In this document: in pieces, positions 1 to 64,000 of the stretch | Position numbering within the stretch: position 1 is the first letter of the stretch | Layout: each line of letters begins with the position of its first letter | From: an uncultured Allomuricauda sp. | Lineage (GTDB): Bacteria > Bacteroidota > Bacteroidia > Flavobacteriales > Flavobacteriaceae | Direction: 5' to 3' | Assembly (NCBI RefSeq): GCF_947499585.1 | Contig: NZ_CANMOO010000002.1 | Location: forward strand, 1 to 64,000 | DNA length: 64,000 bases | Notes under the pieces: generated by a model | Database searches by the model: none | What the model saw: only the letters and a program-made list of their open reading frames with translations | What the model was told of the DNA's origin: nothing | Translations under genes and position numbers: made by a program

Positions 1-69
1 AAAAAATAAACCCTAAAAAAGGCCCATATTCCCCTCTTTTTCAACCCAGCCTTATCAGCTAAGCGGGTG

Positions 70-100
70 CAAATATAAACACCTTATTTTTCCTCCGCAA
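70..100 (-). promoter_or_regulatory. Promoter of a gene leaving the window on the left
   Basis: Read on the minus strand, 77-70 is an exact TATATTTG (-7 box TAnnTTTG) and 100-98 is TTG, with 20 nt between them, the expected Bacteroidota spacing. It points out of the window, so positions 1-69 are probably the 5' leader of a minus-strand gene whose coding part lies outside. Confidence 0.5.
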
Positions 101-189
101 GTAGTTTTCATCTATTTTTCTTTAAAAAAATAAATAAAATTGTAAACCACTGTTTTTCAGGTTCAAATTATTTTGATGTTGTGATAATT

Positions 190-2181
190 TTAAGAAAAGA
201 AATTCCATACCAATCCAAAACGAATAACAAAGTCTCGAAAAGGATAGTTTGGCGCCGAATAAAAGTTAGGTTCGGAGAAGGAAGAATTAAAATGTTCTGC
301 CTTTAAATATATCCTAGTTTGCCTCACCTTGGCATTGATAAAAAAGTCCAACATGGGAAAGCCTCCAAATTCTTCTCTGTTCTGAATGTAAAACTCTCCC
401 AACAATGGATTATAGGCATTCATATTGTAGGAAGCAAAGTATTTAAAGGTTACCCCCGTTTGCAAGAACATTGCCTTTTTGAACGCGTCTGTTGAGAAGT
501 AAAGTGTATTCCTTGTCACCAGCTGCGGCACATTAAGCACTTGTTTGTCTTGGGTAACATCTTGATAGAGAACTGTATTGTTGAGAGCCCAATTTCTCCA
601 CTTAAATTCTTTGGTATATTTTACGCGCAAATGATTTACCGTTGTGGCCTCCTGAAACGGCTTTACAAAAGCTGTCTCTTGAGCACTATCAATCTGTTCT
701 TGTGTTGCAATGGACTCGAAGTAAGTATAATTATCAATGGCGCTATATTCAGCTTCCAATGAGCCTAACTTTTTTGAATCAAAACCAAATCCGATACTCT
801 GTGTTTGAATGTTTTCAAAAACAGCTGTATTCTGCCAATTAAAATTTTGATAATCGCTTTGATACAATAAAAAATTAAAGTTGGGCATTCGGGAGGAGGC
901 ATTAATAAAACCAGAAAATTGATTATTATCATTTATTTGATACGCCACCGACGCATTGAATGCGTTCCCCGTTAGCTCCCCAGAAACACTGTAATTGATA
1001 TCTCCTTCTAGAAACAAGCGACCAAACTTTTTAGAATAACCACCCCCAATAGCAATTTCTTCTCCTTCTAATTGGTTTTGAATTGTACCTGCCTCGGTCA
1101 CCAAAATGCTATTAAAAAAATAGCTGTAATTGTAAAGGCTAACACTACCCGTTACATTGCCCAAAGTCTTGTTTGAAAATTTTGTGGACACTTTATTGAA
1201 CATTGTTTTTAGACGAGCCTTATCTTCTATAGGAGTTACAAACGGGTCTAGGCCAAAAGCATCTGTTTGGGATGACTGAATAAACTCGTAAAGCTTAGTT
1301 TCATAATTAAATTCATGACCAATTGTAAGTGTTGTAGGTTCGTTATCTGTAGAATCTCTTTTTATGTTCAATAGTTTTAATTGATGGTCCAAAAAGTATC
1401 GCTTACCCAATACTCGGTTATTTGCATCTTGATACTGAACATCAATTCGTGACCTATCTGTAAAATCACCTTCTGGATCATTCTCAAATTGTTCCCTATT
1501 AAGTAATCCTCCATTTTCTTCGGTGTCAATTTCCTGGGCGGCTATGTGTCCTCTTAAATTATAGTTATCCTTTTTGTTGCTATAATTGAACGTTGTTCTG
1601 AAATTTCCTGACTGAGCTTGATCAAAACGGTATTTCCCCAAAGACCTAAATCCTTTGTAAGCCAATGAAAAATTAAATCTTTCAGACAGATTGAACGTCA
1701 GTAAAGCATCTAATAGTTGTCCCTGCTCCAAAGTAGTTTTAAACATAAGTTCTGTCATTGGGGTTGCAACATTATAATAATCTATATCTCTTGTTTCAAA
1801 ATAATTAAAGTGTTTTGCAATCGCCCCCATATGCGGATAGAACGAATTATTGGAAAAAGTTCTTCCAAGAGTGTTATAAGGTTGGCCAATATTGGAAAAA
1901 GGCATCAACTCAAAATCATCCTTTCTTAAAAAATTGTATTTGTATTCTTTTAAAATGGTCAAGGTAGTATCCAAAGTAATAGTATCCCTTGCGTAAGAAA
2001 TAATCTTGTAATCGGTAATAGAAACTGTTCTAGCTTCCTCCTCCTCTTCTTCTTTTTGTTTTATGAATCTGGGCTTTCCTTTAGTTATAGAGTCTGTTTT
2101 CTCTAATGGGGGTAAGGAGTCTTGTTGTGCAAAAAGTAATTGACCCAGAAAAAAGAGTAGGGCAAAAAATAAAAATCTCAT
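190..2181 (-). CDS. Putative outer-membrane porin (Porin_10-like)
   Basis: A 663-residue secreted protein. Residues 1-19 form a signal peptide ending in LLFAQ. A short acidic run of six glutamates follows at about residues 44-49. The rest is typical of an outer-membrane beta-barrel: alternating polar and aromatic strands rich in Asn, Tyr and Phe, ending in FGLVWNFFS. It resembles the 'putative porin' family common in Flavobacteriia, whose substrate is not known. An exact -7 box lies just upstream (2207-2200). It is divergent from rnhB. The barrel assignment is secure in kind; the function as a porin is inferred from the family. Confidence 0.75.
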   Translation of the reverse strand: MRFLFFALLFFLGQLLFAQQDSLPPLEKTDSITKGKPRFIKQKEEEEEEARTVSITDYKIISYARDTITLDTTLTILKEYKYNFLRKDDFELMPFSNIGQPYNTLGRTFSNNSFYPHMGAIAKHFNYFETRDIDYYNVATPMTELMFKTTLEQGQLLDALLTFNLSERFNFSLAYKGFRSLGKYRFDQAQSGNFRTTFNYSNKKDNYNLRGHIAAQEIDTEENGGLLNREQFENDPEGDFTDRSRIDVQYQDANNRVLGKRYFLDHQLKLLNIKRDSTDNEPTTLTIGHEFNYETKLYEFIQSSQTDAFGLDPFVTPIEDKARLKTMFNKVSTKFSNKTLGNVTGSVSLYNYSYFFNSILVTEAGTIQNQLEGEEIAIGGGYSKKFGRLFLEGDINYSVSGELTGNAFNASVAYQINDNNQFSGFINASSRMPNFNFLLYQSDYQNFNWQNTAVFENIQTQSIGFGFDSKKLGSLEAEYSAIDNYTYFESIATQEQIDSAQETAFVKPFQEATTVNHLRVKYTKEFKWRNWALNNTVLYQDVTQDKQVLNVPQLVTRNTLYFSTDAFKKAMFLQTGVTFKYFASYNMNAYNPLLGEFYIQNREEFGGFPMLDFFINAKVRQTRIYLKAEHFNSSFSEPNFYSAPNYPFRDFVIRFGLVWNFFS

Positions 2182-2199
2182 TCCATGTTATTCGTCAAG

Positions 2200-2207
2200 C
2201 AAAGGTA
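2200..2207 (-). promoter_or_regulatory. -7 box of the porin gene
   Basis: The minus strand reads TACCTTTG, an exact TAnnTTTG, 19 nt upstream of the porin ATG. No clear -33 TTG is seen at the usual distance. Confidence 0.45.
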
Positions 2208-2382
2208 TATGTTTTGTTTCTAAAGAAATGTGAAAGTTTGAAGCTTAAAAGTTCTCGTCAAAACACTTTCTTAACAAAAAAGAGAATTCATTGGCAAAAA
2301 GCTTCAAGGGTTTTAAGTTTGATTTTTCTGCTTTAAATTTCATTCTTTATTTTAGAGCACCAAATGTTTGTCTGTATAGAAA

Positions 2383-2979
2383 ATGCTCAAACACATTTAT
2401 AAATACCCAAATGAAGCGGGCACAGATGAAGCTGGAAGAGGCTGTTTGGCCGGACCGGTCACGGCAGGGGCAATAATTCTGCCCAAAGGTTTCTCAAACA
2501 AAATATTAAACGACTCCAAGCAATTGTCAGAATCAAAAAGGGAGTTTTTAAGGCCTATCCTTGAAAAAGAAGCAGTCGCATTTTCGGTGTGTCATGTTTT
2601 TGAAAATGAAATAGACAGTATCAATATCCTGAACGCATCTATCTTGGCAATGCATCGTGCTTTGGACACATTGGCACAGGTTCCAAGTTTTATTATTGTT
2701 GATGGCAACCGATTTAAACCCTATCCATCTGTTGGACATGAGTGCATTATTAAAGGGGATGGTAAATTTATGAGCATTGCAGCAGCATCTATATTGGCCA
2801 AGACTTATAGGGATGAATACATGGCAAGGATACACGAAGAATTTCCTATGTACAATTGGAAAAAAAACAAAGGATACCCTACAAAAGAGCACAGGGAAGC
2901 CATTAGAAAACATGGACTTACCAAATATCACAGAAAAAGCTTTAGACAACTTCCAGAACAGTTAACACTGGATATTTAA
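2383..2979 (+). CDS. rnhB: Ribonuclease HII
   Basis: This 198-residue protein removes RNA from RNA-DNA hybrids, including single misincorporated ribonucleotides, in the cytoplasm. The N-terminal family signature [14 protein letters not shown] is present, giving metal ligands D15 and E16; the other two acidic residues are D107 (in IIVDGNRF) and D144 (in KTYRDEYM). Length is normal for the family. It stands alone on the plus strand, divergent from the porin, and is followed 29 nt later by the lipoprotein gene, which may be cotranscribed. Confidence 0.95.
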
Positions 2980-3008
2980 AAATCATAAATTTGTTGGAAA
3001 CTTTGAAA

Positions 3009-5465
3009 ATGAAATCCAAGGTATTGCTGCCCATACTCATCCTTTTCTTCATTTCTTGCCAGACCGAGGTAAAAATTACAGATTCACCATTAAGGTACTT
3101 ACCGTCAAATTCTGCACTAATTGTAAAAATTAATAATTTATCCAATTTCAAGAGCGAGCTTAAAAACAATGCTTTCCTTGAAAAAACAAACAATTTTCCA
3201 ATCCATGAGAAGATTCTTAAAAAGACAGGTGGATTAGAGCATGTTAATACCAAAACCACTTGCGTTTTGGCTTTTTATGAAATTGGTAAAGAGAATTACG
3301 AATTTGTTCTTGTTTCCGATAGAAATGCTGATTTTTTTGATTTGGAAAACATAACCGACAAGACCGTTGAGACACTTACTTACCAAAACAAAAACATAAC
3401 CAAATATACTATTGAGGACTATGAAGTCTATAGCATGATAGTCGACAATACCATTATTGTAGGCTCTTCACTTATGCTTATGGAAAATATGGCTCGTTCC
3501 AATAGTTCAAAGGTCAACCCTACATTGAAAAGGCTGTATGATACCGCTGGACCTACTAAATCAGCAACTTTATTCTTTAATTTAAATGAGCCATCTTCTA
3601 TACTGTCCTCACAACTAAAGGAAAATCATGATGGTGTAAAATCTTTTTCAGATTGGGTCTCCGTAGATTTTTCAGCCAATTCTGATAATTTTAGTTTTAA
3701 TGGAGTTGCCGTTGCAACAGACTCTACCAAAAATTTCATCAATTTATTTAAAGGGACAACTCCGTTAACCAATAAAACACCTCTCTTTGCCCCATTAAAT
3801 GCACAGGCCGTGCTTTCCTATACCTTTGATGACTATCAGGTTTTTGCTAAAAACCAAAACGTCTACTTAGATAGAATAAAACCAATTGATACCCTTTTTA
3901 ATACTGTTGAAGAAGTTGGTGTCATCTATTTAAACAACAAAAAAGTTGCATTGCTTAACTCCTTTGGAACTGAAAGTTTATCCGAATTCTTAAATGCCGA
4001 TAAAACCTCATCTTCTACCTATCAAGGAAGTGAAATTTTGGTTTTAAAGCATAAGGACTTGTTATCGGAAGGATTTGCTCCTTTATTGAAAGGTTTTGCA
4101 TCTAATTTTTGTACGATTCTTGAAAACACTTTTGTTTTTGCAGAAAGTAAAGAACCCTTACAAACCGTAATAAGTAATTATAGGAACGCAACATCGTTTA
4201 GCAATGCTCCTATCTATAAAACTGCGAAAGCTACGCTGGCCAATGAGTCCAGTATTTTATTTGTTTCCAATTCCTCAGGAATAGACTTCTTTGCTGAGGA
4301 AGAGTTTACCCCTAAACTTTTCAACCCAATCAAGAAAGGGGATTTCTCAGACCATACTTTTGCAGCCCAAGTGGTAGCGGATACCGATTTTGCCCATATC
4401 AACTTCCTAATCTCCAAAATTGAAAAAACAGTAAAAAGTAATACCGTAACACCTTTGTTTACTTTGGAGTTGGATACAGATTTGGCAATTGATCCTCAGT
4501 TTGTGAAAAATCATAGAACCAACAAGCAAGAAATTGTAGTTCAAGACCAAAACAACTTTTTGTATCTAATTTCAACTGACGGGAAGGTGCTTTGGAAAAA
4601 ACAATTGGATGGAAGAATACAAGGCCCTATACAACAGGTTGATATCTACAAAAATGGTCGTTTGCAGTTGGCTTTCTGCACTAACAATCAATTTTTGATC
4701 ATAGACCGAAACGGAGATGAAGTACCTCCCTTTAATAAAACATTTGAAGGCGGAAATTTAAATCCTTTAGCGGTATTCGATTATGAAGGAAAAAAGGATT
4801 ATCGCTTTATAATTACCCAGGGTGAAAAGGTCTTTATGTACAATAACAAGGCTCAGGTAGTTAATGGATTCACCTATACCAAAGCACAGAGTGCCATTTT
4901 AAAGGCTCCAAAACACTTTAGGGTTTCCAACAAGGATTATTTGATATTTCAATTAGAAGATAAAAGCTTTAAAATTCTACATAGATCCGGTGGTGACCGT
5001 ATTAAGGTGACTCAAAAAATTGACTTTTCAGACAATGAAGTCTTTTTGTATAAAGACAAGTTTTCCACTACAAATAAAAAAGGTGTGCTTCATCAGGTTG
5101 ACACCAAAGGAAAACTTACCAGCACTAATTTTAATCTTAACAAAGATCATGGAATGTACGCCACCAGTAATACTTTGGTCTTTATGGATGATAATGTTCT
5201 AAGTATAAGAGGCAAGAAAGTGGATTTGGATTTAGGTGTCTACACAAAACCCAAAATCTTTTATATCTACGACAAAATCTACGTAAGTGTAACAGATATT
5301 CAAAATCAAAAAATATACATGTTCGATAGCCAAGCCAAACCCATTCCTAATTTCCCTGTTTTTGGAAACTCTTTAATAGATTTGGTAGACATGGACAATG
5401 ACAAAAAGCTAGAATTAGTGGCTAAGGATCAAGAGAATTCTCTAATTCTCTACAAGATGAATTAA
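3009..5465 (+). CDS. Large lipoprotein with C-terminal propeller-like repeats
   Basis: I chose the ATG at 3009 (818 residues) over an upstream TTG because it starts a lipoprotein signal, MKSKVLLPILILFFISC, with Cys17 as the acylated residue. The first 450 residues hold no motif I recognise. About residues 470-815 contain repeated short beta blades of the form 'DxxxNFLYLISTDGKVLWKKQL' split across repeats, resembling PQQ-like or VCBS beta-propellers. Its close placement after rnhB is conserved in kind only by inference. No enzymatic residues stand out; it is probably a binding or scaffold protein facing the periplasm or surface. Confidence 0.7.
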   Translation: MKSKVLLPILILFFISCQTEVKITDSPLRYLPSNSALIVKINNLSNFKSELKNNAFLEKTNNFPIHEKILKKTGGLEHVNTKTTCVLAFYEIGKENYEFVLVSDRNADFFDLENITDKTVETLTYQNKNITKYTIEDYEVYSMIVDNTIIVGSSLMLMENMARSNSSKVNPTLKRLYDTAGPTKSATLFFNLNEPSSILSSQLKENHDGVKSFSDWVSVDFSANSDNFSFNGVAVATDSTKNFINLFKGTTPLTNKTPLFAPLNAQAVLSYTFDDYQVFAKNQNVYLDRIKPIDTLFNTVEEVGVIYLNNKKVALLNSFGTESLSEFLNADKTSSSTYQGSEILVLKHKDLLSEGFAPLLKGFASNFCTILENTFVFAESKEPLQTVISNYRNATSFSNAPIYKTAKATLANESSILFVSNSSGIDFFAEEEFTPKLFNPIKKGDFSDHTFAAQVVADTDFAHINFLISKIEKTVKSNTVTPLFTLELDTDLAIDPQFVKNHRTNKQEIVVQDQNNFLYLISTDGKVLWKKQLDGRIQGPIQQVDIYKNGRLQLAFCTNNQFLIIDRNGDEVPPFNKTFEGGNLNPLAVFDYEGKKDYRFIITQGEKVFMYNNKAQVVNGFTYTKAQSAILKAPKHFRVSNKDYLIFQLEDKSFKILHRSGGDRIKVTQKIDFSDNEVFLYKDKFSTTNKKGVLHQVDTKGKLTSTNFNLNKDHGMYATSNTLVFMDDNVLSIRGKKVDLDLGVYTKPKIFYIYDKIYVSVTDIQNQKIYMFDSQAKPIPNFPVFGNSLIDLVDMDNDKKLELVAKDQENSLILYKMN

Positions 5466-5596
5466 CAGCACCTTTACTGCAGCTTATACATTAGTTTAAA
5501 CAGAATATACATATTGCGTACTTCTATGAAGTCCTTTTTGTAGATTCAAAGACATTATTTTTACCTTAACGAACACATAATCAAAACACTACATAA

Positions 5597-6922
5597 ATGA
5601 AAACCTCTTTTGTAAGCAAAATCCTATTGATTTTTGCTATGGCATTCAGTATGAACAGTAATGCTCAATTCTTTAAAAAACTGGCAAAAAAAGCTGAAAA
5701 AGCCGCAGAACGTACGGTGGAACGCCGTGTGGAAAACGAAACTTCCAAAAAAACAGATCAAGCCTTAGATAGCATACTAGAACCGGGCTCGGGCGGAAAA
5801 CAAGCCCCAAAAGCACCCGAAAATACAGGTAATGGTGATCAAGGCAATTCAGGAAACAGCAACCAAGGCTCCTCTAGTCCAGAAACTTCTGGAACCAGTG
5901 GCCCAAAAACCATTCAGGTATACAGCAAATTTGACTACGTTCCAGGAGATAAGTTGATGTTCTATGATGATTTCGCTTTTGATTTTGTTGGTGACTTTCC
6001 ATCTAAATGGAACACCAATGGCGGTGGTGAAGTAGTTACACTAGGAGATTCTCCAGAAAAATGGCTGGAATTAATTTCAGGATATGCGCTTTATTACATT
6101 CCAGATGTGCCCCAACTCCCAGAAGAATACACCATTGAATTTGATTTAATGGCTGTTGGAATTGATAACAAAACCTCATCCAATGCTATTCTTCGAGTAG
6201 ATTTAAGCAACGATGATAAGTTTAAAGACGGTAGTAATTTTGTTCATGCACAGATTTCCGCTTGCCAATACGCACCAATAGGAATTACTATGTCCAATCG
6301 TATTAACAATAAGAGAGAAATTTACAGTGTGGTAAAAGCCGACCTTAGGGATGAGTTTCAAGGCAGTCCTCATATTTCCATTGCCGTAAACAAACAACGC
6401 TTTCGGTTATGGGTAAATGAGGAAAAACACATAGACATCCCTCGCATTGTACCAACTGGAGCTGCACTTACAACACTTAAGTTTCATAAAAACGGTTTCA
6501 GGGATGGTATAGAGCGTTTATTTATTAGCAATTTAAAAGTGGCTGAGGGTGGTGTTGATTTACGAAGAAAACTTATCTCAGAAGGTAAGATATCTACTAA
6601 CGGAATTCTTTTCGATGTAGGTTCGGCCAACATACAACCGCAATCCATGGGAATTATTAGACAAATCTCACAGGTATTACAACAAGAAACTTCAATGAAC
6701 CTTAAAATAGTTGGGCACACAGATGCCGATGGTAGCAACGAAAGTAATTTATCTCTCTCGCAAAAGCGTGCCGAAGCAGTTAAAAATGCATTGGTTTCCA
6801 TCTATGGAATCCAACCCGATAGATTAATTTCTGAAGGAAAAGGAGAATCTGAGCCTTTAGCAGATAATGACACCACAGATGGAAAAGCACAAAATAGAAG
6901 GGTCGAATTCATAAAACAATAA
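5597..6922 (+). CDS. OmpA-family outer-membrane protein
   Basis: A 441-residue secreted protein with three parts: a signal peptide (1-23, ending SNAQ), a Lys/Glu/Arg-rich helix then a Gly/Ser/Asn/Pro-rich linker (about 25-105), a middle beta-rich domain that looks like a concanavalin/laminin-type sandwich (about 110-320), and a C-terminal OmpA peptidoglycan-binding domain (about 335-441) with the signatures GILFDVGSANI, GHTDADGS and NRRVEF. It probably anchors the outer membrane to the cell wall. The next gene starts 2 nt after the stop, so the two form an operon. Confidence 0.85.
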   Translation: MKTSFVSKILLIFAMAFSMNSNAQFFKKLAKKAEKAAERTVERRVENETSKKTDQALDSILEPGSGGKQAPKAPENTGNGDQGNSGNSNQGSSSPETSGTSGPKTIQVYSKFDYVPGDKLMFYDDFAFDFVGDFPSKWNTNGGGEVVTLGDSPEKWLELISGYALYYIPDVPQLPEEYTIEFDLMAVGIDNKTSSNAILRVDLSNDDKFKDGSNFVHAQISACQYAPIGITMSNRINNKREIYSVVKADLRDEFQGSPHISIAVNKQRFRLWVNEEKHIDIPRIVPTGAALTTLKFHKNGFRDGIERLFISNLKVAEGGVDLRRKLISEGKISTNGILFDVGSANIQPQSMGIIRQISQVLQQETSMNLKIVGHTDADGSNESNLSLSQKRAEAVKNALVSIYGIQPDRLISEGKGESEPLADNDTTDGKAQNRRVEFIKQ

Positions 6923-6924
6923 CC

Positions 6925-7620
6925 ATGAAAAAAGTATTAATATCCGCAGTAATTTGTTTTCTTTCAACACAAATTGGAACTGCTCAATCTGAATGCAGTA
7001 AATACTATCCACTTGAAGACGGGGCATCCTTCCAATACACCAGTTACAATGGAAAAGGAAAACTTCAAGGAAAAACAGATTATACCGTAACAAATGTTTC
7101 AGATTCTGGAGGAAAGACCTCTGCAACAATGGAAATGAAATACCAGGACCATAAAGGCAAAGAAGTTATGTCATCCGAGTATGGCTTTACTTGCGAAGGT
7201 GATGTAGTTAAGATCGACTTCCAATCTTTAATGAACCAGCAAATGATGCAGCAATTTGCCGCGGTGGAAATTGATGTTACAGGCACGGACATTGAATTGC
7301 CCAACAATTTAACCGTAGGTCAAGAATTAGCAGATGCAAATGTGAAAATAGCTGCTGATATGGGTGGTATGACCATGAATATGAATGTGGAAACCATCAA
7401 TAGGAAGGTTGAGAAAAAAGAGAAAGTATCTTCTCCTGTGGGTGATTTTGATTGTTATGTTATTTACAGTGAAAACAAAACTAAAATGGCAATGATGGGC
7501 AATAAGGTCTTTCCGTCCAGAATTTGGCTTGCTGAAGGTATTGGCATGGTAAAGCAAGAAAGTTATAATCAAAAAGGGAAATTAACCAACAGCATGGTCT
7601 TGACCAAGCTTGAAAAGTAA
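6925..7620 (+). CDS. Secreted protein of the TapB/DUF3108-like type
   Basis: A 231-residue protein with a signal peptide (1-20, ending GTAQ). The mature part begins SECSKYYPLEDGASFQYTSY, typical of flavobacterial proteins annotated as TapB-like; the pattern of long beta strands also recalls DUF3108. No catalytic motif is visible. It is cotranscribed with the upstream OmpA-family gene (2 nt gap) and closed by the hairpin terminator at 7641, so the pair probably acts together in the periplasm. The precise role is unknown. Confidence 0.7.
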   Translation: MKKVLISAVICFLSTQIGTAQSECSKYYPLEDGASFQYTSYNGKGKLQGKTDYTVTNVSDSGGKTSATMEMKYQDHKGKEVMSSEYGFTCEGDVVKIDFQSLMNQQMMQQFAAVEIDVTGTDIELPNNLTVGQELADANVKIAADMGGMTMNMNVETINRKVEKKEKVSSPVGDFDCYVIYSENKTKMAMMGNKVFPSRIWLAEGIGMVKQESYNQKGKLTNSMVLTKLEK

Positions 7621-7640
7621 ATCATACTTTTATATATTAA

Positions 7641-7668
7641 AAAACCGAGGCTTATACCTCGGTTTTTT
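7641..7668. terminator. Bidirectional terminator overlapping the lipB 3' end
   Basis: Perfect 10-bp stem (AAAACCGAGG / CCTCGGTTTT) with a 6-nt loop and T-runs on both sides. It terminates the OmpA-TapB operon on plus and lipB on minus; the last lipB codons and its stop (7654-7652) lie inside the hairpin. Confidence 0.9.
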
Positions 7669-8368
7669 GTTTTATCAGTTCTGCTTTAAAGAGTATTTTA
7701 AAATGCTGAAGTAGCTTTTGTTTTACCTCTTCTGTGTCTACTTCCTTTTTTCCCAATTCAACGTTTAAAGAAGTTACGGCCTTGTCTTTTATTCCGCAGG
7801 GAATCATTAAATCAAAATAACCTAAATCTGTATTTATATTTAATGCAAAGCCATGCATGGTTACCCATCTACTGGCTCGAACGCCCATAGCACAAATTTT
7901 TCGAGCAAATGGGGTTCCCACATCTAACCATACTCCTGTCTCACCTTCAGAACGCTCGGCTTTCAAGCCATAATCCGCTAAGGTTAAAATTACCATTTCT
8001 TCTAAAAAACGGAGGTATTTATGAATATCTGTAAAGAAATTATCCAAATCCAATATAGGATAACCCACTATTTGTCCAGGGCCATGATAAGTAATATCTC
8101 CTCCTCTATTGATCTTATAAAAAGTAGCTTCTTTTTCCTTAAGTTGAGCTTCATTAACTAAAAGGTTATTAATATCTCCACTTTTGCCCAAAGTATAGAC
8201 ATGCGGATGCTCTACGTAAAGAAAATAGTTAGGAGTTTCAAGATTGGCCTGCTCTCTTCTATTTTTGATTTTTAAATCAACTATTCCTTTAAAAAGGGCT
8301 TCTTGATAGTCCCAAGTTTCCTTGTAATCCTTTGAGCCTAAATCTTGCAGGATAACTTTTTTGTTCAT
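7652..8368 (-). CDS. lipB: Octanoyltransferase (lipoate biosynthesis)
   Basis: Transfers octanoyl from ACP to lipoyl domains, the first step of de novo lipoate synthesis. Family signatures are RGGDITYHGPGQIVGYPILD, the substrate-pocket ARKICAMGVRASRWVTMHG, and IPCGIKDKAVTSL carrying the catalytic cysteine. I start at the ATG at 8368 (MNKKVILQDLG) and not the in-frame ATG at 8383, because the -7 promoter box (8380-8373) would lie inside the longer form. Length of about 238 residues is normal. The stop codon sits inside the shared terminator hairpin. Confidence 0.92.
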   Translation of the reverse strand: MNKKVILQDLGSKDYKETWDYQEALFKGIVDLKIKNRREQANLETPNYFLYVEHPHVYTLGKSGDINNLLVNEAQLKEKEATFYKINRGGDITYHGPGQIVGYPILDLDNFFTDIHKYLRFLEEMVILTLADYGLKAERSEGETGVWLDVGTPFARKICAMGVRASRWVTMHGFALNINTDLGYFDLMIPCGIKDKAVTSLNVELGKKEVDTEEVKQKLLQHFKILFKAELIKQKTEV

Positions 8369-8372
8369 CCCG

Positions 8373-8380
8373 CAAAGATA
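8373..8380 (-). promoter_or_regulatory. -7 box of lipB
   Basis: The minus strand reads TATCTTTG (exact TAnnTTTG) ending 4 nt before the chosen lipB ATG. If transcription starts about 7 nt downstream the mRNA would be leaderless or nearly so. Confidence 0.4.
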
Positions 8381-8400
8381 CAAAGACCTGTGACTGAAAA

Positions 8401-9141
8401 CTAGTTTTCCAACTCTACCTCAAGGTCCAATGCTGCAGGGTTTTTCATAAGATCCATGAACCCAACTTCATAGAACATAGTTTTACCATCAGCACTAAAT
8501 GTAGCACCTTCAACATTGGTAGATTTTACTTTCCTTGGAAAATGGTATTTAAGGGTGTAAGTAGAACCTGAAAGAAACATTTCTGCACCTTGCAGACTGT
8601 CTAACCCCTGTTGAAACAACTCTTCGTCAATAATCTTGGCTTTTCTTGAAAATGAATTCTTTGAAAAAGCATATTGCACCTCGGTAGTTGGGTCTTGCAT
8701 GCCCATTGGAGTTGGCTTTCCTTCTCCACTATTTGGCCCAAGGGCACTCGCACCTTGAAAAGCGTTAAATGCATCATTAACTTCACTCACATTCTTGAAC
8801 TCGCTGAATAAGTCAAATTTCATCAACTTCTCCTCTGGATTCATGACCATATGCATGTTGAAAGGTTCCAAACGCTTCAATTTGACCTGTTCTTCCGGTG
8901 GTAAAGCTGCTATGCTATCTTTTTTCTCTTCCAACATGTCCCTAAAAGAAATCAAGGAATCAATGGCTTTTTCATTGCTCTTCATCATTTCTTCTCCTGC
9001 CATTTCCATGAGTTCAGACCCATCAAAATTGATTGATAGTTTTCCTGAACCATCTTCCTGTAAAAATATTTCTTCTGTAAAATTGCATGACGAGATTAGG
9101 ACAATTGCCAATGCCCATAACATGATTTGGATTTTTTTCAT
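8401..9141 (-). CDS. Lipoprotein of unknown function
   Basis: A 246-residue protein with a lipoprotein signal (MKKIQIMLWALAIVLISSC, Cys19). The mature domain begins FTEEIFLQEDGSGKLSINFD, a pattern I have seen in uncharacterised flavobacterial lipoproteins, followed by a Met/Glu/Lys-rich helical stretch (about 40-85) and a beta-rich C-terminal half. No enzymatic motif is visible. Its start is 10 nt after the stop of the YqaE gene, so the two are probably one transcript. Function unknown. Confidence 0.65.
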   Translation of the reverse strand: MKKIQIMLWALAIVLISSCNFTEEIFLQEDGSGKLSINFDGSELMEMAGEEMMKSNEKAIDSLISFRDMLEEKKDSIAALPPEEQVKLKRLEPFNMHMVMNPEEKLMKFDLFSEFKNVSEVNDAFNAFQGASALGPNSGEGKPTPMGMQDPTTEVQYAFSKNSFSRKAKIIDEELFQQGLDSLQGAEMFLSGSTYTLKYHFPRKVKSTNVEGATFSADGKTMFYEVGFMDLMKNPAALDLEVELEN

Positions 9142-9151
9142 GTGGTTACTT

Positions 9152-9307
9152 TTAGTTCGTATTATTTAGTATGACAAGTGCTCCAATAATGCCTGGCACC
9201 CATCCACAAAGTGTTAAAAGTAATACAATAACAAAAGAACCGCAACCTTTTCCGATGACCGACAAAGGGGGAAAAATGATAGCCAATAAAACTCTCCAAA
9301 AACTCAT
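9152..9307 (-). CDS. YqaE/Pmp3-family small membrane protein
   Basis: A 51-residue reading frame beginning MSFWRVLLAIIFPPLSVI and ending in VILNNTN. Two hydrophobic helices (about 5-18 and 24-47) flank GKGCG, and LLTLCGWVPGIIGAL is the family hallmark (GW-PGIIHAL in most members, with His replaced by Gly here). These proteolipids sit in the inner membrane and are linked in other organisms to salt or membrane stress. It lies 10 nt before the lipoprotein gene on the same strand. The ORF on the opposite strand is a shadow. Confidence 0.88.
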   Translation of the reverse strand: MSFWRVLLAIIFPPLSVIGKGCGSFVIVLLLTLCGWVPGIIGALVILNNTN

Positions 9308-9399
9308 TGATTTGATTTTGATTGATGATACTTATAGGTATCCAATTTGCTGGATTTGTTACACAAAACCATTAAATTTAACCACTTTACAAAAGTAAC

Positions 9400-10443
9400 A
9401 TGCGGATTTTCATATTCCTTTTTATTCTTCTAAACGCTTTTACCGGGCTAGGACAATACCATTTCTCCGGGCAAGTATCAAAGGAAAACGAAGGCAGAAC
9501 AGTATATCTATCATTGATAGAAGATTACAGGAAATCTTCTCGAATCTATTTAGATCAAATTATCCAAAAAACTTTAGTGGATTCCTTAGGTTATTTTCAA
9601 TTTGAAGGAAATAATCTTTTAGACAGCAATCGAGTATACCAGCTCCATTTGGATGGATGTTCGGATGAATTAAAGACCAACCATTTTTTAGGACAGTGCG
9701 ATAGTAGCGAAAGTGTGCTTTTTATTGCCAAAAATAAAGATACTCTTCAATTTCCCACATCATTTGAAAATCAGGCGTTATGTACCATTGCTTCAACCAA
9801 CTCTAAATCATCTGTTTTTTTGGACATAGATGCCCTAAAAGAAGAAATGATATTCGAATTCATGGATTACACTAGTGAATCAAGTACTTCCCTCAATTCA
9901 AAAAAATGGTTTAAAATATTACAGGACTTTGCAGAAGGGTCAGATGAGCCTTTGGCTGAATTATACATCTACGATTTTTTATCAGACAGAAAAAATGAGA
10001 CTCATGCATACTATATGACCGATGTAAAACTCAATGGTTACTATGATGAACTGTTGACAAGGTTAATAGAGAAATACCCCAACACCCCTTTTACATTACA
10101 ATATGAAAATGAGCTAAAAGGAGATAGAGTAATACAGAACCAAACAGATACAGCATCAACTGAAAGCTATTGGAAGTATCTTTTATTTGGCGGAGTACTT
10201 TTTTTGATTTTACAAGTTGCCTATTTCAATTTTAAAAGGCGAAAACGTGAGAAAAAGAAGAATCCCTTTGATATGCTTACCGTTCAAGAAAGAAATATTA
10301 TGGTCAAAATTTCTGAAGGGAAATCCAATAAAGAAATTGCTTCAGAGCTATTTATTAGTTTAAGTACGGTAAAAACACATATCAACAATCTTTATAAAAA
10401 ACTTGGTGTTTCTTCACGAGATGAGATTAGGTCAATCCTCTAA
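9400..10443 (+). CDS. Membrane-anchored LuxR-type transcription regulator
   Basis: A 347-residue protein: signal peptide or anchor (1-19), an extracytoplasmic region starting with a DUF4369-like beta domain (YHFSGQVSKENEGRTVYLSL, about 20-120), a helical part (140-240), a transmembrane helix (about 259-278), a very basic stop-transfer segment (KRRKREKKK) and a cytoplasmic LuxR/GerE helix-turn-helix (290-347; KSNKEIASELFISLSTVKTH). It looks like a one-component sensor that signals across the inner membrane directly to DNA. The signal and the target genes are not visible from sequence; the thioredoxin-like gene follows 105 nt downstream. Confidence 0.82.
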   Translation: MRIFIFLFILLNAFTGLGQYHFSGQVSKENEGRTVYLSLIEDYRKSSRIYLDQIIQKTLVDSLGYFQFEGNNLLDSNRVYQLHLDGCSDELKTNHFLGQCDSSESVLFIAKNKDTLQFPTSFENQALCTIASTNSKSSVFLDIDALKEEMIFEFMDYTSESSTSLNSKKWFKILQDFAEGSDEPLAELYIYDFLSDRKNETHAYYMTDVKLNGYYDELLTRLIEKYPNTPFTLQYENELKGDRVIQNQTDTASTESYWKYLLFGGVLFLILQVAYFNFKRRKREKKKNPFDMLTVQERNIMVKISEGKSNKEIASELFISLSTVKTHINNLYKKLGVSSRDEIRSIL

Positions 10444-10517
10444 TTTCATAAAATCCACCTAGGGTCTAGTCCTAATTTCCATCTGCGAAAAGCCTGACTA
10501 CCTATTGATTTTATTGA

Positions 10518-10547
10518 ATTTTCGGTTCTAAACTTTAAACCGAGAAT
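10518..10547 (+). promoter_or_regulatory. Hairpin abutting the start codon of the thioredoxin-like gene
   Basis: ATTTTCGGTT and AACCGAGAAT form 9 of 10 base pairs across a 10-nt loop, ending 1 nt before the ATG at 10549. It could be a translational control hairpin or a protein operator. Confidence 0.35.
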
Positions 10548-10548
10548 T

Positions 10549-11106
10549 ATGAAATCAATTTTAGTAACGGTATTATTTATTAGTTCCTCTCTTATTTTCT
10601 CCCAAGAATTTAACAAGGAAATCACATTGGAAAATGGCAAAAAATTCTTGCTTGGTAAAATTAATCTGGATGGCCTAAATTCGGAACCTTATCAAGTTTG
10701 GTTCCAACAAGGCCATGAGTCTTATGACGTTGATGAAACTTTGATCAAGGTCATTAAAAAACCGCTAAAGCGTCATCAAATTAAGTTGTTCCTAGGCACA
10801 TGGTGCGGTGACAGCAAGAGAGAAGTCCCTAGAATCATTAAGATTTTAGAAACTGCCAACTTCCCAATGAACAAATTGGAAATTGTTGCTCTTGATCGTA
10901 GAAAGGGATTTGTCAAGACCAGCCCGACGGGTGAAGAAAAAGGACTAAACATTATAAAAGTGCCTACAATAGTCTTCTTTAAGGATGGTAAAGAAATTAA
11001 CAGAATAGTGGAAACTCCCATTGAATCTTTAGAGGAAGACATGGCACAAATTGTAAGCGGGAAACCATACACCCCTAATTATGCCACATTAAGCAAGAGC
11101 AAGTAA
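10549..11106 (+). CDS. Thioredoxin-like periplasmic protein with a CGDS site
   Basis: A 185-residue protein with a signal peptide (1-19, ending IFSQ) and a thioredoxin fold: KLFLGTWCGDSKREVPRI gives the active-site region (C86-G-D-S89) and IKVPTIVFFKDGKEI carries the cis-proline. The second cysteine of the usual CxxC is serine, so it cannot be a standard dithiol oxidoreductase; monothiol or binding roles are possible. A hairpin touches its start codon and a strong terminator follows. Family is secure, specific function is not. Confidence 0.8.
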   Translation: MKSILVTVLFISSSLIFSQEFNKEITLENGKKFLLGKINLDGLNSEPYQVWFQQGHESYDVDETLIKVIKKPLKRHQIKLFLGTWCGDSKREVPRIIKILETANFPMNKLEIVALDRRKGFVKTSPTGEEKGLNIIKVPTIVFFKDGKEINRIVETPIESLEEDMAQIVSGKPYTPNYATLSKSK

Positions 11107-11108
11107 GG

Positions 11109-11149
11109 AATTAAAGCGCAAAAGTGTAATTTTGCGCTTTAATTTTTTA
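11109..11149 (+). terminator. Terminator after the thioredoxin-like gene
   Basis: Perfect 15-bp inverted repeat (AATTAAAGCGCAAAA and its complement) with a 6-nt loop, followed by a T-run. It separates the upstream gene from lysS, which starts 7 nt later. Confidence 0.9.
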
Positions 11150-11155
11150 TAAACT

Positions 11156-12847
11156 ATGCAACTATCGGAACAGGAAATCGTTCGAAGGGAAAAATTATCT
11201 AAGCTCAGGGAAATGGGAATTAACCCCTACCCTGCTGCCCTATATCCAGTTGATGCTACTTCCAAGAGTATCAAAAGTGATTTTGAAGAAGGTAAACAGG
11301 TGGTGATTTCCGGTAGATTAATGTCCAGAAGAATTCAGGGTAAAGCTTCTTTTGCTGAATTGCAAGATAGTGAAGGGCGTATTCAGGTCTACTTTAATAG
11401 AGACGAAATCTGTGTTGGGGAAGACAAGACCCTTTACAATGAAGTTTATAAAAAGTTATTGGACATTGGCGATATTATTGGTGTTGAAGGGGAATTGTTT
11501 ACCACGCAAGTAGGAGAAAAGACCGTTATGGTCAAAAACTTTAGCTTGTTGAGCAAAGCGCTGAGACCGTTGCCCTTACCTAAAAAAGATGCCGATGGCA
11601 ATGTATTTGATGAATTCAATGACCCTGAGATGCGTTATCGCCAGCGTTATGTGGATTTGGTGGTAAACCCATCGGTAAAAGAAACTTTCATCAAACGCAC
11701 AAAAATAACAAACAGTATTCGTGAGTTTTACAATGAAAAAGGATATTTAGAAGTAGAGACTCCTATTTTACAACCCATTCCTGGTGGAGCTGCGGCGCGA
11801 CCATTTTTAACGCATCACAATGCATTGAATATTCCTTTGTATTTGAGAATTGCCAACGAATTATATCTTAAAAGATTGATTGTGGGTGGTTTTGATGGGG
11901 TGTATGAATTTTCCAAAGATTTCAGAAATGAAGGAATGGACCGTACCCACAATCCAGAGTTTACCGTAATGGAGCTATACGTAGCCTACAAAGACTATAA
12001 CTGGATGATGGATACCACCGAGCAGTTATTGGAAAAAATAGCCATTGATGCTAACGGCAGTACTAAAGTTACTGTTGGGGAAAATGAAATAGAATTCAAA
12101 GCGCCTTATGCTCGTGTTCCTATTTTAGAGGCCATTAAAATACATACCGGTTACGATGTAGCTGGCATGAATGAAGTTCAGTTGAGGCAAGTTGCTCAAA
12201 AATTGGGATTAGAAGTTGATGAGACCATGGGAGTGGGCAAATTAATAGATGAAATATTTGGAGAAAAATGTGAGCACTATTACGTGCAACCTACCTTTAT
12301 CATCGACTATCCAAAAGAAATGAGTCCATTGACCAAAGAACACCGCACCAATCCGGCGCTTACCGAGCGTTTTGAACTCATGGTAAACGGTAAAGAGTTG
12401 GCGAATGCCTACTCTGAGCTAAACGACCCCATTGATCAGCGCGAACGTTTTGAAGACCAATTAAAGCTTTCTGAAAAAGGAGATGACGAAGCCATGTTCA
12501 TTGATCAGGATTTTTTGCGTGCTCTTGAATACGGTATGCCTCCTACTTCTGGTATTGGAATAGGAATAGATCGTTTGGTCATGTTAATGACCAACAATTC
12601 ATCCATACAAGAGGTATTGTTCTTTCCGCAAATGCGTCCGGAGAAAAAAGCCGTGGAGCTTACTGAAGAAGAAAAAATAATCATGGATATTCTTAAACCT
12701 ATCGGTGAAATGCCATTGGCAGAGCTTAAAGAAAAAGCAGGTCTTAGTGGTAAAAAATGGGATAAGAGCTCTAAGAATTTGGCAAAACTGGGACTCTTTG
12801 AAGTTGAAAAAACTGAGACCGGTTTAATTTCCAGAATTAAAAATTAG
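11156..12847 (+). CDS. lysS: Lysine--tRNA ligase (class II)
   Basis: Charges tRNA-Lys. The 563-residue protein has an N-terminal OB-fold anticodon-binding domain (about 50-160; [20 protein letters not shown]), class II motif 1 around [20 protein letters not shown], motif 2 with [15 protein letters not shown], and motif 3 in [12 protein letters not shown]. After the catalytic core, about 60 extra residues (from [12 protein letters not shown]) form a small helical C-terminal domain, which I recall as usual for Bacteroidota LysRS but absent from the E. coli enzyme. It stands alone between a terminator and the amidohydrolase gene. Confidence 0.96.
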
Positions 12848-12870
12848 TACTGCTTTCTTTACAAAAAGAG

Positions 12871-12889
12871 GAATTAAACGACTTAATTC
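12871..12889. promoter_or_regulatory. Inverted repeat between lysS and the amidohydrolase gene
   Basis: GAATTAA-N5-TTAATTC, perfect 7-bp arms. It lacks a T-run and could be a regulator site or weak terminator; AT-rich composition makes chance occurrence possible. Confidence 0.25.
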
Positions 12890-12953
12890 ATTAATTTAAA
12901 GGCAAATAACCCGTATTTGTTACTGATGTAAAATATGGTTAAACTGTCCTGTT

Positions 12954-14042
12954 ATGAAAATTAGTGTCTGGTTTTTGACTTTGGCAATTGTCCTTTCGTC
13001 CTGCAAAACAAATTCTGAAAATAGTGATTCAAAGGAAACCTCAGTATCTGAAACCAACAAACGGTCGGTCAGAAAAATTGATGTGCATTCACACTATAAG
13101 TTTCCTAGGGAATACCTTCCCGCATTACATGAAAAATGGAATATGCAATCGGTTTTAGTGGATGTTTCCATTAAAGACTCAACAGGAATCAATAGAAGTT
13201 GGGATTCCTATTTAGCTCATGCCCAAAAACATTCCGATTTGTTTTTTCTCTGCTCTTCGTTAATCGGCGTAGGAATCGATTCTCCTGATTTTGCGGAACA
13301 AGCAATCCAACAATTAAAAAGAGAAATCGATTCTGGTGCAAGAATGGTCAAAGTTTGGAAGAACTTTGGAATGGTAACCAAAGACACCTCTGGGCATTTT
13401 ATTCAAATAGATGATTCCCGCTTGCAACCCATTTGGGATTTTCTGAAGCAAAAAAATATTACAGTAATGGCACATATAGGTGAACCAGAACAAGCCTGGA
13501 GACCATTAGATCCTAACAACCCACATTACGGATATTATAAAAACAATCCACAATACCACGCCTATAAATTTCCCGAAATACCTTCTTATGAGACCATTAT
13601 CAGTGCAAGGGACAAGTGGATTGAAAACAATCCCGATTTAAAAATTCTGTGTGCCCATATAGGAAGTATGTCCCATAGTGTTGATATGGTAAGTGAACGC
13701 CTTGATAGATTTTCAAATATGTATGTGGAGCTTGCAGCTCGGTTTGGGGATTTAGCCAATCAAGACTCTAAAAAGGTAAGAGCGTTTTTTGAAAAATATC
13801 AAGATAAAATACTATTCGGTTCGGATTATGGCAATTCTGCTCCCGAAAACATGATGTCCCCATACGAACTTAAGGAAGAGGAAATGAATCTTGACCAAAG
13901 CTACAATCAATTATGGCGTTATTTAAGCAGTTCTGACTCTTTGGTTATACGCGGACAAAAAACGCAAGGGTTACAACTTTCAAAAGAAATTCTTCACAAA
14001 ATATATTATAAAAATGCTGTATCTTTTTTAGCATTACGCTGA
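12954..14042 (+). CDS. Amidohydrolase-family lipoprotein
   Basis: A 362-residue protein with a lipoprotein signal (Cys17 in IVLSSC) followed by an amidohydrolase-2 type TIM barrel. Metal-site motifs in order are KIDVHSHYKFP (first strand; the usual HxH appears as HSH), VMAHIGEPEQAW, LKILCAHIGSM and ILFGSDYG, where the aspartate would be the last metal ligand. Enzymes of this group are decarboxylases, lactonases or hydrolases; the substrate cannot be read here. Being tethered to the envelope is unusual compared with most cytoplasmic members. A stretch of 154 nt without obvious signals follows. Confidence 0.8.
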   Translation: MKISVWFLTLAIVLSSCKTNSENSDSKETSVSETNKRSVRKIDVHSHYKFPREYLPALHEKWNMQSVLVDVSIKDSTGINRSWDSYLAHAQKHSDLFFLCSSLIGVGIDSPDFAEQAIQQLKREIDSGARMVKVWKNFGMVTKDTSGHFIQIDDSRLQPIWDFLKQKNITVMAHIGEPEQAWRPLDPNNPHYGYYKNNPQYHAYKFPEIPSYETIISARDKWIENNPDLKILCAHIGSMSHSVDMVSERLDRFSNMYVELAARFGDLANQDSKKVRAFFEKYQDKILFGSDYGNSAPENMMSPYELKEEEMNLDQSYNQLWRYLSSSDSLVIRGQKTQGLQLSKEILHKIYYKNAVSFLALR

Positions 14043-14196
14043 TATGATTTTGCTTCGATTTTATTTAAAAATCAAATTAAAATGAAAAGAGCAATCAATT
14101 ATAGAAGGGAGCAGTGGAATTGGTAAAGCTACCAGGCAAAACTCCTTTTATTTTATGCAATAGTCCTATCTTGTCATAAGATTCATCATCAAATTT

Positions 14197-16044
14197 ATGG
14201 AGGAGGTTTATATCAATGCCCTAGGAGCTTATCTGCCAAACAATCCAATTTCTAATGAAGAAATGGAAGATTATCTTGGAAAAATACATGGTAAAGCAAG
14301 TAGGGTCAAGTCCAAAATTCTAAGTCAGAATGGAATTCATAATAGGTTTTATGCTTTGGATAAAAATCAGAAAAGCACTCACTCCAATGCTCAATTAGCT
14401 GCAATGGCATGTAAAGCCGCTCTTAAAAAAAGTAGCGTGCTCAATCAAGATTTACAAATGATTTCAGCCGGCACAACCCAAGGTGACCTCCCTGTTCCGG
14501 GTTTTGCTAGTTTGGTGCATGCAGAACTTGGCACTACTCATTGCGAGTTAGCCAGTTTTCAGAGTGTTTGCGCAAGCGGAATGATGGCCATTAAAAGTGC
14601 CTATTCTCAAATTAAAGCGGATGAAAAAGAAAACGCGCTTTGTGTTGGAAGTGAATTTGCCAGTAGACTCTTTAAGGCATCAAGATTTGAAGGCCAAGAA
14701 AAGAAGTCCATCCCCTTCGATACCGATTTTTTAAGATGGATGTTATCTGATGGTGCCGGTGCAATGGTTCTGGAAAATAAACAAAACACAAAAGGGCTTT
14801 CCCTAAAGATAGAGTGGATAGATATAAAATCTTACGCAAATGAGAATCCGCTTTGTATGTATGTTGGCGCCATGGGCAAGGATAATTTTGTAAAAGGGTG
14901 GCTAGATTATCCTGATTATGAAACTGCTTCAAAAGATGGTGCAATTAATTTGAAACAAAATACCAGGCTTTTAAACAAGGTTATTGAAGTGGGGGTGTCC
15001 CACTACTTCAATTTAATTGATCAGGATAAAATAATCACTGAGGAAATTGATTGGTTTTGTTGCCATTACTCATCCCTTTATTTTAAACAACCCATAATAG
15101 ATCTTTTAAAAAAAGGCGGGGCCAATATTCCTGAAGAAAAATGGTTTAGCAACTTAACCAGTAAAGGCAATACTGGTTCAGCATCAATGTTTATAATGCT
15201 TGAAGAATTGATGTACTCCGGTAATTTGAAGGAAGGCGATACCATTATATGTATGGTTCCGGAAAGCGGCAGGTTTATAACTTCTTTCATGAAACTCAAA
15301 GTGGTTGGGAATGCAAAAAAAATAGCTCCCAAATATTCAATTAGAAAAGTCGAGGCTCCAGGTCTTAATATAGACAGGAATCCAACATCAGAATGGCTGG
15401 TTAGACAGTTGACCCAAATTTGGATTGATTTTGAAAACAAACTATTGGAAATTCCCATTGTTAAGCAGATTCATCAGGGAACTCTTAGTATTGAAAACTA
15501 CAAATTGCTTTTGTTTGATCTAAGACAACAGGTCATTGATGGTTCTCAATGGATTTCTAGAGCAGCTTCCAATATCGATATTTCTTTATTTGAACTTAGA
15601 TCTGCTTTTATAAAACATACTGCCACTGAACACAAAGATTTTCAGCTCTTGGAAAAAAACTATGTAGCACTTGGGGAGTCTTTGGAAAAAATTCAGCTTG
15701 GAGAGAAAAACATTGGAAGTGCGGCTTTGTCCTCCTTTATGTTTCAGAGAGCAAGTAGTCCAAATCCAATTGATCTATTGGGCGCAATGTTCATTATTGA
15801 GGGCATTGGAAAGCGGCTTGCAGGATATTGGGGAAACCTAATTCAGGATCAACTCAAACTTGAAGACAATCAGGTTTCATTTTTAACCTATCATGGTGTA
15901 GCAGATGAAAATCATTTTCATCATTTGGAAGAAGCCTTGAACCACCCCTTAATGAATATGGAGCTGGCAAGGCAAATTGCCAAAACAGCAAAAACTACAG
16001 CACTATTGTATCATTTGCAGTTAAAAGAACTGGGTAATTATTAA
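14197..16044 (+). CDS. Ketosynthase III fused to a haem-oxygenase-like diiron domain
   Basis: A 615-residue two-domain protein. Residues 1-365 are a 3-oxoacyl-ACP synthase III (FabH/KAS III fold) with the full Cys-His-Asn triad: C125 (SVCASGMMAI), H290 (FCCHYSSL) and N325 (SKGNTGSAS). Residues 385-610 are all-helical and resemble iron-containing redox enzymes of the haem-oxygenase-like diiron oxidase (HDO) group: E478 (TATEHKDF), E535 (FIIEGIGK) and the H566-x3-D570-x2-H573 helix match the spacing of ligands in CADD-type HDOs. HDOs perform oxidative C-C or C-N cleavage or N-oxygenation. A condensing enzyme joined to a diiron oxygenase suggests making then oxidising an acyl product, but the substrate is unknown. 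The next gene begins 9 nt later. Confidence 0.82.
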   Translation: MEEVYINALGAYLPNNPISNEEMEDYLGKIHGKASRVKSKILSQNGIHNRFYALDKNQKSTHSNAQLAAMACKAALKKSSVLNQDLQMISAGTTQGDLPVPGFASLVHAELGTTHCELASFQSVCASGMMAIKSAYSQIKADEKENALCVGSEFASRLFKASRFEGQEKKSIPFDTDFLRWMLSDGAGAMVLENKQNTKGLSLKIEWIDIKSYANENPLCMYVGAMGKDNFVKGWLDYPDYETASKDGAINLKQNTRLLNKVIEVGVSHYFNLIDQDKIITEEIDWFCCHYSSLYFKQPIIDLLKKGGANIPEEKWFSNLTSKGNTGSASMFIMLEELMYSGNLKEGDTIICMVPESGRFITSFMKLKVVGNAKKIAPKYSIRKVEAPGLNIDRNPTSEWLVRQLTQIWIDFENKLLEIPIVKQIHQGTLSIENYKLLLFDLRQQVIDGSQWISRAASNIDISLFELRSAFIKHTATEHKDFQLLEKNYVALGESLEKIQLGEKNIGSAALSSFMFQRASSPNPIDLLGAMFIIEGIGKRLAGYWGNLIQDQLKLEDNQVSFLTYHGVADENHFHHLEEALNHPLMNMELARQIAKTAKTTALLYHLQLKELGNY

Positions 16045-16053
16045 TTTACAGCT

Positions 16054-16950
16054 ATGGATAATCAATTTGACATAAAAAATCATGATACCAGAGACCCCAA
16101 CCCTTGGTTGGCAATGTATCTGGACAGTAGTATCCCGATTAATATTTTGACCAAGCAGGCCTTAATGCGCGATAACAACAGTAAATCCACTAGGTATCTG
16201 CTTCCTTTTATCAAGTTTTGGTCAAAAATTTCAATGTTCTTTATTCATATTTTTAAGTTTTTCTTTCCAAAATTCTTTAATTCTTCCAAGGCCCTCCATA
16301 GAATATTGGCGTGGGGATTAAAGCGGTTTGTTAGCCCAGATGCCAATCTATTGATTTTTCGTCATTTTCATGCAGGAAGTGAAATATTGGAATTTGTCGC
16401 TAAAAATGTAGATGGGATTCAAGTTACCACAAGTCCATTAAAACCATATGATTTCAATGACGTTAAAGATGATCTTTTCTTAAATCATGATTTAAACCTG
16501 TACAATTTTGTAATTAAATTAAACAGTGAATTGAAAGAAAAAGGATTGGTACTACAAAAGCAGGATACATTAAATCTAAGTATGGTTTCTGAAAATCAAT
16601 TTAAGCATATTGAATTTCCAAAGAAATGGACAAACGTCCTTGATTTAAGATCTGCCATAGAATTGTTTACCCCCTTTTACCAACTTTTTCTCACTGCAAA
16701 TGATTTTGTAAGAGCTTCAAATTCCTTACAGTTAGACGAGACCGTTGCAATTTATACCACCCAAATATTGGGAACACCTGGACATTTAGGATTGGTTAAC
16801 AACAAGCACCCCATGGTCCCTACATCAACTTATACTGCTGCGTATCGACTTGTGCTTCATGGGCTTGCCACTGAAACTTTGCATGAGATATTGGTAAATA
16901 TCAAGCTAGGTCGCTCCAAAGATGGCATAGTAACTCCTACAGCAGTGTAA
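16054..16950 (+). CDS. Unrecognised partner of the ketosynthase-diiron fusion
   Basis: A 298-residue, mostly helical protein that I do not recognise with confidence. A basic, hydrophobic stretch (about 45-90, with FFIHIFKFFFPKFF) could be a membrane-contacting helix. Then come RHFHAGSEILEF (about 107-118), NHDLNLYNF, LDETVAIYTTQILG and LHGLATETLHEIL, a set of His/Glu/Asp residues on predicted helices that could bind metal. It starts 9 nt after the fusion gene, so cotranscription and a shared pathway are very likely. It could be a second oxygenase-like fold or a lipid-binding partner; both are guesses. Confidence 0.7.
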   Translation: MDNQFDIKNHDTRDPNPWLAMYLDSSIPINILTKQALMRDNNSKSTRYLLPFIKFWSKISMFFIHIFKFFFPKFFNSSKALHRILAWGLKRFVSPDANLLIFRHFHAGSEILEFVAKNVDGIQVTTSPLKPYDFNDVKDDLFLNHDLNLYNFVIKLNSELKEKGLVLQKQDTLNLSMVSENQFKHIEFPKKWTNVLDLRSAIELFTPFYQLFLTANDFVRASNSLQLDETVAIYTTQILGTPGHLGLVNNKHPMVPTSTYTAAYRLVLHGLATETLHEILVNIKLGRSKDGIVTPTAV

Positions 16951-17004
16951 ACAGTAAATCCTGTGAATTGACTCTCGAAAAACAGATTTGCTAATTAGAT
17001 AATA

Positions 17005-17553
17005 TCAAAACAAAAGCACTGAAGCATTCTCTCTGATTATCCGTAAGGCCTTGGACATTTGGCTCTCTACAGTTTTGATAGAAATACCCATATCCTCAGC
17101 AATTTCCCTATACTTTCTGCGCTCCAACTTATTCATGATAAAAATCTCTTTGCATTTTGGGGGTAACTTATCAATGAGTTCTTCCAGTTTGTTGTAGCTA
17201 GCTCTTATAAGATCATCATCTTCCTTAAGTTCAAAATAGCTGTCGTAAATCGTCTCCCATCGAATTCTATCTAAAAGATCTGGTTTCTTTTTGTCTTTTC
17301 TTAGTTGAAGTAAAAATTGATTATGACATGATTTAAAGAGATATGCCTTAAGCGATTCTCGGATGGTTATCTGATGTTTCTTTTCCCAAATCTTAATCAT
17401 TGTCTCTTGAACAATATCCTTGGAAAGGCTTCTATTACCGCTTAGTTTAAAGATATAATTACACAGCCAATCATAGTATTCATTGAACAAATACTCATAG
17501 GCAGATACGTCACCTTTCTTTAAATTTTCTACAAGTATTTTTTCGTTCATCAT
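17005..17553 (-). CDS. ECF sigma factor (FecI-like)
   Basis: A 182-residue RNA polymerase sigma-70 factor of the extracytoplasmic-function group expanded in Bacteroidota. Region 2 spans about residues 18-85 (YEYLFNEYYDWLCNYIFKLSG, DIVQETMIKIWEK) and region 4 about 120-172 with the helix-turn-helix RKYREIAEDMGISIKTVESQ. It is divergent from the FecR-like anti-sigma gene and TonB receptor, the standard cell-surface signalling set, and very probably directs their transcription. Translation can begin at either of two adjacent ATGs. Confidence 0.92.
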   Translation of the reverse strand: MMNEKILVENLKKGDVSAYEYLFNEYYDWLCNYIFKLSGNRSLSKDIVQETMIKIWEKKHQITIRESLKAYLFKSCHNQFLLQLRKDKKKPDLLDRIRWETIYDSYFELKEDDDLIRASYNKLEELIDKLPPKCKEIFIMNKLERRKYREIAEDMGISIKTVESQMSKALRIIRENASVLLF

Positions 17554-17641
17554 AAAAAAATATAGGCTAAAGTATAAAATTTATAAAAAAAGTAGGGGTT
17601 TTTTGTCAAATTCGTATCATAGAGATGTAAGACTATCAAAA

Positions 17642-18790
17642 ATGCAAGATTTAATTGAGAAATTTTTAAACCGAACTATTTCCGCTAACGAAAGAAAGCG
17701 ATTAAAAAAGTGGGTGCTGGCCAACAAGGAAAACCTAAATACTTTTAAAAAAGAGATAAAAAATAGGTCGGAAAATAATTTACACCATCACTTTGATGGA
17801 AAAGATGCTTTTAAAGAATTCATGATTGCTGTGGATAAAGGTAGGGTCATAAGAAGAAAAAAACTTCACTTGGTTCGTTATGCAGCTCTTTTTATAGGCC
17901 TCTTAGCTACTGCTAGTTTTATATATGTCTCCCAGTTTAACAATAAAGGTAATTCTGAATCAACGCTGGTAAACAGTCTATCCAATCAAATAGTAATTAC
18001 GCTTGCAGATGGAACGAAACAAGTAATAGCGGCGGATAACAGAAAAGTACTTACTGACAAGAAAGGCAATGTTATAGCAGAAAAAGAATCAACCGGGTTG
18101 GATTTTAGTCAAATAGCAAATCCATCTGATGATAATATAGTTTTCAACGAAGTTTATATCCCTTATGGTCAAAAATTCAGGATAACACTTTCTGACGGTA
18201 CAAAGGTTTGGTTAAATTCAGGATCTAGACTGCGGTTTCCAAAAAACTTAAATACATCTGCCCAAAATCGCATGGTTTATTTAGAAGGCGAAGCCTATTT
18301 TGATGTTACCAAAGATGAAAAAAGGCCTTTTATTGTTAATGCAGAAAACGTGGACATCAAAGTTCTGGGAACACAATTCAACGTATCCGCTTATAAATCT
18401 GATGGTGAAATCTCTACTACCTTGGTAGAGGGTTCTGTAAATGTTTATGAGAACTCTAACCCTGATACAAAAATTCATCTTAGCCCCAGCTATCAAGCTG
18501 CATTTATAAAACAGAACGGCACTTTGACCAAACAAAAGGTTGATGTACGTACTTATACCAGTTGGATGGAAAACAGATTGATCATAGACAATTTATCTTT
18601 TGAACAAATCCTGCGCAAATTGGAAAGAGCTCACAATGTTTCAATTGTCAACAAGGTTGAAAGCTTAAATAACGAGATGTTTACAGGAGAATTTGAGAAC
18701 GAACGCATAGAGACTATTTTAAATACAATAGCTTCCAGTACACCATTTACCTATAAAATAGAGAACAATGTAATCACCATTTTAAAATAG
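17642..18790 (+). CDS. FecR-family anti-sigma factor
   Basis: Inner-membrane regulator that holds the ECF sigma factor and responds to the TonB receptor. I prefer the ATG at 17642 (382 residues) to the frame start at 17603, since the sequence from MQDLIEKFLNRTISANE is the usual N-terminal cytoplasmic anti-sigma helix bundle. A transmembrane helix lies at about residues 77-95, followed by the FecR domain (VYIPYGQKFRITLSDGTKVW, YLEGEAYFDVTKDEKRPF, VLGTQFNVSAY) and a C-terminal DUF4974/STN-like domain (FEQILRKLERAHNVSI). The receptor gene follows 79 nt later. Confidence 0.93.
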   Translation: MQDLIEKFLNRTISANERKRLKKWVLANKENLNTFKKEIKNRSENNLHHHFDGKDAFKEFMIAVDKGRVIRRKKLHLVRYAALFIGLLATASFIYVSQFNNKGNSESTLVNSLSNQIVITLADGTKQVIAADNRKVLTDKKGNVIAEKESTGLDFSQIANPSDDNIVFNEVYIPYGQKFRITLSDGTKVWLNSGSRLRFPKNLNTSAQNRMVYLEGEAYFDVTKDEKRPFIVNAENVDIKVLGTQFNVSAYKSDGEISTTLVEGSVNVYENSNPDTKIHLSPSYQAAFIKQNGTLTKQKVDVRTYTSWMENRLIIDNLSFEQILRKLERAHNVSIVNKVESLNNEMFTGEFENERIETILNTIASSTPFTYKIENNVITILK

Positions 18791-18869
18791 AAAGGGAAGG
18801 TGTTGCAGCACCTCCCCCCATATTAGATCGCTAACAAGAATTATCACTAACAATCAAACACTCAAAATT

Positions 18870-21800
18870 ATGAAAAAAAACATGGTTTTCAAGTCACCCT
18901 TTTTCTTGGTGGCCTGTACAAAATTGACCTTAAAAATGAAGTTAAGTTTTTTTCTCACTTTATTCATTATTTGTCAGCTTACTGCCAGTGATATTTACTC
19001 GCAGAGGAAAGTCCATTTCGAATTTGAAAATGTTCCTTTAAAAGACATTCTTAATGAGATTAAAAAACAATCTGGTTACAATTTCTTCTATAACATGAAC
19101 GAAATCAATGATACCAAAAAAACCTCATTGACCGCATCAGACGAAAAGATATTCGCAGTTTTGGATAGGCTCTCGAAACAAGAAAAACTGGATTATTCCA
19201 TAAATGGAAATCAGATTGTACTTAAAAAACAGTCGTTGGATAAAAGCTCCATCTACCCTGTTAATGACCAACAGCAAGTAAGAGGCTCGGTTAAGGACAG
19301 TGATGGCAACCCATTGCCCGGGGCAAATGTCTTGGTGAAAGGCACCACAAATGGTTCACAAGCAGACTTTGATGGTAATTTCACTCTAGAAATTGATGAC
19401 GAAAATGCCATCCTGGTCATCTCCTATCTTGGTTTCAAGACAACTGAAGTCTCACTGAATGGACAGTCTACAGTCGCGATAGTCCTTCTGGAAGACGCTG
19501 CCCGATTGGATGATGTGGTTGTAGTAGGGTCCAGAAACCCTAACAGAACAGCAACCGAAACTACCGTTCCAGTGGATGTAATTGATATGGCCACTATTGC
19601 CAATCAAGGACCACAGGTTAGTGTAAATGAAATATTGAACTATGTTGCGCCTTCTTTTACCTCACAATCGCAAACAGTATCAGATGGTACAGATCATGTT
19701 GACCCCGCTTCACTTCGTGGCTTAGGTCCAGATCAAGTATTGGTGTTGATCAACGGAAAAAGAAGACATAACTCAGCTCTGATAAATGTTAATGGAACTG
19801 TTGGTGCAGGAAGTGTAGGAACAGATATGAACGCTATCCCCGTAGCAGCCATTCAACGTATAGAAGTGCTTAGAGATGGAGCAGCGGCCCAATATGGTTC
19901 AGATGCCATTGCCGGAGTCATCAACATTGTGCTTAAAAAATCAACCGGTAAGCTTGATCTTTCATTGACCTCTGGAGCAAATTTTAGTGAAAATAGCAAT
20001 CAATTTGAAGGAGGAAGTGATGGTGAAAAATTTCAACTAGATGCCAATTTTGGACTTCCGATCGGAGATCGTGGGTATATTAACTTTACCGGTTCCCTTT
20101 CCACTAGAGAACCCGCACTAAGAAACAAGGATTACGCAGGTGATATTTTTCAAGGGTTTCATGGAGCAGAGCGTGTTTTTGCCGCTGGTGGAGGAACGGT
20201 AGCTGATATGACCTTGCAGGACTATGCCAATGCCGCACAGGGTATTGGGTACCTAGACCAAGGAGTGAAAGATCAAATTGCAGGTCTAAATCTAAATGAT
20301 GAAACCGATGTTACCACATTTCGTGGTTTGTTAGGTTTTGATGCCGATGAGGCTGAACTTTCTGCCCGCGGACTAACACGAAAAGATTTTAGGTTTAAAG
20401 TAGGTACGTCAAGACTAAGAGAAGGGAAATTCTTTGCAAACCTTTCAATCCCAGTTTCAGAAACAACAGAGGTATATGGTTTCGGGGGAATAAGCTATCG
20501 TCAAGGATTGGCTTCAGGATTCTATAGAAGACCAGCACAAGGTGATGGTCGTGCCAACACTCCTGCATTCCCGAATGGCTTTTTACCCAGTATTGGGACG
20601 GATATTTTAGATCAATCCCTTGCCATCGGAATTAAAGGAAAAGTAAATGAGTGGGATGTGGATTTTTCAAATACCTATGGTAGAAATACATTTGATATTA
20701 CGGTAGGAAACTCTAGTAATGGAACCTTAGGTGTTGCTACTCCACGTATTTTTGATGCTGGTGGACTAAGCTTTTCACAGAATACAACTAATTTGGATTT
20801 TAGCAGGTTCCATGAAGATATTTTTGAAGGATTCAACGTTGCTTTTGGAGCTGAATACAAGGTTGAAAAGTATGAAATTATAGCTGGAGAAGAGTCATCA
20901 TACACCAGCTTTGATATCAATGGAAATCCTGTAAATAGCGTAACTCCAGACGATCAACTGGTAAGAAACAATTTTACCGGCGCACCATTGGGTGGAGGGT
21001 CTCAAGTTTTCCGTGGGTACGACCCTGGTAATGCAACAGAAAAATTCAGGAACAATATCTCCCTTTATGCTGATTTTGAGGCAGACTTTACCGAAAACTG
21101 GTTGCTAAGTTTAGCGGGTAGGTATGAAAATTATTCGGACTTTGGGAGCACCTTCAACTACAAACTGGCCACAAGATTAAAGCTCACAGAAAATCTTGCG
21201 TTAAGAGCAGCAAGCAGTTCTGGTTTTAGGGCACCATCATTGCACCAACAGTTTTTTAGTAGAACAAGTACGGTATTTGTGGATAATGTGCCTTTTGAAC
21301 AAGGAACTTTCACCAATGACAGTAGGGCAGCTACACTTATCGGTATTGATAAGTTAAGAGAGGAAACTTCCAATAGTTTTAGCGCAGGGTTAACAGGTAA
21401 TTTTGGCGACTTTTCAATCACGGTTGATGGATACCTAATTTATATTGACGACCGTATTGTGTATAGCGGAAGCTTCGGAAACGGCGGTGATCCTGAACTT
21501 ACATCAATTTTTGCGTCTGCTGGAGCTACTAGTGCTCGATTCTTTGTAAATGCCATTGACACTAAATCTTCAGGTTTGGATATTGTTCTTTCTCATAAAA
21601 CAAACTTGGGAGATGCCATATTAAAAAATGATTTAGCGGCCACTTTCAACAAAACAGAAGTTGAAAACATTTTTGTTCCAGAACTCATAGAAAATGCCGG
21701 ACTAACCGGGTCTTTCTTTGATGGTCAAGAAGAAGCATTTTTAACCCTGGCCCAACCAAGAACAAAATTGAATCTGACCAATCTGGTTTCTTTAAATACC

Positions 21801-22118
21801 TGGGATTTTCTATTAAGAAATGTATACTTCGGAGAAGTTACCGATCCTGACGATTTTAATGGAGATGCCCGTGTAGATGGTACCACCGTTAGTGATGATG
21901 CCATTTATGCTGGAAAATTGATTACCGATCTTACAGTGACAAAAACATTCACTGATAACCTTTCATTAACCATTGGGGCCAATAACCTTTTTGATGTTTA
22001 CCCAGATGAAAATAGAGAGGGAGGTACCTCAGGAGACCAATTTGTGTATTCAAGAAGAACGTCTCAATTTGGATATAGTGGCCGTTTTCTTTTTGCAAGA
22101 TTAAGATTGAGTTTATAG
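18870..22118 (+). CDS. TonB-dependent receptor with STN signalling domain
   Basis: A 1082-residue outer-membrane transporter. In order: an extended signal peptide (about 1-45), an STN domain (47-110; FENVPLKDILNEIKKQSGYNF) for signalling to FecR, a carboxypeptidase-regulatory-like domain (125-210; GSVKDSDGNPLPGANVLVKG), the plug (about 225-345; GSRNPNRTATETTVPVDV, IEVLRDGAAAQYGSDAIAGV) and the beta-barrel to the C-terminus. No SusD-like partner gene follows, so a glycan PUL is unlikely; a siderophore, vitamin or peptide substrate is more plausible. Regulated by the adjacent sigma/FecR pair. Confidence 0.92.
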   Translation: MKKNMVFKSPFFLVACTKLTLKMKLSFFLTLFIICQLTASDIYSQRKVHFEFENVPLKDILNEIKKQSGYNFFYNMNEINDTKKTSLTASDEKIFAVLDRLSKQEKLDYSINGNQIVLKKQSLDKSSIYPVNDQQQVRGSVKDSDGNPLPGANVLVKGTTNGSQADFDGNFTLEIDDENAILVISYLGFKTTEVSLNGQSTVAIVLLEDAARLDDVVVVGSRNPNRTATETTVPVDVIDMATIANQGPQVSVNEILNYVAPSFTSQSQTVSDGTDHVDPASLRGLGPDQVLVLINGKRRHNSALINVNGTVGAGSVGTDMNAIPVAAIQRIEVLRDGAAAQYGSDAIAGVINIVLKKSTGKLDLSLTSGANFSENSNQFEGGSDGEKFQLDANFGLPIGDRGYINFTGSLSTREPALRNKDYAGDIFQGFHGAERVFAAGGGTVADMTLQDYANAAQGIGYLDQGVKDQIAGLNLNDETDVTTFRGLLGFDADEAELSARGLTRKDFRFKVGTSRLREGKFFANLSIPVSETTEVYGFGGISYRQGLASGFYRRPAQGDGRANTPAFPNGFLPSIGTDILDQSLAIGIKGKVNEWDVDFSNTYGRNTFDITVGNSSNGTLGVATPRIFDAGGLSFSQNTTNLDFSRFHEDIFEGFNVAFGAEYKVEKYEIIAGEESSYTSFDINGNPVNSVTPDDQLVRNNFTGAPLGGGSQVFRGYDPGNATEKFRNNISLYADFEADFTENWLLSLAGRYENYSDFGSTFNYKLATRLKLTENLALRAASSSGFRAPSLHQQFFSRTSTVFVDNVPFEQGTFTNDSRAATLIGIDKLREETSNSFSAGLTGNFGDFSITVDGYLIYIDDRIVYSGSFGNGGDPELTSIFASAGATSARFFVNAIDTKSSGLDIVLSHKTNLGDAILKNDLAATFNKTEVENIFVPELIENAGLTGSFFDGQEEAFLTLAQPRTKLNLTNLVSLNTWDFLLRNVYFGEVTDPDDFNGDARVDGTTVSDDAIYAGKLITDLTVTKTFTDNLSLTIGANNLFDVYPDENREGGTSGDQFVYSRRTSQFGYSGRFLFARLRLSL

Positions 22119-22157
22119 TTCTTTATATTTTAATTAGTCAAGTTTAGTTTATCAAAA

Positions 22158-22188
22158 AAACCTTCCCTAACCGGAAGGTTTCTTTATT
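22158..22188 (+). terminator. Terminator of the TonB receptor gene
   Basis: AAACCTTCC-CTAACC-GGAAGGTTT, a perfect 9-bp stem followed by a T-rich tract. Confidence 0.88.
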
Positions 22189-22258
22189 TAAAACGAACAG
22201 TTTCCCAAAATTACCATTTGTTCTCTTTTTATGGCTTAAATAGCGGATTAGGGTGGTA

Positions 22259-22266
22259 TAATTTTG
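22259..22266 (+). promoter_or_regulatory. -7 box of the SDR/amine-oxidase run
   Basis: TAATTTTG matches TAnnTTTG exactly, 28 nt before the SDR ATG. No clear -33 TTG at the normal distance. Confidence 0.4.
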
Positions 22267-22294
22267 CTCTGTAAATATGTAAAATCAAATTAAA

Positions 22295-23044
22295 ATGAAA
22301 AAAAGAGCATTAATAATAGGAGGTAGTAGCGGAATTGGGAAAGCAACCGCAAAAAATCTTTTGAACGAAGGTGTTGAAGTACACGTAGTAGGTACTAACG
22401 ATACTAAACTGAATTCTTTTAAAAGTGAAGCCAATGATAATTTGGTGACCCATAAAGTAGATATAACCAACAAAGCTCAAGTAGATGCTTTGCAAAGCGC
22501 TATTGAAGGTTGGGACAATCTGGATTATTTGGTCAACGCATCGGGTATTTTTGGCCCAAAGCCATTTTTAGACCATACGGAATCTGATTATGATTCATAT
22601 TTGGATTTAAACAGAGGTTTCTTTTTCATTACCCAAACTGCCGCTAAAAAAATGGCAGCAACAGAAGGTGGGTCTATCGTTAACGTAGGTTCAATGTGGG
22701 CTAAGCAATCCGTGAAAGCCACACCTTCTTCTGCCTATTCAATGCAAAAGGCAGGATTACATAGTTTAACACAACATCTGGCCATGGAATTGGCAGACCA
22801 TAAAATTCGTGTGAATGCGGTATCACCAGCGGTAGTTGAGACTCCAGTTTATGAGAGTGTATTTGGAGGTAAACAAGAGGCAAATGACGCGCTTCAAAGT
22901 TTTCACGCATTCCATCCAATAGGCAGAAATGGTCGTGCAGAAGATGTGGCCAATACTATTTCCTTTTTGCTTTCTGATAAGGCTTCTTGGGTTACTGGTG
23001 CTATTTGGGATACTGATGGTGGTGTAATGTCTGGAAGAAATTAA
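22295..23044 (+). CDS. SDR-family oxidoreductase
   Basis: A 249-residue classical short-chain dehydrogenase: the cofactor motif [11 protein letters not shown] near the N-terminus, NASGIFGP on the fourth strand, the catalytic serine region [11 protein letters not shown] and Y-x3-K in [11 protein letters not shown], then [12 protein letters not shown] and the C-terminal [16 protein letters not shown] typical of FabG-like enzymes. The substrate is unknown. It heads a same-strand run (gaps of 10, 26 and 55 nt) with an FAD amine oxidase, an AraC regulator and a DASS transporter, hinting at a catabolic pathway for an imported small molecule. Confidence 0.88.
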
Positions 23045-23054
23045 ATTTGTCTTT

Positions 23055-24110
23055 TTGAAAACAATACATTCAAAATATATCATTGTAGGAGCTGGATTAT
23101 CTGGTTTGACCACAGCTTACGCTCTAATTGAAAACGGTGAAAAGGATTTTATCATTTTAGAAGCTAGAGATCGCATTGGGGGTAGAATCCATACAAAAAA
23201 TGGTATCGATTTGGGGGCAACTTGGTTTCAAGACCACCATACTAATTTATCTAAATTGCTAGATGATTTGTCCATCAATAAGTTTGAGCAATATAGTAAA
23301 GGTAAAAGTGTGCTGGTGTACAATACCATGGCTCCCGCGCACTATTTTGAAAATCAACATAACGGACCATCGGCATATCGAATTGCCGATGGTTCTATTG
23401 CTATCATCAACAAACTTGCTAGTGTATTAGTCGATAAAATTCATCTCAATTCAATAGTCACTAACATTGTTGAAGGCCAAGACACTCTTACCTTAGCAAC
23501 TGAAAATAAAACTTATTCCGCAGAGAAAGTTATCATTACCATACCACCCAAACTGGCATCAGGAATCGATTTTAGCCCAAGGTTACCCGAGAACCTGCTT
23601 CAAACAATGAAATCTACCCATACATGGATGAGTAATGCCATTAAAGTGGGTATTCTATTTGATCAACCATTTTGGAAAGAAAAAGACTTTTCAGGCACAG
23701 TTATAGGTCAAGTAGGACCCGTTATAGAATTGTATGATCATTGTAACTATCAGGAGAATATCTTTGCTCTCATGGGTTTTGTCAATGAAGGATTAAGGGA
23801 TACTAAGGCCGAAATAAGAAAAGAAAGGATTTTAAGTTACCTGGAAAAGTATTTGGGTGAAGAGGTTAAAAACTATGCAGCCTATTTTGAAAAGGATTGG
23901 TCAAAAGATCGACAAACATCTTGTAAAAACTTAAAGTCGGTATATATGAGTCCCCAATATGGACATGAAGTTTTCAGACAATGGCATTATAACGGTAAAC
24001 TGCTGTTTTCTGGCACTGAAACTTCTCCCGTATATGGCGGCTACTTAGATGGCGCGGTCCATAGCGGATTAAATGCTGCCAAAAAGTTGTTAAACAAAGA
24101 ATTGGTCTAA
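23055..24110 (+). CDS. FAD-dependent amine oxidase
   Basis: A 351-residue flavoprotein of the monoamine-oxidase family. The N-terminus has the Rossmann motif [16 protein letters not shown] and then [14 protein letters not shown], and the C-terminus has the FAD-binding [20 protein letters not shown]. It is shorter than many members (about 450 residues), consistent with a compact substrate domain. The start is a TTG at 23055, 10 nt after the SDR stop; no ATG lies near. No signal peptide, so cytoplasmic. Oxidises an amine or performs a related oxidation; substrate unknown. Confidence 0.85.
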
Positions 24111-24136
24111 TTTTAGATGAAATAGCATTAAAATAC

Positions 24137-25015
24137 GTGAGGGACAATTCGGCAAAAATAGCGCAATACCATCTGCATAAAGCTAATCCAAAAAAACTAC
24201 AGTTTGAGGTATATGACCTAAAGGAGTACCGTGCCAAAAATATTGAAAAAGCAGCTACACCACATTCGCATAGTTATTATCAGGTGATATGGTTTTTCAA
24301 AAAGGGAGGAACACATACCGTAGATTTTAAGACGTACGATATTAACGAAAATACCATCCTATTTATCTCTAAAGATCAAATCCATTATTTTGATGATAAT
24401 CTGGATGTTCCCGGTTGGCTTATACACTTCAATGAAAGTTTTTTTATGCATACTGATGTTGATATTTTTTTGAAATACAACATCTTTAAAACACAACAAA
24501 ACCCATGCTATGCCATGGATTTTGAAGCCATAAAAACAGCAAAAAATTATATGGCTTTAATTCTAAATGAACTTGACAAAAGAAACCGCTTTGGTTTTGA
24601 AAATATTGTTAGGTTTTTACTAAAGTGCCTTTTAATAAATCTTGAACGCGCCCATCTTAAAGATTTAGATGGGAAATTAGAATTTACAAGTCCATATGAG
24701 CTTCAATTTTTCAAGTTTAAAGAACTTATAGAGGAAAATTACAAGAATGGTCTTTCTGTAAGTGACTACGCCAATTTGCTTCATATTTCTTCTAAAACAT
24801 TAACCACCATCACAAAGACTGTCGCAAATAAATCTCCAGCTCAACTTATTTCAGAACGTGTAATTTTAGAATCAAAGCGGTTACTAAGATTCACCACTTT
24901 ACAAATAGGAGAAGTTGCTTTCCGAGTGGGTTTCGATGACCCTTCATACTTCATAAAATATTTTAAAAGATATGTTTCGGTCGCTCCAAATAAATATCGT
25001 GGCACTTTAGAATAA
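24137..25015 (+). CDS. AraC-family transcription regulator
   Basis: A 292-residue protein: an N-terminal cupin-like ligand domain (about 25-140; TPHSHSYYQVIWFFKKGGTH) and two C-terminal helix-turn-helix motifs (about 195-290; LSVSDYANLLHISSKTLT and IGEVAFRVGFDDPSYFIKYF). It sits between the amine oxidase and transporter genes on the same strand and is the natural candidate to control them. Start is a GTG at 24137. The ligand is likely a pathway substrate, by inference from context. Confidence 0.85.
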   Translation: MRDNSAKIAQYHLHKANPKKLQFEVYDLKEYRAKNIEKAATPHSHSYYQVIWFFKKGGTHTVDFKTYDINENTILFISKDQIHYFDDNLDVPGWLIHFNESFFMHTDVDIFLKYNIFKTQQNPCYAMDFEAIKTAKNYMALILNELDKRNRFGFENIVRFLLKCLLINLERAHLKDLDGKLEFTSPYELQFFKFKELIEENYKNGLSVSDYANLLHISSKTLTTITKTVANKSPAQLISERVILESKRLLRFTTLQIGEVAFRVGFDDPSYFIKYFKRYVSVAPNKYRGTLE

Positions 25016-25070
25016 ATACCCCCTTTTTTATTCTACCAAAAAGCCTTAGTTTAGGCCTGATTAAAACTTT

Positions 25071-26501
25071 TTGAGATTGAGTAAAAAAGTAGGCCTTATT
25101 GCTGGCCCCATTGTCTTTCTTATTTTAAGCAATTTACCGTTTGACATTGTCTCTCAAAAAGGTGACCCTGTTATTGCAGTAGCAGTTTGGATGTTGATTT
25201 GGTGGATAACTGAAGCTGTTTCCATTTCAGTAACCGCACTTTTACCTTTATTACTTTTTCCTCTGCTTAAAATATTGCCCATTGCCGAAGTAGGTGCAAA
25301 TTATGGAAGTCCCATTGTTTTTCTATTCTTTGGTGGATTTGTAATGGCATTGGCCCTAGAGAAAGTAAACTTGCACAAACGCATAGCATTAAATATTATA
25401 CGCTTAACAGGCACCACGCCAAACAAAGTGATTCTCGGCTTTATGATTGCCACGGCGTCATTAAGTATGTGGATAAGCAATACGGCTAGTACAGTGGTTA
25501 TGCTGCCCATTGCTCTTTCTGTCATCAATTTGTTGGTTGATGACGAAGACGGCTTTACTAAAAACGATCAGAATTTCGCTTTAAGCGTTATGTTGGGTAT
25601 TGCTTTCTCTGCAAATGCAGGAGGAATAGCTACCGTGATTGGCACCCCACCAAATTCTATCCTTATTGGACTTTTGGAAAATGAATATAACACTCAGATT
25701 TCTTTTTTAAAATGGATGACGCTGGGATTGCCTTTTTCAATTATTATGATTGGCATTAGTTATTTGGTCTTGGTAAAATGGATGTTCCCAAATCGGGATT
25801 TAAAATTCAATGCATCTAAGGAAGTTATTCAAGCTGAGCTTCAAAAGTTAGGTCCTACCTCTAGGAAAGAAAAAATGGTCCTGGTCATTTTTGGAATTAC
25901 CGTTTTCTTATGGATTTTTAGGACATTAATCAATAATATTTTCCCTGGTCTTGGTCTTACGGATACCATGATCAGTATTTTTGCGGCAATTACTCTTTTT
26001 GCCGTTCCATACAATTTAAGAAAGGGAGATTTTATAATCCAATGGAGGGACACCTCGCAACTGGCCTGGGGTATTTTAATATTATTTGGAGGTGGACTGG
26101 CACTGGCAAAAGGAATGTCATCTAGTGGGATTGTGGATATGGTGGCTATCGCAATTGCAAGCAGTGATATCAGCATTCTTTTGACTGCATCACTTCTAAT
26201 TCTTTTAATGCTTTTTATGACAGAACTCATGAGTAACGTAGCACTTGTTGCTGTCTTGGCACCTGTTGTTGCAGGTATAGCGATTGGTCTTGAAATTCCG
26301 ATACTTTATTTATTGATTCCAGTAACTATTGCCAGTAGTTGCGCTTTTATGTTGCCCATGGCCACACCACCCAATGCTATAGTTTTTGCCAGCGGCTATG
26401 TAAAGGTTCCTCAAATGGCCAGAGTGGGCATTATTCTGAATCTTATCTCCGTAGCACTTTTAATTCTTGTCTTTCAGTTTGTGATACCATTATTATTCTA
26501 A
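25071..26501 (+). CDS. SLC13/DASS-family anion transporter
   Basis: A 476-residue, 11-12-helix inner-membrane protein of the divalent anion:sodium symporter family, which carries dicarboxylates, sulfate or related anions. Family motifs are WWITEAVSISVTALLPL, WISNTASTVVMLP (first sodium/substrate motif SNT), IGTPPNSI, and in the second half MSNVALVAVLAP and MATPPNAIVFASG. The second SNT is SNV here, a change at a residue used for binding in characterised members. Start is TTG at 25071 or 25077. It is the last gene of the SDR-amine oxidase-AraC run. Confidence 0.9.
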   Translation: MRLSKKVGLIAGPIVFLILSNLPFDIVSQKGDPVIAVAVWMLIWWITEAVSISVTALLPLLLFPLLKILPIAEVGANYGSPIVFLFFGGFVMALALEKVNLHKRIALNIIRLTGTTPNKVILGFMIATASLSMWISNTASTVVMLPIALSVINLLVDDEDGFTKNDQNFALSVMLGIAFSANAGGIATVIGTPPNSILIGLLENEYNTQISFLKWMTLGLPFSIIMIGISYLVLVKWMFPNRDLKFNASKEVIQAELQKLGPTSRKEKMVLVIFGITVFLWIFRTLINNIFPGLGLTDTMISIFAAITLFAVPYNLRKGDFIIQWRDTSQLAWGILILFGGGLALAKGMSSSGIVDMVAIAIASSDISILLTASLLILLMLFMTELMSNVALVAVLAPVVAGIAIGLEIPILYLLIPVTIASSCAFMLPMATPPNAIVFASGYVKVPQMARVGIILNLISVALLILVFQFVIPLLF

Positions 26502-26508
26502 AATAAAA

Positions 26509-26533
26509 GAGCCTCCCCAAATTGGAAAGGCTC
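26509..26533 (-). terminator. Terminator of the short FDPY-repeat gene
   Basis: On the minus strand GAGCCTTTCC-AATTT-GGGGAGGCTC (two G-T pairs in a 10-bp stem) followed by TTTTATTTTA. It lies between convergent genes and may also stop the DASS transcript. Confidence 0.8.
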
Positions 26534-26539
26534 CTGACA

Positions 26540-26558
26540 AACTAACTAACTCAAAAAA
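26540..26558 (-). repeat. Shared 3' UTR element, copy 1
   Basis: AACTAACTAACTCAAAAA (plus-strand reading) lies between the stop codon of the short repeat gene and its terminator; an identical 18-nt copy occupies the same place after the longer paralogue (27187-27204). Confidence 0.7.
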
Positions 26559-26573
26559 TAGTAAGAAACTAAC

Positions 26574-26876
26574 TTACCTTGTATAGGGATCAAAATCTTC
26601 TGGTAAGTATCCAGCGGTTTCAAATCCTAATTCAATTTCATCACATTCGTCCACAAAATTGATAGCTTTTACTGAAAAATTCCCACTGTAGGGGTCAAAG
26701 TTTTCAGGTAGGTATTTGGTGGTATCAAACCCTAGTTCCCAATCTTGGTCCTCTTCAATGAAAATGACTTTGCTTATATCAAAATCTTCATCCAATGTGG
26801 CCAATGATTTGGCATTTGCATTAAATGCCAATAAGGCAAATCCAAGTGCTGTCAATATATAATTCTTGTATTTCAT
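26574..26876 (-). CDS. Short acidic FDPY-repeat protein
   Basis: A 100-residue secreted protein with a signal peptide (about 1-22, ending FNANA). The mature chain is acidic and built from about 34-residue repeats: one full unit starting ELGFDTTKYLPENFDPY and a final truncated one, ELGFETAGYLPEDFDPYTR. The bridge between units reads KAINFVDECDEI. It shares repeat, C-terminal end and 3' UTR with the longer gene upstream on the same strand, so the two are paralogues. I do not recognise an annotated family; a surface or periplasmic binding role is conceivable. Confidence 0.8.
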   Translation of the reverse strand: MKYKNYILTALGFALLAFNANAKSLATLDEDFDISKVIFIEEDQDWELGFDTTKYLPENFDPYSGNFSVKAINFVDECDEIELGFETAGYLPEDFDPYTR

Positions 26877-27160
26877 AACTGTCGTTTTTTAATTTACAAC
26901 AAAGATAAAACCACAAAAAGTGAGCATTATTATAATTGGTTTTTTATTAACAAACCCTTAAAAACACTGGTGTCATCGAATTGTTAATTCCCACTTTCTG
27001 GAATTAGCAAACTGTTAGCCCAGAGCTTCAAATATTATCAGATTGATAGCTTTAAAACGGTTTTATTACCATTTACACTTCGTCGATTTTAGTGTTATTT
27101 TTTTGTTAAGCACTTTTAATCGATGAATTTACTAGGCAAAAGAAAACAACCTATATACAA
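26877..27160. other. Intergenic region between the two repeat genes
   Basis: The gap 26877-27232 holds an exact minus-strand -7 box TATCTTTG (26907-26900) 23 nt upstream of the short gene, and the 3' UTR and terminator of the long gene at its far end. I see no gene or other structure in the middle. Confidence 0.5.
26900..26907 (-). promoter_or_regulatory. -7 box of the short repeat gene
   Basis: Minus strand TATCTTTG, exact TAnnTTTG, so the short gene has its own promoter and is not simply read through from the long paralogue. Confidence 0.45.
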
Positions 27161-27182
27161 AAAGCCCTCTGGTGAGGGCTTT
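27161..27182 (-). terminator. Terminator of the long FDPY-repeat gene
   Basis: AAAGCCCTC-ACCA-GAGGGCTTT on the minus strand, perfect 9-bp stem followed by TTG and an AT-rich tract. Confidence 0.85.
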
Positions 27183-27186
27183 TCAT

Positions 27187-27204
27187 AACTAACTAACTCA
27201 AAAA
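27187..27204 (-). repeat. Shared 3' UTR element, copy 2
   Basis: Same 18-nt sequence as at 26540-26558, again just upstream (in transcription) of the terminator hairpin. Confidence 0.7.
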
Positions 27205-27232
27205 TTTGTAAAATGAAAATAAAACATCCTAC

Positions 27233-27964
27233 TTAGTTTGCCCTTGTATACGGGTCAAAGTTTTTAGGTAGATACTCAGCAGTATCAAAACCTAAGTTCA
27301 TTTCTTCTTCTTCAATAAAGTTGATGAAACTTACCTCTACCAAGTCTGTATAAGGATCAAAACCTTTTGGTAAAGAATACTTTCTGTTCAGCCCCAAGTT
27401 TAAATCCACTTCTTCCTCAATGTAAGGAATGGCGTTTAAATCTATATACGCTTCATAAGGTGAGAATCCTTCAGGAAGATAATCAGATGTGTTAAACCCT
27501 AGATTCAAATCCTCATCTTCAACATAATTGATAGAATGTACATCTACACTTTCTGTATAAGGATCAAAACCTTCTGGTAAATAGTCACTAGCATTGAAGT
27601 CTAGCTTCAATTCGGTTTCGTCTTCGATGTATATGAGGGAATTCAAATCAAAATAAGTTTCATACGGATTAAAATCCTTAGGAAGGTAATCAGAGGTGTT
27701 AAAACCTAAATCGATTTCTGATTCTTCTTCTACAAACTCAATTTCGTTCAAATTTAACTCAAAGAACTCCTCATTTACTGTACCGTAAAATCTTGAAGTT
27801 GTCTCACTTAACTCAGTATTGAGGTTCAATACTGTAAAATTGTTCTCAAACGTACTAACTGTTTCTGTTTTGGCTTCTACAACAGTTGTAGTACTTTGTT
27901 GGTCTTCTGCTACGGCGGGACTACCTAATAGTACACATCCGTAAATCATTAATAACTTGTTCAT
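27233..27964 (-). CDS. Long acidic FDPY-repeat protein
   Basis: A 243-residue secreted protein (signal peptide about 1-19, ending AVAE). After a Thr/Glu-rich linker it contains five tandem units of 34-35 residues, the last truncated: DLGFNTSDYLPKDFNPY, KLDFNASDYLPEGFDPY, NLGFNTSDYLPEGFSPY, NLGLNRKYSLPKGFDPY and NLGFDTAEYLPKNFDPY. Each is followed by a beta-like acidic strand such as DLNAIPYIEEE. The C-terminal end FDPYTRAN parallels the FDPYTR of the short paralogue. Highly acidic, no cysteines in the repeats, Asp-rich loops that could bind calcium. Function unknown; no family recognised. Confidence 0.82.
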   Translation of the reverse strand: MNKLLMIYGCVLLGSPAVAEDQQSTTTVVEAKTETVSTFENNFTVLNLNTELSETTSRFYGTVNEEFFELNLNEIEFVEEESEIDLGFNTSDYLPKDFNPYETYFDLNSLIYIEDETELKLDFNASDYLPEGFDPYTESVDVHSINYVEDEDLNLGFNTSDYLPEGFSPYEAYIDLNAIPYIEEEVDLNLGLNRKYSLPKGFDPYTDLVEVSFINFIEEEEMNLGFDTAEYLPKNFDPYTRAN

Positions 27965-28230
27965 TTTTGATTGAATTTTTTGATTGATGTAATATGCTTA
28001 TAAGACTACCCAAATTTTAAATTGTTACAGCTTTTTGTTTTTTTTTGGAAAAAAATATTTTCTCTTAGCCCAGCTATAGGTGGGGTTTCAACGGAAAGCA
28101 CCAGTAAAACGCAATACTCCCAAAGGTTGGCCTTCTTTAGAAAAAAAGTGAGAGTTAATAATTATTTAACAGTCTGTTTTCACGTTTTTTAGGTTCTTTG
28201 ATCGCATTGAGCAAATCAAATTGATTAAAA

Positions 28231-30729
28231 ATGATTCAAAAATTACTTCCAAAAGTCTTAGTACTTATTTTTTTGGTTGGTACTTTTCAAACTACAGAGG
28301 CCCAACTTTTCAAAAAGAAAAAGAAAAACACCGAGCAAAAAGCAGAAACCAAACCAAAAAAGGGAGAAATTCAACCTTATGATAAGGTCATAACCAAAGA
28401 AGCAAAAACTGATGAAGGCCTTTTTCAGGTTCATCAAGTAGATGATAAACACTATTATGAAATTCCAGATTCGCTATTTAACCGCGAAATGCTAATGGTG
28501 AGCAGAATCTCAAAAACGGCCACCGGAATTGGTTTTGGTGGAGGAAAAATCAACACCCAGGTACTGCGGTGGGAAAAAAAGCCCAAAAAAGTACTATTAC
28601 GCGTGGTCTCTTATGGAAATGTTGCTGCCGATTCCCTACCTGTTCATGAGGCCGTTGTCAACTCCAATTTTGAACCTGTGCTCTTTGCTTTTAACATCAA
28701 AGCATTTAATACGAAGGATTCATTGAACTCAGCCACGGTTATTGAGGTTGATCCCATGTTTACCAAAGATGTCAATGCTATTGGCATGCCTGAATTTTAT
28801 AGAAAACGATATAAGGTAAGTCGCTTAGATGCAGAAAGAAGTTATGTGGAATCTATAAAAAGTTACCCCTTAAACATTGAAGCACGGCATGTAAAGACCT
28901 ATATGGCCAAGGCGGCACCAAGTAATCAGAGTTTGGGTTCCATTTCTATAGAAATAAATAACTCTATGATCCTATTGCCCGAAAAACCAATGAAGCGTCG
29001 CTATTTTGACGAACGTGTAGGGTGGTTTGCAAGAGGTCAAGTAGATTATGGATTGGACGCACAAGAAAGCAAAACTGTGCGTTATTTGGACCGTTGGAGA
29101 TTGGAAGTGAAAGATGAAGATATTGATAAGTACAAAGCAGGTGAATTGGTAGAACCCAAAAAGCCCATTATATATTATGTAGATCGAGCCACACCTAAAA
29201 AATGGATTCCTTTTATAAAACAGGGTATTGAAGATTGGCAAGTTGCTTTTGAAGCAGCAGGTTTTAAAAATGCAATTTTGGCCAAGGACCCACCTTCAAA
29301 AGAGGAAGATCCTGAATGGTCGCCTGAAGATGTTAGGTATTCGGTGGTTAGGTATTTGGCCTCTCCCATTCCAAATGCAAATGGTCCCCATGTGAGCGAC
29401 CCGCGTAGTGGTGAGATTTTGGAATCTGATATTAACTGGTACCATAATGTAATGACCTTATTGCGCAATTGGTACTTTGTGCAAACTGCAGCCATTAACC
29501 CAGAAGCACGTAATGTTGCGTTTAAAGATGAAATTATGGGTAGATTAATCCGTTTTGTTTCTTCTCACGAAGTAGGACACACTCTTGGGTTGCCCCATAA
29601 CATGGGAAGCAGTGTCGCCTATCCAGTAGATTCACTCCGTTCAAAGAAATTTACGCAAAAGTTTGGTACAGCACCAAGTATTATGGATTATGCTCGATTT
29701 AACTATGTGGCCCAACCAGGAGATGAAGGGGTTGCCCTTATGCCTGACATTGGTATTTATGACAAACATGCCATTCGCTGGGGTTACAAACCTATTTTGA
29801 ATGCATCTGCGGAAGAGGAAAAACCAATTTTAAACAATTGGATTCGAGCTCATGAAAATGACCCTAATTATCGTTTTGGACATCAGCAAGTGGGTGATAT
29901 CCATGACCCTAGTTCACAGACAGAAGATTTAGGGGACGATGCTATTAAGGCAAGTTTATATGGTATTGAAAACCTAAAAAGAATTGTTCCCAATTTGACT
30001 GAATGGACCACGGAAGATGGTAAGAATTACGATGATTTAGAAACGCTATATGGACAAGTAGTGAGTCAATACAGAAGATATATGGGGCATGTTTCCAATA
30101 ATATTGGTGGGGTTTATGAATATCATAAAACGGCTGACCAAGAGGGTGCTGTTTACACTCATGTGGATAAAGAACATCAAAAAAACTGTATGTTCTTTAT
30201 GCAAGAACAATTGTTCAAAACACCAGAATGGCTAATCGACCAAGAGATTTTCAATAAGATTCAATACTCAGGTTCTGTTGAACGGATTCGCGCAACACAA
30301 GAACGCTATTTGAATACCATTCTTCATTTAGGTAAAATGGCGCGTATTATTGAAAACGAAGCTATAAATGGGAATAAGGCATACCGTTTGTTAGATATGA
30401 TGAGTGATTTGCGCAAAGGTATTTGGTCAGAGACAAGAAGTGGGAAGTCCATTGATACCTATAGAAGGAATCTTCAAAAAGCGCATATTGATCGTTTGGC
30501 TTACCTAATGACTGCTGAAAATCAGAAAAAGCTTTCAGATTTTGGAGGTTATCGTAAATCCACAGTAGTCAATACTAGTCAATCTGATATTCGTTCTGTA
30601 GCAAGAGCTGAATTAAATAACTTGAAAAGAGACATTAGAAACGGAATGGGCCGTATTAGTGATCAAATGAGCAAATATCATCTTCAAGATGCGCTGGAGC
30701 GTATTGATGCTATTCTAGACCCTAGTTAA
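28231..30729 (+). CDS. Secreted zinc-dependent metalloprotease (metzincin)
   Basis: An 832-residue protein with a signal peptide (1-24, ending TTEAQ), then a basic linker, N-terminal DUF5118/DUF5117-like beta domains (about 55-300) and a catalytic domain with the extended zinc motif H446-E-V-G-H450-TLGLP-H456 and a Met-turn in PSIMDYARF. The C-terminal 250 residues are helical. It belongs to a Bacteroidota family of large secreted or periplasmic proteases of unknown substrate. It is monocistronic; I see no secretion-sorting tail at the C-terminus, so periplasmic location is likely. Confidence 0.9.
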   Translation: MIQKLLPKVLVLIFLVGTFQTTEAQLFKKKKKNTEQKAETKPKKGEIQPYDKVITKEAKTDEGLFQVHQVDDKHYYEIPDSLFNREMLMVSRISKTATGIGFGGGKINTQVLRWEKKPKKVLLRVVSYGNVAADSLPVHEAVVNSNFEPVLFAFNIKAFNTKDSLNSATVIEVDPMFTKDVNAIGMPEFYRKRYKVSRLDAERSYVESIKSYPLNIEARHVKTYMAKAAPSNQSLGSISIEINNSMILLPEKPMKRRYFDERVGWFARGQVDYGLDAQESKTVRYLDRWRLEVKDEDIDKYKAGELVEPKKPIIYYVDRATPKKWIPFIKQGIEDWQVAFEAAGFKNAILAKDPPSKEEDPEWSPEDVRYSVVRYLASPIPNANGPHVSDPRSGEILESDINWYHNVMTLLRNWYFVQTAAINPEARNVAFKDEIMGRLIRFVSSHEVGHTLGLPHNMGSSVAYPVDSLRSKKFTQKFGTAPSIMDYARFNYVAQPGDEGVALMPDIGIYDKHAIRWGYKPILNASAEEEKPILNNWIRAHENDPNYRFGHQQVGDIHDPSSQTEDLGDDAIKASLYGIENLKRIVPNLTEWTTEDGKNYDDLETLYGQVVSQYRRYMGHVSNNIGGVYEYHKTADQEGAVYTHVDKEHQKNCMFFMQEQLFKTPEWLIDQEIFNKIQYSGSVERIRATQERYLNTILHLGKMARIIENEAINGNKAYRLLDMMSDLRKGIWSETRSGKSIDTYRRNLQKAHIDRLAYLMTAENQKKLSDFGGYRKSTVVNTSQSDIRSVARAELNNLKRDIRNGMGRISDQMSKYHLQDALERIDAILDPS

Positions 30730-30815
30730 GGTTTATGTGATTTCGTAGGAATTTGAGATTGCAATTGGTCTTTTTTGGGCAAATAGTGCATTTTGTCGGT
30801 TATACCATACTTTTT

Positions 30816-30848
30816 GACCGTTTCACATCTAGAAAAGATCGTTTCACA
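30816..30848 (+). promoter_or_regulatory. Direct repeat resembling a LytTR-type site
   Basis: GACCGTTTCACA (30816-30827) and GATCGTTTCACA (30837-30848) are direct repeats exactly 21 bp apart, two helical turns. This layout and the ACCGTT core resemble LytTR response-regulator sites. It lies 60 nt upstream of the small protein at 30908. Confidence 0.4.
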
Positions 30849-30907
30849 ACATATCATAAAGATTGCTAAATGGTTTCCCTAATTTAGTAATCCCAAATCT
30901 TAGTATC

Positions 30908-31096
30908 ATGACCTACAAAATCAAAAGTCTTATCTATTTGTCCTGTTTTGTAGTTGCCGCTTTTATCTATAATGGTATACAACAGGAAGATGAGTTCCAA
31001 ACTCAGTTAAATTCTGAAGAGTTAGTTGAAGCCGACTTTGAAGACGCCAACGAACTTGACAAATCCCAGGAAAATCCTTTAGAAAAAGAAGAGTAG
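30908..31096 (+). CDS. Small membrane or secreted acidic protein
   Basis: A 62-residue reading frame starting at the ATG at 30908 (MTYKIKSLIYLSCFVVAAF), with one hydrophobic segment (about 6-22) and a strongly acidic tail rich in Glu, Asp and Gln. The longer frame from 30863 adds residues without support. No family recognised. The upstream 21-bp direct repeat suggests it is a regulated gene. Coding is plausible but not proven, given its length. Confidence 0.5.
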   Translation: MTYKIKSLIYLSCFVVAAFIYNGIQQEDEFQTQLNSEELVEADFEDANELDKSQENPLEKEE

Positions 31097-31203
31097 GTCT
31101 CCCTCTAAATTTTATTGTTAAAAGCTTTATAAATAATGTATTGGCTATTAAACCATTGGTCACAACCTATGTCCAATAACCAAATCATTAAAAGTTTAGA
31201 CAT

Positions 31204-31650
31204 ATGAAACGATTCGTAGTATTAGTGGTCGTATTGGCCACAATGAGTGCAACAGCACAAAAACATGAAGGACCTAGAACAGCAAAAAGTGCAAAGGCTG
31301 ATATGACCGCGGCCCAAATTGCAACGTTACGCACTAAAAAATTGACTTTAGCACTGGACCTAAATGAAGGGCAACAAAAACAGGTCATGGAAATCAGTTT
31401 GGAAGAGGCTGAAATGCGAAAAGCCAAACATGAAGAGATCAAGACAAAAAAAGAAGGTGGCGAGTGGAGAAAACCCACACCGGATGAACGATTTGAAATA
31501 GAAAATGCAAGATTAGACTATCAAATTGCGCATCATCAAAAAATGAAGAAGGTACTATCAGATGAGCAGTACCAAACATGGAAAAAATTGAAGCTAAGAA
31601 AGGGAATAAAAAGCAAAAAGAAAATGCAGGAGAAAGGAAGAAGAGGATAA
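31204..31650 (+). CDS. Spy/CpxP-like periplasmic protein
   Basis: A 148-residue secreted protein (signal peptide 1-19, ending ATAQ) that is almost wholly helical and charged. The segments KLTLALDLNEGQQKQVMEI and KMKKVLSDEQYQTWKKLKL are the two 'L-L-x-x-Q' type helices of the Spy/CpxP (LTXXQ) or DUF4890 group, which act as periplasmic chaperones or stress-linked adaptors. The C-terminal 20 residues are very basic (KGIKSKKKMQEKGRRG). Single gene with its own terminator. Confidence 0.75.
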   Translation: MKRFVVLVVVLATMSATAQKHEGPRTAKSAKADMTAAQIATLRTKKLTLALDLNEGQQKQVMEISLEEAEMRKAKHEEIKTKKEGGEWRKPTPDERFEIENARLDYQIAHHQKMKKVLSDEQYQTWKKLKLRKGIKSKKKMQEKGRRG

Positions 31651-31667
31651 TGTTTTTTGTTGATTTT

Positions 31668-31705
31668 AGAAGCCACGTCAGCCATGTACGTGGCTTCTTT
31701 TTTTG
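31668..31705 (+). terminator. Terminator after the Spy-like gene
   Basis: AGAAGCCACGT-N9-ACGTGGCTTCT, perfect 11-bp stem followed by TTTTTTT. Confidence 0.9.
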
Positions 31706-31758
31706 CGTCCCTAAATAATCTCCCCCATTTATAATAATTACATTGTTTCTAAATCTAT

Positions 31759-31790
31759 TACGGTAAACCATTTTGTCGTTTTATACCGTA
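31759..31790 (+). promoter_or_regulatory. Inverted repeat upstream of the SH3 protein gene
   Basis: TACGGTA-N18-TACCGTA, perfect 7-bp arms. The spacer contains CATTTTGTCG followed by TATACC, a string also present at about 30789-30806 upstream of the small protein gene, so both genes may answer to one regulator. Confidence 0.35.
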
Positions 31791-31837
31791 TATATTATAA
31801 CCTTCCTAAGAACTGTTTAATCCTTAAAATTAAAAAG

Positions 31838-32656
31838 ATGAAAGCAGTTTTTTATATTACAGTCCTTACCACTCTATTTACTTTTTCCACTATAACAGCT
31901 CAGAATGGATACAACTGTCCATTGGAAGAATGTGATTTTAAACCTGGAGAACAGGTATATCTTTTTGGCAATGATGTTAAGTTACGAGCGGCACCAGATG
32001 TTGAATCTGAAGTATTAGAACTACTGAAAATTGGAGAATGGGTAAAAATCATAGAGAAGACCGAGTTCACCTGGCCTTACAGGGGTTTTGATTCCCCTTT
32101 CTATAAGGTAAAGTATGATGATGGTGTAACCGGATATCTCTTAGGAGGTCTGTTATCTCTAGAAAAAAAGACATTGAACAGTCAGAACTATTTTTTTGCT
32201 TATTCCAAGGAAGGTAAACGTACTTTTTTAAATATAAGAAATATAAAGAATGGCACTTATATTGAAAAAAAGATTCCATTGGCCAACTCGACTATTCGCA
32301 TCAAAGCTTTAGATGATAAGGGTGTTCCCGGCCTAGATGGAATATTGCTTATTGATTATTATGCAGAAGCATGTGGTATGGAGGGAGGAGGTATTTACCT
32401 TTTTGCTCAAAACGATGAACTCACCAAAGTTGCTTCACTTTCACAAATCTCAGATGCCGGGGTGTTCTATTATTCAGAAAAATTTGTTTTCCCTTTTGAT
32501 GAAGGTGGTATTCCAGAAAAAATCCTCTTCAAGAAAGAACGCAATGAAAATTTAGATGAAGCTTCTCAATGGAAAAAAACTGCTATGGAAACCAGAATGT
32601 TGAGTTGGGTAGACGGAAAATTAGTTCCTGATTATCGAGAGAGGGTTTCAAATTAA
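31838..32656 (+). CDS. Secreted bacterial SH3-domain protein
   Basis: A 272-residue protein with a signal peptide (1-21, ending ITAQ). Residues about 35-110 form an SH3b-like domain (VKLRAAPDVESEVLELLKIGEWVKI) followed by GVTGYLLGGLL, the pattern used in cell-wall or ligand binding. The rest is beta-rich with no catalytic motif. No lipobox, so periplasmic or exported. Likely a stand-alone gene under the inverted repeat at 31759; function unknown beyond a probable binding role. Confidence 0.75.
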   Translation: MKAVFYITVLTTLFTFSTITAQNGYNCPLEECDFKPGEQVYLFGNDVKLRAAPDVESEVLELLKIGEWVKIIEKTEFTWPYRGFDSPFYKVKYDDGVTGYLLGGLLSLEKKTLNSQNYFFAYSKEGKRTFLNIRNIKNGTYIEKKIPLANSTIRIKALDDKGVPGLDGILLIDYYAEACGMEGGGIYLFAQNDELTKVASLSQISDAGVFYYSEKFVFPFDEGGIPEKILFKKERNENLDEASQWKKTAMETRMLSWVDGKLVPDYRERVSN

Positions 32657-32727
32657 AAAAATAAAAAGGCTCCTTTCTATCTATTGGAAAAGGGCTCATT
32701 ACTGTTACTTTACAACTTTTCTTTCAT

Positions 32728-32803
32728 TATCGGCTATTTAAACGATATTCATGATTATCGGTTATTTAGCCGATATTTTTAATTATCGGTTATTTTACCG
32801 ATA
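32728..32803 (+). promoter_or_regulatory. Three tandem palindromic operators upstream of satD
   Basis: Three copies of a 20-bp palindrome at 32728-32747, 32756-32775 and 32784-32803, spaced exactly 28 bp. The middle one reads TATCGGTTATTTAGCCGATA; the third has 7-bp perfect arms (TATCGGT / ACCGATA), and the first is degenerate on the right arm. The last operator touches the likely -7 region, so binding would repress satD. The helix-turn-helix at the C-terminus of SatD makes autoregulation the simplest reading. Confidence 0.8.
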
Positions 32804-32818
32804 TTTGTGCTTATGTGT

Positions 32819-33421
32819 ATGACAACCGCAATCATAACCGGAGATATTATTAACTCTCGGAAAGCAACACCAGAGGTTTGGTTACCCTATCTAAAAACGG
32901 CCTTGGACACTTATGGGAAAGAGCCTACACAATGGGAAATCTATCGTGGGGATAGCTTTCAACTGGAAATTTCGCCAGAAAAAGCCTTAGAAGCCGCTAT
33001 CTACATCAAAGCAAACGTAAAACAGAAAAAAGGAATAGATGTTCGCATGGCCATAGGTCTTGGAGAAAAAGATTATGACTCAGAAAAAATAACAGAATCC
33101 AATGGTTCTGCCTTTATAAATTCAGGGGAATGTTTTGAAAACTTGAAAAAACAGACCCTTGCACTAAAATCCAACTCAGAAACATTTGATGCTCCAATTA
33201 ATCTTATGTTACAACTTGCAGCACTTGGTATGGACAATTGGTTACCTGCAACTTCGCGAATAGTGAAAACTGCCATGGAATATCCAAATGCCAACCAAAA
33301 AGAACTGGCCTCAGTATTGGAAAAATCACAGAGTAATATTAGCGAGGCTCTAATACGGGCGGGTTTTGATGAAGTACAAAAAATGATTCAATTTTATAAA
33401 ACCCATCTCTCACAGTTATGA
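32819..33421 (+). CDS. SatD-family protein
   Basis: I start at the ATG at 32819 (MTTAIITGDIINSR), the usual SatD beginning; upstream in-frame GTG 32807 and ATG 32813 are less likely. The 200-residue protein has the family's N-terminal region with TGDIINSRK and YRGDSFQLEI, then a C-terminal winged or HTH segment (about 155-185; NQKELASVLEKSQSNISEALIRAG). SatD was named from a streptococcal locus; its biochemical role is unsettled. Its stop overlaps the DUF3307 start by 4 nt (ATGA), so the two are translationally coupled. Confidence 0.88.
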   Translation: MTTAIITGDIINSRKATPEVWLPYLKTALDTYGKEPTQWEIYRGDSFQLEISPEKALEAAIYIKANVKQKKGIDVRMAIGLGEKDYDSEKITESNGSAFINSGECFENLKKQTLALKSNSETFDAPINLMLQLAALGMDNWLPATSRIVKTAMEYPNANQKELASVLEKSQSNISEALIRAGFDEVQKMIQFYKTHLSQL

Positions 33422-34143
33422 TTCTACTTACGTTAAAACTTTTACTGGCACATTTTATTGGCGATTTTATGTTGCAGTCCAGCCACTGGGTAGACGATAA
33501 ACTTGAAAAAAAGTGGAAATCAAAATACCTGTATTGGCATATTGGAGTACACCTAATTCTCCTTTTGGGCATATTACAATTTCAACACCTTGGAATCGTC
33601 GCTATCATTATTGCCACCCATTATTTAATAGATCTGGGCAAACTAACCTTTACCAATGAAAAAAACTACCGATGGCTATTTGTTGTAGATCAAGTTTTGC
33701 ACTTACTTGTAATTACAGGAGTTATTTATTTGCTAACGCCTTTTGATATTGATTTTGAAACTCTTTTTGTAGAAAAAAATCTTCTATTCATCACTTTTCT
33801 AGTATTTGTAACCTACGTGTCTGGCATTCTAATGAGGATGCTATTAGCTCCATATATTGCAGAAATCCTAAAGGCCGAAGATCCAGATGAAGGTGGTTCT
33901 TTAAAAAATGCTGGAAAATACATTGGAATGCTGGAGCGCCTTTTTGTCTTTGGATTTATCCTGACCGACCAATGGGCCGCCATTGGATTGCTGATTACAG
34001 CCAAATCTGTATTTAGGTTTGGGGATTTAAACAAAGGAAAAAACCGAAAACTAACCGAATATGTGCTTATAGGCACTTTATTGAGTTTTGGGCTGGCTAT
34101 CCTTTCTGGAGTAGTATATAATTATCTAACTGATATCTTATAA
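33418..34143 (+). CDS. DUF3307 membrane protein
   Basis: A 241-residue inner-membrane protein with about six helices. The N-terminal 110 residues carry the DUF3307 hallmark LAHFIGDFMLQSSHWVDDK with a histidine and aspartate in the first helix and ATHYLIDLGK later (H and D again), suggesting a metal or ion site inside the membrane. Translationally coupled to satD. This pair occurs together in many Bacteroidota by my recollection; the function is not known. Confidence 0.85.
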   Translation: MILLTLKLLLAHFIGDFMLQSSHWVDDKLEKKWKSKYLYWHIGVHLILLLGILQFQHLGIVAIIIATHYLIDLGKLTFTNEKNYRWLFVVDQVLHLLVITGVIYLLTPFDIDFETLFVEKNLLFITFLVFVTYVSGILMRMLLAPYIAEILKAEDPDEGGSLKNAGKYIGMLERLFVFGFILTDQWAAIGLLITAKSVFRFGDLNKGKNRKLTEYVLIGTLLSFGLAILSGVVYNYLTDIL

Positions 34144-34144
34144 A

Positions 34145-34171
34145 AAAGGCAGACCAAATTGGTCTGCCTTT
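34145..34171. terminator. Bidirectional terminator after satD-DUF3307
   Basis: AAAGGCAGACC-AAATT-GGTCTGCCTTT, perfect 11-bp stem between convergent genes. Confidence 0.88.
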
Positions 34172-34193
34172 AAATTCCAAACACTTGGGTTTA

Positions 34194-35030
34194 TTACACC
34201 TGTACGGTTTGATTCCATATTCCTGTTGCAGCAGTTTCCTTCACATAATCCGAAAAATCTTTAGGTTTTCTACCTAAAACCTGTTCAATACCATCGGTAA
34301 TTACCTGGTTATCATCATTTCCCAAAACTTCGGTGAACAAATAATTAATTAACCATATGTAGTCCGATGGAATACCGTGTTCCTCCATCATTTTGGTATA
34401 AGCCGGTAAGGAAATTGCAGTAAATTCGATATCTCTTCCAGAGGCTTCCGCTATCTCATTGATTACCTCTTCAAAAGTTAAAAACCTGGAACCGGTCAAT
34501 TCGTAAATTTCACCATTATGCTTATCGTTCATTAAAACAGCAACCGCAACATCGGCAATATCATCTGCATCCACGTAAGGTACTTTGGCATTTGCTTGGG
34601 GCAAAGCTACATGACCCGCTAAAATAGAATCTAAAAAGAAACTTTCGCTAAAGTTCTGATTAAACCAACTGGCACGAACAATGGTGTAATCTATTCCAGA
34701 GTTAATCACTACTTGCTCGCATAACTCTGCTTCCCGTTCTCCTTTTCCAGAAAGAAGCACCAGCTTTTTAACCTCTTTTCGCTTGGCCTCTTTTACCAAA
34801 CCTTCAATAGCTTCCAAAGCTCCCGGTACCGCCAAATCGGGTTGAAAAGTGATATATATTTTGTCCATTCCCTCAAGTGCAGCAGACCAAGTTTCTGGGT
34901 TTTCCCAATCAAAATTGGGATTTTCGCTTCTTGAGCCAATGCGCACGTTTTGGTCTAGTTTTTTCAATCTTTGAACTACTCGTCGACCTGTTTTTCCGTT
35001 TCCTCCTAATACTAAAATGTTATTTTTCAT
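34194..35030 (-). CDS. NmrA-like NAD(P)-binding protein
   Basis: A 278-residue atypical SDR of the NmrA/quinone-oxidoreductase type. The N-terminal Rossmann motif is LVLGGNGKTGRRVVQRL, followed by KLVLLSGKGE and the segment TIVRASWFNQNFSES common to this group. The active-site tyrosine-lysine pair of classical SDRs is not evident, so it may be a redox sensor or a reductase. Last gene of a three-gene minus-strand operon with DUF1772 and DUF5367 membrane proteins (gaps of 24 and 18 nt). Confidence 0.85.
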   Translation of the reverse strand: MKNNILVLGGNGKTGRRVVQRLKKLDQNVRIGSRSENPNFDWENPETWSAALEGMDKIYITFQPDLAVPGALEAIEGLVKEAKRKEVKKLVLLSGKGEREAELCEQVVINSGIDYTIVRASWFNQNFSESFFLDSILAGHVALPQANAKVPYVDADDIADVAVAVLMNDKHNGEIYELTGSRFLTFEEVINEIAEASGRDIEFTAISLPAYTKMMEEHGIPSDYIWLINYLFTEVLGNDDNQVITDGIEQVLGRKPKDFSDYVKETAATGIWNQTVQV

Positions 35031-35054
35031 TCTATTTAATTTTAATGTTTATAC

Positions 35055-35546
35055 TTATTTAGTGAATCCTGCCAAAATCAATAATCCAAAAGAGATGGCA
35101 GATGTAATTGTTCTTATCAAATGCAGACGGTTCCATGGACCTTCAAACTGTTTTCGCAATTCCTTTAGTTCTTGTTCATTGCTAGCCATAAGGTCCGTTT
35201 TGTCCAATATTTCGTTCAAGGGAACATTGCCAAATATGGTTACCATTGCTACGCCTACAAAGTAGACTCCCCCTGCAATCAAGATCATCCAGAATGTCTG
35301 GGGCGCTGTAGCTTTATTTAAAATGGCAGCAAACAACGCCATTAAGAAGGGCCCAAAGAATACAATAAAAAATAAAGGGTTTAAAATGGTTCTGTTCATT
35401 TGTTGAAAGGATCGTAGATAGCCCAGATTATCCAGTTGCCCTATTCCCGGGGTTATAGCGTTTGTCCAAGTAAAGCATAGTCCTGCTGCCAAGCCGGTGA
35501 GCATTATGGCCAGAAAAAGTGTTACGGTGTTTATAGAAAATTCCAT
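35055..35546 (-). CDS. DUF1772 membrane protein
   Basis: A 163-residue protein with four predicted helices and the family features GLAAGLCFTWTNAITPG near the N-terminus and FEGPWNRLHLIRTI near the C-terminus. DUF1772 includes anthrone oxygenase-like proteins, but whether this one is an enzyme cannot be told. Second gene of the DUF5367-DUF1772-NmrA operon, a grouping that suggests a shared redox or detoxification role. Confidence 0.82.
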   Translation of the reverse strand: MEFSINTVTLFLAIMLTGLAAGLCFTWTNAITPGIGQLDNLGYLRSFQQMNRTILNPLFFIVFFGPFLMALFAAILNKATAPQTFWMILIAGGVYFVGVAMVTIFGNVPLNEILDKTDLMASNEQELKELRKQFEGPWNRLHLIRTITSAISFGLLILAGFTK

Positions 35547-35564
35547 AGTTGCTGTTTTTACTTA

Positions 35565-35963
35565 TTATCCTTGGTAATCCAACTTGGGTCTAACCATTAT
35601 GCGCCAATACAGTACGGCCACGATAATGAACTCAAAAGCAATGAACCAAAAATCAAAAGAGGTAAAAAAACTATAATGACTGCCGCCAGCGGGAATAACC
35701 GTGAGCGGAACTGTTATTAAGGCATCTAAAACCACACTGGTCAGTAGCATAATCTCACCAACCTCATAACCATGTGTTTTATCACCTTTTTTGTAGTACA
35801 AAAACATTCCTAACCACACTAGCGGCACAATAGATATGGCCAGCACAATGTTAGCTTGCTGATCCAAGTCTTCCATAAATGGCAAATAATAAGACGCCAT
35901 GAAGATGCTTACTCCAAGAACCCATATCAGGATTCCAATTAATATTGCTCTAAATACTTTCAT
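35565..35963 (-). CDS. DUF5367-like membrane protein
   Basis: A 132-residue protein with four helices. The N-terminus MKVFRAILIGILIWVLGVS fits the DUF5367 pattern. No catalytic motif. First gene of a three-gene operon; an exact minus-strand -7 box (TAGATTTG, 35996-35989) lies 26 nt upstream. Function unknown. Confidence 0.7.
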   Translation of the reverse strand: MKVFRAILIGILIWVLGVSIFMASYYLPFMEDLDQQANIVLAISIVPLVWLGMFLYYKKGDKTHGYEVGEIMLLTSVVLDALITVPLTVIPAGGSHYSFFTSFDFWFIAFEFIIVAVLYWRIMVRPKLDYQG

Positions 35964-35988
35964 ATTGCTCTAGTTTAAATTACAAGGG

Positions 35989-35996
35989 CAAATCTA
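35989..35996 (-). promoter_or_regulatory. -7 box of the DUF5367-DUF1772-NmrA operon
   Basis: Minus strand TAGATTTG, exact TAnnTTTG. The AraC gene ends about 90 nt further upstream and is the obvious candidate regulator. Confidence 0.4.
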
Positions 35997-36086
35997 GAGT
36001 TGGATAGATGGATGTATTTGTTTGAAAAGGAGGAAGATTTGTTCTAAAAGGATTTAATACTGTTTTACCGGATTAAGAAAAGTGCC

Positions 36087-36944
36087 CTATTTTCTTATCT
36101 CGCTAGGGCGAAAACCATACTTTTTAGCAAAAGCATTTGAAAAGGAACTTAAACTATCATAACCCACATGCCAAGCGGCCTCTTGTACAGTTGCCTCTTG
36201 ATTTCTAATTAAATGATGTGCTTTTGAAAGTCGTTCGTTCTGAAGATATTTGAAAACAGGTACACCAAAGAGTTCTTTAAAGTTCTTTTTTAGCTTGAAG
36301 GTGTTCAGTCCAATTTGTTTGGACAATTCCGTTAATGATGGGGGCGAGTCCAAATTATTGGAAAGAATTTCTTTCGCTTCAAATAATTTTTCCTTTTCAG
36401 AGGGTTTAATAACTTCCTTGTCCAACAAAGCAAGTTCACCAAAAAAATGCGCTATCAATGCCGTTATTTGGCTTCTAAGAAACATCATCTTGGTTTTTCC
36501 ATCATATGAAACACGAAAGATCTTATCCACTATGGATTGCATTTCTGGGGTCATCAAAAACTGTGGGCCCTCCACATAATGGTCAGATGGGTTAACCAGT
36601 TGATTCAGCATCTGGGAAAATAACTCTCCTTCTTCATTGGGCAATTTTTCAAGATTTCGTGGAGAAGTAGCAATAACAATACATTCCAAAGGCTTACTTG
36701 CAGAAACTGTATGTTCAAATTCAACCTTTTCATCCGCATAAAAGGAGAGCGTCAATCCTTTAGTATGTTTAAAATCCTTTTGTTTATCTCCATATTTGAC
36801 GGAAAGATCTACATTTCCAGAACCATAAAACGCAACCGCAATAACAGGTTCATCAAATAAACAGGAGTCTACGGTCACCTTTTCTGTGGTTGCTTCCTCT
36901 ATTAGAATGGTAAAATCATTGATATCCAATATATCTCTTGTCAT
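36087..36944 (-). CDS. AraC-family transcription regulator
   Basis: A 285-residue regulator. The C-terminal 100 residues hold two helix-turn-helix motifs (SLTELSKQIGLNTFKLKKNF and VQEAAWHVGYDSLSSFSNAF) ending in YGFRPSEIRK, a classical AraC end. The N-terminal 180 residues are a cupin-like sensor without a recognisable ligand. It lies upstream of, and on the same strand as, the DUF5367-DUF1772-NmrA operon and is divergent from the VOC gene; either could be its target. Confidence 0.88.
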   Translation of the reverse strand: MTRDILDINDFTILIEEATTEKVTVDSCLFDEPVIAVAFYGSGNVDLSVKYGDKQKDFKHTKGLTLSFYADEKVEFEHTVSASKPLECIVIATSPRNLEKLPNEEGELFSQMLNQLVNPSDHYVEGPQFLMTPEMQSIVDKIFRVSYDGKTKMMFLRSQITALIAHFFGELALLDKEVIKPSEKEKLFEAKEILSNNLDSPPSLTELSKQIGLNTFKLKKNFKELFGVPVFKYLQNERLSKAHHLIRNQEATVQEAAWHVGYDSLSSFSNAFAKKYGFRPSEIRK

Positions 36945-37010
36945 TCGTCTTATTGATATAAACTAAAAATACTTATTTTGTACCTAATCCTTGAATCCTT
37001 TAACCATCAG

Positions 37011-37427
37011 ATGATAAAAACCGTGTTCAATACCTATACTCCTGAAGGCTTTAGCAACGTAAACTCATATTTGTTCGTAGCAGATCCAGAGGCTTTAATT
37101 AACTTTCTACAAAAAGCGTTTTACGCTGAAGAAATAAATAGATCCATCAACGAAACAAATGGTGACATTGGCAATGTTATTCTCAAAATTGGGAATAGTT
37201 GTATTATGATCAGCCAGGCAAGAGGTCAGTTTGAGGGAATGCGAACTGCTTTCTATTTATATGTAGAAGATGTGGACACCATCTATCAAAACGCATTGGC
37301 CCAAGGTGCAGAGGTAGTATTTGAACCAGCGGATATGCCGTATGAAGATCGTCAAGGGGGAATTGTTGATCCTGCGGGCAACTACTGGTGGATATCCAAA
37401 CGTCTGGTAGAAAAAGGATATCACTAA
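37011..37427 (+). CDS. VOC-family (glyoxalase-like) protein
   Basis: A 138-residue cytoplasmic protein starting at the ATG at 37011 (MIKTVFNTYTPEGF); the longer frame from 36978 uses a poor start. The two beta-alpha-beta-beta-beta modules of the vicinal oxygen chelate fold are visible: VNSYLFVADPEALINFLQKAF and YLYVEDVDTIYQNALAQGAEV, with DRQGGIVDPAGNYWWISKRL at the end. Metal ligands are only partly conserved, so a binding protein (PhnB-like) is as likely as an enzyme. Divergent from an AraC gene. Confidence 0.82.
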   Translation: MIKTVFNTYTPEGFSNVNSYLFVADPEALINFLQKAFYAEEINRSINETNGDIGNVILKIGNSCIMISQARGQFEGMRTAFYLYVEDVDTIYQNALAQGAEVVFEPADMPYEDRQGGIVDPAGNYWWISKRLVEKGYH

Positions 37428-37522
37428 AATTCTTAAAGCATTTATAGCACTAATAATCAATTAGTTAAAATTTATACTGCATATTTTAGCCTTACCCAAG
37501 GCTAGTACTTCAAAAAATATAA

Positions 37523-37545
37523 TATATTTGTAGACGACTGGTCTA
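37523..37545 (+). promoter_or_regulatory. Promoter and operator of the TetR gene
   Basis: An exact -7 box TATATTTG (37523-37530) is directly followed by TAGAC-GACTG-GTCTA (37531-37545), a 5-bp-arm version of the operator found in front of the next gene. It covers the transcription start, as expected for autorepression. Confidence 0.7.
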
Positions 37546-37551
37546 ATATAA

Positions 37552-38136
37552 ATGGAAACTAATAAGGAAGCTACATTAAACAGAATACTCCAAGTTGGGG
37601 GAGAATTAATCATTCAAAAAGGGTTCAACAATGTTGGTCTAAATGAAATACTGGGAGCATGTGAAATCCCAAAAGGTTCTTTCTATTACTATTTTAAAAA
37701 CAAGGAGGATTTTGGTCTACAAGTCATCAAACACTATGGGGATACCTCCATTAAACTCCTATCTTCTTACTTACAGGATAAAACCAAGAATCCTAAAGAA
37801 CGCTTAATGTCTTTTTTTAAAGACATTAGATTGGTTTATATTCAAAAAGATTTTACAGAAGGCTGTTTATTAGGTAATTGCAGTGTAGAGTTGAGTGATT
37901 TAAAAGTCAGCTACGCCCATAAAGTCGCTCATGAATTTGACCGATGGGAAGTACTTTTTGAAGCATGTATTGCAGAAGGTCAAGCAGATGGCAGTATAGG
38001 TGATAGCACCGATTCCAAAAAATTGGCAGCCTATATATTAAACAACTGGGAAGGGGCTATCCTTAGAATGAAGTCCAGAAAGGACGATAAACCCTTATCC
38101 CTTTTCATAGAATTTACAGATAATTTGTTAACCTAA
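37552..38136 (+). CDS. TetR/AcrR-family repressor
   Basis: A 194-residue repressor. The N-terminal helix-turn-helix (about 8-55; NRILQVGGELIIQKGFNNVG, ILGACEIPKGSFYYYFKNKEDF) is typical of the family; the C-terminal domain has the TetR_C CEGCLLGNCS-like segment FTEGCLLGNCSVEL. Palindromes of the same core (TAGAC-N5-GTCTA) lie in front of its own gene and of the SDR gene 48 nt downstream. It probably represses both and releases on binding a substrate of the SDR. Confidence 0.9.
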   Translation: METNKEATLNRILQVGGELIIQKGFNNVGLNEILGACEIPKGSFYYYFKNKEDFGLQVIKHYGDTSIKLLSSYLQDKTKNPKERLMSFFKDIRLVYIQKDFTEGCLLGNCSVELSDLKVSYAHKVAHEFDRWEVLFEACIAEGQADGSIGDSTDSKKLAAYILNNWEGAILRMKSRKDDKPLSLFIEFTDNLLT

Positions 38137-38150
38137 TTTTTTTATTCAAT

Positions 38151-38171
38151 TAGTAGACGACTAGTCTACTA
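38151..38171 (+). promoter_or_regulatory. TetR operator in front of the SDR gene
   Basis: TAGTAGAC-GACTA-GTCTACTA: perfect 8-bp arms with a 5-bp spacer, 13 nt before the SDR ATG. It shares the core and spacer start with the operator at 37531. Confidence 0.8.
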
Positions 38172-38184
38172 TCAACTATTTATT

Positions 38185-39069
38185 ATGAAAAATATTTTAA
38201 TTACAGGTAGTAGTAGTGGGTTTGGTTATTTAACCGCATTAAGTGCAGCAAAAGAAGGCCATAAAGTATGGGCGACCATGAGAAACGTAGATGGTAAAAA
38301 TGCAGAAAAGAAAAGGACATTGGAAAAATTTGCAATGGATGAAAACCTTCAACTAAAAGTACTGGAGTTGGATGTAACCGATTCAACATCCGTTGAACAT
38401 GCTATTAACACAATTGTTGCAGAGGATGGAACTATTGATGTATTAGTAAACAATGCAGGGATAATGTTCGTTGGTATCACGGAAGCCTATAGCTTAGAGC
38501 AAGTAAAGCAACAGTTCGATGTTAATTTCTTTGGTATTGCCAGAATGGTAAAAGCGGTAACGCCGTATATGCGAAAAGCTGGAGATGGCCTCATCATAAA
38601 TACCACTTCATTGGCAGGTCGTTTGGCATTTCCATACTTCGGAATATACTGCGCCAGCAAGCATGCAGTGGAAGCCTACTCACAAGCATTACGTTATGAG
38701 CTGGCCCCATTTGGAGTGGAGGTGAGTATTGTTGAACCAGGACCATTTGGAACCAATCTCTTATTCACTGGTCCTGAAGAAGCGGACAAAGCTACATTTG
38801 AAGAATACGGAGACTTTAAAGAGGTTCCCCATGCAATGCTGAAAAATTTTGAAGATTTCTTTGATAGTGAAGATGCCCTTGATCCTCAACTGGTAGCGGA
38901 CGATACCTTAGATCTTATTAGAATGGAAAAAGGAACCCGTCCAATACGAACAGTCTCGGGCATTGATTATGGAACAGTGGAATATAACGCAAAAACCCAA
39001 CCCATTCAGGATTCTTTAGTAAAAGAAACATTACAAATGGAACACTTGCTTACAGTTGCCCAAAACTAA
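38185..39069 (+). CDS. SDR-family oxidoreductase, TetR-controlled
   Basis: A 294-residue classical SDR: TGSSSGFGYLTALSA (cofactor), VNNAGIMFVG, NTTSLAGRLAF (catalytic Ser region) and YCASKHAVEAYSQAL (Tyr-x3-Lys). The extension of about 45 residues after the core resembles SDRs acting on bulky or hydrophobic carbonyls. A perfect operator precedes it, so expression is presumably induced by a small molecule sensed by the upstream TetR. Two hairpins follow as terminators. Confidence 0.9.
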   Translation: MKNILITGSSSGFGYLTALSAAKEGHKVWATMRNVDGKNAEKKRTLEKFAMDENLQLKVLELDVTDSTSVEHAINTIVAEDGTIDVLVNNAGIMFVGITEAYSLEQVKQQFDVNFFGIARMVKAVTPYMRKAGDGLIINTTSLAGRLAFPYFGIYCASKHAVEAYSQALRYELAPFGVEVSIVEPGPFGTNLLFTGPEEADKATFEEYGDFKEVPHAMLKNFEDFFDSEDALDPQLVADDTLDLIRMEKGTRPIRTVSGIDYGTVEYNAKTQPIQDSLVKETLQMEHLLTVAQN

Positions 39070-39093
39070 AAGTATAACCTTGATCTTTACAAA

Positions 39094-39167
39094 AACATTC
39101 TAATGTGATAGTGAGAATGTTCTTTTGGTTTGTGTTTGAAGTGGGGCGTGAAGCCCCGCTTTTATTT
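39094..39167 (+). terminator. Tandem terminators after the SDR gene
   Basis: First hairpin AACATTCT-N12-AGAATGTT (39094-39121) followed by CTTTTGG; second AAGTGGGGC-GTGAA-GCCCCGCTT (39139-39161, one G-T pair) followed by TTATTT. Confidence 0.75.
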
Positions 39168-39193
39168 AAATTTATCAATACTCTCAAACACCC

Positions 39194-40048
39194 ATGATAA
39201 TTGACTACAAACGAATAGATCTTTTTGGTAAAATGCTTTTTGAAAAAGCAATTATAAAACCACCCTTAAAAAAACCGAATCCTATGAATAACGAAGCTTG
39301 TTTTCTTCATATTCGTGAAGGGGCCTACGATTCTATTTCGGAAAATGAGTTTTTGAATGTATTTAAACGTCAGTCTGTTTTAATGAAGTGCGGTAACTTT
39401 CTTGGAAAGATGCTTCCAGATAAGCAAACCGGTCTTTATGAGGCTATCGCAGTTCACTTTCATCCTGAAGTACTAGGAAGAATTTACACCAACGACCTTC
39501 CAAAATTTTTGATGGATAAGAAAAATAAAATCCCCTTTTCTAATATGGCGTTGGTAAAAGCCTCCATTCCTGTGGAAAAATACGTGGAAGATGTGCTGTT
39601 CTATTTTGAAAACCCCCATTTGGCCAATGAAGAAATCCTAACCTTGAAAGTCAAAGAGATTATTCTGTTGCTCATGCAGACTCAAAATGCACCTAATGTC
39701 CTTCAGATTCTGGATAATCTTTTTACCGAAAGTACTGTTGACTTCAAAACTATTGTGGAATCACATCTCTTTTCTGAAATTTCTTTGACAGAGCTGGCGC
39801 AACTAACCAATAAAAGCCTTTCTTCCTTTAAGCGAAAATTCAAAAGTACCTATCATACCACCCCATTGCAATACATTCATACCCGGCGACTACTAAAATC
39901 TAAAGAGCTTTTGGCCATATCAGAACAATCTATTGGAGACATTGCCTTTCAATGCGGTTTTAAGACCATCAACCATTTCTCCAAAAAATTTAAGGAAAGT
40001 ACCGGGATTTCACCTTCTACATACAGAATGAACCTCTTAAGTAAATAG
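39194..40048 (+). CDS. AraC-family transcription regulator
   Basis: A 284-residue regulator with an ExsA-like N-terminal domain (NEACFLHIREGAYDSI) and C-terminal helix-turn-helices (SLTELAQLTNKSLSSFKRKF; IGDIAFQCGFKTINHFSKKF) ending GISPSTYRMN. It precedes the DUF1330-like gene by 82 nt on the same strand and may control it. No operator is obvious. Confidence 0.88.
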   Translation: MIIDYKRIDLFGKMLFEKAIIKPPLKKPNPMNNEACFLHIREGAYDSISENEFLNVFKRQSVLMKCGNFLGKMLPDKQTGLYEAIAVHFHPEVLGRIYTNDLPKFLMDKKNKIPFSNMALVKASIPVEKYVEDVLFYFENPHLANEEILTLKVKEIILLLMQTQNAPNVLQILDNLFTESTVDFKTIVESHLFSEISLTELAQLTNKSLSSFKRKFKSTYHTTPLQYIHTRRLLKSKELLAISEQSIGDIAFQCGFKTINHFSKKFKESTGISPSTYRMNLLSK

Positions 40049-40130
40049 TTGACCCTCCCATAAAAACCTTTGTGCTTCTATAGAAAGATCTTTGGGCTAT
40101 TGTATAACAATCAATAAACAAAGTGATATC

Positions 40131-40889
40131 ATGAAAAAAGTACTCGCCCTAAGTTTAATGCTGACAGGCCTAGCGCTGTTTAGCGGATTTATTATTTCTA
40201 AAAAACTAAAAACAAAACCTGTGGAAGAAATTGTAGCTAAAGACGAACAAATCATCAATACCGCGTTCTTTTATTTGAAAAAGGGCAAAGAAAAAGACTT
40301 TGAAAAACTAAGAAGTCGTGGCAATGTTTTGTTGGAAAAATATGGTGCCAAAATTGAACGAGTCATTAAACCGAAGATGCTGGCGGCCGGAGAACTGGAG
40401 TTGCCAGATGAAATCCACTTTGCTGTTTACCCGAACAAAGCAGCCAAAGAAGCTTTTGACAAAGATCCAGAATTCATAGAATTAAAACAAGAATACATAG
40501 CAACATCTGTAGAGAAAATGTTTGGTTTTGCTACTAAAAAAGACCCCGACTTTAAATTCTTTAGGGAAATTGGTGATGCAACCAAAACTTATGGTGTTGC
40601 ATTGATCTTTTACAAAAAAGGAAAGCAATACCAGGAGCAGTTCGCCGAATATCACAATGCTGCTTGTGAAATCATCCCTGAATTCGGAACCCATTTTGAG
40701 CGCTTCTTAATTCCGTTTGCATCTGCCAACGACCTTCAAGAACAACCAGATGAAATTCATAGATTCTATTTTGATAGCCAGGAGGGAATGCAAAATATGG
40801 TAAAGGATCCAAGAATGCAGGCACTTTTCCCAAAACGGGACGCCAGTTTAAGAAATCTAGTGTTTTTAGTTGGGGAAGCTATTCAATAA
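40131..40889 (+). CDS. Duplicated DUF1330-like alpha/beta-barrel protein
   Basis: A 252-residue protein with an N-terminal membrane anchor (MKKVLALSLMLTGLALFSGF). Two similar halves follow: IINTAFFYLKKGKEKDFEKL...DEIHFAVYPNKAAKEAFDKD and GVALIFYKKGKQYQEQFAEY...DEIHRFYFDSQEGMQNMVKD. Each resembles a DUF1330/ABM-type ferredoxin-like barrel, so the gene arose by internal duplication. Such barrels bind or oxidise small molecules. I chose the ATG at 40131; the longer frame has no signal-like start. A perfect terminator follows. Confidence 0.7.
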   Translation: MKKVLALSLMLTGLALFSGFIISKKLKTKPVEEIVAKDEQIINTAFFYLKKGKEKDFEKLRSRGNVLLEKYGAKIERVIKPKMLAAGELELPDEIHFAVYPNKAAKEAFDKDPEFIELKQEYIATSVEKMFGFATKKDPDFKFFREIGDATKTYGVALIFYKKGKQYQEQFAEYHNAACEIIPEFGTHFERFLIPFASANDLQEQPDEIHRFYFDSQEGMQNMVKDPRMQALFPKRDASLRNLVFLVGEAIQ

Positions 40890-40904
40890 GAAAACTATAA
40901 AATT

Positions 40905-40932
40905 AAAAGCGAGGCCTTGGCCTCGCTTTTTT
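40905..40932. terminator. Terminator between the DUF1330-like and DUF6607 genes
   Basis: AAAAGCGAGGCC-TT-GGCCTCGCTTTT, near-perfect palindrome with T-tracts both ways, between convergent genes. Confidence 0.9.
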
Positions 40933-40993
40933 ATTCCTGCATAAATAGATCAAACCAATATTGAGTGGTTTTTCACAAACCAAACCACTAATG

Positions 40994-41902
40994 CTATTTC
41001 GCAATAAAGGTTTCTATTATTTTATCAATGTTATCTTCACTTTTCACAAATTCTTTGGCGAACAAGTGGGCATATAAAGGTTTGTCATCGACCTTTGCAT
41101 TTAAATGAAGATTAGACTTGCGAGCAAACACAGCATCCCATTTTGCTCTTACCAAAGCCCAATCCTGATGATTTTCTTTCCACCAGTTTTGCGCAGCCAA
41201 ACAACGGGTATCGTCAACCTTTTTATAAGTATTCAAACCCTTTTCCTGAGCTAATACGATATCTTCTTGCCCCTCTTTGCGTATCACCTTATTGTTATCC
41301 TGATCATGAATCCATCCTTCATTGGTGATAGCATGTTTATTGGTACGTACGGTTACATTGTAGTCACTTCGCTTGGTATATTCCCTTCTGGGTAATGGTG
41401 CATCGGTCGTGTTCTCCCATGAACTTTTACCATCCACGTGTACCCAAGTAGCTGAACCTTCATAACGGGGGCTATCATCCACCTGAAATACCTTCTGGCT
41501 CCACTGTCCTTTCACTTCTTCTCTGGGTAATTGCACATACTTCCATTTGTTATTTACATCATACGTGTACAAATCTGTATTCTCATATAACCAATCTTGT
41601 CTCCAATGCTTAATTACATGTGGACTATCTGGTTTTCCAACAATAAGTAAGTGCTGCATCACAATTTTGTCAGCAGTGTCATCCACTAATTGTACCCATT
41701 CAAGACCTTTATCATGTTTAACCTTTGAGGGTACATAAGCGGTATCTTTTGAATATTCAAAAGTCTCTGCAAAGTCAAAGCTGACTTCATAACAGCCACA
41801 CATGTCCTTGATGGTTTTTTTGTCCTGTTCTTTCTTGTTTTGAGCCATTGCGGCAAATACAAACGCTAAGCTAAAGACGCTAAAAATCGCTACTCTTTTC
41901 AT
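40994..41902 (-). CDS. DUF6607-family secreted protein
   Basis: A 302-residue protein with a signal peptide (1-20, ending AMAQ). The N-terminus of the mature protein (DMCGCYEVSFDFAETF) and RQDWLYENTDLYTYDVNN are the family pattern. It is rich in Trp and His, with conserved-looking EGWIHDQDNNKV and NWWKENHQDW. I recall this family beside haem TonB receptors in Flavobacteriia; here it is divergent from such a receptor with 104 nt between them. A role in haem or iron handling is inferred from context only. Confidence 0.78.
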   Translation of the reverse strand: MKRVAIFSVFSLAFVFAAMAQNKKEQDKKTIKDMCGCYEVSFDFAETFEYSKDTAYVPSKVKHDKGLEWVQLVDDTADKIVMQHLLIVGKPDSPHVIKHWRQDWLYENTDLYTYDVNNKWKYVQLPREEVKGQWSQKVFQVDDSPRYEGSATWVHVDGKSSWENTTDAPLPRREYTKRSDYNVTVRTNKHAITNEGWIHDQDNNKVIRKEGQEDIVLAQEKGLNTYKKVDDTRCLAAQNWWKENHQDWALVRAKWDAVFARKSNLHLNAKVDDKPLYAHLFAKEFVKSEDNIDKIIETFIAK

Positions 41903-41957
41903 TTTAAATGTATTGTTTTTTGGATTCGAAAAAAAATTAAAAAATTATACTATTCTT

Positions 41958-42016
41958 ATTTAGATTAATTTAAAATAAATATATATTTGTCGCAAATCTA
42001 ATTAGAATGAGTCTAA
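41958..42016. promoter_or_regulatory. Promoter with candidate iron-responsive boxes
   Basis: An exact -7 box TATATTTG (41982-41989) is flanked by an imperfect 19-bp palindrome ATTTAGATT-A-ATTTAAAAT (41958-41976) and by TCTAATTAGA (41997-42006) with TTAGA-ATGAG-TCTAA (42002-42016) spanning the start codon. The TTTAGA/TCTAAA halves are similar to what I would expect for a Fur-type box in this phylum; the identification is inferred. Confidence 0.45.
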
Positions 42017-44112
42017 ATAAAAATAATATTCTCTTTTATTTTTTACTTTTTTTCTGCGCTTTAAGTGTCGCTCAAGAACAGGTTGAAAACGAGAAAGACT
42101 CCATTTTCATTGAAAATTTGGATGAAGTAATAGTGACCGCAACACGTACTGTACGCCAATTATCTTCTCTTCCTTTACCCGTAACCTTAATTTCTAAAAA
42201 ACAGTTACAACAAACGGGAGTAACTCGATTAAACGAGATATTGAATGAACAAACTGGAATTATTATGACCCCAGATGCAACTATTGGAGGTGGAGAAGGT
42301 GTCCAGATTCAAGGAATAGCATCTGACTATATTTTGGTTCTTATTGATGGGGTTCCTGTGGTGGGACGTAGTTCTGGGAATTTGGATTTAAGTCGTTTTG
42401 CTATTGGTAACATTAAACAAATAGAAGTTGTCAAAGGCCCATCATCCAGCCTTTTCGGTTCAGAAGCCCTGGGCGGTGTCATCAATATCATCACAGAGAA
42501 ACCTACTTCTGAAAATATTAGTGGACAGGTTTCGCACCGAGCCGCAACCTTTAACAATCAAAATACCAACCTCAGCCTCAATCAACGCACCAAAAAAATA
42601 GGTTATTCCATTTTTGCTGACCGATTAAGTACAGATGGTTATGACCTCGCCCCTACCCAAGATGGACAAACCGTTAATCCTTTTTTCAACTATACTTTTA
42701 ACGGCCGTCTCTTTTTTGATATCGCTAAGAATATAGATGTTTTCGCATCGGGCAGATATTTCTATCAAGAATTTGATATACAACCCAGCACTAGTGAAGA
42801 AAAAGATGCAAATGCCCAGTTGCGGGTAAATCACAATGCTTCAAAAAAAACCAATCTACAATATGAGTTTTACTATACCAACTATATTACCGATGAACAG
42901 GTTGTTGACCCTATTGATAATGAACTTCTTATTGCCAACGATTTTGACCAAAAACTCTTTAGGCCAGAAATACGGTTCAATCACTCTTTTAGCCTCAACA
43001 ACACACTAACCATTGGAGGTGGTTATAATTTTGAAACCCTAGACCGTTCTCTTTTTGCTGAAACGGTCACTTTTAATTCTCAATATATTTTTATCCAGTA
43101 TGATTTTAAACCTATTGAAAAACTAAATATCATCACTGGGGCACGTTTTGATAATCACAGTGAGTATAACTCCCAACTAAGTCCAAAAGTCTCTGCCAAA
43201 TATGATATTACCCCTTCTTTTTCTATAAAAGGATCCGTGGGAAGCGGTTTCAAAGCCCCTGATTTCCGTCAGCTATATCTCGATTTTACCAACGCCGCAG
43301 GCGGCGGATATTCTGTTTTTGGAAAGGAGGTTGAAGCTGCTGGTATTCAACGCCTTCAAGACAATGATGAAATTGCCACACTGCAAGTGGATCCTTCGCA
43401 ATTAGGTGAACGTTTGGATGCTGAAAGTTCCGTCGGCTATAATTTTGGGGTTGCCTATAAAGAAGGAAAAATATCGTCCGAACTCAACTTCTTTAGAAAC
43501 GACTTTAAAAACTTAATCGATACCAGGATTTTGGCTGCAAAAACAAATGGTCAAAATGTATTTGGATATGTTAACCGCGAGAGCGTGTACACCCAAGGGC
43601 TTGAGTTAGATCTGAAGTATAAACTTTTTAAAACGCTTAATCTATCTGCTGGGTATCAGCTCTTGTTTGCTTTCGACAAAGACAAAGAAGATGCGTTGGA
43701 TAATGGTGAGGTCTTTGCTCGAGACCCAGAAACTCTGGAAACCATTCGCTTGTCCAAATCAGATTATTTTGGATTGGAAAACCGTTCACGACACACCCTA
43801 AACTTTAAGGCCTTTTATGACATCCCAAAATGGAGCGCAAACGCCAATCTTAGAGCTACATACCGTAGTCGGTTTGGTTTAACAGATCGTAACGGAAACG
43901 ATCTCTTGGATGATTTTGACAACAGCTTTGTTGGCGGTTATGCCTTGGTCAACCTAACATTTGGAAAAACTTTTCTTGAACATTACAGTCTGCAACTGGG
44001 GGCGAACAACCTTTTGGATTTTAAAGGGAATAGCCCCCTTGCAGCACAAGATAACGATGTGCTTATAAACCCAGGAATACTGGTATTCGCAAAACTTAAT
44101 ATTCAATTTTAA
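42007..44112 (+). CDS. TonB-dependent receptor, probably for haem
   Basis: A 701-residue outer-membrane receptor: signal peptide (1-22, ending SVAQ), TonB box and plug (about 35-165; DEVIVTATRTVRQLSSLPLPV, GVQIQGIASDYILVLIDGVP, IEVVKGPSSSLFGSEALGGV) and a 22-strand barrel ending LVFAKLNIQF. The barrel has GSGFKAPDFRQLYLDF, in the position of the FRAP box of haem receptors. It is not of the SusC/STN type. It leads an operon with an HmuY-like lipoprotein (13 nt) and a DoxX-like protein (1 nt). Haem is the best guess from context. Confidence 0.85.
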   Translation: MSLNKNNILFYFLLFFCALSVAQEQVENEKDSIFIENLDEVIVTATRTVRQLSSLPLPVTLISKKQLQQTGVTRLNEILNEQTGIIMTPDATIGGGEGVQIQGIASDYILVLIDGVPVVGRSSGNLDLSRFAIGNIKQIEVVKGPSSSLFGSEALGGVINIITEKPTSENISGQVSHRAATFNNQNTNLSLNQRTKKIGYSIFADRLSTDGYDLAPTQDGQTVNPFFNYTFNGRLFFDIAKNIDVFASGRYFYQEFDIQPSTSEEKDANAQLRVNHNASKKTNLQYEFYYTNYITDEQVVDPIDNELLIANDFDQKLFRPEIRFNHSFSLNNTLTIGGGYNFETLDRSLFAETVTFNSQYIFIQYDFKPIEKLNIITGARFDNHSEYNSQLSPKVSAKYDITPSFSIKGSVGSGFKAPDFRQLYLDFTNAAGGGYSVFGKEVEAAGIQRLQDNDEIATLQVDPSQLGERLDAESSVGYNFGVAYKEGKISSELNFFRNDFKNLIDTRILAAKTNGQNVFGYVNRESVYTQGLELDLKYKLFKTLNLSAGYQLLFAFDKDKEDALDNGEVFARDPETLETIRLSKSDYFGLENRSRHTLNFKAFYDIPKWSANANLRATYRSRFGLTDRNGNDLLDDFDNSFVGGYALVNLTFGKTFLEHYSLQLGANNLLDFKGNSPLAAQDNDVLINPGILVFAKLNIQF

Positions 44113-44125
44113 ATTTTAGATCATT

Positions 44126-45013
44126 ATGAAAACCACTTTAAAACTTTTTAGCTTAATATTTATGCTTGTGGCCTTTGTAGGTTGCAGCGACGATGATGGT
44201 GAAGTTCCTCTGACCGAGTTCACCGTTACCGCTATAACTCCGGCCTCTGGTGCCGTTGGAACAGAGATTACCATTACTGGTTCAGATTTCCCTACAGATG
44301 CAACTGCAATCAATTTAACCTTTGGAGGCGTTGCAGCCACTATTTCATCTGCAACTAGCACCCAAATTGTGACCGAAGTTCCTACAGGAGCTACTAGTGG
44401 AGAAGTTAGCATTGTTGCCAACGGTTTTACCAAATCCGCTCCTACTTCATTCAATGTATTATCAGATTTGGTTGTGGAAGCCATGAGCAATCTAGAAGCA
44501 CCTCAAACAGGTGGACAAGGGCAGCCCGTTGGTGGACCCTTTGCAAAATTTAGCTTTGAAACCGGTCAAGTAACTGACAGTGAAACCGATTGGGATATTG
44601 CTTTCCGAGGTTTGACCATTATAGTTAACGGGGGCGCAGAGACTGGAACCAGTGATGAGCCCGTACGGAATGGAAATGCCGGTATAGCCATAGAAAGTGG
44701 AACTTTTGCTGATGTGAATAGTGCCGATGGGCTGACTTTTGTTCAAGATGCGGATGGTGCCCTTGCAGTACCCTCAGGTAGTGACAATGGTTGGTACAAC
44801 TACAATCCCGCCACTTTTACTGTCACTCCCGTTCCTGGTAGAATACTGGTTGTGCGCACACATGATGATAAATATGCCAAAATTGAAATCTTAAGCTATT
44901 ATAAGGATGCTCCTACTGAAATTACTCCTACAATATCTATGAATGATTTCAGGTATTTTACGTTCAACTATATCTACAACCCTAACGAGGGAGAAACTTC
45001 TTTAGCAGAATAA
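44126..45013 (+). CDS. HmuY-family haem-binding lipoprotein with IPT/TIG domain
   Basis: A 295-residue surface lipoprotein (Cys20 in FVGCSDDDGE). Residues about 30-115 are an IPT/TIG Ig-like domain (VTAITPASGAVGTEITITG), and 120-285 match the HmuY fold (FAKFSFETGQVTDSETDWDIAFRG; GRILVVRTHDDKYAKIEIL). HmuY-type hemophores capture haem and hand it to the TonB receptor. The TIG domain is an unusual spacer that may lift it from the surface. Second gene of the receptor operon. Confidence 0.82.
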   Translation: MKTTLKLFSLIFMLVAFVGCSDDDGEVPLTEFTVTAITPASGAVGTEITITGSDFPTDATAINLTFGGVAATISSATSTQIVTEVPTGATSGEVSIVANGFTKSAPTSFNVLSDLVVEAMSNLEAPQTGGQGQPVGGPFAKFSFETGQVTDSETDWDIAFRGLTIIVNGGAETGTSDEPVRNGNAGIAIESGTFADVNSADGLTFVQDADGALAVPSGSDNGWYNYNPATFTVTPVPGRILVVRTHDDKYAKIEILSYYKDAPTEITPTISMNDFRYFTFNYIYNPNEGETSLAE

Positions 45014-45014
45014 G

Positions 45015-45461
45015 ATGAAAGGAATCAATATTTTATTTATTGTGCTACGACTCATTCTGGGTGGAATGATGGTTTATGGTGGAGTTCAGAAATTTCAAAA
45101 ACCGATTCCGTCACCAATAGAAGTTGTAGAAAAAGCTGAGAAATTTAAAGTCCCAGAAAAGGAAAGTACACTCCAAAAAATACTGTACATCAGTGGTGCA
45201 AAACAGACAGGGTATTTCTGGCAATTACTAGGTATTTGCGAGCTCTTTTTTGGTTTATTGGTACTCTTACAGGGAAGTAGTTTTGTAGGTGCAATTTTCT
45301 TATTGCCCATTACCTTGCATATCTTTTTGTTCCATCTGTTTTTAGAGTCGGATGAAATGGGAGAACTGCTACAAACCGGAGGTTTGTTTGCCATTAATAT
45401 TGCCTTAGTATTAAAAGAAAGAGCTAAATGGAAACATTTGCTTTGGATAAAACCGATTTAG
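45015..45461 (+). CDS. DoxX-like membrane protein
   Basis: A 148-residue protein with four helices and the family feature GMMVYGGVQKFQKP, followed by LLGICELFFGLLVLL. DoxX-like proteins occur in redox and thiol pathways with varied roles. It starts 1 nt after the HmuY stop, so it belongs to the haem operon; what it does there is unclear. A strong terminator follows. Confidence 0.8.
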   Translation: MKGINILFIVLRLILGGMMVYGGVQKFQKPIPSPIEVVEKAEKFKVPEKESTLQKILYISGAKQTGYFWQLLGICELFFGLLVLLQGSSFVGAIFLLPITLHIFLFHLFLESDEMGELLQTGGLFAINIALVLKERAKWKHLLWIKPI

Positions 45462-45490
45462 TTTGGTTAGGTTTCAGTTAGTTTGTTGTG

Positions 45491-45520
45491 AAAAGCGGGG
45501 CAATTGCCCCGCTTTTCTTT
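45491..45520 (+). terminator. Terminator of the haem operon
   Basis: AAAAGCGGGGCA-AT-TGCCCCGCTTTT, perfect stem followed by CTTTTTT. Confidence 0.92.
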
Positions 45521-45571
45521 TTTGATGATAAGGGATAAGGTAATTTATCCAAAAAGGATACCTTTAAAGCT

Positions 45572-46636
45572 ATGATTTCCTTCTTATCAAAATTGATTAA
45601 TAAACGTAGGTGGCGCATCATTCGGTTTTACCTAATGGGTTGGACCTCTGCCTTCGTTTTCCTCAGCATTGTTAGGGGCGTAGGAACGGAGGAGTTGGGT
45701 ACCCTAAAATTTGATTTCATCTCTAGCCTAATGATTGCATTCACCCTTGGCCCAATAATGGGGATAGGCTCTGCAGTTGCCCAAATATTAGTTGAGGAAC
45801 GTGTCTACAGACATGTCTCTATTGGAAGACTACTGCTCATAAACGGCTTATATTCAGTACTATTTATAGTATTGCTCATAGTCATTGCTTATGGAGTCTA
45901 CGAACTATATTTTGGTGTTCCCATTGACATTATCACCTTTGCTTTTGATACAGGTAGTATCGCTGTTTACTTTTATGTAATTGTTGTGGATTTACTTTTG
46001 GCCATATTTCGCCAAGTAAATTTAATGTTGGGCGAAGGTAATCTGGTCAAATTACTGCGCGGTAAGTTCTATACTCCTCGTGAAGAAGAACGTATTTTTA
46101 TGTTCTTGGATCTACAGTCCTCCACAGCACATGCAGAACGGTTGGGGCATGTAAAATATAGTATGCTGGTACAAGACTGCTTTAACGATTTGGGTGTAGC
46201 CGTAGAGAACGAAGCTGAAATTTACCAATATGTTGGAGACGAAGCTGTACTTACGTGGAAACTGAAACAGGGATTACAAAATGAAAATTGCCTTAGGGCG
46301 TATTATAACTTTACCAAACTACTTCATAAAAAAAGTGACCACTATCAAAAAAAGTATGATTGCAAACCCTTTTTTAAAGCGGGTCTGCATGCAGGTATCG
46401 TCACCGTTACCGAAGTGGGAAAATATAAAAAGGAAATCGCCTACCATGGCGATACAATCAATACTGCGGCCAGAATTCAGGGGCAATGTAATGCCTTGAA
46501 GAGCGAACTGTTGCTTTCAGAAAGCCTTAAGGGCCAATTGAATTCAAATGATTTTGCCTATACTACTATGGGTAGTATTCCACTCAAAGGAAAAAAGGAC
46601 AAAGTGGAGATTTGCGCCGTTTCCTTAGATTCATAA
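45572..46636 (+). CDS. Membrane-bound class III adenylate/guanylate cyclase
   Basis: A 354-residue protein. Residues 1-150 form four or five transmembrane helices; 165-350 are a class III cyclase domain with metal-binding D180 (FMFLDLQSSTAHAERLGH) and D223 (YQYVGDEAVLTW), followed by KAGLHAGIVTVTEVG and GDTINTAARIQGQCN. These give a functional cyclase in appearance. Its effector is not visible nearby. Convergent with the DUF1348 gene; the repeat hairpin at 46690 lies between them. Confidence 0.88.
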   Translation: MISFLSKLINKRRWRIIRFYLMGWTSAFVFLSIVRGVGTEELGTLKFDFISSLMIAFTLGPIMGIGSAVAQILVEERVYRHVSIGRLLLINGLYSVLFIVLLIVIAYGVYELYFGVPIDIITFAFDTGSIAVYFYVIVVDLLLAIFRQVNLMLGEGNLVKLLRGKFYTPREEERIFMFLDLQSSTAHAERLGHVKYSMLVQDCFNDLGVAVENEAEIYQYVGDEAVLTWKLKQGLQNENCLRAYYNFTKLLHKKSDHYQKKYDCKPFFKAGLHAGIVTVTEVGKYKKEIAYHGDTINTAARIQGQCNALKSELLLSESLKGQLNSNDFAYTTMGSIPLKGKKDKVEICAVSLDS

Positions 46637-46651
46637 CACAAATCATATCGA

Positions 46652-46722
46652 GCGCATTCGAGATGTCTTGTAAATCTACCTTTTAAAAAGTTGTCGCCCT
46701 TCGACAAGCTCAGGGCGACAAC
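46652..46722. repeat. Dispersed palindromic repeats (types B and A)
   Basis: A type B copy (ATCGAGCGCATTCGAGAT) at about 46654-46671, then a type A copy at 46690-46722: GTTGTCGCCC, then TTCGACAAGCTCA, then GGGCGACAAC, a perfect 10-bp stem. It lies between convergent genes and may also terminate transcription. Confidence 0.7.
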
Positions 46723-46734
46723 TCTAAATGAAAA

Positions 46735-47157
46735 TTATCTCAGCTTGCATTCCTCTTCTGTAATAGCCACATCATTGATACTGGCATAGCGCTTCTTCAT
46801 CAATCCTTTTTCATTAAACTCCCAGTTTTCATTGCCATAAGCTCGGAACCAATCACCATCCTTATTTTGGTATTCGTATTCAAAACGTACTGCAATACGG
46901 TCATCACTGTGTGCCCAATATTCTTTTTTAAGCTTATAATTTTCTTCGTTTTGCCATTTGTCGGTCAAAAACGCTTGAATCTCTTCACGTCCATTGACAA
47001 ACAAGGAACGGTTGCGCCACTCGCTATCCACCGTATACGCTTTGGAAACTTTTATAGGGTCTTGGCTGTTCCAAGCATCTTCTGCTAGCTGAATCTTTTG
47101 TTTGGCTGTCTCCAAAGTAAAAGGAGGTACAGGTAATTTTATCTCGTCTTGTTGCAT
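46735..47157 (-). CDS. DUF1348 (NTF2-like) protein
   Basis: A 140-residue cytoplasmic protein starting at the ATG at 47157 ([14 protein letters not shown]). The sequence [39 protein letters not shown] and [24 protein letters not shown] is characteristic of DUF1348, a SnoaL/NTF2-like cone fold. No enzyme activity is established. Upstream on the same strand is the TetR-controlled hydrolase. Confidence 0.88.
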
Positions 47158-47255
47158 GATGTTTTTTGTTTGTTGTTGTTTGACATTAAGTCGAAAAAAA
47201 ACAAAAAACACTACCCACAGAACCATGAAAAAAAGTGCTATGGGCAGTGAATCTA

Positions 47256-48221
47256 TTATTTTATTTTGTTCTTTTTTAAGAATTTGTAGATGTAGTTTGC
47301 AATTTCATCGCCCTTTTCTTCCAACGCAAAGTGCCCAGTGTCCAACAAATGGAATTCCACATTCTTTAAGTCTCTTTTATATGGATGTGCTCCAGATGGT
47401 GGAAAGATAATATCGTTCTGTCCCCAAACGATTAAGGTAGGTACTTGATACTCCCTAAACAGTTTTTGCCATCCTGGATATCTTCCCACATTGGTTCTAT
47501 AGTCATAGAACATGGCCAATTGGATCTCGTTGTTTTCTGGACGTGTTAAATGTTGTAAATCGTGGTTCCAGTTATCTGGACTCACTTTAGTACTGTCCTG
47601 TACACCGTGCAAATACTGCCACTTTAGGCCACCTATTTGATGGAATCCTTCCAAAGGTTTTTTATTTGCTTCTGAATTTTCTGCCCAAAGTTTACGTAGT
47701 GGATCCCAGAAATCAGCCAAACCTTCCGTATAGGCATTTCCGTTTTGAACAATAAATGCATCTACACGCTCTGGGTGTTTTTCAAAAATCCTATATCCCA
47801 CTGGTGCACCATAGTCCATCAAGTACAAGCTATAACGTTCCACCTTCAGTTGCACCAACAATCCATCTATAATTTCAGCGAAATTGTCAAAGCTATATTC
47901 AAAATCTGCCATGGCAGGTTGAGAGCTGCGTCCGTACCCGGGATAATCCGGGGCGATTAAATGATAGTCAGAAGATAAGTCTTCCATTAAATTTCGGAAC
48001 ATATGTGAAGAAGTAGGATACCCATGCAATAAAAGTAAGGTAGGAGCATCTTTTGGTCCCGCTTCGCGATAAAAAATATCCAATCCGGCAACTTTGGCCG
48101 TATGAAAGGTAGTTTGATAATCATCTTTGGTTACGGATTTCCCCTTGGTCTGTCCGTTAAGGTTCATGGCAAAAACTACTGCCAAAGTAAAAAGTGTTAC
48201 GATTGTTTTTCTTGTTTTCAT
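47256..48221 (-). CDS. Secreted alpha/beta hydrolase, Asp-nucleophile type
   Basis: I start at the ATG at 48221 ([19 protein letters not shown]), which begins a signal peptide; the longer frame runs through the operator. Of 321 residues, the oxyanion motif [12 protein letters not shown], nucleophile D136 in LMDYGAPVG (Asp and not Ser, as in haloalkane dehalogenases and epoxide hydrolases), acid in GQNDIIF and His in [10 protein letters not shown] are seen. So C-halogen or epoxide cleavage is suggested, with substrate unknown. A TetR operator lies just upstream. Confidence 0.85.
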
Positions 48222-48244
48222 TGTTTTAGATTTAATCATCATAA

Positions 48245-48262
48245 TTACCGAACGTTCGGTAA
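48245..48262 (-). promoter_or_regulatory. TetR operator in front of the hydrolase
   Basis: TTACCGAACGTTCGGTAA, a perfect 18-bp palindrome between the tetR stop and the hydrolase ATG; it matches the site upstream of tetR with one mismatch. Confidence 0.82.
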
Positions 48263-48281
48263 ATTTATTGTTCAAATTTTT

Positions 48282-48845
48282 TTAGGTATTGGTATAGCGT
48301 TCTTTAATTTGGTTGATGGCCTTTTCAAAAGGCTCCGTAGTATCCATAGCTTTGGACAGCACCAAACTCCCTTGAATATCTATAAAAGTCTGTTTTGCAA
48401 ATTGCGTTGCAGTGGTTTCGTCTAAATTCACGGCCATACCCAAAGTAATAAATGATGACAACCATTGGTTGATTCCCTTTTCTATTTTCTCTCCAAATAG
48501 TGCCATTCCAGTATCCATGGATAGGGAACGATACAAACACACTTCCTTACCATTGTTATACACTGCTTTTATGTTTATCAAAGCTTCGTCCAAACGTTGT
48601 ACCGAAGGTATCTCATCATCAGACAATACAGCATAGACCTTGTCATTGATCCACGATTCCATAAAATCCAGCACCGCCAAGGTCATTTCTTTTTTCCCAC
48701 CTGGAAAACGGTGGTATAGACTTGCTTTTTTTAAACCCGTAGCTTCAGCCAATTCATTTAAACTAGCTCCGTCATATCCCTTTGTACGAAACACGGACAT
48801 CAAGCCGTTTAAAATTTCTAGATCTGATACTTTTGCCATTCTCAT
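48282..48845 (-). CDS. TetR/AcrR-family repressor
   Basis: A 187-residue repressor: N-terminal helix-turn-helix (about 12-55; DGASLNELAEATGLKKASLY, HRFPGGKKEM) and an alpha-helical ligand domain. ACCGAACGTTCGGT-type palindromes flank it, one before the hydrolase gene and one before its own. It may be translated from the first ATG (48845) or from 48839; an exact -7 box lies only 4 nt upstream of the former. Likely represses itself and the hydrolase. Confidence 0.9.
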   Translation of the reverse strand: MRMAKVSDLEILNGLMSVFRTKGYDGASLNELAEATGLKKASLYHRFPGGKKEMTLAVLDFMESWINDKVYAVLSDDEIPSVQRLDEALINIKAVYNNGKEVCLYRSLSMDTGMALFGEKIEKGINQWLSSFITLGMAVNLDETTATQFAKQTFIDIQGSLVLSKAMDTTEPFEKAINQIKERYTNT

Positions 48846-48849
48846 GGGA

Positions 48850-48890
48850 CAAATGTAACAATATTTTCAATTTTACCAAACGTTCGGTAA
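48850..48890 (-). promoter_or_regulatory. Promoter and operator of the tetR gene
   Basis: On the minus strand, TTG (48879-48877), 19 nt, then TACATTTG (48857-48850). The operator TTACCAAACGTTCGGTAA (48873-48890) covers the -33 element. Transcription would start about at the first ATG, so the mRNA is nearly leaderless. Confidence 0.7.
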
Positions 48891-49167
48891 AATTTTAACA
48901 TCCTTTAACTGATTACTTTTTTCAACTTGTCATACTGAGTTTATCACATTGAGTCATCATACCTAGTAATGTCATCCTGAGCCTGTCGAAGGATGCTACA
49001 ACCAAAAAAAACATAGTTAACAACCAATTATACTCTTTCGATATCTCCCAAAACAAATTTTAACTATCTTGTAATCAACAAACTCCCCCTTTTTTATGAA
49101 GTATTAACTGCATATCCTGTATGCAGCAATTAGCCATGTTATATTTTAACCACTAAAAATTGCAGCA
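48891..49167. other. Intergenic region with repeats and a palindrome
   Basis: Contains a degenerate repeat near 48926-48951 (TTGTCATACTGAGTTTATCA), a type A repeat copy at 48971-48995 (GTCATCCTGAGCCTGTCGAA), and CTGCATA-TCCTG-TATGCAG at 49108-49126 upstream of the membrane protein gene, a possible operator. No gene seen. Confidence 0.55.
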
Positions 49168-49899
49168 ATGGACCACTACAAAAGCTTGTACAAATGGATG
49201 ATCATTCCCATGATCTTTATGCAATTTGGCATTTTTGGGGATTATTGGGGCGAGTTTGTCCAAAAAGCTTGGTCCGTGCATGTACATTACTGGACCGGCA
49301 CCATTTGGTATCTATATCTAATCATACAACCATATTACGCTACACACGGTAAATTGGAAAAGCACCGTACCAACGGCATTATAGGAATGTTTTTGGCAGG
49401 TGGTGTCTGTATTACTGCCTTTAGTATGTTGTTTAGGGATATTACCAATGCAAACGATGCTGCTGAATTTAGTGACAACTTTGGGCCTTTTGAGCCTTGG
49501 TTTTTTATTGGTGTAGCGGCTGTGGAAATTGTGATGATCCTGGCCTTTGGCTATGCCGTAATAATGAGTATTATAAAACGAAAAAGTCTGGAAGATCATG
49601 CCTGGTGGCTAATTACCACAGTGTTTTTGATTATGATGCCTGCCTTGGGCCGTGGTATACAAAATGTGTATGTTGGACTAAAAGCCAAACATTGGCCCCA
49701 TATAGATATCATGCTCCCCATGTACTTTACACAAATATTGATTATTGGGATGATACTTTTGGCCGCCTGGAAGTATAAAAAGCTAAAACACCCTGCCACC
49801 TATTTGGCGGTTTTGGTAAACATTTACACCTGTTTTTTAGAACCTCTGGGGCGCTCACCTGTAGTGGAAGCTTTTTTACGTGCCGTGATTAAGGATTAA
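49168..49899 (+). CDS. Seven-helix membrane protein of unknown function
   Basis: A 243-residue integral membrane protein with about seven hydrophobic helices. Histidines cluster near helix ends (VHVHYWTGT, ATHGKLEKHRTNG, EDHAWWLITT, KHWPHIDIM), and W, H and G patterns resemble DUF2306-like or b561-like proteins, where paired histidines can hold haem. This is an inference from spacing. Preceded by a palindrome (49108-49126) and followed by a repeat hairpin. No neighbour explains it. Confidence 0.65.
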   Translation: MDHYKSLYKWMIIPMIFMQFGIFGDYWGEFVQKAWSVHVHYWTGTIWYLYLIIQPYYATHGKLEKHRTNGIIGMFLAGGVCITAFSMLFRDITNANDAAEFSDNFGPFEPWFFIGVAAVEIVMILAFGYAVIMSIIKRKSLEDHAWWLITTVFLIMMPALGRGIQNVYVGLKAKHWPHIDIMLPMYFTQILIIGMILLAAWKYKKLKHPATYLAVLVNIYTCFLEPLGRSPVVEAFLRAVIKD

Positions 49900-49934
49900 A
49901 ATGATTTTATTTTAACCTAGAGGTTTCTCTATTA

Positions 49935-50005
49935 TCATTTCGAAAAATGTGAGAAATCTTACCTCCAATTTTAGATTTCTCAGTCGTTTAGCTCCTTCGA
50001 AATGA
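49935..50005. repeat. Long palindromic repeat hairpin
   Basis: TCATTTCGAA (49935-49944) pairs with TTCGAAATGA (49996-50005); inside, GAGAAATCTTA pairs with TAGATTTCTC. This is a third form of the dispersed repeats in this part of the window. Confidence 0.6.
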
Positions 50006-50031
50006 CTATTTTTCAGTTTTAAAATAAAAGG

Positions 50032-51204
50032 GTGAAACCTCCCAAACATATTCTACCCATTATAGTACTTGCGCAATTTTTTTGCACATCACTCTGGTTT
50101 GCAGGGAATGGCGTACTGATTTCTTTAATTGCCCATTTTAATTTAGGCGAAAACAGTTTAGGCAACATCACTTCGGCGGTGCAATTTGGTTTTATCATCG
50201 GCACCTTACTCTTTGCCGTATTAACATTAACAGATCGTTTTTCACCCTCTAGAGTATTTTTATGGAGTGCTATTCTGGGTGCTATCTTTAATCTAGGTAT
50301 TATTTGGGAAGGTAGTGGTTGGACCAGCATTTTAATATTTCGATTTTTGACCGGTTTTTTTCTAGCGGGTATTTATCCTGTTGGCATGAAAATCGCTGCT
50401 GATTATTTTGATAAGGGTTTGGGCAAATCACTAGGTTACTTGGTAGGTGCTTTGGTGTTGGGCACTGCCCTGCCCCATTTTCTAAAATGGCTCTCCGCTG
50501 TATTTCCGTGGCAATATGTAATCTATGCCACCTCTGCACTTGCAGTTTTGGGTGGTATCCTTATGGTAGTTTTAGTGCCCAATGGCCCCTACCGAAAACC
50601 CAGCCAACATCTCAATTTTACAGCTTGTTTTTCTGTTTTTAAAAAGAAGGATTTTAGGGCTGCTGCTCTTGGCTATTTTGGACATATGTGGGAACTCTAC
50701 ACGTTTTGGGCTTTTGTTCCGTTTTTGCTTGGGCTACATGCGGAATGGCAGGGATATAATCTATTTCGGGTTTCGTTCTGGTCGTTTTGGGTCATTGCGA
50801 TTGGTGGATTGGCCTGTGTGCTTGGGGGATATATTTCGCAGCGTAGGGGCACTAAACGTATTGCGGCCACCTCCCTATTCCTCTCTGGGATTTGCTGTTT
50901 GGTATCTCCATTTCTGTTGCTTTACGCCTCCACTCCCGTTTTTATAGCATTCTTGTTGTTTTGGGGTATGGTAGTCATTGCAGATTCACCCCTCTTTTCT
51001 ACCATGGTAGCGCAGAGTGCCCCAGTAGAAATTAAAGGCACCGCACTGACCATTGTCAATTGTATTGGTTTTGCCATCACCATAGTTAGCTTACAGGTGA
51101 TTGCCGCACTTCAGGATGTTATCCCTACACAATATCTTTTTACAGTTTTAGCTCTGGGTCCTATTTTAGGGTTGTGGGGATTGTTCAAAAAACGTAGAAA
51201 TTAA
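50032..51204 (+). CDS. MFS transporter
   Basis: A 390-residue, 12-helix major facilitator transporter in the inner membrane. The loop after helix 2 is short (LTDRFSPSRV) and only loosely resembles the usual G-x3-D-R motif, while helix 5 and the central loop fit the general pattern. It starts with GTG at 50032 (MKPPKHILPIIVLAQFF); no better ATG exists. The substrate cannot be inferred; the preceding and following genes are unrelated. Confidence 0.85.
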   Translation: MKPPKHILPIIVLAQFFCTSLWFAGNGVLISLIAHFNLGENSLGNITSAVQFGFIIGTLLFAVLTLTDRFSPSRVFLWSAILGAIFNLGIIWEGSGWTSILIFRFLTGFFLAGIYPVGMKIAADYFDKGLGKSLGYLVGALVLGTALPHFLKWLSAVFPWQYVIYATSALAVLGGILMVVLVPNGPYRKPSQHLNFTACFSVFKKKDFRAAALGYFGHMWELYTFWAFVPFLLGLHAEWQGYNLFRVSFWSFWVIAIGGLACVLGGYISQRRGTKRIAATSLFLSGICCLVSPFLLLYASTPVFIAFLLFWGMVVIADSPLFSTMVAQSAPVEIKGTALTIVNCIGFAITIVSLQVIAALQDVIPTQYLFTVLALGPILGLWGLFKKRRN

Positions 51205-51237
51205 AAGCAATCGTCACTTAGAGTGATTTTACATAAT

Positions 51238-51410
51238 CGTATCGAGAAGTATTCGTAATTCAACACCACTCAAACTGACGTGGTTCTTCAAGCCGAATGT
51301 GAGGAATTACTTTTTGGGGCCTTAGATTTCTCAATCGTCGCTTCACTTCACATGTCTAAATGATCTTCGGGCACCTTATCTTTCCTTCGACCATGCTCAG
51401 GATGACAATA
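51238..51410. repeat. Cluster of dispersed repeats
   Basis: Between the MFS gene and hemL: a type B fragment near 51238 (GTATCGAGAAGTATTCG), fragments of the third form near 51328, and a type A copy (TCCTTCGACCATGCTCAGGA) at 51383-51407. Confidence 0.55.
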
Positions 51411-51428
51411 GGAAGGAGCAAACTTCTT

Positions 51429-52706
51429 TTAAAAAACGTTCTTAACCGCATCAATGGTTTTATCCAAATCAGTATAGCTGATGGCATCATTTAAAAAATA
51501 ACTTTCAAAAGCGGAAGGAGGTAAATAAACGCCTTGGTCCAACATACCATGAAAGTATTTTTTAAAGGTATCGTTGTTTCCTTTTGCTGAAGAGGCAAAA
51601 TCAACCACTGGCGCTTCACAAAAATGTACCGAAATCATGCTACCATATCGGTTAATTTGATTTGCTACACCTTTTTCATTCAATACACTGGCAATGCCTT
51701 TGTGCAGGTATTCGGTTTTCTCCGCCAGGCTGGTAAAAACTTCTGGTTTGTTGTTTAGTTCTGTGAGCATTGCAAGTCCTGCACTCATGGCCAATGGATT
51801 TCCACTTAAGGTACCTGCTTGGTATACAGGGCCATCAGGAGCCAAATGAGCCATAATTTCCGCTTTTGCAGCAAATGCTCCTACGGGAAGTCCACCTCCT
51901 ATTACCTTTCCGAACATTACAATATCTGCATCAATCCCCAAAGCTTCCTGTGCTCCGCCTTTTCCCAATCGGAAACCGGTCATCACCTCATCAAACAACA
52001 AAAGAATGCCTTCCTCCGTGCACAATTTTCGTAATCCTTGGATAAATTCATCATTAGGAATAATACAACCCATATTTCCTGCTACGGGCTCCAAAATAAT
52101 AGCAGCAATTTCGCCTTTGTTAGCTGCAGCCAACGCTTTTACACCTTCTAGGTCATTGTACTCCGCCAAAAGTGTGTCCTTGGCCGTTCCTTGTGTAACG
52201 CCCGGGCTGTTAGGACTACCAAAAGTAACCGCACCACTCCCTGCTTGTATCAAAAAAGAATCGGAATGGCCGTGGTAGCAACCCGCAAATTTGATGATCT
52301 TATCTTTTCCTGTATAGCCTCGGGCAAGTCGCACAGCACTCATACAGGCTTCGGTACCACTATTCACAAAGCGAATCTTATCTATATTCGGCACCATGGA
52401 AACAGCCAATTTTGCCAATTCCGTTTCAATCTCCGTGGGCATTCCAAAGGAAGTTCCTTTTTTGGCCTTCTCTATCACTGCATTGATTACTGGTTCGTAT
52501 GCATGACCCAAAATAAGAGGACCCCAAGAAGCGATATAGTCAATTAACTGGTTGCCATCTTCATCATATAGGTAGGCGCCTTTTGCTTCTTTCACAAAAA
52601 TAGGGTCGCCCCCTACTGCTTTAAAAGCCCTTACTGGGGAATTTACCCCACCAGGGATATATTTTTTGGCCTCAGTAAATAAGGCGCTACTTCTTTGGTA
52701 TAGCAT
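51429..52706 (-). CDS. hemL: Glutamate-1-semialdehyde 2,1-aminomutase
   Basis: Converts glutamate-1-semialdehyde to 5-aminolevulinate in the C5 tetrapyrrole pathway. The 425-residue PLP enzyme shows class-III aminotransferase features: [26 protein letters not shown], the DEVMTGFR site and the PLP lysine K267 in [15 protein letters not shown]. Start [20 protein letters not shown] is typical. Length normal. It is preceded by repeats and the glucosaminidase gene on the same strand. Confidence 0.95.
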
Positions 52707-52738
52707 GGATTATTTTCTATTTAATTGTCAGTTTAAGT

Positions 52739-52810
52739 TGTCATCCTGAGTTTATCGAAGGACGAAAACGATTCAAAGCACAAGACATCTCGACTATGCT
52801 CGATGTGACA
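52739..52810. repeat. Dispersed repeats upstream of hemL
   Basis: A type A copy (TGTCATCCTGAGTTTATCGA) at 52739-52762 and a type B copy (ACATCTCGACTATGCTCGAT) at 52785-52810, filling the space between hemL and the glucosaminidase gene. Confidence 0.65.
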
Positions 52811-52812
52811 AA

Positions 52813-53664
52813 TTATTTTGTTTTTTCTTTTCGAATATTGAGTACCTGTCCTATGGCCAGCGTATTGGTATTCAAATTATTGATTTGTTTGAGTTCGTCT
52901 ACCGAAATGGTATATTTTCGAGAGATGGCGTATAGTGTTTCCCCTTTTTCCACCACATGGGTAAACACTTCATATTGTTTGGGTTTTCGTACTGTTTCCA
53001 ATCCGTCACGAACCACTTTCTCATCGTATTGATCCAAATTGTAGCGTTCAATAAGGGCAATAAGTTTCTGAGGATACTTACGGTCTGTGGCATATCCTGC
53101 TTGTCGGAGTCCATACGCCCATTTTTTATAATCGTTCCGTCTATAATTGAATAAGAATTTATAACGGGAACGGGAAGAAAGGAAAATACTATGATCCCTG
53201 AATGAATACATAGGGTGGTTGTATTTCCTAAAACATTCGCCCTTGGCATCATCATCATGAAAATCGAATTCGCCATCCCAACCCGTATGGCATTTAATAC
53301 CAAAGTGATTGTTGGTTTTTTTGGTAAGCTCTCCTTTACCCGAACCGCTCTCCAAAATACCTTGGGCCAATGTGATACTTGCCGGAATGCCAAAGGCACG
53401 CATTTCGTATTGGGCCATCTCCGAGAACGTTTCAATATACTCCTGTGTATTGGCAACCGGGAATTTTACAAACCTTCCGGGGTTGACAGGCAAGGGATAT
53501 AATTCTGACTCTTTTGTACCGTCTTTGGGAATTCCAGTATTGGGGTTACGGATTGGTTTGGTCTTAACCACCGTTTTTGTTTGTTTTGATGCGGTTCGCT
53601 TTTTAGCTCCACAACTTGCAACCAATAAAGCCAACACTACTAGATATCCTATTCGCCTGATCAT
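52813..53664 (-). CDS. Glucosaminidase with LysM domain, lipoprotein
   Basis: A 283-residue peptidoglycan hydrolase. A lipoprotein signal (Cys18 in LLVASCG) leads to a Lys/Pro-rich linker, a mannosyl-glycoprotein endo-beta-N-acetylglucosaminidase-like catalytic domain (75-225) with likely catalytic E105 in AQGILESGSG, and a LysM domain (about 230-278; VEKGETLYAISRKYTISVDE). It cuts the glycan backbone at the periplasmic face. Its ATG overlaps the stop of the PLP deaminase by 4 nt, so the genes are coupled. Confidence 0.92.
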   Translation of the reverse strand: MIRRIGYLVVLALLVASCGAKKRTASKQTKTVVKTKPIRNPNTGIPKDGTKESELYPLPVNPGRFVKFPVANTQEYIETFSEMAQYEMRAFGIPASITLAQGILESGSGKGELTKKTNNHFGIKCHTGWDGEFDFHDDDAKGECFRKYNHPMYSFRDHSIFLSSRSRYKFLFNYRRNDYKKWAYGLRQAGYATDRKYPQKLIALIERYNLDQYDEKVVRDGLETVRKPKQYEVFTHVVEKGETLYAISRKYTISVDELKQINNLNTNTLAIGQVLNIRKEKTK

Positions 53665-54566
53665 ATGTCCAATAACGGTAATTTTTTCTTCTTCAATACA
53701 AGGTTCATGCCTTTTATACCTTGTAATCCTCCACTATGGATGGCCAAAATACTGGTGCCTGGTTTAAAAAACCCTTGCTTCACCTTGTCCAAAATACCAA
53801 AAAGCATTTTCCCCGTGTAAATGGGATCCAATGGAATTTGGGTTTCTTTTTTAAAGGTATTGATGAAATCAATCAAGCGTTCATCTACCTTGGCATAGCC
53901 TCCAAAATGGTAATCAGGAATAAACTCCCAATTTTCATTACGGGCAAATTTAAGAATATCCTGCTTTAGAAAATCACCTTTTAACGCTGGGAACCCTAAA
54001 ATGGTTTGATGCGGCTTTGCTGAATTGATAAGACCGGCCACAGTGCCACCAGTCCCCACACAACTGCAAACAAAATCGAATTCCATATCTGCTTCGGTCA
54101 AAATTTCTTCACAGCCTTTTACCGCCAAAGCATTGGTTCCTCCTTCTGGTAACAAATAAAAATCACCAAAAAGAGATTTCAGTCTTTCATAAAAAGTTGA
54201 AGTATCTTTTTCTCTGTAATCACTTCGTGACACAAAATGAAATTCCATTCCATGTTCCTTGGCCAGTTTTAGAGTGGGGTTTTCTGTCCAGCTATCTTTA
54301 AGTTCTTCGCCACGGATAATACCAATGGTTTTTAATCCTGCTTCTTTACCTGCAAATGCCGTGGCAGCAATATGGTTGGAAAATGCACCACCAAAAGTTA
54401 GTAGCGCGGTGTGTTCTTGTCTTTTTGCCTCAAGTAAATTGTATTTTAACTTTCGGTATTTATTACCTGAGATAAAAGGGTGTATGGTATCCTCCCGCTT
54501 TAAACAAAGCGTTATGCCTTTTTCCTCAAGAAGAGGTAAGTGTACTTTTTGATTGGGGATTAACAA
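53661..54566 (-). CDS. PLP-dependent ACC deaminase/D-cysteine desulfhydrase family protein
   Basis: A 301-residue fold type II PLP enzyme. The lysine for PLP is K36 in ISGNKYRKLKYNL; TFGGAFSNHIAATA contains the residues that grip the substrate, and CSCVGTGGTVAGL is the phosphate loop. Whether the substrate is 1-aminocyclopropane-1-carboxylate or D-cysteine cannot be told by eye; D-cysteine is commoner in bacteria. It is in an operon with the downstream glucosaminidase and upstream with the HERIH protein (9 nt gap). Confidence 0.88.
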   Translation of the reverse strand: MLIPNQKVHLPLLEEKGITLCLKREDTIHPFISGNKYRKLKYNLLEAKRQEHTALLTFGGAFSNHIAATAFAGKEAGLKTIGIIRGEELKDSWTENPTLKLAKEHGMEFHFVSRSDYREKDTSTFYERLKSLFGDFYLLPEGGTNALAVKGCEEILTEADMEFDFVCSCVGTGGTVAGLINSAKPHQTILGFPALKGDFLKQDILKFARNENWEFIPDYHFGGYAKVDERLIDFINTFKKETQIPLDPIYTGKMLFGILDKVKQGFFKPGTSILAIHSGGLQGIKGMNLVLKKKKLPLLDI

Positions 54567-54575
54567 GTTGTGAGT

Positions 54576-54905
54576 TTATCGCGTCAAATAATCTAAAAAA
54601 CCAAAGGTTTTTCTTTGCGAAAGATAATCTTTATCATTCTCATTGGCATATGCCTCACGTTCAAAACTTATATTTTGATATGCTCTATAGCTATCAAGAT
54701 AAAGTAATGTTCTTAGCAACCATTCAGAGATATAAAGGATATAAAAAGGGAGGATAAATAGTTCTCGCTGCTGCTTAAGATGTATACGCTCATGATTAAT
54801 GAGTGCCTCATCATTTCTGAGCGCATCCTCTTTTAAGATGATGAAAGGCCAAAGGGACAAGCCTACATAATTTCGATAAAAAAAGTGTTTAAATACTAAT
54901 ATCAC
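54576..54905 (-). CDS. Small HExxH membrane protein, M56-like
   Basis: A 109-residue protein with H38-E-R-I-H42 (INHERIHLKQQRE), a hydrophobic helix (about 49-68) and a FEREAY segment with E82 and E84 that could supply the third zinc ligand. This order (HExxH, helix, ERE-A) mirrors the core of BlaR1/M56 peptidases but without their other helices. It probably folds as a minimal zinc-binding gluzincin at the membrane. Common in related genomes by impression, but I know no name for it. Operon with the PLP deaminase. Confidence 0.72.
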   Translation of the reverse strand: MILVFKHFFYRNYVGLSLWPFIILKEDALRNDEALINHERIHLKQQRELFILPFYILYISEWLLRTLLYLDSYRAYQNISFEREAYANENDKDYLSQRKTFGFLDYLTR

Positions 54906-55082
54906 ACTAAAACTATCATAAGATTCCTACAAATATAACAGCTAAATTTTGTGAAAATTAAATTGTTTCGATAATACACTTAACATTTTCGGTGAACTAC
55001 TCAAGGTGCCTTCAAATTGTAAAATCCTAGTCCTATTCACTGGAATACCTTAATTTTATAAGTAACGAAATTGGTTTCGTAA

Positions 55083-55247
<165 letters not shown>

Positions 55248-55317
55248 ACGGGAATATTCGGCATAATATTTGTGATTAATTTGTAGTCATTTCTATGAAC
55301 TCAAAAAAAAGATTACT

Positions 55318-55905
55318 ATGAAAAATTTAAAACTATTAACACTAACTGCTCTCGCAGTTACTTTCTTGGCATCCTGCAGCTCTGTTAGGGTTATTGCCGA
55401 CTATGATAAAGAAGCGGATTTTAAAACCTATAAGACTTATGCCTTTTATAAAACAGGTATAGACAAGGCCCAAATATCTGATTTGGACAAAAAACGAATT
55501 CTAAAAGCTATTGATACCGAAATGAGTTCTCGCGGTTTTGTAAAATCCCAACAACCAGATTTATTGGTGAATATTTTTACGAAAGAACGCGAGCAAGTAG
55601 ATGTGTACAACAATAACTTTGGCTGGGGCGGCTGGGGTTGGGGTGGCTGGGGCTACGGAGGTTTTTACAACCCATGGCTTTGGGGCCCAGGTGGAGGTTT
55701 TGGAAATAATGTGAGTACCAGAACTGAAGGTTCTTTGTACATAGATTTGATAGATGCCAAAAACAAAGGATTGGTTTGGCAAGGTCGTGGTGTAGGCACC
55801 TTAAATAACACTAAAAATATTGATAAAAAAGAGGAACGAATTCGTGAGTTCGTAGCAAACATTCTCAAAGAATATCCGCCATCTACCGAGATTGCAGCAA
55901 ACTAA
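55318..55905 (+). CDS. DUF4136 lipoprotein with Gly/Trp insert
   Basis: A 195-residue lipoprotein (Cys20 in FLASCSS). The DUF4136 pattern is DYDKEADFKTYKTYAFY at the start and LYIDLIDAKNKGLVWQGRGV near the end. Between them (about 100-130) lies a loop rich in Gly, Trp, Tyr and Phe (GWGGWGWGGWGYGGF), typical in nature for this family and likely disordered. Single gene with its own terminator. Role unknown. Confidence 0.85.
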   Translation: MKNLKLLTLTALAVTFLASCSSVRVIADYDKEADFKTYKTYAFYKTGIDKAQISDLDKKRILKAIDTEMSSRGFVKSQQPDLLVNIFTKEREQVDVYNNNFGWGGWGWGGWGYGGFYNPWLWGPGGGFGNNVSTRTEGSLYIDLIDAKNKGLVWQGRGVGTLNNTKNIDKKEERIREFVANILKEYPPSTEIAAN

Positions 55906-55913
55906 AAAATTTA

Positions 55914-55938
55914 AAACCGCCCTTGAGGCGGTTTTTTT
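55914..55938 (+). terminator. Terminator of the DUF4136 gene
   Basis: ACCGCC-CTTGA-GGCGGT flanked by A and T runs, then TTTTTT. Confidence 0.88.
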
Positions 55939-56006
55939 ATACCCACTTACCAACTAACAAGAAACACATTGTGATTTTGTATCTTTATGGTGACTAAAAA
56001 AGTGCA

Positions 56007-57764
56007 ATGAATTACGAATCCAATCCCATTCTAGACAAGCTTCCAGAGCATCTAAAACAGTTCATAAAGCCTCAGAATTATGATGACTATTCTGCTATTA
56101 ATCAGGCAGTGTGGCGCTATGTAATGAGGAAAAATGTGGACTATTTGAGTAAAGTGGCCCATAAATCATATGTGGATGGTTTGTTGAAAACAGGAATTTC
56201 CATAGATCATATTCCTAACATGTATGGCATGAACCGTATTTTAAAAGAGATTGGTTGGGCAGCGGTTGCCGTTGATGGTTTTATTCCTCCTTCTGCATTT
56301 ATGGAGTTTCAGGCATATAACGTATTGGTCATTGCCTCAGACATTAGACAACTCGAAAATATTGAATATACCCCAGCTCCAGACATCATTCATGAAGGGG
56401 CAGGACACGCTCCTATAATTGCAAATCCTGAATACGCTGAATATTTAAGACGATTTGGGGAAATTGGCAGTAAAGCCATTTCAAGTGCCAAAGATTATGA
56501 GCTCTACCAAGCTGTAAGGCATCTTTCCATTATCAAAGAAGCAACAGGAACCTCACAAGAAGAAATAGACAAGGCCGAAAAGCATATTGAAGACTTACAG
56601 GAAAATATGGGCGTACCTAGTGAAATGGCCCTTATCCGAAACCTTCATTGGTGGACAGTGGAATACGGTTTAATTGGCACGCTGGATAATCCAAAAATTT
56701 ATGGTGCTGGTCTACTATCATCTATTGGGGAAAGTAAATGGTGCATGCAAAGTGATGTAGTTAAAGAACCTTACACCATTGAAGCAGCCCAAAAAGCCTT
56801 TGATATTACCAAACCACAACCGCAACTTTTTGTCACTCCTCATTTTGCCCATCTAAGCCAAGTATTGGAGGATTTTGCAAACACCATGGCTTTACGTACC
56901 GGAGGGCTATCTGGAATACAAAAATTAATAGATTCCAAAGCTCTTGGAACCATTGAGCTTAGTACGGGGCTTCAAGTATCAGGACAGTTCAATTCGGTTA
57001 TTGAACATAATGGCAAACCCGTTTACATACGAACGGTAGGTCCTACAGCATTGGCTTATCGCGAAAAAGAACTCGTTGGACACAGCACTGAGCAACATTC
57101 GGAAGGCTTTGGCTCCCCTATTGGCAAGTTAAAAGGCATCAACCTTGCTATTGAGGATATGGGTCCTCGTGATTTAAAAGCATACAAAATTTTTGAAGGG
57201 GAACAGATTTCATTAGAATTTGAAGGAGGTGTGAACATAGAAGGCACTATAGTCACCGGAACCCGAAATCTACAGGGTAAAATCATCTTGATCACCTTTA
57301 AAGATTGTAAGGTTACCTATGATGGAACGCATTTATTCCTGCCCAATTGGGGGCTATACCATATGGCTGTTGGCCAAAAAGTAGTTTCCGCTTTCAATGG
57401 TCCTGCAGATTTAAACAGTTTTGACCTTACCTCACATGAGCTAACAGAAACCACCATTAAATCCGAAAAAAACACCGAAAGAAAACAATTGGAGCTATAC
57501 TACGCTCAAATCAGGGATTTTAGGGAGGGTGTAAATACTACTATTTCTAGAAATAAGGTTTTTCAAGAACTCAAGAAAGACCACCCAGATGATTGGCTTT
57601 TACCTACAGAGCTTTATGAGTTGGCCAAAAAGAGCGATGACAAGGAGTTTCAACAAGAAATACTAGTACATTTGGAAACGGTTAAACTGAATAACCCAAA
57701 GGTGGGGCATTTAATTGATGATGGCGTAGGTTTAATCAATAAGAGTTTTTCCCATAGCCTCTAA
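56007..57764 (+). CDS. Aromatic amino acid hydroxylase with long C-terminal domain
   Basis: A 585-residue pterin-dependent monooxygenase, probably phenylalanine 4-monooxygenase. The catalytic domain (about 20-330) has the iron ligands H129 and H134 (IIHEGAGHAPI) and E219 (WWTVEYGLIGT). The last 250 residues (from about 335, SKALGTIELSTGLQVSG) are a separate beta-rich then helical region without counterpart in the classic bacterial enzyme of about 270 residues. I recall that Bacteroidota versions are long. Its 3' end overlaps the convergent DUF4230 gene by 33 nt. Confidence 0.9.
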   Translation: MNYESNPILDKLPEHLKQFIKPQNYDDYSAINQAVWRYVMRKNVDYLSKVAHKSYVDGLLKTGISIDHIPNMYGMNRILKEIGWAAVAVDGFIPPSAFMEFQAYNVLVIASDIRQLENIEYTPAPDIIHEGAGHAPIIANPEYAEYLRRFGEIGSKAISSAKDYELYQAVRHLSIIKEATGTSQEEIDKAEKHIEDLQENMGVPSEMALIRNLHWWTVEYGLIGTLDNPKIYGAGLLSSIGESKWCMQSDVVKEPYTIEAAQKAFDITKPQPQLFVTPHFAHLSQVLEDFANTMALRTGGLSGIQKLIDSKALGTIELSTGLQVSGQFNSVIEHNGKPVYIRTVGPTALAYREKELVGHSTEQHSEGFGSPIGKLKGINLAIEDMGPRDLKAYKIFEGEQISLEFEGGVNIEGTIVTGTRNLQGKIILITFKDCKVTYDGTHLFLPNWGLYHMAVGQKVVSAFNGPADLNSFDLTSHELTETTIKSEKNTERKQLELYYAQIRDFREGVNTTISRNKVFQELKKDHPDDWLLPTELYELAKKSDDKEFQQEILVHLETVKLNNPKVGHLIDDGVGLINKSFSHSL

Positions 57765-58358
57765 TGCTTTAGCTGAGTCAATCTTTTCCTGACCATAGGT
57801 CAAAGTCCAACCTAAGGTGTTTGTAAGCATATAAATTCTAGAAAGTTCGCTGATCAACCGATTTTCAGCATTGGATTTTAGTGATGAAGCACTTACTTTT
57901 TTAAGCAATGAGGTGGTTACATTTTGCTTTATGGCATTGTAATCTTCAGCCTTAAATGGGTTAAAATAATCTGCCGTCACATCATAATATTCAAAATCAG
58001 GATTGATTTTGATTTCAGGTTCAGGGATAACTTTGATATGAATCATTTTTTGAGCTTCATCCATTTCATATTCAATCTGGGAAAGATCATATGAAATTGT
58101 GGCCTCTGCATTTACAACAACCAAAGCTTTCTTATCCGCAGTGACCAATGCACCAAACAATTCTTTAGAATCGGCATAATTATAAACCTCAACAAAATGT
58201 CCTTCGGTTACAATCAGTTTGGATACCTGCTTTAATTCTTGCTGAATAAGCATTGTATTTTCCTTTAGAATCGACTGCTGCGCCCTATCATCAGCGTAGG
58301 ATTTATAAATCAACACAGATGCTAAGGCAATGATCGCTCCAACGAGTACTTTTTTCAT
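57732..58358 (-). CDS. DUF4230 protein
   Basis: A 208-residue membrane-anchored protein (helix 1-20) with a periplasmic DUF4230 domain (about 45-190; KLIVTEGHFVEVYNYADSKE, VVVNAEATISYDLSQIEYEM, KVIPEPEIKINPDFEYYDV). Its 3' end overlaps the aromatic hydroxylase stop, tail to tail. The gene directly upstream on the same strand is the GSCFA gene, with no intervening base between stop and start. Function unknown. Confidence 0.85.
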   Translation of the reverse strand: MKKVLVGAIIALASVLIYKSYADDRAQQSILKENTMLIQQELKQVSKLIVTEGHFVEVYNYADSKELFGALVTADKKALVVVNAEATISYDLSQIEYEMDEAQKMIHIKVIPEPEIKINPDFEYYDVTADYFNPFKAEDYNAIKQNVTTSLLKKVSASSLKSNAENRLISELSRIYMLTNTLGWTLTYGQEKIDSAKALEAMGKTLID

Positions 58359-59315
58359 TTAGGCAAATTTCATAAAAGGATACCTTTCTTTAAGATACGT
58401 AATTTTCGTCTGAAGCGACTTTTTAAACTTTTGATGTTCTTCAGAATCAGGATTAAAAGCTCGGTGTTGCAGGCCTTTTTGAATCGCCTCCACCTCTTCC
58501 ATAACCGCATAAGATCGTGAGGAAATCCAACTAGATTTAAATTTCTCCCAGATGTAATCAATGGCCAGTTCGTTAGGATGCACCATATCCTTTCCGTAAA
58601 AACGATAGTCTCGTAATTCGTCCATCATAATTTCATAAGATGGAAAATAAATCTCTCTCGACTGCGCTCGAGATGACAGAACACCATGAAGGGCAGTAAT
58701 CAAATGCGATTTGCTTTGTTGATTTTCCGTAAAGCCATCTTTTAAATGCCGTACCGGGGAAATTGTAAAAATTACTTGCGCACTTTCATTTACAGAATGC
58801 ACCAATTCAATCAATCTTGCGAGGCTATTTTTAATCACTTCTATGGACAACAATTCTTTAGAAAACTCCTTTTGGGGAACCTTATGACAATTGGCAACAG
58901 CCTTTTTAGTGCTATTGTACCTATATACCCATGCAGTACCCAAAGTAATAATGATGTGGGTAGTCTGCTCTAGTTGTTGCTTGGTTTCTTTAAGACCTTC
59001 ATTTAAATTTTGAAGTAATATACTCTTAGAAGTGGCACTATTATCAGAATGAGCATCAAAACAATGCCAAATGCCATGATGTTCAAAAACTTCGCTTTCT
59101 TGATAATTGCAATTTTCAATGGCACGTTCCACTAAATTTTCGATGGCCAAAGGGTGGAATAAGATTCCGAATGGGTTCTGGAGTTGTTGAAACTTAAAAT
59201 ACTCCAGTTTTTCACCAATATTTTCTACAAAACAAGAACCCAACAGCAGTAGTTTACTCTGATAATCTATTGAATTTTCAGATTTTATAAGAGGGACTGT
59301 GGTTTGGAGTTTCAT
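58359..59315 (-). CDS. GSCFA-domain protein with an in-frame repeat insertion
   Basis: A 318-residue SGNH-like protein: LLLGSCFVENIGEKLEYF is the GSCFA signature, IITLGTAWVY a core strand and DMVHPNELAIDYIWEKF the His-Pro-Asn block typical of SGNH hydrolases. Positions 58656-58678 are a type B dispersed repeat; it encodes LSSRAQSREI between LHGV and YFPSYE and looks inserted in a loop without breaking the frame. Family members are thought to act on cell-envelope glycans, which is not proven. Confidence 0.85.
   Translation of the reverse strand: MKLQTTVPLIKSENSIDYQSKLLLLGSCFVENIGEKLEYFKFQQLQNPFGILFHPLAIENLVERAIENCNYQESEVFEHHGIWHCFDAHSDNSATSKSILLQNLNEGLKETKQQLEQTTHIIITLGTAWVYRYNSTKKAVANCHKVPQKEFSKELLSIEVIKNSLARLIELVHSVNESAQVIFTISPVRHLKDGFTENQQSKSHLITALHGVLSSRAQSREIYFPSYEIMMDELRDYRFYGKDMVHPNELAIDYIWEKFKSSWISSRSYAVMEEVEAIQKGLQHRAFNPDSEEHQKFKKSLQTKITYLKERYPFMKFA
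58656..58678 (-). repeat. Type B dispersed repeat inside the GSCFA gene
   Basis: TCTCGACTGCGCTCGAGATG followed by ACA (plus-strand reading), same family as 46654-46671 and 52785-52810; it contributes the residues SSRAQSRE to the protein. Confidence 0.72.
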
Positions 59316-59334
59316 TTTGGAAGTATCCGTTCAA

Positions 59335-59994
59335 CTATCTGCAATTTTCTAAATCCTTAATCATTTCTTTGTATTGAGATTCTAGCTGTATTTCCAACTG
59401 GTTCACAAATTTTAAAATTCGACCCAAATCATCTATAGATTGATTTCGCAAAGCTTCCGTGGCTTTATCAATCTCATTTTGAACCAAATTCTGGGTATTG
59501 TATATGCCCTCTAATTCGTAAAGGCATTCATACCCAAATTCATGAAATATTCCTGTAGATTTTGAGGTTTCCCATGCAATTCTGCTCAGTTCTGTAATAT
59601 CAAGGTTGATGTAGGTATCCCCCACATAATTGTACAAATCTGTGTCAACATAAGTGGAATCGGTTACCGTGAAAAAATCCCTGTATTTATCTTCAAAGGC
59701 ACTCATGGTTTTTGGCGAAACCAATAACTTACCTGAATTCTCTTTCTGTATTGCCTTAATAGCATCAAGGAAGAAAGTGATTTCTTGATTGTTTGTCCTA
59801 TTTTCTGCAAGCTGCTCTAAATTGGTATTGAGTTCGCCTTTTATTTTATCCAAAGCAATTTCGATATTGGCATTTGCCGTTTTTGAAGAATTCCAATCAT
59901 TGAACCAAATAGCAAGATTTATCCCTACAAAAATCAAGAAGATTTCACTAAGAATGTACTTCCAATTGATTTCTCCAAGTTTAATAAATCGCAT
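59335..59994 (-). CDS. DUF6090-family membrane protein
   Basis: A 219-residue protein with one N-terminal transmembrane helix (about 13-33; WKYILSEIFLIFVGINLAIW) and a helical periplasmic domain (40-215) with coiled-coil character. The sequence INLAIWFNDWNSSKTA is characteristic. Lies between alaS (3 nt gap) and the GSCFA gene (19 nt) on the same strand, possibly one transcript. Function unknown. Confidence 0.8.
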   Translation of the reverse strand: MRFIKLGEINWKYILSEIFLIFVGINLAIWFNDWNSSKTANANIEIALDKIKGELNTNLEQLAENRTNNQEITFFLDAIKAIQKENSGKLLVSPKTMSAFEDKYRDFFTVTDSTYVDTDLYNYVGDTYINLDITELSRIAWETSKSTGIFHEFGYECLYELEGIYNTQNLVQNEIDKATEALRNQSIDDLGRILKFVNQLEIQLESQYKEMIKDLENCR

Positions 59995-59997
59995 ACG

Positions 59998-62622
59998 CTA
60001 TTCCATTTGATTGACCATTTCCTTTGCTCTTTTCAAAGCATCTGGAATACCTGAAGGATTTTTACCTCCAGCGGTAGCAAAGAAGGGCTGTCCACCTCCA
60101 CCGCCTTGAATATATTTACCCAATTCGCGAACGACATTCCCTGCATTCAATTTTCTATTGGACACCAATTCTTTGGAAATGTAACAAGACAACAGTGCTT
60201 TTCCATCATTTTCTGCCGTAAGCAATAAAAATAGATTGGAAAACTGACCCCCTATTTCAAAAGCCAGATCTTTAATTCCATTGGCATCTAAATCAACTTT
60301 TTTGGCCAAAAATTGAACCCCATTTACTTCTTCTAGTTCTGCAACTAAATCGCCTTTAAGTCCTTTGGCTTTATCTTTGAGCAGTTGCTCCACTTGCTTT
60401 TTAAGCGCAGTGTTTTCCTCCTGTAGTCCTGTTACCGCTTTTACTGGATCTTGTGCATTGTTTAGTAGGTCCTTAATCTCAAAAAGCATTCTATTGTTCT
60501 TAAAGTAGAACTCTTTTACGGCGTCTGATGTAATGGCCTCTATCCTTCTTATCCCAGCAGCAACAGCTCCTTCCGATACTATTTTAAAGTGCCAAATATC
60601 CGCTGTATTCTTTACATGGGTACCTCCGCATAGCTCAATGGATTGCCCAAACCGAACCGTGCGCACAGTGTCCCCATATTTTTCGCCAAACAATGCCATT
60701 GCCCCTTGATTCATCGCTTCTTGAATGGGCATATTTCTATGTTCTTCAAATGGCAACTGACCCTCTATTCGTGCATTCACAAAATTCTCAACACTTCTAA
60801 GTTCTTCTATACTCAACTTGGAAAAGTGCGAAAAATCGAATCGCAAATATTTAGAATGTACTGCTGATCCTTTCTGCTCCACATGTGCTCCCAAAACCTC
60901 ACGTAAGGCTTGGTGCAACAAATGGGTTGCAGTATGATTACTGGCCGTTCGCCAGCGCTGTTTTTTATCTACTGTAGCCTTAAATGTTCCAGAAACATCC
61001 TTTGGTAAATTCTCTGAGAAATGAACTATTTCATTATTCTCTTTTTTAGTGTCTATGATGTAAATAACATCTCGGTTTGCAGCCTCCAAGTATCCCTTAT
61101 CTCCTACTTGACCACCTCCTTCGGGATAAAATGGGGTGAGATTAAAGACCAACTGAAATTGTTCTCCTTCTTTTTTGCTGCTTACTTTTCGGTATTTCAC
61201 CAATTTTACCTCCGCTTCAAGACTGTCGTAACCTACAAATTCTTGTTCAGCATCATCCAAAAGTACAGTCCAATCCTCTTTAGAAACTTCGGAAGCTGCC
61301 CTGGAACGGTCTTTTTGTGCTTTCAAAGCTTTTTCAAAACCTTCGGAATCCAGTTGATATCCTTTTTCTTCTAAAATCAAAGCAGTCAAGTCAATGGGGA
61401 ATCCGAATGTATCATACAATTCAAAAGCTTTTTGCCCATCAATCGTTTTACTTTTTGAAGACTTTATAACCGAATCTAACAGCACCAACCCTTGTTCCAG
61501 TGTGCTCAAAAACGAATTCTCTTCTTCTTTGACAACATTCTCAATTAATTGATACTGCTCGCGAAGCTCAGGGAAGGCTTTACCCATGGTTTCACCCAAT
61601 ACTTTCACCAATCGGTAAATAAATGGTTTTTTGGTACCCAAAAAGGTAAACCCATAGCGTATGGCTCGTCTTAAAATCCTTCGGATTACATAGCCTGCAC
61701 CTGTATTACTGGGCAATTGTCCATCCGCAATTGAAAATGCGACGGCTCTAATATGATCCGCCACAACCCTAACGGCAATGTCCATCTCCTCATCTTTACC
61801 GTATTTGCGGCCAGTAATAGTCTCTATCTCGCGAATAAGTGGGGTAAATACATCTGTATCATAATTGGACTTCACATTTTGCAAAACCATACACAAGCGT
61901 TCAAAGCCCATTCCTGTGTCCACATGCTTTTCCGGAAGGTTTTCCAGTACGCCATTTGCTTTTCTATTGTATTGCATGAAAACCAAATTCCATATTTCCA
62001 CTACTAGAGGATGGTCTTGGTTCACCAAAGAGGCACCTGAAACTTTAGCTTTATCTTCTTTTGATCGTATATCTACATGGATTTCCGAACAAGGTCCGCA
62101 GGGGCCTTGATCTCCCATCTCCCAAAAATTATCCTTTTTGTTCCCCATGATAATTCGGTCTTCAGGAACAATGGCCTTCCATAACTCAAAGGCTTCTTTG
62201 TCCATTTCCAAATTATCTGCATCATCACTTCCCTCAAAAACAGAAACATAAAGACTGTCCTTGTCAATTTTATAAACTTCGGTTAATAACTCCCATGCCC
62301 ATTGTATTGCTTCCTTTTTGAAGTAATCGCCAAAACTCCAGTTCCCCAACATCTCAAACATGGTATGGTGGTAGGTGTCCTTGCCCACTTCTTCCAAATC
62401 GTTATGCTTACCGCTAACCCTAAGACATTTTTGGCTATCTGAAACTCGCTTGGATTTTGGAATGGAATTCCCTAAGAAAAACTCCTTAAACTGGTTCATT
62501 CCCGCATTAGTAAACATCAAAGTAGGGTCATCTTTCATGACCATTGGGGCAGAAGCGACTATTTTATGCTTTTTCTCTTTAAAAAAGTCTAAAAACTGAG
62601 CTCTAACTTCTTGGGATGTCAT
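59998..62622 (-). CDS. alaS: Alanine--tRNA ligase
   Basis: Charges tRNA-Ala. The 874-residue class II synthetase begins with the family sequence [20 protein letters not shown] and [13 protein letters not shown]; the editing domain has [12 protein letters not shown] and CGGTHVKNT, whose His and Cys residues bind zinc; the C-Ala domain ends [18 protein letters not shown]. Complete and of normal length. A divergent promoter region lies between it and the M23 peptidase gene. Confidence 0.97.
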
Positions 62623-62672
62623 TGTAATTGCTAGGGTTTTATTAAATTTAACATTTTATACAAAACAATTTT

Positions 62673-62711
62673 TATATTTGTTTGTTTTGATTAAAAGAAT
62701 GCGCAAAAATA
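62673..62711. promoter_or_regulatory. Divergent promoter region of alaS and the M23 gene
   Basis: Plus strand TATATTTG (62673-62680) serves the M23 peptidase; minus strand TATTTTTG (62711-62704) serves alaS. Both are exact TAnnTTTG, and they lie 23 nt apart. Confidence 0.55.
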
Positions 62712-62726
62712 GGATAAAATCCCTTC

Positions 62727-63704
62727 ATGTCTAAAGTTAAGTACTATTACGATCCAGATACGCTTTCCTACAGGAAGATTGAACCTAAAAAGTCTAAAAA
62801 GTATCGGAATCTCTTCTTTTTCATAGTAGGCGCTGCTTTGTTTGGCCTTATTGGCCTTATTATATTGTTGAACACGAATTGGTTAAACACTCCAAAAGAA
62901 CTCTCTCTAGATCGTGAGGTTCATAATTATGAGCTTCAGTTTGAAATCTTGACAAGGAAAATGGAACAGATTGAGCAGGTTTTAGCCAACATTGAAGACC
63001 GAGACAACAACATCTATAGATTATATTTTGAAGCAAATCCCATACCTGAAGAGCAACGTAAGGCTGGTTTTGGTGGTATAAACAGATACAATTCCTTAGA
63101 AGGTTTTAATAATTCTGAAATCATTATCAATGCTACAAAGCGCTTAGATATTATTCAAAAACAAATGGTCATTCAATCCAAGTCTTTGGATGAAATTGCC
63201 AAATTGGCCGAAGAAAAGGAAAAGCTTTTAGCGGCCATTCCAGCGATACAACCTGTAAGAAATGAAGATTTAACCCGAATGGCATCTGGTTATGGATGGC
63301 GTTCAGATCCGTTTACCAAAGCTAGAAAAATGCATTGGGGCATGGATTTTACCGCACCAAGAGGTGTGCCAATTTATGCAACCGGTGACGGAACAGTTAA
63401 ACGGGCCGATAATAGATCTTCAGGATACGGGAAACACATTAGAATAGACCATGGGTATGGCTATATGTCCCTATATGCCCATTTAAGTAAATACAATGTT
63501 AGCAAAGGCCAAAAAGTAAAACGGGGAGATTTAATAGGCTTTGTAGGAAATACAGGCCGTTCAGAAGCTCCTCACTTACATTATGAGGTCTTTAAAGATG
63601 AGGAACGCATCAACCCTATTAACTTCTACTATGGAAGTTTGACGGCGGAAGAGTTTGAAAATATGCTCAAATTCGCCAACCAAGAGAACCAATCCCTGGA
63701 TTAA
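62727..63704 (+). CDS. M23-family peptidoglycan endopeptidase
   Basis: A 325-residue LytM-type zinc peptidase. A cytoplasmic start, a transmembrane helix (about 29-50), a coiled coil (about 60-95 and 140-165) and the catalytic domain (about 185-305) with H203-x3-D207 (MHWGMDF), H252 (YAHLSK) and H285 (HLHYEV), all zinc or catalytic residues. It cleaves peptide cross-links in the cell wall at the periplasmic side, in the manner of MepM-like proteins. The MerR gene starts within its stop codon (TAATG). Confidence 0.93.
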   Translation: MSKVKYYYDPDTLSYRKIEPKKSKKYRNLFFFIVGAALFGLIGLIILLNTNWLNTPKELSLDREVHNYELQFEILTRKMEQIEQVLANIEDRDNNIYRLYFEANPIPEEQRKAGFGGINRYNSLEGFNNSEIIINATKRLDIIQKQMVIQSKSLDEIAKLAEEKEKLLAAIPAIQPVRNEDLTRMASGYGWRSDPFTKARKMHWGMDFTAPRGVPIYATGDGTVKRADNRSSGYGKHIRIDHGYGYMSLYAHLSKYNVSKGQKVKRGDLIGFVGNTGRSEAPHLHYEVFKDEERINPINFYYGSLTAEEFENMLKFANQENQSLD

Positions 63705-64000
63705 TGTATGTAGATCTTCCTGAAAAACGATATTACGGCATTGGTGAAGTAGCCAAAGCGTTTGGCGTGAACACTTCTCTGATTCGGTTTTGGGAAAAAG
63801 AGTTTGATGTGCTTCAGCCTAAAAAGAATGCCAAGGGCAATCGAAAATTTACTCCACAGGATATTACAAATTTGCAATTGATTTACCACTTGGTAAAGGA
63901 ACGTGGGTTTACCCTGGAAGGAGCAAAAATCCATTTGAAAGAAGAAAAACAAAAAACCCTCTCCAATTTTGAAGTGGTCCAAAAACTGCAAAAAGTAAAG
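63704..64000 (+). CDS. MerR-family regulator, 5' part
   Basis: Runs off the window end after 99 codons. It begins MYVDLPEKRYYGIGEVAKAF and continues with VNTSLIRFWEKEFDVLQPKK and GNRKFTPQDITNLQLIYHLV, the winged helix-turn-helix of the MerR family, with the first coiled-coil residues after it. The start ATG overlaps the stop of the M23 gene by one base (TAATG), so it is translationally coupled. The effector domain is not in the window. Confidence 0.88.
   Translation, partial: MYVDLPEKRYYGIGEVAKAFGVNTSLIRFWEKEFDVLQPKKNAKGNRKFTPQDITNLQLIYHLVKERGFTLEGAKIHLKEEKQKTLSNFEVVQKLQKVK

Follow-up and report, generated by a model that had tools for sequence, protein, structure and literature searches.

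The closest described relatives of the condensing enzyme considered here are StlD of Photorhabdus, from isopropylstilbene biosynthesis, and DarB of the dialkylresorcinol and flexirubin pathways, two members of one clade that share a Cys-His-Asn triad and a single-domain size of about 370-380 aa. Both combine two acyl chains into 1,3-cyclohexanediones (PMC5515871), a ring formation that a passage of PMC3949708 credits to Fuchs et al. 2013. In this reaction one activated acyl chain is coupled with an enoyl partner (2-butenoyl; 5-phenyl-2,4-pentadienoyl), and the product reported for DarB is 4-carboxy-2,5-dialkylcyclohexane-1,3-dione (PMC5515871). DarB works with a separate aromatase, DarA, which in Azoarcus is annotated as a DAR-aromatase (PMC3949708). 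The haem-oxygenase-like dimetal oxidases (HDOs) of the PF14518 superfamily include UndA, a fatty-acid oxidative decarboxylase, and for most characterised HDOs the reaction is a C-C cleavage, a desaturation or an N-oxygenation (PMC13108848). A six-residue motif, E-H-X-H-D/E-H, distributed over helices 1, 2 and 3, is present in about 85% of HDO groups (PMC11363339).

Relatives of both enzyme types are joined in one polypeptide in the window, the 64,000-nucleotide stretch of Allomuricauda DNA analysed here (Table 1). The fusion gene is followed after only 9 nt, from stop to start, by a gene for a DUF6999 protein, both ORFs being intact at the spacing given by an earlier sequence-only reading. A scan of GTDB genomes returned 80 DUF6999 loci, to which more were added from sampled genomes, and linkage was counted in the 85 loci whose upstream sequence extended over 4.5 kb or more. 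In 83 of these a ketosynthase and an oxidase lie directly upstream on the same strand, fused in 81 and split in two (L152 and L153); the exceptions, L094 and L102, have shortened DUF6999 ORFs of 277 and 229 aa. The loci span Bacteroidota, Bacillota (Paenibacillus/Cohnella), Acidobacteriota and Pseudomonadota, so that the fusion, for which the sequence-only reading had looked to the Flavobacteriaceae, is conserved with its partner well beyond that family. Moreover, comparison with the congener G043 gave Ka/Ks values of about 0.04 for the fusion, 0.004 for its oxidase domain and about 0.01 for DUF6999. Since the same two-domain protein recurs in so many testable loci under such strong purifying selection, and natural splits also occur, an annotation artefact or a chance, unconserved fusion is ruled out, and the two-domain protein with its adjacent partner is confirmed as real.

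Table 1. Coordinates in the window of the ketosynthase-oxidase fusion, its domains and candidate functional residues, and the partner gene.
Feature	Position	Strand	Basis or remark
Ketosynthase-oxidase fusion gene	14197-16044	+	615 aa, intact ORF
StlD/DarB-like ketosynthase domain, residues 1-372	14197..15312	+	NCBIfam PRK06816, PDB 5gk0, AF2 model
C125, active-site cysteine (StlD C126)	14569..14571	+	invariant in 59 fusions; StlD alignment
H290, active-site histidine (StlD H302)	15064..15066	+	invariant in 59 fusions; StlD alignment
N325, active-site asparagine (StlD N337)	15169..15171	+	invariant in 59 fusions; StlD alignment
Interdomain linker, residues 373-395	15313..15381	+	model: nothing reportable between strand E361-372 and helix H396-416
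Haem-oxygenase-like domain PF14518, residues 396-615, and stop codon	15382..16044	+	Pfam, PDB profile, model
Helix-1 cluster H474-x3-E478-x2-D481	15616..15639	+	each residue invariant across the 36 domains
E535, glutamate on helix 2, candidate ligand	15799..15801	+	invariant; helix 527-553
H566-x3-D570-x2-H573, helix-3 candidate metal-site motif	15892..15915	+	invariant; helix 557-581
DUF6999 partner gene (PF22523)	16054-16950	+	298 aa, intact ORF, E=1.4e-117

The association with DUF6999, which is read as obligate, extends to the level of whole genomes. Among 296 sampled Bacteroidota the oxidase clade was found in four genomes, the same four that carry a full-length DUF6999, and among 398 sampled Pseudomonadota the same nine genomes hold both. 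A fifth Bacteroidota genome (G315, locus L157) has a partial DUF6999 match interrupted by a stop, together with part of a ketosynthase and no match to the oxidase clade, and possibly represents a decayed or strongly diverged cassette. In the two split loci, both of Pseudomonadota, ketosynthase, oxidase and DUF6999 each have a gene of their own, and these loci lend themselves to the study of single domains in vitro; the DUF6999 of L153 is strongly diverged and has lost H82, H252 and H277. Genome G028, of the same genus as the window, contains a far more divergent copy (L160, 56% identical) among other neighbouring genes, and two copies are present in G033, a pattern that suggests horizontal transfer or old paralogy.

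Profile, predicted structure and phylogeny concur in placing the N-terminal domain as a StlD/DarB relative; it is neither a generic KAS III nor a housekeeping FabH. The KAS III of the sequence-only reading thus survives as a condensing enzyme and loses its generic label, and the triad then proposed is indeed present and aligns with that of StlD. The domain matched the NCBIfam model PRK06816 of the StlD/DarB family with E=9.1e-130 and 433.1 bits, just under the cut-off of 450, and the DarB model with 396.1 bits, well under the cut-off of 550; unlike StlD and DarB, it is fused to an oxidase and stands below the family thresholds. Its best solved relative is StlD (PDB 5gk0, E=4.1e-83), and the AF2 model superposes on StlD 5gk2 with Z 52.2 and an rmsd of 1.7 Å over 366 residues at 41% identity, whereas FabH, PqsD and OleA reach a Z of about 38 or less. 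In a tree taken without OleA, the fused ketosynthases together with StlD/DarB split from FabH with 100/100 support, and the placements of StlD/DarB as sister to the fused enzymes or nested among them were not separated (AU p 0.065). Such an affinity argues for condensation of two chains followed by cyclisation rather than for simple acyl extension, and the scores below both cut-offs indicate that the product may differ from those of StlD and DarB. The linker that follows the domain is far longer, and of low complexity, in the Paenibacillus locus L107.

The same comparisons bear on a version of the pathway in line with the sequence-only reading, in which a linear beta-keto acid or an OleA-like two-chain product would be cleaved by the oxidase to an alkene, a methyl ketone or another volatile. 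OleA is also a structural relative of the ketosynthase (Z 36) and UndA does make 1-alkenes (PMC13108848), but the much greater proximity to the cyclising StlD (Z 52) and the branching with StlD/DarB, in the tree without OleA, render this route quite unlikely.

The C-terminal domain matched PF14518 (Iron-containing redox enzyme) with 33.3 bits against a cut-off of 28.9, the 36 homologues tested all matched it at E<0.1, and the profile of the domain recovered the haem-oxygenase-like fold of PDB 3dde with E=1.1e-11; the fold search with the full-length protein was filled by ketosynthase matches. The model is all helical with pLDDT mostly 82-98, and the candidate ligands fall on three helices, 462-491, 527-553 and 557-581, in the helix order expected of HDOs. 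H474, E478, D481, E535, H566, D570 and H573 are invariant in 36 domains from four phyla, including the naturally separate domain of L153, and among these are the five residues that had been picked out from the single sequence. Like UndA, CADD, SznF and BesC, the domain has PF14518, a glutamate on helix 1, another on helix 2 and a His-x3-Asp-x2-His motif on helix 3, the last in the form known from CADD and SznF. Unlike these enzymes, in addition to its fused condensing enzyme, it has Asp481 in place of the helix-1 histidine, a replacement found in 36 of 36 oxidase domains, and an extra histidine: E478 occupies the canonical first ligand position and H474, one turn before it, is specific to the clade. 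Because the six-residue motif is thus broken, the domain is not classed as a canonical diiron HDO; from its sequence it is better described as an oxidase clade with an altered set of candidate primary ligands. The haem-oxygenase-like diiron oxidase of the sequence-only reading is therefore upheld as regards the PF14518 domain, the diiron ligand set being insecure, and with the canonical helix-1 histidine missing, UndA-like chemistry may not apply.

A protective or regulatory function of this domain, such as the handling of peroxide or O2, has a precedent in DtpC of Acinetobacter baumannii, an HDO-like protein required for desiccation and oxidative-stress tolerance (PMC13232832). DtpC, however, retains six residues that are key to the metal site in other HDOs (PMC13232832), a set from which the domain studied here departs, and physical fusion to a condensing enzyme together with co-located lipid oxygenases makes such a role extremely unlikely.

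The closest relatives of the oxidase domain that were found are standalone PF14518 proteins of Pseudomonadota (E down to 4e-26), most of which, by contrast, retain the canonical E-x2-H in helix 1: the usual form is Y-x3-E-x2-H, and its histidine aligns with D481. Beside their genes, neither an StlD-like ketosynthase nor DUF6999 was seen. In ten Pseudomonadota genomes (L191-L200) the standalone oxidase is accompanied by a PF12261 'thermostable hemolysin', an AMP-binding ligase, a short-chain dehydrogenase and a TPR protein, as exemplified by L197:3170-7507, and in L174 the AMP-binding ligase and the oxidase form one protein. A more distant oxidase match occurs in 74 of the 398 sampled Pseudomonadota.

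The partner is a full-length member of DUF6999 (PF22523), a family without known function, which it matched with 392 bits, above the gathering cut-off, over model positions 1-275 of 275. Its AF2 model is all helical with a mean pLDDT of 83. Neither Foldseek (no match below E 3.4) nor VIA-align 2 (none above Z 4, the top ones being GPCRs and not meaningful) returned a related fold, a profile search of PDB returned no solved relative, and weak Pfam matches were discarded as unconvincing. Polar residues that do not vary among 20 divergent members include R103, H104, N118, H145, D146, D197, N223, D228, N250, R265, H269 and E274. The location of His and acidic invariants on several predicted helices hints at a site for metal or for acid-base chemistry, and in their order H104...H145-D146...D228 some of them look like the HD-domain signature, a resemblance taken as a lead only.

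These residues enter into an alternative in which the oxidase hydroxylates the ring of the cyclohexanedione or resorcinol and the result is a lipid of hydroxylated or quinone type, whose oxidation DUF6999 completes. The altered helix-1 set H474/E478/D481 could allow an O2 chemistry unlike that of UndA, and the invariant His, Asp and Glu of DUF6999 could bind metal; ring hydroxylation nevertheless lies outside the C-C cleavage, desaturation and N-oxygenation of most characterised HDOs (PMC13108848), and metal binding by DUF6999 is conjecture, so that this course is considered unlikely.

In many relatives the gene pair belongs to a larger set. A gene for a PF04116 fatty-acid hydroxylase, a membrane enzyme, lies upstream on the same strand in 58 of the 85 loci, and a PF00487 desaturase is placed between the fusion and DUF6999 in 8 of the first 80; in Pseudomonadota the desaturase can also sit just upstream of the fusion, and in L150 it is found between hydroxylase and fusion. 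The linkage of these lipid oxygenases fits the lipid pathway that had been suggested from the window alone. The cassette hydroxylase had no match in the genome of the window (positive control G279), and the minimal system is therefore the gene pair. In one Acidobacteria MAG (L105:5081-7922) two related genes, of 479 and 446 aa, separate the fusion from DUF6999; the one that was scanned had no Pfam match.

A further difference from the DarB systems concerns the aromatase. At the flexirubin-type loci L158 and L159 a distinct DarA-like gene adjoins darB, whereas cassette genomes usually have none: it was found neither in the genome of the window nor in 18 of 20 other cassette genomes, the positive controls G077 and G064 being detected. 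In the remaining 2 of the 21 cassette genomes it lies on other contigs and not beside the ketosynthase.

Altogether, the pair is read as the core of a conserved, undescribed cassette for an acyl-derived (lipid or polyketide) product, of which an aromatising pathway is tentatively considered the best explanation. The ketosynthase would condense two host acyl thioesters and cyclise them to 4-carboxy-2,5-dialkylcyclohexane-1,3-dione, as has been reported for DarB. With O2, the fused oxidase would then remove a hydrogen from the ring position beta to the carboxylate, with loss of CO2, in an UndA-like manner, or else would simply dehydrogenate the ring; either route would lead to an aromatic dialkylresorcinol-type product, the oxidase standing in for the aromatase DarA. 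DUF6999 would perform or assist a further step on this product, and the hydroxylase and desaturase, where present, would decorate the chains. The two domains of the fusion would accordingly act in sequence on one product, and oxidative tailoring in cis of a two-chain condensation product is regarded as probable. This broad claim is much safer than the specific aromatisation chemistry assigned to the fused oxidase, which is possible and rather doubtful.

The order of the two reactions could also be reversed, the oxidase desaturating an acyl substrate before condensation and so supplying the alpha,beta-unsaturated partner of a DarB-type ketosynthase. DarB and StlD do use an enoyl partner (PMC5515871), HDOs can desaturate (PMC13108848), and a fusion would channel substrate as well as product, but enoyl-ACP is already supplied by fatty-acid synthesis and an oxygenase would be unnecessary, for which reason this order is thought very unlikely.

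Aromatisation is favoured on the grounds that the ketosynthase is nearest to StlD, that a product of DarB has been reported and that DarA, whose absence an oxidase-driven aromatisation would explain, is mostly missing; the presence of UndA among the HDO relatives and of AMP-binding ligases beside the nearest standalone oxidases points the same way. The reading as a cassette is in turn favoured by the retention of the fusion over four phyla, by its natural splits and by the linked lipid hydroxylase and desaturase. Against aromatisation count the sub-cut-off scores of the ketosynthase, the missing helix-1 histidine and the carrier protein, no gene for which was seen among the ORFs between 9.4 and 22.1 kb of the window, in agreement with the sequence-only reading. 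Moreover, an aromatic end product would leave DUF6999 without a role.

Each recognisable domain comes from a known superfamily. In the open-licence literature searched, by contrast, no description was found of a ketosynthase with a PF14518-type oxidase, of DUF6999, of the ligand set or of the cassette, which agrees with the earlier suggestion that the pathway could be undescribed. In its boldest form, the interpretation would be that a new dimetal oxidase subclass (H-x3-E-x2-D), the ketosynthase to which it is fused, and DUF6999 as a metalloenzyme of unrecognised fold make an undescribed class of aromatic or cyclic lipid in at least four phyla, which is conceivable and held with considerable doubt. 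What recurs in four bacterial phyla is a compact cassette of two genes here and three or four elsewhere, which has no described product in that literature and probably makes a lipid-like one. It combines a chain-joining ketosynthase with an O2-dependent domain within a single polypeptide, provides a natural case for testing whether the DarA aromatase can be replaced by an oxidase, sets DUF6999 for the first time in a functional context and exposes a clade of haem-oxygenase-like oxidases that departs from the standard set of metal ligands.

As regards the surroundings of the pair in the window, the amidohydrolase gene at 12954-14042 and the genes on the other side were rejected as cassette parts, since they are not regular neighbours outside the genus. 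The latter, from 17005 to 22118, encode a Sigma-70-family (ECF-like) sigma factor on the minus strand, followed by a FecR-like protein and a TonB-dependent receptor, both on the plus strand; this looks like a typical Bacteroidota uptake and regulation set and is common to several congeners.
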